From the IMG/VR virus record IMGVR_UViG_3300032238_001617, positions 1 through 23,471 of that record: DNA of 23,471 bases; one strand, written 5' to 3'. The DNA is from a virus. The number at the start of each line of letters is the position of its first letter. The first letter of the stretch is position 1. Below, in pieces: positions 1 to 23,471 of the stretch. Below the pieces are notes generated by a model. It ran no database searches, was not told the DNA's origin, and worked only from the letters and a program-made list of their open reading frames with translations. The position numbers and the translations under genes are program-made.

Positions 1-1025
1 CGCATTTGATCTTGCATACCACCAGTTACGTTTGCAATAATTGGTTTACCACACAAAATAGCTTCTGTTAAACTTAATCCCCAACCTTCATTAGATGTTA
101 ATAGGATTTGAGCATCTGTACTATTATATAATAAGCTCATTTGGTGTGGTTCAAGTCTTGCATCTGTGAAAATTATATTATATTGTTCACCATTAGCTAA
201 TAACTCAATTACCGCATCTAAATCAGTTCCATGATCACTTACATGTTCTGTGTGTAATACTAAAGCACATTTTTTAGCTTTTTCAAGAGGCAATTTGTCA
301 ATAAAGTGTCTATAAGCTAAAATAGTATCAGGAATTTGTTTTCTTCTAATATTTCTAGAATTAAAGAATAAAACAAAATCATATTCTTTACCTTTAAATA
401 GATTCTTTTTAAAATCTATTAACGCAGGATCTTTTTTATCTATAGGTTTAAAAATTTCATGATTTAAACCGTGTGGTACATAACGAAGAATTTTATTCTT
501 TGCTTTTTCTTCTAGTACTAATCTATTAATGTTTACTGTTTGTTTAGAAATTCCCATCAATAAATCACAAGCTTCATAAAATGCTTTGTTATACATTGGA
601 GCAGGATAATCGTCCCAAATATTCAAATAAGTAATAGGAATATGTTTTCTAATTTCATTTTCCATAGCAAACAACCAAACGAAATATCTTGGATCAGTAA
701 TCAACATAATCGCATCTGGTTTTTCAATTTGAATAATTTGTCTTAAAATATCAGGATTTCCATAATCATGTACTGGATACATGAATACTGAAGTATCTGT
801 TAATCCAGTAGATTCATTTGTTGATTGGCATAAATCTAAACGTTTGCCTTGTTCTGGGTGGTTAATATCTCCTGCTATGTTAACCCAATTAAAATGTTGA
901 GCGGTGTGGAATACAATTTCTCTTGCTACAGTTGCTACTCCTGAATGGACTCTAATGTCATCACAAATCAAGAGGATTTTTTTTCTTTTGTCAGGTGGTA
1001 AATAACCAAATTTTTCTTCTGTCAT
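1..1025 (-). CDS. Glycosyltransferase, GT-B fold (GT4-like), C-terminus beyond window
   Basis: Reading from the ATG at 1025 gives 341 residues that run off the left edge, so the C-terminus is missing. The N-terminal half starts with a strand-rich segment (KKILLICDDIRVHSGVATVA), the usual beginning of a GT-B donor/acceptor domain. Near the window edge lies SNEGWGLSLTEAILCGKPII followed by a GG-containing loop. This matches the family 1/4 glycosyltransferase signature E-G-x-G-L-x(3)-E-A-x-x-x-G-x-P, which contacts the nucleotide sugar. The family transfers a sugar from a nucleotide donor. In phages the target may be virion protein, host surface polysaccharide or modified DNA bases, and the sequence does not show which. 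No signal peptide is seen, so a cytoplasmic enzyme is likely. It follows the ribbon-helix-helix gene after a 44-base AT-rich gap. The family call is firm; the acceptor is unknown. Confidence 0.88.
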   Translation of the reverse strand, partial: MTEEKFGYLPPDKRKKILLICDDIRVHSGVATVAREIVFHTAQHFNWVNIAGDINHPEQGKRLDLCQSTNESTGLTDTSVFMYPVHDYGNPDILRQIIQIEKPDAIMLITDPRYFVWLFAMENEIRKHIPITYLNIWDDYPAPMYNKAFYEACDLLMGISKQTVNINRLVLEEKAKNKILRYVPHGLNHEIFKPIDKKDPALIDFKKNLFKGKEYDFVLFFNSRNIRRKQIPDTILAYRHFIDKLPLEKAKKCALVLHTEHVSDHGTDLDAVIELLANGEQYNIIFTDARLEPHQMSLLYNSTDAQILLTSNEGWGLSLTEAILCGKPIIANVTGGMQDQM

Positions 1026-1069
1026 AACTAATAATTGATAATATAATAATAACTGTTTTAAAAACCAAA

Positions 1070-1264
1070 CTATTTAGAATCCATTTCTAAATTACTGTGA
1101 CCGTGAATCATTTTTCTAAATTCAGGATCAGTTAAGTAAAGATGGATTGCTCTATCGTTTAGTTTTTGCAAGGAAAATTTCATACGAACACATTCTATCT
1201 TGAACTGTTCGAATAACTCGCTCTGCACCTTAACAGAGGTCAATGTCATTTCTTTTTTACTCAT
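1070..1264 (-). CDS. Small ribbon-helix-helix-like protein
   Basis: This encodes 64 residues. A short alternating strand (TLTSVKVQ, about residues 7-14) is followed by an amphipathic helix (SELFEQFKIECVRMK) and a second helix (SLQKLNDRAIHLYLTD). That strand-helix-helix order is typical of MetJ/Arc/CopG-type DNA-binding proteins, which dimerise through the strand and place it in the DNA major groove. A phage transcription regulator or a partner of a larger protein is possible. No toxin gene lies next to it, so an antitoxin role is not supported. A 46-base gap separates it from the upstream nuclease gene and holds a promoter-like TATATTTATA element, so it may start its own transcript. The call rests on predicted secondary structure and size, so it is only moderately sure. 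Confidence 0.5.
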   Translation of the reverse strand: MSKKEMTLTSVKVQSELFEQFKIECVRMKFSLQKLNDRAIHLYLTDPEFRKMIHGHSNLEMDSK

Positions 1265-1286
1265 AAATTTTATTAATTTGTTGTTT

Positions 1287-1299
1287 GTATATAAATATA
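1287..1299 (-). promoter_or_regulatory. Candidate promoter element (TATATTTATATAC)
   Basis: On the minus strand TATATTTATATAC lies 22 bases upstream of the ATG of the ribbon-helix-helix gene, in one of the few real gaps. The same ATATTTATA core occurs before the genes starting at 8001, 9785 and 14450, and a TATATTCACG variant before 12394 and 19705. The element resembles a Bacteroidota -7 box (TAnnTTTG). In such AT-rich DNA the match could be chance. Confidence 0.35.
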
Positions 1300-1310
1300 T
1301 TAAGATCTAT

Positions 1311-2324
1311 CTAAAGTAACCCTTTATCACAAAGGTCTTTATTTTCTTTAAAAGGACAGAATCTACAGTTATGAGCTGATGGATTAGGAGAAAAACTTAC
1401 ATTTTTATAAGTTCCATCATTGTTAAAAACACTTTCAATAAATTCATCAACTGTTTTTATTGCTTTATTTACTTTTACTTTTCCGCTAGCTGGAATGAAT
1501 TCTTGTACTCTGCGTTTGGCTGCTTCAAATTCTGCTTCTTCCCATATTTTACGTTTAACAATAAAAAATTCTATATCAATATTGTCTACAGGAACACCAA
1601 ACTGTTTAGAGAAAAAATGTTTGTAAAGTATAAGTTGGAATTGTTTTGTTTCGTCTTTTTTCTCTTTATCGCTCCAACCTTTAGTAGAGGTTTTTATATC
1701 TATTATTTTAAATTTATCTAATGTTTTATTATACAAAACAACATCCAAAAATCCTTTAAATAAAATATTATTATATTGATAATTAGGATTAAGTAAAATA
1801 GGTACCTCACAACCTATTAAATACCATCCTTTTATACTAAATAGGTTTGCTCTATGTTTTTTAATATATTGTAAAATAGCAATTCCATCTTCAAAAAATT
1901 CCCTCATCTCAAGGGGATCTGAAAAATGTACTTTTTTATTGGATTTGTAGTCTTTTAAATAAACTTCACCAAAACGTTCTTCAAAATGTTTTTCTAAATC
2001 AATTCTATCTGCTTCAGCACCACTTTTTTCGTATATAGTTGTGATGTAATGTTGTAACGTTTCATGTAATGCTGTTCCGAAAGTCATGTTTATAGACGCT
2101 TCCGACGTGTAATAACCGTCTTTATATTGTAATGCCCATTTATGAGGACAATTACTAAACATGGATAATTGACTAAAGGAAATGGTTTTTTGGAAAGCAT
2201 AATTCACTTCAGGTAAAGTATGTTTTTTAATTTCCTTCACAATTGAAGGTAATTTTTTACCTGCTGGTTTTTTAGACTTTTTAGCAGTACCAAAACCGTA
2301 ATATTCCTTTAGCGCGTCATCCAT
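1311..2324 (-). CDS. PD-(D/E)XK nuclease, RecB/Cas4-like, with putative Fe-S cysteines
   Basis: This 337-residue protein has the RecB-family nuclease motifs in order: H87 in GTALHETLQ, D194 in GFLDVV, D209 and K211 in IIDIKTS, and Q230/Y234 in QFQLILYK. These residues bind metal and carry out phosphodiester cleavage in the family. Four cysteines are placed as in Cas4/AddB nucleases with an iron-sulfur cluster: Cys59 early in the fold (FSNCPHKW) and C320, C323, C332 at the C-terminus (CRFCPFKENKDLC). The family usually acts as a DNA exonuclease trimming ends in recombination or replication. Here it lies downstream of the clamp-loader genes, with one base separating it from the 83-residue gene before it, which suggests expression with the replisome. 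No CRISPR array is present, so it is not a Cas4 in context. An unusually lysine-rich N-terminus (residues 15-35) is probably flexible. Confidence 0.85.
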   Translation of the reverse strand: MDDALKEYYGFGTAKKSKKPAGKKLPSIVKEIKKHTLPEVNYAFQKTISFSQLSMFSNCPHKWALQYKDGYYTSEASINMTFGTALHETLQHYITTIYEKSGAEADRIDLEKHFEERFGEVYLKDYKSNKKVHFSDPLEMREFFEDGIAILQYIKKHRANLFSIKGWYLIGCEVPILLNPNYQYNNILFKGFLDVVLYNKTLDKFKIIDIKTSTKGWSDKEKKDETKQFQLILYKHFFSKQFGVPVDNIDIEFFIVKRKIWEEAEFEAAKRRVQEFIPASGKVKVNKAIKTVDEFIESVFNNDGTYKNVSFSPNPSAHNCRFCPFKENKDLCDKGLL

Positions 2325-2325
2325 T

Positions 2326-2577
2326 TTATTTACCTTTTAGCATCTGGATTGTTTTTTCTAGGTATAAAGCTAAATCCATTGCTTCTTCCTTAGCGTGTTG
2401 TAAATAATCAATAACGGATAGATCTGTTCTGTCCATAGTGTTATTGTATTTTAATTTACCCATTTGAGCTCTTTTGATATGCTCATCAATAACTGAGTCT
2501 ACAATTGAATCTGTTTGTTCAATTTCTCTTGATGGAAGAGCTGGTTCTATAGTTCTTAAATCACTATTTTTAGTCAT
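2326..2577 (-). CDS. Small helical phage protein, MazG/NTP-pyrophosphohydrolase-like
   Basis: This encodes 83 residues. The second half reads as two helices containing KYNNTMDRTDLS followed by YLQHAKEEAMDLALYL. The pattern R/K-Y-x-x-T...(D/H)xL-xHAxEExxDxxxYL resembles short phage proteins related to all-alpha NTP pyrophosphohydrolases (MazG-like), where the E-E-x-x-D cluster binds magnesium. A complete catalytic set of acidic residues is not evident, so it could be a non-enzymatic relative. The ATG overlaps the stop of the preceding clamp-loader gene as ATGA (2574-2577), indicating translational coupling. The nuclease gene follows after one base. Family resemblance is from memory of the pattern; the function is unproven. 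Confidence 0.55.
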   Translation of the reverse strand: MTKNSDLRTIEPALPSREIEQTDSIVDSVIDEHIKRAQMGKLKYNNTMDRTDLSVIDYLQHAKEEAMDLALYLEKTIQMLKGK

Positions 2578-2993
2578 TTTATTTCTTTTAATAATTTTTT
2601 TATTTCTTTATCCTCTAATCCTATTTTTCCCAAAAGATGTTCTAAACCTTCTCTACGTAATAGGTAAACATATTCCTCAGCTTCACCTAAAGAACATTCA
2701 TAAAAAGCAGAAACGTGTTTCAGTAACGCATCATTTATTTTTGTTTTTGAACTTTTAATGTATTTTAAAAATACTTGTTTTTTAGGCAACATGTTTTGAT
2801 AGAATTTGTATGTTTTTTCTTTTTCTGTATAAGGTATTCTTTGGGCTATGTTAGCAATCTCAGTATAAGGTTCATACATCGAAACGAATCTATGAACCAT
2901 ATATGGATTGAATTGTGTTTGTTCGTCTTCAGTAAATGAAGACCAAGATTTTTTATCTCCGGTTAAGTGTTTTAAAAAATCAAATATTGTCAT
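2574..2993 (-). CDS. Clamp loader small subunit, T4 gp62-like
   Basis: This 139-residue helical protein has features of the T4 gp62 family: the N-terminal segment IFDFLKHLTGDK, then FNPYMVHRFVSMYEPY, which corresponds to the conserved N-P-Y-x-x-N/H-R-x-x-S-M stretch, followed by a K/Y-rich segment (LPKKQVFLKYIKSSK). In T4 one gp62 joins four gp44 ATPases to open the sliding clamp and place it at primer ends. It is shorter than T4 gp62 (187 residues), as are many marine-phage versions. The gene lies three small genes downstream of the gp44-like ATPase, in the same direction, and overlaps the preceding gene by 14 bases. The divergent small-subunit family makes this call less certain than that of its partner, but the signature and context agree. 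Confidence 0.75.
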   Translation of the reverse strand: MTIFDFLKHLTGDKKSWSSFTEDEQTQFNPYMVHRFVSMYEPYTEIANIAQRIPYTEKEKTYKFYQNMLPKKQVFLKYIKSSKTKINDALLKHVSAFYECSLGEAEEYVYLLRREGLEHLLGKIGLEDKEIKKLLKEIK

Positions 2994-3234
2994 TTGCTTC
3001 TTCTTCGAATTCAGCTCTTAATTCTTTTGGCAACAATTCTACTAGTACTTTACCAGTTTTAATATCATAAAATACTGGGATAGGAATAACTCCATCTTCT
3101 TGAGTACCGGTTACAAAACGAGATACTTTACGTAGAATAACACCTTCAGCAAATACTTGGTTACCTTCTGGTGATGTAATAGGGCGAGTGTTCTTAATGT
3201 CAATATTAAGATTCATTTGTTGTTGTTTGTTCAT
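2980..3234 (-). CDS. Hypothetical protein between clamp-loader genes
   Basis: This encodes 84 residues and I do not recognise the family. It is predicted to be mostly beta-strand (VFAEGVILRKVSRFV, IPIPVFYDIKTGKVLVELL) with an acidic C-terminal helix (ELRAEFEEEAND). No membrane segment, cysteine pair or catalytic motif is visible. The ATG at 3234 lies 29 bases inside the end of the preceding gene, and a second in-frame ATG at 3216 would reduce that overlap, so the exact start is open. Its 3' end overlaps the gp62-like gene. The tight packing between clamp-loader genes suggests a replication-associated role, but that is inference from position only. Confidence 0.7.
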   Translation of the reverse strand: MNKQQQMNLNIDIKNTRPITSPEGNQVFAEGVILRKVSRFVTGTQEDGVIPIPVFYDIKTGKVLVELLPKELRAEFEEEANDNI

Positions 3235-3418
3235 TTTTATATTTTTTAAAGTCTAAATAAAATCCAATTGCTACTATAATATTCATTCCGAACGAAGCCA
3301 AAATCTCATAAATATCTTCATAAACATTCATAGTTAAGTGAATATGACCTACCATCCAAAAAGGTATAGACAAATTACTAGCTATCCATGTCAACAAAAA
3401 TATAATAAAATGCTTCAT
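3206..3418 (-). CDS. Small two-helix membrane protein
   Basis: This encodes 70 residues. Residues 3-22 (HFIIFLLTWIASNLSIPFWM) and about 40-56 (LASFGMNIIVAIGFYL) are hydrophobic and likely span the membrane, separated by a short acidic loop. A charged C-terminal tail (DFKKYKNEQTTTNES) follows. The start overlaps the stop of a 35-codon ORF as ATGA (3415-3418). Small membrane proteins of this size are common in phage early and middle regions, where they may alter the host envelope. No lysis motif or partner endolysin is visible nearby, so I do not call it a holin. Function unknown. Confidence 0.65.
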   Translation of the reverse strand: MKHFIIFLLTWIASNLSIPFWMVGHIHLTMNVYEDIYEILASFGMNIIVAIGFYLDFKKYKNEQTTTNES

Positions 3419-3522
3419 TTAGTTTGTTTAAAATTGAAATACAAATTAATTAAATCAGTTAAATCAAAATGACTTAAATGATCAGGGCAAAATCCAATTA
3501 GGTGAAGTATAAATTCCATCAT
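3415..3522 (-). CDS. Tiny ORF (35 aa) coupled to clamp-loader ATPase by ATGA overlaps
   Basis: Between the clamp-loader ATPase and the small membrane protein is an open frame of 35 codons. It begins MMEFILHLIGFCPDHLSHFD and ends in TNL-type polar residues before TGA. Its ATG overlaps the upstream TGA as ATGA (3519-3522), and its own TGA overlaps the next gene's ATG as ATGA (3415-3418). Exact four-base couplings at both ends are hard to explain by chance and support a translated gene filling what would otherwise be a 100-base gap. The segment with C12, H15 and H18 could bind a metal, but nothing more can be said. No family recognised. A second ATG at 3519 is an alternative start. Confidence 0.6.
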   Translation of the reverse strand: MMEFILHLIGFCPDHLSHFDLTDLINLYFNFKQTK

Positions 3523-4457
3523 AACACTTTTTTCTTCAAAGATAATGAAAGGATCTTAGAAAACAAAGCCATAATGTTAATTTCTTTATCAATTCTGAAA
3601 TTAGAATGGTATTGGTATTCTTCAATATAAACTATAATTTCACTGATATACATTGGAGCATATTCTTCTACATTGTCATACAAGTATCTAAATAAATCAT
3701 CAAATTCATTTGAACCAGAATCAGCTAAAATTTGTCTGATAGTGTTAAATGATTTAGTACTAGGTGATTTTAATTCTTCTAGTATTTGGTTTTTGTAATT
3801 ACTAGAGGCTAAAACAGATTTATCTAAATTTACTTTGCCTTCAGTAGAACTTGCTTGTAATGTATTTAATACTTTACGAACATCAGGATAGTAATAATTA
3901 ACTACATCAATTATATCTTGATTTTCATAAGTTACTTCTTCTTTCTTTAAAATATTAACAATGTGTTTTGCAACATCTTTTTTAGATGGTGGAACTATTT
4001 TTAATACTTGACATCTTGATTGTAAAGGATCAATAACACGTTCAATAAAGTTACATGTTAAAATAAATCTAGTAGTGCGAGAATACGTTTCTATAACGTT
4101 TCTAAGTGCGGCTTGACCATTTATAGTGATGTAATCAGCCTCGTCTAATATAACAACTTTAAGCGGTTTAAAAGACGCAACTGAAGCAAATCCTTTCACT
4201 TTATCTCTGATTGTATCAATACCGTTTTCATCACTGGCATTAATATACATGTAGTCACAATCTAAACTATTAACAATAAGTTTTGCTAATGTAGTTTTTC
4301 CGGTTCCAGGAGGTCCATAAAATAAGAAGTTTTGAATATCATTTTGTCCTAAGTACTGACTTATAGTGGTTTTGATTTGCTCATTACCAACATAGTCCTC
4401 TAGGGTTTGTGAACGATATTTTTCAACCCATAAAGTATGTTCTTTTTTATTCCTCAT
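3519..4457 (-). CDS. Clamp loader AAA+ ATPase large subunit, T4 gp44-like
   Basis: This encodes 312 residues from the ATG at 4457. It has the full AAA+ clamp-loader signature: the N-terminal WVEKYRSQTLEDYVGNEQ, Walker A GPPGTGKTT (48-56), Walker B VVILDEAD (101-108), a sensor-1 region FILTCNF (131-137) and the S-R-C arginine finger (147-149). RFC and gp44 proteins use ATP to open the ring clamp and load it at primer-template junctions. A longer reading from TTG at 4499 exists, but the family normally starts about ten residues before the W-V-E-K-Y-R motif and ATG is the preferred codon, so 4457 is chosen. It overlaps the upstream gene by 11 bases and couples downstream to a 35-codon ORF. Together with the gp62-like and gp45-like genes it forms a T4-type clamp system. 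Confidence 0.93.
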   Translation of the reverse strand: MRNKKEHTLWVEKYRSQTLEDYVGNEQIKTTISQYLGQNDIQNFLFYGPPGTGKTTLAKLIVNSLDCDYMYINASDENGIDTIRDKVKGFASVASFKPLKVVILDEADYITINGQAALRNVIETYSRTTRFILTCNFIERVIDPLQSRCQVLKIVPPSKKDVAKHIVNILKKEEVTYENQDIIDVVNYYYPDVRKVLNTLQASSTEGKVNLDKSVLASSNYKNQILEELKSPSTKSFNTIRQILADSGSNEFDDLFRYLYDNVEEYAPMYISEIIVYIEEYQYHSNFRIDKEINIMALFSKILSLSLKKKVL

Positions 4458-4713
4458 AATCTCCGTAAATGTTATATTTTTTAGGTTTTGGTTCTTCAAT
4501 TTCTACTTCTTTAGAGAATATACTATAAAGTTTACCTTGAGCCAAATCTAAACGAAATGCTTTTGGTTTAATGGTTGCTGTTTGAAACCATGCTTCTAAA
4601 GCATCTGTAAGTGATTTTTGATGTTCATTAACACCTATCACTTCCCAAGTATCACCTTTACCTTTTACTCGGTTTGCTATTTCTACTAATTTTTCTTGAA
4701 TTTCTGTTTTCAT
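4447..4713 (-). CDS. Hypothetical protein upstream of clamp-loader ATPase
   Basis: This encodes 88 residues and is unrecognised. The first half is predicted helical with a D-T-W-E-V segment and KSLTDALEAWF. The second half has short strands (FRLDLAQGKLYSIF) and ends in a charged, tyrosine-rich tail (KPKKYNIYGDYEE). No transmembrane helix or cysteine is present. The ATG overlaps the stop of the preceding 62-residue gene as ATGA (4710-4713), and the 3' end overlaps the clamp-loader start by 11 bases. Translational coupling on both sides implies co-expression with the replication genes; the role is unknown. Confidence 0.7.
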   Translation of the reverse strand: MKTEIQEKLVEIANRVKGKGDTWEVIGVNEHQKSLTDALEAWFQTATIKPKAFRLDLAQGKLYSIFSKEVEIEEPKPKKYNIYGDYEE

Positions 4714-4898
4714 AACTTAATTTGTTCAATGATAAACGGCAGTAAATCCTCGTATTGATAATTAATAATTATTCCATCTGGTTTTTGTAATCCAAGATAT
4801 AATTTACTTGTTTCGGGTACAAAATAGATTTTTTTAATTTTATATTTAACTTCTTTAAGTTGAAGAAAATTATCAATTAGATTTACTGCGTCTCTCAT
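4710..4898 (-). CDS. Small hypothetical protein downstream of groEL
   Basis: This encodes 62 residues and is unrecognised. An N-terminal helix (RDAVNLIDNFLQLKEV) is followed by strands (YKIKKIYFVPETSKLYLGLQ, GIIINYQY) and a C-terminal helix (EDLLPFIIEQI), a plausible compact alpha/beta fold. It begins 11 bases after the GroEL stop codon and its stop is coupled by ATGA to the following gene. Nothing in the sequence ties it to chaperonin function apart from position. Confidence 0.65.
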   Translation of the reverse strand: MRDAVNLIDNFLQLKEVKYKIKKIYFVPETSKLYLGLQKPDGIIINYQYEDLLPFIIEQIKL

Positions 4899-4909
4899 TA
4901 TTATCTAAT

Positions 4910-6876
<1,967 letters not shown>

Positions 6877-6878
6877 AA

Positions 6879-7205
6879 TTAATCTAATATGTTTAATAGT
6901 GTTTTAATTTCTTCTTCTACTCTTTTAAAAGAGTCAATGTAATCGTGAATTGAATCATAACTCTTGTTATCATCAATTTTTTCTTTAGCTAATGCCTTTA
7001 AACAGCTACCAAAATTGCTGTAGTGACCAAGTGCTTTTAAATAATCTTTACCTGGTTTGTTACCTTCAGTATAACGAGTATCTGGTGTAACTGTTTTGTA
7101 GATAGTGTAACAGTAAGCATCTTTACTGATGAAAAATGGTTCAATCTTAGGATCTCTAATGATTGTGGTACTTGATAATAACGATGGTTCTTTTTCTTTG
7201 GTCAT
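6879..7205 (-). CDS. Conserved phage hypothetical protein
   Basis: This encodes 108 residues. Its central part (IIRDPKIEPFFISKDAYCYT, then KDYLKALGHYSNFGSCLKAL) resembles short phage proteins I remember only as hypothetical; I cannot name a domain with confidence. The sequence suggests a small alpha/beta N-terminal part and a helical C-terminus (DSFKRVEEEIKTLLNIL). It is the first gene of the chaperonin cluster, with groES starting two bases after its stop, and it is preceded by a 55-base gap with a promoter-like element (7221-7231) and a weak hairpin. It may therefore be the promoter-proximal gene for groES-groEL. Function unknown. Confidence 0.7.
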   Translation of the reverse strand: MTKEKEPSLLSSTTIIRDPKIEPFFISKDAYCYTIYKTVTPDTRYTEGNKPGKDYLKALGHYSNFGSCLKALAKEKIDDNKSYDSIHDYIDSFKRVEEEIKTLLNILD

Positions 7206-7220
7206 AACTTATTTTATTTA

Positions 7221-7231
7221 CGGGAAATATA
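7221..7231 (-). promoter_or_regulatory. Candidate promoter element before the chaperonin cluster
   Basis: TATATTTCCCG on the minus strand lies 15 bases before the ATG at 7205. It matches the TATATT core found before the genes starting at 12394 and 19705. It sits in the only gap between the clamp gene and the chaperonin cluster, where a promoter is expected. Assigned by motif and position only. Confidence 0.35.
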
Positions 7232-7235
7232 CGAA

Positions 7236-7254
7236 AAATATCTTGGGAAGCCAA
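7236..7254 (-). terminator. Weak candidate terminator after the sliding-clamp gene
   Basis: On the minus strand TTGG-CTTC-CCAA (7254-7243) forms a four-base-pair stem, followed by GATATTTTT. The stem is short, but it repeats the TTGG/CCAA core of the two strong terminators at 8023-8049 and 12410-12436, and it sits directly after the clamp stop codon. It may be a weak or leaky terminator. Confidence 0.3.
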
Positions 7255-7260
7255 ATTTTT

Positions 7261-8001
7261 TTACATTTCTTTTGCAACTAAATAATATTCACTGTGTAAA
7301 TCTCCGCTTTCAAACGATAATTTCATGATACCGTCTAAATTTATACTCATTCTACCAGATGACACATCTTTGTTACAATACATGATTTCTTTAATCATAT
7401 TTGAATCGTAATGTGCTTTAAAATCTGATGGTAAATTGGTTGTTTTGATATTAGGAATGTAAAACGATACTTTATTTGCATGCTCTATATTACCTCCAAA
7501 TTCCATTTCAACTTGCAATTCGTTATCTGCATTAGTGTATGGTTTAAATACCACAGTATCACTGTCTGATAATGCGGATTTTGCTTTAACTATGGCATTT
7601 ATGCTCTCGTTATCGATTTCCGCTTCTATATTGTAAATTTCATCTCCAACATACTCTCCTGCTTTAGGAATAATCATAACATCAGCTACAGCATAATTAA
7701 GAGTAAACTGATTATCTGAAATGATTAATTTGGTAATTAATTTATTTATTTTATTGTATTTTAGGTCTAAATAACCATTTGTAATAGATAACAATTTATT
7801 TAATTGAGTAGTATTGCTGATACCAATTGTTGAATCTTCAATTTCAAAATTGCTGTGTTTAACCACTCCTAACATTGATCTGTCAGGTGAAGTAAATTTA
7901 ATTGTAAGGTTGTTGTCCTTAATTTCCCATTTAACTGCCTCTATCATTCCTGATAGATAATACTTGGAAATAATAGATGTGAGATCTAACTTATTAATCA
8001 T
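7261..8001 (-). CDS. DNA polymerase sliding clamp, T4 gp45-like
   Basis: This 246-residue protein is similar in length to T4 gp45 (228). It has the repeated helix-strand pattern of processivity clamps: LTSIISKYYLSGMIEAVKWE with a following strand, KLTI-type strands such as NNLTIKFTSPDRSMLGVVKH, and a second-domain helix NESINAIVKAKSAL before further strands. Clamps of this type form a trimeric ring that tethers the polymerase and, in T4, also activates late transcription. The clamp-loader genes lie further down the same strand and the polymerase gene lies just upstream. It is a single-gene unit, with a strong terminator and a promoter-like element just before it and a weak hairpin after it. 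Clamp sequences diverge strongly, so the call depends partly on context. Confidence 0.8.
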   Translation of the reverse strand: MINKLDLTSIISKYYLSGMIEAVKWEIKDNNLTIKFTSPDRSMLGVVKHSNFEIEDSTIGISNTTQLNKLLSITNGYLDLKYNKINKLITKLIISDNQFTLNYAVADVMIIPKAGEYVGDEIYNIEAEIDNESINAIVKAKSALSDSDTVVFKPYTNADNELQVEMEFGGNIEHANKVSFYIPNIKTTNLPSDFKAHYDSNMIKEIMYCNKDVSSGRMSINLDGIMKLSFESGDLHSEYYLVAKEM

Positions 8002-8010
8002 AACTGTTTA

Positions 8011-8021
8011 GTATAAATATA
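8011..8021 (-). promoter_or_regulatory. Candidate promoter element before the sliding clamp
   Basis: TATATTTATAC on the minus strand begins right after the T-tract of the 8023-8049 terminator and ends nine bases before the ATG at 8001. Because the terminator should stop upstream transcription, the clamp gene needs its own promoter here. The short distance would give a very short leader. Confidence 0.45.
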
Positions 8022-8022
8022 T

Positions 8023-8049
8023 AAAAAAAAGCTTGGTTATCCAAGCTTT
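8023..8049 (-). terminator. Rho-independent terminator after the polymerase unit
   Basis: On the minus strand a perfect nine-base-pair stem AAAGCTTGG/CCAAGCTTT with loop ATAA is followed by an uninterrupted T-tract. It lies 23 bases after the stop of the kinase-like/HAD gene and before the clamp gene. The stem core CTTGG/CCAAG is shared with the terminator at 12410-12436. Confidence 0.9.
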
Positions 8050-8072
8050 AATTAATGTTTTTATTTTTTATA

Positions 8073-9785
8073 TTAATTTTCAGTAATAATTCCTGCTAGG
8101 AATTTTATTCTATCAAATTGTTCAGAAATTAAGGTGTTGTTCATATTTGTACTTTCATTAGTGGGTATTATTTTAATTAAGTTAATATCCAAATCAGGAA
8201 GCCAAACATTGTATTTGTCTTTAAATTTATTTTTTATATCAATAAGCTCTGAGTCTTTGTCATCATATACATTTATTTTTCTTATTGTTGGAAATTGTTC
8301 AAAAGTTTGTTCTATTCTTTGACTTTTAGATTGATCTCCTATTTTAAATAAATAACCGTCAAATTTTATATTATTGATATCTAATATTTTTTTTACTTCT
8401 TCACTTAATTTATATGTTCTGTTTGTTAACAAAAAATTTTTAGCTTTGGGGTTTGAAGTAGCTTTTTTTAAATAATTTACAATTTTTGGATTTAATGGAA
8501 TATTGTATTCTGGAAGTATACTTTCTGGACGACCTACCCATCCTTGATGAGGATATTCTTTACCTGTTATTTTTTTATATAAAATAGAACCTTCTTCTTT
8601 ACCAGGAGTTAAAAACAATGTACCATCAAAATCAAAAAAGTTTAATTCTTCAACATCTGAAGTATTTTCTGAAATGTTTTGTCTAGTTTGTTTTTTAATA
8701 TCTACATTAATTATATTTTTTGAAAAAAGATTTGATAATTGGTTTGAATCTGTTTTAACCCCTAAATCTATTGCTACTAATTTATTATCTTTGCCCATTC
8801 TTCCAAATTGTTCTTTATGGATATCTTTCCAATCAACTTTATTAGTTATAACTATTTTTTTTAATAGATTTAAAACTTCATTAAAATTTTCTTTTAAGTT
8901 ACCTTTTAACGAATTATAAAAATTCTCAGTTACTGTATTGATATCGTATTCTAAAGTATACTTACCTAAATAGGCTAATAATAACCATTTAAGAAGTAAA
9001 GGATTATAATTTTCTCCAAAAACATAAAGTTTTGTCTTAGTTTGCTTTTTTTTCCAAGCAAAAAACTTACTTATTAACTCATTTCTTTGCTTTTTATCAA
9101 AACTTGTTGGGTTAAATTCACTTTGTAATAATTCATCTGATGTTGTTCCTGTAATATTTTCTTCTTCTAGGAATTTGTCAAAAATTTTTGTTTTTAAATA
9201 AGTACTTAAGTATTTATTATTTTTTGCAAATTTTAAATAAGATTTAAAAGTATCAGTATTTTGAATATCTTTTAAGTCTGAGAATTTATTATAGGCTAAT
9301 TCTAAATCATTATATGTTTTTGAATCAGGTACAACACGTTCCATAACTACATAATAAATTTTATTTACATTTTCAATTTCTTTATTAGAATATGTAGAAC
9401 TTTTTTTTACATATTTAACATCAGCATTTAAGTTAATAGTTCCTGCTGATATTACGTTTGCTGTAAAGTCTAAATTTTTATTAATAAAAGGAATAACTTT
9501 AATAGCATTTTTTATATTAAAAAATAATTTAATAACTCTATAATCATCTAAAGAAATAACAATACCTTCTGCACCTGATGCTTCTAATTCGGGTTTGTTT
9601 TTAATTTTTAACCCAGGAAGTTTATTTGTTAGTTGTTGAAGAATATATTGAGTTAATGGATATTTAAGTTGAGTATCTTCAACTGAGTAAAAGTTTTCTA
9701 AAAGTATAGATAATTCACCAAATAATTGACTATTTTTAGTTAGTTTATTTTCTACTAAGTATTTTTTTAAGTCAAAATTATTCAT
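8073..9785 (-). CDS. Kinase-like domain fused to HAD-family phosphatase domain
   Basis: This 570-residue protein has two recognisable parts. Residues 65-345 resemble a divergent protein-kinase fold: a glycine-loop-like ASGAEGIVISL (69-79), R-V-I-K-L-F with K86, a hinge-like YYVVMERV (144-151), a catalytic-loop-like DIHKEQFG (321-328) and D340-L-G in place of DFG. Residues 380-530 form a HAD domain: FDFDGTL (384-390; D385, D387), LLTNR with T454, and VYDDKDSE (506-513; D508, D509), similar to the HAD modules of nucleic-acid repair proteins. The C-terminus EQFDRIKFLAGIITEN recalls short R-M-Q-x-L-A-G-I tails of some marine T4-like phage proteins. A dual kinase/phosphatase acting on protein or on nucleic-acid ends is possible; the substrate is unknown. 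It is the second gene after the polymerase, 14 bases downstream, and ends at a terminator. The HAD part is surer than the kinase part. Confidence 0.75.
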   Translation of the reverse strand: MNNFDLKKYLVENKLTKNSQLFGELSILLENFYSVEDTQLKYPLTQYILQQLTNKLPGLKIKNKPELEASGAEGIVISLDDYRVIKLFFNIKNAIKVIPFINKNLDFTANVISAGTINLNADVKYVKKSSTYSNKEIENVNKIYYVVMERVVPDSKTYNDLELAYNKFSDLKDIQNTDTFKSYLKFAKNNKYLSTYLKTKIFDKFLEEENITGTTSDELLQSEFNPTSFDKKQRNELISKFFAWKKKQTKTKLYVFGENYNPLLLKWLLLAYLGKYTLEYDINTVTENFYNSLKGNLKENFNEVLNLLKKIVITNKVDWKDIHKEQFGRMGKDNKLVAIDLGVKTDSNQLSNLFSKNIINVDIKKQTRQNISENTSDVEELNFFDFDGTLFLTPGKEEGSILYKKITGKEYPHQGWVGRPESILPEYNIPLNPKIVNYLKKATSNPKAKNFLLTNRTYKLSEEVKKILDINNIKFDGYLFKIGDQSKSQRIEQTFEQFPTIRKINVYDDKDSELIDIKNKFKDKYNVWLPDLDINLIKIIPTNESTNMNNTLISEQFDRIKFLAGIITEN

Positions 9786-9799
9786 GGTTATAAATATTA

Positions 9800-12394
9800 T
9801 TAAAATTTAAAAAATTTATTAATGTTTGTATTGAGTACTACAGCACCCCATCCTAAATCGGAATATAATGATTCTAGTTTGTTTTTCATAACTGAATCAA
9901 ATAATCCGTCTCTATCAATGTATTTTTCTACAAATTCCATTATTTCAGGAGGATCATTATATCCATTAAAACCAACAACATCAATTCTATAAGGATTGTC
10001 TTTTAAATAAGCAATAAACATTTTATCACCAATTTGAAATGTCGGATATTTTTTATCTAATTTTTTAAATCTTAAAATATCATTATAGTAAATTGCTGCT
10101 TTAGTGTTAATAGGGCATTTTAATCCTAAACGCGAAAATATATCTCCAGGTCTAGGAGGTGCGGCTATATACTCTTTCATTTTCTTTAAACCTGTTGGTT
10201 TAAGAATCTTTTTCCAATCAATTGTTCTTAGTTCGGTTCTAAAATCTAGTATTTGTTTATCAATATCTGATTTAGGTTTACCAAACATAATTTCATTAAT
10301 AATGTGTTCTCCAAACTTTCTAAATAGTGGTGGGAAATTGGATTTCATTAGGTCCAAACCTTTAACATCCAATTCATCTACAGGAACACCTTCTTTATTA
10401 ACAATGTGTTGGGCGTATCTTCTCTTACCTGCAAAGTAACCTCTATCGAGTACAACTTCTTGTTTTAATTCAAAAAAATGAGGTTCATCTGGATAATTAA
10501 TATTAAATAATTCTTTGACTAAAGAATGTAAATTTTCATTAGCTAGTTTTTGTATTTCAGTAGCTACTTTAAGTACCTCTTGTACAATTGTTTCTTGATT
10601 TGCTGTAGCTAAATCAGGATTACGTTGTAAAATTAAATCTTTAACTTGAATAAACAACGAGTCAGTATCTGAAGTAACAATATAGTCTTTATCTTCTGTA
10701 CCTAATTCTTTATTTAACCATTCATTTACAAACTTAATTGATTCTTGAGTTAATCTTTGACCAGTTAAAGTGATTGCTTTTGAAATGAATTTATTTCCGT
10801 CTGTGTATCTCCAGCCATTAATAGCAAATACACCATAAACATCATTTAATTTAATTTTATAAGCGTGTTGTCGTCTATCATAAAAGGAACCCATAACAGG
10901 ATCATTATCTTCCTTATATGCTTTTTTCATCAATTTTTTATACTCTTGACGTTTAGCAAACCAATCAGATAAAATTTCACATACAACACTTGATTTGTCT
11001 TTTCTAAATAATACACCAGGTGCTGAAATAATTAAATCATTTGTTTCAATAATTTCAATTAGATTTTTTACTGTAACTTCAGTACGAGATAATTTACGAT
11101 CTTTTTTAACTTTTTCAATGTATACTACTGTTTCAGGATTCATTGATTTGAGTTCTTTTAAAGACCATTGATTATCAAATTTACCTCTGTTTACAACACG
11201 TCCAACTAATGTTTCAATTCCCATATTTAAAGAACGAATAATTGAAGGATATAGTGAGGTAAAGTCTAAGTCAATAACCCATTCATATAAACCAGGTACA
11301 GGATCTTTTAAATAACCACCAGCATATTCTTCTTCTACTGTTCTTAATGATGGATTATAAGTGGTTGGTTTATTTGGTGAAACTATTCCTTTACGTTTTA
11401 AATAAGTTAAAATAGCACCTTCATTCAACATTGTTGAAAAATAAATTTGCTCATATTCTGTATGGCATAAGTGGCAAATTGTAACTGTTAACTCAATAAA
11501 CTTCATTCGTTTTTCAAGTTCAACAATAATTTCAACGTCACGTAAGTTATAAGCAATAAATTTATCTACATCTTCAGCAAATAATCTATCAAGTGAACCC
11601 TGATATTCTATTTTATCTAATTTAGCGTATTTAGTACCTATATCGCCTAAACGATAAGATGGTTCTTGTTTTGTAATATACTTTTTAAATAAAAGCATAT
11701 AGTCTAAATGAGCAATACCTCCTAAATTAACTGGTTGGTCTGGGAATTGAGGTGTTAAATGTATTTTCTTTATTGGAGATAAAGTTTCTGCTACTGTTTC
11801 TCCTAATACTTTAGAAATTCTATAATATAAATAAGGAATATCAAAAAAACCACTATTCCATCCTGTAATGATTGTAGGATCTAATTCATACCATAAATCT
11901 AAAAATTTATTTAGTAATTCCTTTTCATTAGCACAAGGAATAATTTCTTTACCTTCAGAGGTAGCAATCTCCATTTTACCTGCTTCATCTAAAACTAAAC
12001 AGTAATACTTTTTAGAATTATTATCGTACAAAGCAACAGCAGTTATTTTAGCTAATGCTTGTTTTATACTATCTTCAGTTAATGCTCCTACTATTTCACA
12101 CTCAATATCTAAATAAACTATATTGTGAAATTTAGGAGTGTCGTCTGATTCATAATAATGGTCTACTAATAGGCGAGTTATTTTATCAACATCTTTTTCA
12201 AAATACTTAGTATCCTTCCAATCAGTCATCTTTTTGGTTGGTGATACTCTAGTACCTTCTAATGTTTCAAATTCACCTTCAGCATCAGGTTCATAGTAAG
12301 TAGGCCAATATTGAAAAGATTTAAAACCTTTCCATCTATCATCTCTTAAATAATACGTTTTTTCGTCTCGGTCAAAAAATACAGATTGATACAT
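9800..12394 (-). CDS. Family B DNA polymerase with 3'-5' exonuclease, T4 gp43-like
   Basis: This 864-residue protein is close to T4 gp43 (898). Exonuclease motifs are intact: ExoI D96 and E98 in YLDIECE, ExoII N180-D185 in GWNSGFFDIPY, ExoIII Y282 and D286 in YNLRDVE. Polymerase motifs are also present: A at 375-384 (DLDFTSLYPS), B around K515 (IKLNDVYGVFAINGW), and C D576-T-D-S (YIVTSDTDSLF). The enzyme would replicate and proofread phage DNA. The last residues INKFFKF resemble the C-terminal clamp-binding tail of gp43, matching the clamp gene found downstream. Only eight bases separate a TATATT element from the ATG at 12394, just after a terminator, so the mRNA leader may be almost absent. 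No intein or frame disruption is visible. Confidence 0.97.
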   Translation of the reverse strand: MYQSVFFDRDEKTYYLRDDRWKGFKSFQYWPTYYEPDAEGEFETLEGTRVSPTKKMTDWKDTKYFEKDVDKITRLLVDHYYESDDTPKFHNIVYLDIECEIVGALTEDSIKQALAKITAVALYDNNSKKYYCLVLDEAGKMEIATSEGKEIIPCANEKELLNKFLDLWYELDPTIITGWNSGFFDIPYLYYRISKVLGETVAETLSPIKKIHLTPQFPDQPVNLGGIAHLDYMLLFKKYITKQEPSYRLGDIGTKYAKLDKIEYQGSLDRLFAEDVDKFIAYNLRDVEIIVELEKRMKFIELTVTICHLCHTEYEQIYFSTMLNEGAILTYLKRKGIVSPNKPTTYNPSLRTVEEEYAGGYLKDPVPGLYEWVIDLDFTSLYPSIIRSLNMGIETLVGRVVNRGKFDNQWSLKELKSMNPETVVYIEKVKKDRKLSRTEVTVKNLIEIIETNDLIISAPGVLFRKDKSSVVCEILSDWFAKRQEYKKLMKKAYKEDNDPVMGSFYDRRQHAYKIKLNDVYGVFAINGWRYTDGNKFISKAITLTGQRLTQESIKFVNEWLNKELGTEDKDYIVTSDTDSLFIQVKDLILQRNPDLATANQETIVQEVLKVATEIQKLANENLHSLVKELFNINYPDEPHFFELKQEVVLDRGYFAGKRRYAQHIVNKEGVPVDELDVKGLDLMKSNFPPLFRKFGEHIINEIMFGKPKSDIDKQILDFRTELRTIDWKKILKPTGLKKMKEYIAAPPRPGDIFSRLGLKCPINTKAAIYYNDILRFKKLDKKYPTFQIGDKMFIAYLKDNPYRIDVVGFNGYNDPPEIMEFVEKYIDRDGLFDSVMKNKLESLYSDLGWGAVVLNTNINKFFKF

Positions 12395-12398
12395 TTAA

Positions 12399-12408
12399 CG
12401 TGAATATA
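12399..12408 (-). promoter_or_regulatory. Candidate promoter element before DNA polymerase
   Basis: TATATTCACG on the minus strand is identical to the element at 19709-19718. Both follow directly after a terminator T-tract and end three or four bases before an ATG. If TATATT is a -7 box, transcription would start at or within a few bases of the start codon. Confidence 0.5.
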
Positions 12409-12409
12409 T

Positions 12410-12436
12410 AAAAAAAGGCTTGGAAAACCAAGCCTT
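12410..12436 (-). terminator. Rho-independent terminator after the deazaguanine/nucleotide unit
   Basis: On the minus strand the nine-base-pair stem AAGGCTTGG/CCAAGCCTT with a TTTT loop is followed by seven T. It lies 21 bases after the stop of the dUTPase-like gene and ends the long unit that begins at 19705. Confidence 0.92.
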
Positions 12437-12457
12437 AATTTAATTGTTTTCATAGTT

Positions 12458-12961
12458 TTATTTATACGAAGTACTTAAACCTTGCCATTGGCTTCCTTCA
12501 CCACCATATTGCTCTCCTACTTCATCTACTCTCCAGAATGCAATTTGTCCGATTCTAGCATTCTTTTCAATAATAATTGTACCATTTACAATCATTGTTG
12601 TATTCATTCTATCACAGTAGAATCCTGGATCCCACCAAGGTGATTCAATAATAGTTCCTGTACGATATAAAGAAGATCGGTGAGTGATTTTAGCAGCACA
12701 GTCAGCAGGTACTTTAATACCTTCGTTGAATGTAACTGAATAAACACCTCTTTCTAGTCTCCAACAGTCTCTATTATCAATCTTTTGAGTAGGCAATTCC
12801 ATATAGCCTTCTGGTTTGATGATAGTTTGGTCTGTGTAAACTATTGAGCCAATCATTACCATTTCAATTTTGGCAACTGATAAGTCAATTCCGATTTGGG
12901 CACGTTTTGAATAATCTGATTCAATAATGTGATTTGAGATTTGTTTTGAATTTAATAGCAT
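12458..12961 (-). CDS. dUTPase / dCTP deaminase family protein
   Basis: This 167-residue protein carries the trimeric dUTPase/Dcd fold landmarks: GIDLSV (24-29), a conserved RSSLYRTG (95-102), WWDPGF (109-114) and an ARIGQIAF (135-142) strand. RSS binds the nucleotide phosphates in this family. The dCTP deaminase catalytic glutamate, expected in a T/V-L-E-L segment after the D-P-G-F motif, is not present: the segment reads MNTTMIV. Deamination is therefore doubtful and dUTP hydrolysis is favoured, though the classical dUTPase C-terminal glycine motif is only loosely matched (GGEGSQWQG). It begins one base after the FolE stop and is the last gene before a strong terminator. Its likely role is to keep uracil out of phage DNA or to supply dUMP. 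The superfamily is sure, the exact reaction is not. Confidence 0.82.
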   Translation of the reverse strand: MLLNSKQISNHIIESDYSKRAQIGIDLSVAKIEMVMIGSIVYTDQTIIKPEGYMELPTQKIDNRDCWRLERGVYSVTFNEGIKVPADCAAKITHRSSLYRTGTIIESPWWDPGFYCDRMNTTMIVNGTIIIEKNARIGQIAFWRVDEVGEQYGGEGSQWQGLSTSYK

Positions 12962-12962
12962 A

Positions 12963-13655
12963 TTATATTTGATGTCCTCCGTTGTTAATTTTTAAACTAT
13001 CGAAAAATTCTTTACGTGCTTGGTTTTTATTATCCATAAACACACCTGATGCTTTAGTAGTAACCATTGATGCACCTTGGTGTTTAACACCTCTACAAGA
13101 AACACAATTGTGAGTAGCAACTACTGTTACAATAACACCAATATTTCCTTCACAAATTTTTTCTACTGCTTGATGAATTGCTGATGTTAATTGTTCTTGA
13201 ATAGCACCTCTACGACCAAAGTGTTCTACAATACGATTTAATTTAGATAAACCAATTACAGAACCATTTTCACCTACAATGTAACCAATATGAACTACAC
13301 CTCCGATTGTTTGGTGGTGATGAGAACACATTGAAGTAAGTGGAATGTTACGTTCAATAACAATGCCATCGTATCCGTCTGAAGGGAATGAGGTGATATC
13401 GCTCATAGGCTCATATCTGCCTTTCCATAAATCAAACACATAAGCTTTAGCTACACGACGAGGAGTGTCTGAACTGTTAGGATCATTTCTCCAATCACAT
13501 CCTAAAGCATCTAAAAATTTACCATATGCTTCAGCGGCTTCATCTACCATAGCCCATTTTTCTTTTTCAGTGAATGGGAAACCAGGAGCAATACCGTTAG
13601 CATAACCTTGTTTTACACACTCTAAATCGAGTGTAAATGTTTTATTCTTTTCCAT
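12963..13655 (-). CDS. folE: GTP cyclohydrolase I
   Basis: This 230-residue enzyme is of normal length for the family. It would convert GTP to 7,8-dihydroneopterin triphosphate, the first step toward folate and 7-deazaguanines. Motifs: DTPRRVAKAY (63-72), a zinc and active-site segment SMCSHHHQTIGG (108-119) with C110, H112 and H113, GLSKLNRIVEHFGRR (135-149), QEQLT (153-157) and ATHNCVSCRGV (180-190), where H182 and C184 align with the catalytic His and third zinc ligand. The usual C-E-H-H-L-L-P-F reads C-S-H-H-H-Q-T-I, and an extra cysteine (C187) replaces a methionine. Because QueD, QueE and QueC are upstream in the same unit and no folate gene is present, its product most likely feeds preQ0 synthesis. 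A 49-base gap separates it from the preceding gene. Confidence 0.95.
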   Translation of the reverse strand: MEKNKTFTLDLECVKQGYANGIAPGFPFTEKEKWAMVDEAAEAYGKFLDALGCDWRNDPNSSDTPRRVAKAYVFDLWKGRYEPMSDITSFPSDGYDGIVIERNIPLTSMCSHHHQTIGGVVHIGYIVGENGSVIGLSKLNRIVEHFGRRGAIQEQLTSAIHQAVEKICEGNIGVIVTVVATHNCVSCRGVKHQGASMVTTKASGVFMDNKNQARKEFFDSLKINNGGHQI

Positions 13656-13704
13656 AACTATATTTTATAATGTAATAATATTTTTTGTTTTGACCAAACT
13701 AAAG

Positions 13705-14205
13705 TTAATCTTCAGCTGGTACTCCTATAACGTGATTTAGATTTCTTTTTAATCCATTGGTAGCATCTAAACCATAACCTACTAACCAGTGTTCATTAGT
13801 TAATTCAAAGCCATAAATTAAATCTTTATAGTGTGAATAATCTTTTTTGAACAATGTTACTGGAGTAATTGATTTAGGGTTATAGGTTTTTAAACTAGCT
13901 ATTAAAGCTTTTATTGTTGTTCCTGAATCGTAAATGTCATCTATAAGATAGACATCTTTTCCTGTAATGTTTGTTTCAACATTTTTAGTAATTGATACAC
14001 TACCTTGTTGTGTTCCTGTGTATGATTTAGCGCGTATAAAGTCTATTTCGCATTCGCCTAATTGTTTCACTAAATCCGTAAAAAACATGAAAGCACCGTT
14101 TAATACACAAACATATACAGGGGGTTGTTCATGTTCGATCTTATTAATTCGATCTGCTATTTCTTTTACTTTGTCTTGTATTTCTCTTTCTGTAAATAAT
14201 ATCAT
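13705..14205 (-). CDS. hpt: Hypoxanthine (purine) phosphoribosyltransferase
   Basis: This 166-residue protein matches bacterial Hpt in length and motif order: VCVLNGAFMFFTDL (32-45), the flexible active-site loop KSYTGTQQGS (60-69), the PRPP-binding DVYLIDDIYDSGTT (84-97) with D89 and D90, and a purine-contacting HWLVGYGLDATNGLKRNL (139-156). It would join hypoxanthine or guanine to PRPP, giving IMP or GMP. In this unit it could recycle guanine released when a transglycosylase swaps bases in DNA, and also feed GTP to FolE; that link is inference. It overlaps the upstream thioredoxin-fold gene by one base. A specificity for another purine analogue cannot be excluded. Confidence 0.9.
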   Translation of the reverse strand: MILFTEREIQDKVKEIADRINKIEHEQPPVYVCVLNGAFMFFTDLVKQLGECEIDFIRAKSYTGTQQGSVSITKNVETNITGKDVYLIDDIYDSGTTIKALIASLKTYNPKSITPVTLFKKDYSHYKDLIYGFELTNEHWLVGYGLDATNGLKRNLNHVIGVPAED

Positions 14206-14450
14206 TATAAAACTATTTTTCTTAAAACTTCTTTAACTTCTTTAGGGCCTTCAAACAAATGTTTTCCGTTTTTATCTTCAATCATAAGTGTAGGTACCCA
14301 ATTAACTTGGACTTCTTCTAATAATACGTTATCACTATAAGTGTCTACCATTTCAATGTTGAGAGGGGTTTTGAATTCATTAATCAAAGGAGCTAATTCT
14401 CTACATTGGTGGCATCCTTTATGATAAAAATAAGTAATTTTTGGTGTCAT
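14205..14450 (-). CDS. Small thioredoxin/glutaredoxin-fold protein (CHQC)
   Basis: This encodes 81 residues. It begins with a strand (PKITYFYH) and a redox motif G-C13-H-Q-C16-R, followed by a helix, then a WVPTLMIED segment with cis-proline P53 and a GKHLFEG turn. This is the minimal thioredoxin fold. Together with the WCGPC thioredoxin at 16753-16998 it would give the phage two redox partners, a likely electron source for the ribonucleotide reductase. The CxxC residues between the cysteines (H-Q) are unlike standard glutaredoxin (P-Y) or thioredoxin (G-P). An ATATTTATA element precedes it, but the gap to the upstream gene is only 12 bases, so it is probably co-transcribed. Confidence 0.82.
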   Translation of the reverse strand: MTPKITYFYHKGCHQCRELAPLINEFKTPLNIEMVDTYSDNVLLEEVQVNWVPTLMIEDKNGKHLFEGPKEVKEVLRKIVL

Positions 14451-14462
14451 ATCTTATAAATA

Positions 14463-14834
14463 TTAAACTTTATTCCATTTGTTATTTGAATCTAATACAA
14501 AACTTCCAACACATTCATATTTCCATTCACTAGGTTTTATTAATGATAGAAAAATATTTTCATCTCGGCCAATATATAAATGATAAGTGCATCCTATAAT
14601 AGGTTCAAAATTAAATTTAGCATTATAAACTAATTCATTCCATTTATATTCTTCTACTAATTTTTTATATTCTTCTTTTAACTCATTAAACCTGGTTTGT
14701 AATTGATGATTTACTTTGTTAGCATTAGCTAATTTCCAACTCGTAGTATCTTCAATTTTAATAGCAGGAGCACCTATATTACTACCATAAGGTAATAATC
14801 CTGGATTTTCTGCTACATTATCTGGTTTTTTCAT
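14463..14834 (-). CDS. DUF2452 family protein
   Basis: This encodes 123 residues. The N-terminal half reads NPGLLPYGSNIGAPAIK, then WKLANANKVNHQLQTRF, which I recognise as the conserved core of DUF2452, a family of unknown function found mainly in Bacteroidota. A long helix (FNELKEEYKKLVEEYKWNEL) follows, and the C-terminal part is beta-rich with TYHLYIG and a SLIKPSEW segment. No catalytic residues are known. The 3' end lies 12 bases before the thioredoxin-fold gene, and the ATG overlaps the thioesterase stop as ATGA (14831-14834). Presence in a phage points to a Bacteroidota host or gene exchange with it. Confidence 0.72.
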   Translation of the reverse strand: MKKPDNVAENPGLLPYGSNIGAPAIKIEDTTSWKLANANKVNHQLQTRFNELKEEYKKLVEEYKWNELVYNAKFNFEPIIGCTYHLYIGRDENIFLSLIKPSEWKYECVGSFVLDSNNKWNKV

Positions 14835-15232
14835 AATTTTGAGTCGGGTATTCTATATTTGTCTTTTACTGTTTGAGAAATAGAAATTGGAACTCCTTCA
14901 TCATCTACCCTAACAAACGTCATGTTTGTTTCTAATAATGTAACTTCATCTCCTCTAAACACATTGTATGCTCTTGCTTCAACTCTAAAAGTAGCTGATG
15001 TGTTACCCATTCTTAAAACCTCAGCATAAATTTTTACTAAATTTCTTTCTTTAGCTGGTTTTTTAAAAACGCATTTGTCTATTGCTATAGTAATCATGTT
15101 TTGACTTCTGCAAGTTTCCATGGCGTAGGCTGCGACCGCGGCATCTAACCAGCTAAGCAATTTGCCGCCGAATAGATTGCCGTGGAAGCCTAAATCTAAT
15201 TTTTTAACAGGATGTGTTGATAGTAAATCCAT
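14831..15232 (-). CDS. Hotdog-fold acyl-CoA thioesterase
   Basis: This 133-residue protein has the hotdog signature of YciA/acyl-CoA hydrolases: HGNLFGGKLLSWLD (17-30) with D30 as the likely catalytic acid, an ITIAIDKCVFKKPA strand pair, and MGNTSATFRVEARAY leading to a TFVRVDDEG segment. The family hydrolyses acyl-CoA thioesters in the cytoplasm. Its purpose in a phage is unclear; altering host lipid or CoA pools during infection is one possibility, and use on another thioester is another. Bases 15121-15190, coding for the LLSWLD and alanine-rich helix, contain 41 G or C of 70 and use GCC/GCG codons unlike the rest of the window, hinting at recent acquisition of at least this part. It starts seven bases after the stop of a 51-residue ORF. 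Confidence 0.85.
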   Translation of the reverse strand: MDLLSTHPVKKLDLGFHGNLFGGKLLSWLDAAVAAYAMETCRSQNMITIAIDKCVFKKPAKERNLVKIYAEVLRMGNTSATFRVEARAYNVFRGDEVTLLETNMTFVRVDDEGVPISISQTVKDKYRIPDSKL

Positions 15233-15239
15233 TTGTTAA

Positions 15240-15395
15240 TTAAAAATAATAATCTTTTTGATAGGGAAGGGTTGAATATTTATTTTTCCAATAGAATCTT
15301 GAATAATTTCTATAAAACTTAATCCCACATACTGTGTAACAAAAGAATTCTATAATTCTATATCTACTAACTTTTAAATATTCTAACAATCTCAT
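15240..15395 (-). CDS. Small basic ORF (51 aa) between queE and the thioesterase
   Basis: The 165-base interval between QueE and the thioesterase holds an open frame of 51 codons from ATG 15395 to TAA 15240. The product is basic and aromatic (starts MRLLEYLKVSRYRIIEFFCY, ends in a tyrosine-rich tail) with no clear membrane helix. Upstream is an AGAGGTG stretch about eight bases before the ATG, inside the end of QueE, one of the few Shine-Dalgarno-like sites here, and the spacing to both neighbours (2 and 7 bases) is typical of the unit. No family recognised. It could be non-coding, but the fit between neighbours favours a gene. Confidence 0.5.
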   Translation of the reverse strand: MRLLEYLKVSRYRIIEFFCYTVCGIKFYRNYSRFYWKNKYSTLPYQKDYYF

Positions 15396-15397
15396 AA

Positions 15398-16207
15398 TTA
15401 AACACCTCTCTTAGTATCAAAAGCAATGATGTGTTCTCTACCTGTAAAGTTATATCCGTGTTCGGTACAAAAATCAATTACCATAGGATAAACTCTAACT
15501 AATTCTTCTCTATTATCACCTGGAGGCATAATCCAAGTTTTATGTTTAGGAATACCTAACTCGGTTCTAAATGCTTCAATTTCTTTCCAAATTTCAGGCA
15601 TTTCAACAGGATTACAAACTGGTTTGAAATGATAATCTTTATGGTAATGGATCATCTTTTTAATAGCTTCAGTATGTAATCTGTGTTTGTTGTGTTGGTC
15701 AATCATCTTTTGATCGGTTTTAACACCTTTTGGAGTTAATACACCTAGTTTAGGGACTGAATTGCTAAATTTAGGTGATAAAGAGATCAAACCTAAAGGA
15801 TATTCTGTTTCAATATAGTGACTTCCTTCAGTTTCCATTGTAATCACAATACCTCTTTCATTAGCAAAAATAGATAATTCATTTACCAAATCAGGATGCA
15901 TTGTTGGTGAACCACCAGTTAACATCATTTCTTTAATGTCCGGTCTTTTATTGTACATTTCAACAATGTCATTAAAACTAAATCCACCTTTTTCAGGATG
16001 AATGCTTGTATACCAACTATCACACCAACCACCTTCACCAAACCAACATCTGTGAGTACAACCTGTTGTACGAACAGCTACTGTTGGAAAACCTGCTCTA
16101 GAGCCTTCGCTCTGTACACAATAATATAACTCTACTATTGGTAATTTTTTATCGTAATCTATAATTCTTCCTGGTTTCATATTATTTGTTAATTTTTCTG
16201 TCGTCAT
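15398..16207 (-). CDS. queE: 7-carboxy-7-deazaguanine synthase (radical SAM)
   Basis: This 269-residue radical SAM enzyme would convert CPH4 to 7-carboxy-7-deazaguanine, the third step of the preQ0 pathway. The N-terminal IVELYYCVQSEGSRAGFPTV (24-43) matches the QueE substrate-binding start. The iron-sulfur cysteines are C50, C54 and C62 in GCTHRCWFGEGGWCDSWY, so the spacing is CX3CX7C rather than CX3CX2C. The SAM-binding motif T-G-G-E-P reads TGGSP (97-101). Further support comes from VITMETEGSHY (125-135) and a C-terminal KTWIMPPG. It overlaps the end of QueD by 26 bases from the ATG at 16207. An ATG at 16180, two bases after the QueD stop, is an alternative that leaves all motifs intact. 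Confidence 0.92.
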   Translation of the reverse strand: MTTEKLTNNMKPGRIIDYDKKLPIVELYYCVQSEGSRAGFPTVAVRTTGCTHRCWFGEGGWCDSWYTSIHPEKGGFSFNDIVEMYNKRPDIKEMMLTGGSPTMHPDLVNELSIFANERGIVITMETEGSHYIETEYPLGLISLSPKFSNSVPKLGVLTPKGVKTDQKMIDQHNKHRLHTEAIKKMIHYHKDYHFKPVCNPVEMPEIWKEIEAFRTELGIPKHKTWIMPPGDNREELVRVYPMVIDFCTEHGYNFTGREHIIAFDTKRGV

Positions 16208-16760
16208 ACTCTAATACACCTTTTGCTTTTGCATATTCTGCTATTTCTTTTCCTCTTTCAATGTTAAAAGCTTTCCATTCACTAACTGAAATACTTTCAG
16301 CTAGGCATTCAGTCCAACAATTTGGAGTTTCATAAATTGTTACTTTATGTATTTTTAAACCAGTTGGAGCATCTTTGTAAAGTGTGTTTGATAATACTTC
16401 CATAGCTAAAAATACTTCTTTAGCAATGTTTTCTACTGATGGATTACAATATCTACCAGATCCGTTTAAGCTCATCAACCACAATTTAGTACCATAGTCT
16501 TTAGTTGTCTTAATAAGTAATTCGTCTTTAGGATTTAAAATCATTCCATGATCTAAAATATCGTCAATCCATTGACAAAATACTCTTTTAATTTCCTTGA
16601 AGTCAATCGCATAACCGATTTCTTCCATGTTTTCGAAACTGAATGTTAATTCATAAAGATAAGTATGTCCATGAATGTTATAACATTTCATGAATTCATT
16701 CATTACTCTATGTCCAGAGTCAAAATTACCTTTTCTGCTTATATATTGTGTCTTAGCCAT
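16182..16760 (-). CDS. queD: 6-carboxy-tetrahydropterin synthase
   Basis: This 192-residue protein of the PTPS/QueD family would turn dihydroneopterin triphosphate from FolE into 6-carboxy-tetrahydropterin. The zinc ligands are H17 (FDSGHRV), H30 and H32 (CYNIHGHTY), with C26 as the catalytic cysteine, followed by AIDFKEIK (51-58) and a D70-H71 pair in ILDHGMILN. A late IYETPNCWTEC carries the conserved glutamate that holds the pterin. It is longer than the usual 120-140 residues, through an insertion after LNPKDE and a C-terminal helix. The ATG lies eight bases inside the end of the thioredoxin gene, and QueE overlaps its 3' end. Confidence 0.94.
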   Translation of the reverse strand: MAKTQYISRKGNFDSGHRVMNEFMKCYNIHGHTYLYELTFSFENMEEIGYAIDFKEIKRVFCQWIDDILDHGMILNPKDELLIKTTKDYGTKLWLMSLNGSGRYCNPSVENIAKEVFLAMEVLSNTLYKDAPTGLKIHKVTIYETPNCWTECLAESISVSEWKAFNIERGKEIAEYAKAKGVLEYDDRKINK

Positions 16761-16998
16761 TGATAAATTGCATTATTTGTTCATAACTCATAATACCTAC
16801 AAATCTACGAATTTCTTCGCCTTTTTCGGCAAGAACTACTGTAGGAATATTTATTACCTTAGCTGCTTTAGTTCTATCGGTTTCATATTCAATGTTGATT
16901 TTTTCAACAGGTATTACTTCTGATACTTTGTCCATAATAGGACCTAATGTTTTGCATGGTCCACACCATTCTGCTGTAAAATAAAATATTTGCTTCAT
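16753..16998 (-). CDS. Thioredoxin
   Basis: This 81-residue minimal thioredoxin has the classical active site W-C12-G-P-C15 in FTAEWCGPCKTLGP, a following helix, and cis-proline P52 in INIPTVVLAEKGEEIRRF. It lacks the first strand-helix of cellular thioredoxin (about 105 residues), as many phage thioredoxins do. It would reduce disulfides, most plausibly the C-terminal cysteine pair of the class II ribonucleotide reductase at 20908-22764. It lies between a membrane protein gene (three bases upstream) and queD (eight-base overlap), so it is expressed with the preQ0 genes. Confidence 0.93.
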   Translation of the reverse strand: MKQIFYFTAEWCGPCKTLGPIMDKVSEVIPVEKINIEYETDRTKAAKVINIPTVVLAEKGEEIRRFVGIMSYEQIMQFING

Positions 16999-17001
16999 AA
17001 T

Positions 17002-17286
17002 TTATACTAATTCCTCTAATATACCTACTACTTCTGAACCTACCAAGATAAAACATGCTACTGTTAAATCAAAAGGTAAAGCTAAATAACCTAAAATTCT
17101 AATACCTGATTTAATAAAGCTAATTAATTGGTGTTTTTTAGGATCAGGGTGTTTCATTGTTTTAAATTCAACATCAGGTGAATCGTTTGTTGGAGTTGGC
17201 TCTAACGTTGTTAATTGTACTTCTGTTTCTTGAATAGATACCTTTGGTGATTTTGGTTTTCTATTTGTTGTTTTTTTAGTTGTCAT
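17002..17286 (-). CDS. Small membrane protein with polar N-terminus
   Basis: This encodes 94 residues and is unrecognised. The first 50 residues are polar, with many K, T and P (TTKKTTNRKPKSPKVS), probably disordered. Residues 55-90 (LISFIKSGIRILGYLALPFD, then LTVACFILVGSEVVGILEEL) form one or two membrane helices. It starts one base after the preceding stop and ends three bases before the thioredoxin start. Position within the deazaguanine unit is the only functional hint. A role at the host membrane is likely but unspecified. Confidence 0.65.
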   Translation of the reverse strand: MTTKKTTNRKPKSPKVSIQETEVQLTTLEPTPTNDSPDVEFKTMKHPDPKKHQLISFIKSGIRILGYLALPFDLTVACFILVGSEVVGILEELV

Positions 17287-17287
17287 A

Positions 17288-17506
17288 TTAAAATTGTTCT
17301 TTGTTTATTAATTCGTATTCGTTTGGATTACTATCGTAAATATAGGTGGTATTTGCTAATTCTAAAAACTTGGCTTCATCCCAATTAGCTGACCAATAAG
17401 GATAACCAGATCTTAAACCAGCAAATACTTCACCATTTTTATTTACAATAGCATACATTGGTGTATTAAATTGTTGTTTTTTTCTATAGTTCGAACGCGT
17501 GCTCAT
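17288..17506 (-). CDS. Hypothetical protein overlapping queC end
   Basis: This encodes 72 residues and is unrecognised. A basic N-terminus (MSTRSNYRKKQQ) is followed by strands (PMYAIVNKNGEVFAGLRSG) and an aromatic turn (YPYWSANWDEAKFLELANTT). The pattern Y-A-I-V-N-x-N-G-E-V-F-x-G resembles small phage proteins with a single beta-sheet, but no named domain can be given. The ATG lies 23 bases inside the end of queC, so translation is probably coupled. Confidence 0.65.
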   Translation of the reverse strand: MSTRSNYRKKQQFNTPMYAIVNKNGEVFAGLRSGYPYWSANWDEAKFLELANTTYIYDSNPNEYELINKEQF

Positions 17507-18377
17507 GTTCTTTCAGAACTAAATGTACGTACTCTTTTACGGTTTCCCAACTTACAGGACCGAATTCGTCAGCATAATTTACAGGATCTGGGCGATCTAG
17601 TTTCATAAATGCTTCTACACGTTCAACTGATGATGCTGATTTGTAATCGCTAAACCATTCTTCACTAGCTACACCATTGTCGTGGTATACTTTATGTAAA
17701 ATTGGTTTATATGATGTGTTAGTACGTTTATATACTTCATCAAAATCAAGTTCTAATGTATTGCAACAAATTTCACCATCAACTAAAATACCGTACTTAT
17801 CGTCTTCAAGATAAGGAGTATAATAAGTTACTTTTTCAGCACCCCAGTTACCTGCTTTAAATGCTTCATAATCAATATCTCTAAATTCTTGTCTGCAATC
17901 AGGATAAATAGCATGATCACCAGCATGAATACCCATTGCAATAACACATTCTGTGTTTTTAGATTCTGCAATTGATAAAGCAACAGCTTGAATAATTGAA
18001 CTAAAGATTTTGTTACGATTAGGAACAACAGTTGCTTTCATATTTTCTTCAGCATAGTGACCTTCAGGAACCTCTGCTCCACCTGTTACTAAAGCCGAAT
18101 TAAGTAATTGAGATAGACCATCTAATTTAATTATTTGGTAATTAATTTTAGGAAAGTGATGTAAAATAACTTCTGATCTTTCGGATTTATATTTAACTTC
18201 ATCAGCTTTATCATTCAAATAATTAACTAAAGATGATGCTCTTTCAAGTTCAACTGAATGTTTTTGTCCATAATCAAAGGATAGTGCTGTAACTTCATAG
18301 CCATTGGCGAGTAGATGAAGCAATAATGTGGAGCTATCCATACCTCCACTTAACGATAATACTGCTTGTTTATTCAT
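17484..18377 (-). CDS. queC: 7-cyano-7-deazaguanine (preQ0) synthase
   Basis: This 297-residue protein is of the PP-loop ATPase family and would turn 7-carboxy-7-deazaguanine into preQ0 with ATP and ammonia. Motifs: SLSGGMDSST (8-17), SFDYGQKHSVE (33-43), VVPNRNK (117-123) and GIHAGDHAIYPDCR (149-162). It is longer than bacterial QueC (about 220-230), partly by an insertion around residues 55-80 and an extended C-terminus. The zinc site normally formed by four C-terminal cysteines is absent: TNTSYKP (219-225) and SDYKSASSVERVEAF (243-257) align with the T-x-S-C-Y and C-G-x-C-x-S-C-x-x-R-x-x-A-F segments, but no cysteine remains. No GAT or amidotransferase domain is fused. It lies three bases after the DpdA-like gene. 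Confidence 0.92.
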   Translation of the reverse strand: MNKQAVLSLSGGMDSSTLLLHLLANGYEVTALSFDYGQKHSVELERASSLVNYLNDKADEVKYKSERSEVILHHFPKINYQIIKLDGLSQLLNSALVTGGAEVPEGHYAEENMKATVVPNRNKIFSSIIQAVALSIAESKNTECVIAMGIHAGDHAIYPDCRQEFRDIDYEAFKAGNWGAEKVTYYTPYLEDDKYGILVDGEICCNTLELDFDEVYKRTNTSYKPILHKVYHDNGVASEEWFSDYKSASSVERVEAFMKLDRPDPVNYADEFGPVSWETVKEYVHLVLKEHEHAFEL

Positions 18378-18380
18378 ATT

Positions 18381-19157
18381 CTATTTTAATAAATTTCTAA
18401 ATGTTTTTAAGTTCCAATCTAATAAATCATAATCTAATTCTGTGGTATAAAAATGATTATTCATGTTTGCTTTTGGTTTTTCATTTAAACCATTTGGACC
18501 ATATTTAAGACCATCTAAAGTTGCCATGATTGGATTAGATGTATCAATTGTTTCAATAAAACCAGCATCTTTATACCAGCTAAATTCTTGTGGTACCTGA
18601 CAACCTAATAAATGTACTCTGTCATTTGGTTGAATTATACCCATATTATACATTCTACTTACTACCTCAATTCTACCTAATGCTTTTGCTAAATCTTGAT
18701 TGGGATGTGATGAATGATCTAAGTAATAATTAGCACCATAAGATAAAGCAATCTTTTTATAACCTAAATCTTTATATGTTTGATAACAAACTACAGCATC
18801 TAAAAAGTTTTTTGCTTGAACTACAGCTACTTTAGTAACTTCTTTAGGTAATTTAATTTGAGCCCATTCTCTAGCATTAACAATAGATTGAGTTGTATCT
18901 TCCCACACATCTGGGATGATAAATTCATTTGGTTTTAATTCGTTAATCCAGTATAATAAACGAGATTCATCATAAGCATGACCTAATTCATGTAATGAAT
19001 TATCCATTATTATATACACACCTTGTTTTTTAACTTTATAAAAAAAGTCTTTGTAATCTTCGTCTTGATCTAACAAATGAGGAAGACAATATTGATAATC
19101 ATTGAATTTTAAACTGTCTTCTAATAAACAGATAGGAACTTCGTGTGATAATTTCAT
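18381..19157 (-). CDS. DpdA/TGT-like 7-deazaguanine transglycosylase
   Basis: This 258-residue protein reads as a compact version of the tRNA-guanine transglycosylase TIM barrel. Segments in TGT order are: IIMDNSLHELG (49-59; D52, like D-S-G-G-F-Q), FIIPDVWED (79-87), VAVVQAKN (110-117, Q114 like the V-Q-G-G glutamine), KIALSYGA (135-142), VHLLGCQVPQEF (181-192) and FIETIDTSNP (200-209; D205 in the position of the nucleophile). The TGT C-terminal CxCxxC zinc site and tRNA-binding part are missing. DpdA proteins exchange guanine in DNA for preQ0 or related bases. Location directly before queC, in a unit with queD, queE and folE, supports DNA modification; action on tRNA is the alternative. A TATATT element lies six bases before the ATG. 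Confidence 0.8.
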   Translation of the reverse strand: MKLSHEVPICLLEDSLKFNDYQYCLPHLLDQDEDYKDFFYKVKKQGVYIIMDNSLHELGHAYDESRLLYWINELKPNEFIIPDVWEDTTQSIVNAREWAQIKLPKEVTKVAVVQAKNFLDAVVCYQTYKDLGYKKIALSYGANYYLDHSSHPNQDLAKALGRIEVVSRMYNMGIIQPNDRVHLLGCQVPQEFSWYKDAGFIETIDTSNPIMATLDGLKYGPNGLNEKPKANMNNHFYTTELDYDLLDWNLKTFRNLLK

Positions 19158-19180
19158 GACTTTAATATAATATAATTTTT

Positions 19181-19705
19181 TTAATTTTCCAACTTAAATT
19201 TAGGAACAGGTTTTGGTTTTGGAATGGTTCTTGTTGATTTATAATCTTCAATAAATTCAACAATAGTGCCTTCGAAATTGTGAAATCTTTCTTTCAAATC
19301 TTCTTCATTACCACCAAATGCTTTCCTCATATCTTTGAATAAAGAAGCCAAACGATTCAATTCATCTCTTTCAGCATCTTTGATTAAACGTTCTCTACGA
19401 GCATAATACAATTTTGAAATCTGTCTTTCATTCCAGTCATAATTCTCACTAGCTCCTGTATAATTGGCTTTGAATTTTTTGATTTCTTGTTCTTCAAACC
19501 AATGCTCATATTGTACTTGTTTCCAGTACGGGGAGTAATCATAATCACCGTTTTTTGCTTTTTCCATTACGGGGCAATTATTAGGTAATGTTTTGTGTTC
19601 TTGGTAACGTCTCCACCAAAAAAACTTGTTGTATGTTTTGTTTGGTTTAGGTGGTATTGGACTATACGTTTCTTTAAAATGTTTGAAATCTTTTAATATT
19701 CCCAT
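19181..19705 (-). CDS. Hypothetical protein, first gene of the deazaguanine unit
   Basis: This encodes 174 residues and is unrecognised. It is rich in aromatic and charged residues. A short N-terminal proline stretch (YSPIPPKPNKTYNKFFWWRR) is followed by WKQVQYEHWFEEQEIKKF and long helices (RRERLIKDAERDELNRLASL, FKDMRKAFGGNEEDLKERF), ending in a proline-lysine tail (IPKPKPVPKFKLEN). No membrane segment or cysteine pair is present. It follows a terminator and a promoter-like TATATTCACG and comes 23 bases before the DpdA-like gene, so it is the leading gene of that transcript. It could be an accessory factor for the modification system or simply a neighbour. Confidence 0.65.
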   Translation of the reverse strand: MGILKDFKHFKETYSPIPPKPNKTYNKFFWWRRYQEHKTLPNNCPVMEKAKNGDYDYSPYWKQVQYEHWFEEQEIKKFKANYTGASENYDWNERQISKLYYARRERLIKDAERDELNRLASLFKDMRKAFGGNEEDLKERFHNFEGTIVEFIEDYKSTRTIPKPKPVPKFKLEN

Positions 19706-19708
19706 AAT

Positions 19709-19718
19709 CGTGAATATA
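19709..19718 (-). promoter_or_regulatory. Candidate promoter element for the deazaguanine unit
   Basis: TATATTCACG on the minus strand, identical to the ten bases before DNA polymerase (12399-12408), directly follows a terminator and ends three bases before the ATG at 19705. It is probably the start of the 7.2 kb transcript. Confidence 0.5.
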
Positions 19719-19719
19719 C

Positions 19720-19740
19720 AAAAAGGCCTTACAAAAGGCC
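19720..19740 (-). terminator. Rho-independent terminator after the membrane protein gene
   Basis: On the minus strand the six-base-pair stem GGCCTT/AAGGCC with loop TTGT is followed by five T. It lies 29 bases after the stop of the coiled-coil membrane protein gene and just before the next candidate promoter. Confidence 0.85.
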
Positions 19741-19769
19741 CGTTTGTTCGACAAGGTAGGGGTTATTTT

Positions 19770-20903
19770 TTAAAAGTACGTTATAGTATCGTCGTCTCTT
19801 TGTTTTTTATATGTTCTAAATCGTTCTATCTGGTTATTGATAGCACCTTGTTTATTAAAGAAATCCATATTACTGTTAGTGATGTTTTCTATATTCTGAA
19901 GAATATCATCGGTTACATCTATTGGTTCTTTATTTAAAAAGCTTAATGACGGTTCACCACTCATTACAGTTTTGATTTTAGGTTCTTCATACGGTTCATC
20001 TTCTAAACCATCCATTAAAGTAGAATCCCATTCTTTTATTTCATCTTCTAAATCATCATAAGCTTCAACTACTTTTCTCATATCTTCTACTTGTTCTTCA
20101 ATTGGATATTCTTTTTTAGGACGTAATTGAGCAAAAGCAAAGTTAGCAGCAATTACAAGGGAAATAGCTAATGGATCAAATACAAAAATAATAACAAATA
20201 AAAACCAGTTAATAATTTTATCCATTGGTTGACCTGTTAATCCTGAAATATATTTTAAAGGGCCTAATTCATTAGATGCTTCTGAGGTGGTTTTAACTTC
20301 TAGTATTTTGTTTTCTAAACTGAAAATAGAGTCATTTGTTATATCTAGTTTAGCAGATAGTTTTTCATCTGATTTGTTTGCTGTTTCCATTTGTTTGAAA
20401 CTAGCATTGTTAGATTTAACTACTAAATTACCTTTTTTATCAGTGTATTGAGTTGTAGAACCTTTAGATAAAGTACCTCTTAATTCAGTAAGAGATTGTT
20501 TTTCTTTTAGAATATTATCTCTTGTTTGTTCGTATAACTTCTTTTTAGTTTCTAAAGCGGCTATCTTTTGATCTACAATTGTAGATTTAGTTGCTGTATC
20601 TTGATAAGCGGCTGATAAATAACCATAAATACCTGCTGATGTTAATAATATTAAAATTACTGTAGCAACAGTTAAATATACTCTTAAGGCTTTATTTATA
20701 GTATTCCAGTACTGGTATAATAAAGAAGCAATAACTAATTTAGAAACCTCTAAAGAAGAAGCCATAATTAAAACTGCAGTACTAGCCCCAGCAAATAACA
20801 TGCTGAGACCAGTTACTGAGTAAAACGCTGCTGAAGCACTAATTGATAAGGCAGACAGCGCTATTAAAAAAGGAAATATTCTTTCTTTAATTTTTTGTAA
20901 CAT
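19770..20903 (-). CDS. Four-helix membrane protein with central coiled coil
   Basis: This encodes 377 residues. Three hydrophobic helices lie at about 10-31, 34-64 and 74-99, followed by a long coiled-coil region (105-215, e.g. IVDQKIAALETKKKLYEQTR) probably outside the cytoplasm, and a fourth helix at 231-259 (WFLFVIIFVFDPLAISLVIA). A cytoplasmic tail of about 115 acidic residues ends the protein. The layout resembles DUF4407-type and other phage membrane proteins of unknown role. An inner-membrane sensor or a factor in membrane remodelling during infection can be imagined, but nothing in the sequence identifies it. It begins four bases after the RNR stop codon, so it is co-transcribed with RNR, and a terminator follows it. 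Confidence 0.75.
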   Translation of the reverse strand: MLQKIKERIFPFLIALSALSISASAAFYSVTGLSMLFAGASTAVLIMASSLEVSKLVIASLLYQYWNTINKALRVYLTVATVILILLTSAGIYGYLSAAYQDTATKSTIVDQKIAALETKKKLYEQTRDNILKEKQSLTELRGTLSKGSTTQYTDKKGNLVVKSNNASFKQMETANKSDEKLSAKLDITNDSIFSLENKILEVKTTSEASNELGPLKYISGLTGQPMDKIINWFLFVIIFVFDPLAISLVIAANFAFAQLRPKKEYPIEEQVEDMRKVVEAYDDLEDEIKEWDSTLMDGLEDEPYEEPKIKTVMSGEPSLSFLNKEPIDVTDDILQNIENITNSNMDFFNKQGAINNQIERFRTYKKQRDDDTITYF

Positions 20904-20907
20904 AATT

Positions 20908-22764
20908 TTACACTATTTCACAACTTGACCCTGCACAAGCTTGCTGGTCCATCAGCGCTGTGTTATCAGCTAATTCAACTACTCTTGACAAATCTACCTC
21001 GTGTAATGATTTTACTGCTTCGTTAAATTGTTCTTCGGTAATTGTTTCAAAAGGAGCTTGTTTATAAGTGTGTCCATCATGAGGTAAGAAAGACAATGCT
21101 GTAAAGTAATCTCTATTTTCAAATAACCAATCACCTACTGTTTCCCATTCATCTTGTTTAATAGTTACAGTGGCTGAAACGTTATGCATATTAGCACCTT
21201 TTCTATGACCTGGTTTAATCCATTCTTTGTTGATTGTTTTAATACGCTCTAACAAATCCATAGCTGATTCTTTACGTGTGATAGCATCTTCTGGGGCACG
21301 TTGAGGTACTGAAATTACTGCTTGTAAGTTTGGTTTAAAGAAATCATCTTCTAACATTTCAGGGTGGTAAATGTTTAAGTAAGAATATAAAGCTTCATTT
21401 TTACCTACACGAATTCTTCTCATATAGAAATCATCGTGCCAAGCGTGAATACCTGATGAAGTACCTAATACTAATGAAGTAGTACCTGAAGGTTTAACTG
21501 TAGTAACACGAGCTGCTTTATTAATACCTAAAATAGCGGCTACTCTTTCATTTTCTGCTACTGCTACTTTAGCTGCTTCTTTCATGTTTAATTTAAATAC
21601 AGCACCTGAAGCAATACCTGTCATTCCAATACCTAATAATGCTTCTTTTTCAGTTGTTTTTCTCCAAACATCTCTTAAGTAATGGAAATCAGTATATGAT
21701 GCTTGTAATGTACCGATGAATGCTGCTGCTTTAGCTCTTGCATTGTATTCTTCTTGTGAATCAATATCTGAGGCATTAATTTCACACAAGTTACAGAATT
21801 GATTTGCTTTCAAATTAATTTCAGCACAAGGATTAGTTCCAGCATCTTTATCGTTTGTAAATAAGAAACCTGGTTCACCACTGTTAGATGCTTCAATTTT
21901 TTTCCAAAGATCTAAAAACGTGTCTTTATCGATTTTGTTTCTTAATAATACAGCAGAGTTATTTGCTCTACCTCTTTGTGGGTTATTTTCCCACCAAGAA
22001 CCGAACTTACAAGTTAACATTTCTTCATCATCTAAATCAAATAATGAAATCAAAGCTGCTCTTCTAATACCACCACTTAATACAGCATCTGCTAAGTGAC
22101 AAATAATATCGTGGCATTCTAAAGCAGTTAATTTTTCACCATCATTTTTACGATCTAAAATGGCTTGCATATGAACTAAAGCAATTTTTAATGGCTCTGG
22201 ACCTGGTGCTTTACCGCCTACAGTGATTAATTGAGATCCTTTGGCTCTAATATCTCTGAAGTCAAATAAAGGTGCAGTTGATGTTTGACCAAAATAAGCT
22301 TTGGTTAACATTCTTACTGCATCAGCCCATCCTTCAATAGAATCACCTACTAAATAACGTTTTGCTTTTAGTGGTTTTCTAATTTCAGGTAGTTTTTCTA
22401 CGTGATGAGTTTGTACTGAATAACCTACTCCACAACCTGAAAGTAATAAGAACATAATTTCAGAAAATGATCTGAAATCATCGATTGGTAAGTAAGAACA
22501 GTTAAAAATTCTAGCGTTATTAATTTCAATTGGTTTACCAGCAAATTGCATAGAACGCATTGATGGTAATACTTTTTTGTCATAAACGAATTGATAAGCA
22601 GCCTCAATATCATCCGCTAAGTGAGGATATTTTTGGATGTGCATTTCTTTGTTACGAGTAACTAACTCGTGCCATGTTTCTCTTCTATGCAATTCAGGAA
22701 CGAATTTAGCATACTTGAGGTGAGTGGTGATCTCTGAAAGGATTTGTGATTCAGTTGTTAACAT
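20908..22764 (-). CDS. nrdJ: Adenosylcobalamin-dependent (class II) ribonucleotide reductase
   Basis: This 618-residue protein is a monomeric class II enzyme of the Lactobacillus RTPR type. Key residues are present: C89 in IFNCSYLPID, the SGCGVGYSVQ segment (109-118), NNSAVL (268-273), NPCAEI with thiyl-radical C313 and E315, and C324 eleven residues later (FCNL), the same spacing as C408/E410/C419 in L. leichmannii. KPSGTTSLVLGTSSGIHAWH follows. The tail ACAGSSCEIV carries the C610/C615 redox pair. It would reduce ribonucleotides to deoxyribonucleotides using a cobalamin radical and needs no oxygen or second subunit. It is about 120 residues shorter than the 739-residue bacterial enzyme. Electrons probably come from the phage thioredoxins. 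B12 must come from the host. It lies 18 bases after the helicase gene. Confidence 0.95.
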   Translation of the reverse strand: MLTTESQILSEITTHLKYAKFVPELHRRETWHELVTRNKEMHIQKYPHLADDIEAAYQFVYDKKVLPSMRSMQFAGKPIEINNARIFNCSYLPIDDFRSFSEIMFLLLSGCGVGYSVQTHHVEKLPEIRKPLKAKRYLVGDSIEGWADAVRMLTKAYFGQTSTAPLFDFRDIRAKGSQLITVGGKAPGPEPLKIALVHMQAILDRKNDGEKLTALECHDIICHLADAVLSGGIRRAALISLFDLDDEEMLTCKFGSWWENNPQRGRANNSAVLLRNKIDKDTFLDLWKKIEASNSGEPGFLFTNDKDAGTNPCAEINLKANQFCNLCEINASDIDSQEEYNARAKAAAFIGTLQASYTDFHYLRDVWRKTTEKEALLGIGMTGIASGAVFKLNMKEAAKVAVAENERVAAILGINKAARVTTVKPSGTTSLVLGTSSGIHAWHDDFYMRRIRVGKNEALYSYLNIYHPEMLEDDFFKPNLQAVISVPQRAPEDAITRKESAMDLLERIKTINKEWIKPGHRKGANMHNVSATVTIKQDEWETVGDWLFENRDYFTALSFLPHDGHTYKQAPFETITEEQFNEAVKSLHEVDLSRVVELADNTALMDQQACAGSSCEIV

Positions 22765-22782
22765 TGCTTTGTTTGTAAAAAT

Positions 22783-23471
22783 TTAATTTGATAGTTCGAA
22801 AAATCGTTGTTGAATAAGTGACTTGTCTATTGGGCTAAAGTTTTCATATTTAGGTGCAGATGATTGTGGTGGTGTCGGTGAATCATCATCATCTGCTTGA
22901 GAACTGATTTCAAAGTGTCCAGTTGAGGTATTTACTTTCGCTGCGAACGTTAGGCCGTCCATACCGTATCTGTTTTTCATAATGTGAAATCTACCTGTAC
23001 CATTTACTTTGTCTTCTTTCTTTCTTGATAAGGATATTGCTACATCGGTAACCATCATTTTATCATAGCTACCCGCAGCTTTATCACCCTCAATTATATC
23101 ATCTTTAGCTCCAGCGCGATTTACTTGAGAAACTGACCAAATTGGTAAGTTTAATTCTCTAGCAAGTCCCTTAGTGCTTACATAAATATCATCAATCTCT
23201 TCCTTACGCTCACGAGAGTTTCTTTTTGAGCGTAATAGATCGACATAGTCTATAATAATAAGATCCGGTTTAAAATCAAGATCTATACACTTTTTTATGT
23301 GAGATTCAATGGTGTTTATTGTAGCTTTTCCAGTAGGAAATTCTTTTATGATCAATTGTCCCTCTAGTGATGGTACAACTTCTTCAACTTTTGATTTAAA
23401 ATTCATGATATTTTGAACAGGAACATTTGTAAAAAAAGCATCATATCTTCTTCCAACATAATCTGATCCTA
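22783..23471 (-). CDS. Replicative DNA helicase, DnaB/T4 gp41-like (N-terminus beyond window)
   Basis: The frame is open to the right edge, so at least 228 C-terminal residues are seen. An internal ATG at 23406 is not the true start, because the preceding codons (GSDYVGRRYDAFFTNV) stay open. The visible part is the RecA-like core after the Walker A motif: PDLIIIDYVDLL with Walker B aspartate, a NLPIWSVSQVNRAG segment with sensor Q and R, and GSYDKMMVTDVAISL, then FHIMKNRYGMDGLTF, typical of DnaB and gp41 helicases. A proline/serine-rich linker and a short tail (IDKSLIQQRFFEL) follow, perhaps contacting a partner. It would unwind the fork ahead of the polymerase encoded downstream. Confidence 0.9.
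   Translation of the reverse strand, partial: GSDYVGRRYDAFFTNVPVQNIMNFKSKVEEVVPSLEGQLIIKEFPTGKATINTIESHIKKCIDLDFKPDLIIIDYVDLLRSKRNSRERKEEIDDIYVSTKGLARELNLPIWSVSQVNRAGAKDDIIEGDKAAGSYDKMMVTDVAISLSRKKEDKVNGTGRFHIMKNRYGMDGLTFAAKVNTSTGHFEISSQADDDDSPTPPQSSAPKYENFSPIDKSLIQQRFFELSN

What the first reader, a model, noticed from the sequence alone, without database searches (positions are those of the whole stretch)
12963..19157. Complete preQ0 pathway plus DpdA-like transglycosylase in one transcription unit
FolE, QueD, QueE and QueC cover every step from GTP to preQ0, and a TGT-like barrel with retained catalytic aspartates sits directly before queC. Terminators at 19720-19740 and 12410-12436 frame them with only small gaps. 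Established: DpdA-family enzymes in phages and bacteria insert 7-deazaguanines into DNA, often protecting against restriction. Inference: this phage makes a 7-deazaguanine-modified genome. No DpdB/C-type or amidotransferase partner is in view, so the base may be preQ0 itself.
Basis: partly seen in the sequence, partly recalled or inferred. Interest (0 to 1): 0.8.

Follow-up and report, generated by a model that had tools for sequence, protein, structure and literature searches.

The report
Phage guanine-replacement cassette with guanine recycling
This virus carries the genes to make the altered letter preQ0 and to swap it for guanine in its DNA, and beside them a purine-salvage enzyme that, across many phages, nearly always sits with this pathway and probably recycles the guanine thrown out by the swap.

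Summary
FolE, QueD, QueE and QueC are where stated. The 258-aa protein before queC is a compact guanine transglycosylase: its AlphaFold model (pLDDT 93) matches TGT and the DNA preQ0 insertase DpdA (Z about 17), with D52, D83, HLLG and D205 conserved. It is homologous to gp56 of Campylobacter phage CP220, whose dG is wholly replaced by dADG. Forty environmental contigs carry relatives, most with the same cassette; hosts are probably Flavobacteriales.

A hypoxanthine/guanine phosphoribosyltransferase (PRTase) lies between QueE and FolE. A PRTase of HGPRT or Gpt type is present in 20 of 21 relatives with enough sequence. Starting from PRTases alone, 150 of 169 viral loci have 7-deazaguanine genes within 8 kb, against 6 of 71 thymidylate-synthase controls. 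In many Vibrio, Pseudomonas and Stenotrophomonas phages a Gpt-type domain is fused to FolE. I infer that the PRTase turns guanine expelled by DpdA back into GTP for FolE.

QueC of this clade has lost all four zinc cysteines but keeps its catalytic motifs, so the product is probably, not certainly, preQ0. No chemistry was tested. Kind: new variant of a known system.

The parts
18381..19157 (-). compact DpdA-type DNA-guanine transglycosylase, 258 aa
   Evidence: AF2 pLDDT 93.3; VIA Z 16.8-17.0 to TGT and DpdA 7ui4; D52, D83, H182-L-G185, D205 invariant in 17 sequences
17484..18377 (-). QueC, zinc-less long form, 297 aa
   Evidence: PF06508 9e-35; fold Z 18.3 to B. subtilis QueC 3bl5; four zinc Cys absent
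16182..16760 (-). QueD (6-carboxytetrahydropterin synthase), canonical type
   Evidence: PF01242 6e-28; SGH and HGH motifs
15398..16207 (-). [quoted passage not shown]
   Evidence: phrog_2076 9e-46; TIGR03365 5e-13
12963..13655 (-). FolE (GTP cyclohydrolase I)
   Evidence: PF01227 3e-42; CSHH and HxC zinc residues
13705..14205 (-). HGPRT-type purine phosphoribosyltransferase, proposed guanine recycler
   Evidence: TIGR01203 1.5e-37; PRPP motif LIDDIYDSGTT and VGYGLD; conserved slot; linkage test
12458..12961 (-). dCTP deaminase/dUTPase-like, last gene of the unit
   Evidence: PF22769 2e-11
14831..15232 (-). 4HBT hotdog thioesterase, role unknown, strongly conserved
   Evidence: PF03061 2e-17; dN/dS 0.07-0.19; also in immuto at 60%
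16753..16998 (-). thioredoxin, probably serves the class II RNR
   Evidence: PF00085 9e-15
14205..14450 (-). second thioredoxin-like protein
   Evidence: PF00085 8e-07
19181..19705 (-). unknown 174-aa protein, first gene of the unit, present upstream of DpdA in most relatives
   Evidence: no family; order conserved
19724..19741 (-). terminator-like hairpin upstream of the unit
12415..12436 (-). terminator-like hairpin downstream of the unit

Best explanation
A DNA hypermodification cassette of a large tailed phage, probably of Flavobacteriales. FolE, QueD, QueE and QueC turn GTP into a 7-deazaguanine, most likely preQ0 (shown: genes and motifs; inferred: the product). The compact DpdA-type transglycosylase removes guanine from phage DNA through D205 and inserts the deazaguanine (shown: fold and residues; inferred: DNA as substrate). 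Each exchange frees one guanine. The HGPRT joins that guanine to PRPP, giving GMP, which becomes GTP and re-enters at FolE. This closes the purine budget and removes the product that would drive the exchange backwards, which would favour high or complete replacement (inferred from linkage, repeated enzyme replacement and FolE fusion). The modified DNA would resist host restriction (established for other members, PMC6884629).
For: Gene identities; fold and catalytic residues of DpdA; homology to CP220 gp56, profile E 2e-60, and CP220 DNA has 100% of dG as dADG (PMC8306585); conserved operon in relatives under purifying selection. For recycling: PRTase in 20 of 21 loci with room beyond QueE; 150 of 169 PRTase-anchored loci carry que/dpdA genes against 6 of 71 controls; PRTase is swapped between HGPRT and Gpt types while the function stays; Gpt-type domain fused to FolE beside DpdA in VpKK5, NP1, MMDA13, Bhz54; XGPRT between QueE and QueD in BUCT-ZZ01.
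Against: No chemistry was tested. Sequence-only profile comparison of the barrel to TGT and DpdA1 is not significant. QueC lacks the zinc site held to be required. HGPRT scores below the TIGR01203 equivalog cut-off (129 against 150 bits), so its base preference is not certain. BSTP12 and phiSM have the pathway without a detected PRTase, so recycling is not universal. Hosts have their own guanine salvage.
Confidence: 0.7

Rival explanations
1. Nucleotide route: the PRTase loads the finished 7-deazaguanine base onto PRPP, RNR and kinases turn it into a dNTP, and the phage polymerase builds it in; DpdA is secondary. A modified-dGTP route was proposed for Campylobacter phages (cited in PMC6884629).
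For: Would explain 100% replacement in CP220; class II RNR, thioredoxins and polymerase flank the cassette; MazG-type genes sit next to the PRTase in L031 and L044 and next to FolE in phiST.
Against: Every PRTase-bearing phage inspected in this family also has a DpdA-type enzyme, CP220 included. In named phages the fusion is to FolE, the GTP consumer, not to QueC, the base maker.
Confidence: 0.12
2. The zinc-less QueC stops at the amide, so the DNA base is 7-amido-7-deazaguanine (or the carboxy form), not preQ0.
For: All four zinc cysteines lost in 31 of 32 complete QueC frames of environmental relatives and in immuto; CP220 DNA carries dADG (PMC8306585); QueC works through an ADG intermediate (PMC13329287).
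Against: Essential residues equivalent to E. coli Y35, R99, Y131 and Y189 are kept; fold matches QueC; immuto pairs the same zinc-less QueC with QueF, which needs preQ0; CP220 makes dADG with a zinc-type QueC.
Confidence: 0.25
3. The PRTase is ordinary purine salvage from degraded host DNA and RNA, kept next to the pathway only because nucleotide genes cluster.
For: The cassette lies among nucleotide genes (RNR, DCD, thioredoxin); HGPRT salvages hypoxanthine as well as guanine.
Against: Thymidylate synthase, another nucleotide gene from the same clade, shows the link in 6 of 71 loci against 150 of 169; fusion to FolE.
Confidence: 0.2
4. The cassette serves tRNA queuosine: the TGT-like enzyme acts on tRNA.
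For: Same fold as tRNA TGT.
Against: No PF01702 match; none of the CXCXXC zinc-subdomain cysteines of tRNA TGT in its 258 aa; no QueF in the related contigs; its nearest characterised relatives are phages with modified DNA.
Confidence: 0.04

Closest known systems
Flavobacterium phage vB_FspM_immuto_2-6A cassette (NC_055915)
   Same: QueC 65%, FolE 64%, QueE 63%, 4HBT 60%, DpdA 33% identical; PRTase between QueE and FolE; zinc-less QueC
   Different: Adds QueF and a formyltransferase beside dpdA, so probably a preQ1-derived base; Gpt-type PRTase; QueC far from the rest; family A polymerase
Campylobacter phage CP220/CPt10 (dADG, 100% of dG; PMC8306585)
   Same: DpdA homologue gp56, 33% identity, profile E 2e-60; stand-alone Gpt-type PRTase
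   Different: Genes scattered over the genome, gp56 annotated as hypothetical; zinc-type QueC
Escherichia phage CAjan and Mycobacterium phage Rosebush (dPreQ0 at 32% and 28% of dG; PMC6884629)
   Same: Minimal gene set FolE, QueD, QueE, QueC, DpdA
   Different: Their relatives Greed and TA17A have zinc-type QueC; no PRTase found for these groups; other DpdA subfamily
Vibrio phage VpKK5, Pseudomonas phage NP1, Sphingomonas phage MMDA13
   Same: QueE, QueC (Gat-QueC in NP1), QueD, FolE and DpdA in one cluster with a guanine-type PRTase
   Different: PRTase is a Gpt-type domain fused to FolE; longer DpdA1-type transglycosylase

Membership tests
TGT/DpdA transglycosylase superfamily | TIM-barrel fold of TGT | tested here: met
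   VIA Z 16.6-17.0 over 225-229 residues to TGT and DpdA 7ui4; all 50 listed entries are TGT/DpdA; Foldseek agrees
TGT/DpdA transglycosylase superfamily | Catalytic aspartates and base-binding residues | tested here: met
   D52, D83, H182-L-G185 and D205 invariant in 17 sequences; register HLLGxxxPxE/IDTSNP to YLMGVGKPED/FDCVMPT of E. coli TGT, though that alignment is not significant on its own
tRNA TGT (PF01702) | Pfam TGT profile | tested here: not met
   no match in the window protein or in 19 related records, while all 14 control genomes ring
DpdA3 subfamily (recalled from Cui et al. 2023) | Published subfamily definition | not testable with these tools
   paper not held; homology to CP220 gp56 is strong
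preQ0 biosynthesis pathway | FolE, QueD, QueE, QueC all present with motifs | tested here: met
canonical QueC (PMC13329287) | C(x)8CxxCxxC zinc motif | tested here: not met
   no cysteine in the aligned region; replaced by TSY...SDYKSASSVER
canonical QueC (PMC13329287) | SGGxDS, YxQxHxxE, VPxRN, YPDC and the essential Tyr189 | tested here: met
   S10-S15, Y36, VPNRN at 118, YPDC at 158, Y223
HGPRT (TIGR01203) | Equivalog score cut-off 150 bits | tested here: inconclusive
   128.9 bits, E 1.5e-37; PRPP and GYGLD motifs present
phage 7-deazaguanine DNA modification | Modified nucleoside in phage DNA | not testable with these tools
   needs LC-MS of phage DNA

The most novel reading that the evidence does not exclude
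Guanine-type phosphoribosyltransferases (HGPRT, Gpt, Gpt-FolE fusions) are an unrecognised standard component of phage 7-deazaguanine DNA modification. They recycle the guanine expelled by DpdA into GTP for FolE and, by draining the leaving group, let replacement run towards completion.
Probability: 0.5. Interest if true: 0.75.

Novelty: new variant of a known kind. Interest (0 to 1): 0.6.

Why it matters
Swapping bases in finished DNA throws away one guanine for every letter changed. For a 160-kb genome at 30% GC, full replacement and a burst of 50, that is about 2.4 million guanines per cell, or about 4 mM in 1 fL (genome size and burst are assumptions). I found no paper that asks how phages pay for or dispose of this. 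A built-in recycling enzyme would answer it, could explain why some phages reach 100% replacement while others stop near 30%, and would give a sequence marker for predicting which do. A QueC without its zinc site also tests the view that zinc is needed for this reaction.

Tried and rejected
Megablast against phages: only FolE of immuto. Pfam and NCBIfam for the barrel: nothing useful. Profile against PDB sequences: only designed TIM barrels and photosystem fragments. hhalign to TGT and DpdA1: right register but not significant, so the fold match carries the claim. QueF, ArcS-type and TGT genes in the 15 related contigs: none found. Idea that the DpdA-QueC gap in relatives holds base-tailoring enzymes: it holds an HNH-like gene and small unknowns. 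Idea that a zinc-less QueC explains dADG: dropped as the main reading because CP220 has a zinc-type QueC and immuto, with the zinc-less type, has QueF. Idea that 4HBT is tied to the zinc-less QueC: not so, not found in G012, G014, G015. PF00156 missed the CP220 PRTase; tblastn with the phiST protein found it. The two key papers (Cui 2023, Crippen 2019) are not held, so priority for the PRTase idea could not be fully checked; a search for phage + GTP cyclohydrolase + phosphoribosyltransferase + DpdA found no paper.
Full report
What is there. The window is a complete 23,471-base viral record, about 30% GC. The named genes are present, all on the - strand, and identified by independent libraries. 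The unit framed by two terminator-like hairpins runs from 19705 down to 12458: an unknown 174-aa protein, DpdA, QueC, two small unknowns, thioredoxin, QueD, QueE, a 165-nt gap, a 4HBT thioesterase, a DUF2452 protein, a second thioredoxin, HGPRT, FolE, a dCTP-deaminase-like protein. Upstream lie an unknown 377-aa protein, a class II ribonucleotide reductase and a DnaB-type fragment; downstream a DNA polymerase, further replication genes and GroEL/GroES.

The transglycosylase. It has no Pfam match. The nearest named relative is the annotated DpdA of Flavobacterium phage immuto (33%), then unannotated proteins of CP220-type Campylobacter phages (about 33%), then Bacillus phage BSTP12 (26%). AlphaFold2 on 22 sequences gave pLDDT 93. 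VIA-align puts archaeal TGT (Z 17.0), bacterial TGT (16.8) and the DNA preQ0 insertase DpdA 7ui4 (16.8) on top, and all 50 listed entries are TGT or DpdA; Foldseek agrees. Among viral models a clear distant match is Cellulophaga phage phiST (TM 0.85, 18% identity). Seventeen sequences from Campylobacter, Bacillus, Cellulophaga and Flavobacterium phages and environmental contigs share D52, N53, D83, H182, L184, G185 and D205. From what I know of TGT these fit the general base, base-recognition residue, substrate glycine and nucleophile; sequence-only hhalign gives this register for the last two motifs in E. coli TGT but without significance.

Relatives. One scan of IMG/VR gave 40 loci at 46-86% identity. 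The order DnaB, RNR, p19770, p19181, DpdA, QueC, p17288, p17002, thioredoxin, QueD, QueE, 4HBT, thioredoxin, HGPRT, FolE, DCD, polB is conserved in the nearer ones. Matches in GTDB contigs include Flavobacteriales, Winogradskyella and Flavobacteriaceae bins, but also bins of other taxa, so the host is only probable. Coding constraint against six relatives is strong: dN/dS 0.13-0.22 for DpdA, 0.14-0.20 for HGPRT, 0.07-0.27 for FolE.

Exchangeable parts. QueD is of a different PTPS type in the relatives. L044 uses FolE2 (PF02649) in place of FolE. The PRTase also changes lineage: HGPRT at roughly 61-68% or at roughly 40-45% identity to the window's, or a Gpt-type enzyme. The activity is kept while the gene is exchanged. 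Of 21 loci with at least 3 kb beyond QueE, 20 have a PRTase; the exception is BSTP12.

Is the PRTase link real? I tested it in reverse. Four PRTase proteins were used to pull viral loci without reference to que or dpdA genes. In 150 of 169 loci of at least 9 kb a QueC, QueD, QueE or DpdA gene lay in the locus (up to 8 kb each side); for a thymidylate synthase control from the same phage clade it was 6 of 71 (odds ratio 86, Fisher p 5e-34). Loci are not independent, so the PRTases were clustered: 59 of 67 clusters at 70% identity and 19 of 22 at 50% have the link in at least one member. The queries themselves came from phages with FolE or the pathway nearby, so near relatives would share the context; the spread over 22 distant clusters argues that this is not the whole story. 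In named phages a Gpt-type domain is fused to the N-terminus of FolE in VpKK5, NP1, MMDA13, Bhz54 and, judged by hits inside FolE genes, about 33 records, with DpdA next door where inspected. Stand-alone copies occur in immuto, phiST and CP220-type phages and between QueE and QueD in Synechococcus phage BUCT-ZZ01.

Mechanism. A transglycosylase releases one guanine per base inserted, and one GTP is spent per preQ0 (established chemistry of the families). A guanine PRTase feeding FolE closes this loop, and fusion to FolE, the GTP consumer, fits that better than loading of the finished base. CP220, with 100% replacement (PMC8306585), has a PRTase; no PRTase hit was seen for the groups measured at 32% or less in PMC6884629. 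This rests on very few lineages and is a prediction, not a result.

Which base. The minimal gene set gives dPreQ0 in CAjan and Rosebush (PMC6884629). No QueF or ArcS-type gene was found in 15 related contigs, many of them fragments. QueC lacks its zinc site in 31 of 32 complete frames of environmental relatives; two other phage groups (RHEph04; Pan1 and R26L) lack it with different replacements. The residues shown essential by mutation in E. coli QueC are kept (PMC13329287), the fold is QueC (Z 18.3 to 3bl5), and immuto pairs the same QueC with QueF. I give preQ0 about 0.7.

Membership and novelty. It belongs to the TGT/DpdA superfamily by fold and residues and is not a PF01702 tRNA TGT. I recall a DpdA3 subfamily (Cui et al. 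2023, doi 10.1093/nar/gkad657) that allows complete guanine replacement; this is very likely its place, but the paper was not available. The cassette is a new variant of a known kind: known pathway, compact DpdA, zinc-less QueC and a built-in guanine PRTase. The PRTase link, with its proposed recycling role, is the part I could not find described.

Noticed in passing
17484-18377 and relatives: QueC with all four zinc cysteines replaced (TSY...SDYKSASSVER) across the clade and in immuto; other zinc losses in RHEph04 and in Pan1/R26L phages.
   Followed up: yes
16182-16760: The window's QueD is the canonical PTPS type, while close relatives carry a different, poorly alignable QueD (FRQW...HGY) in the same slot: an in-place gene swap.
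   Followed up: partly
L044:14704-15744: A related phage uses FolE2 (GTP cyclohydrolase IB, PF02649) instead of FolE, next to a Gpt-type PRTase.
   Followed up: partly
14831-15232: 4HBT hotdog thioesterase inside the cassette is among its most conserved proteins (78-90% identity, dN/dS 0.07-0.19) and occurs in immuto; role unknown.
   Followed up: partly
15398-16207: QueE of this clade has cysteine spacing CX3CX7C (GCTHRCWFGEGGWCD) instead of CX3CX2C at the iron-sulfur site.
   Followed up: no
L001:15948-17924 (immuto): Formyltransferase and QueF genes just after dpdA: probably a formylated preQ1 base in that phage.
   Followed up: no
L031:14901-15452, L044:15784-16554: PRA-PH/MazG-type nucleotide pyrophosphohydrolase next to the PRTase; phiST has a MazG gene next to FolE. 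Possibly dGTP removal.
   Followed up: no
4910-6876: Phage-encoded GroEL and GroES pair, close relatives common in IMG/VR.
   Followed up: no
8073-9785: 570-aa protein with a HAD_SAK_1 domain (RNA-repair phosphatase-like) near its C-terminus.
   Followed up: no
L017:11402-12061, L005:12464-12949: HNH-like genes inserted around queC in relatives, plus a conserved small protein (SLYDYLGKPAGKELG) between DpdA and QueC that the window lacks there.
   Followed up: no
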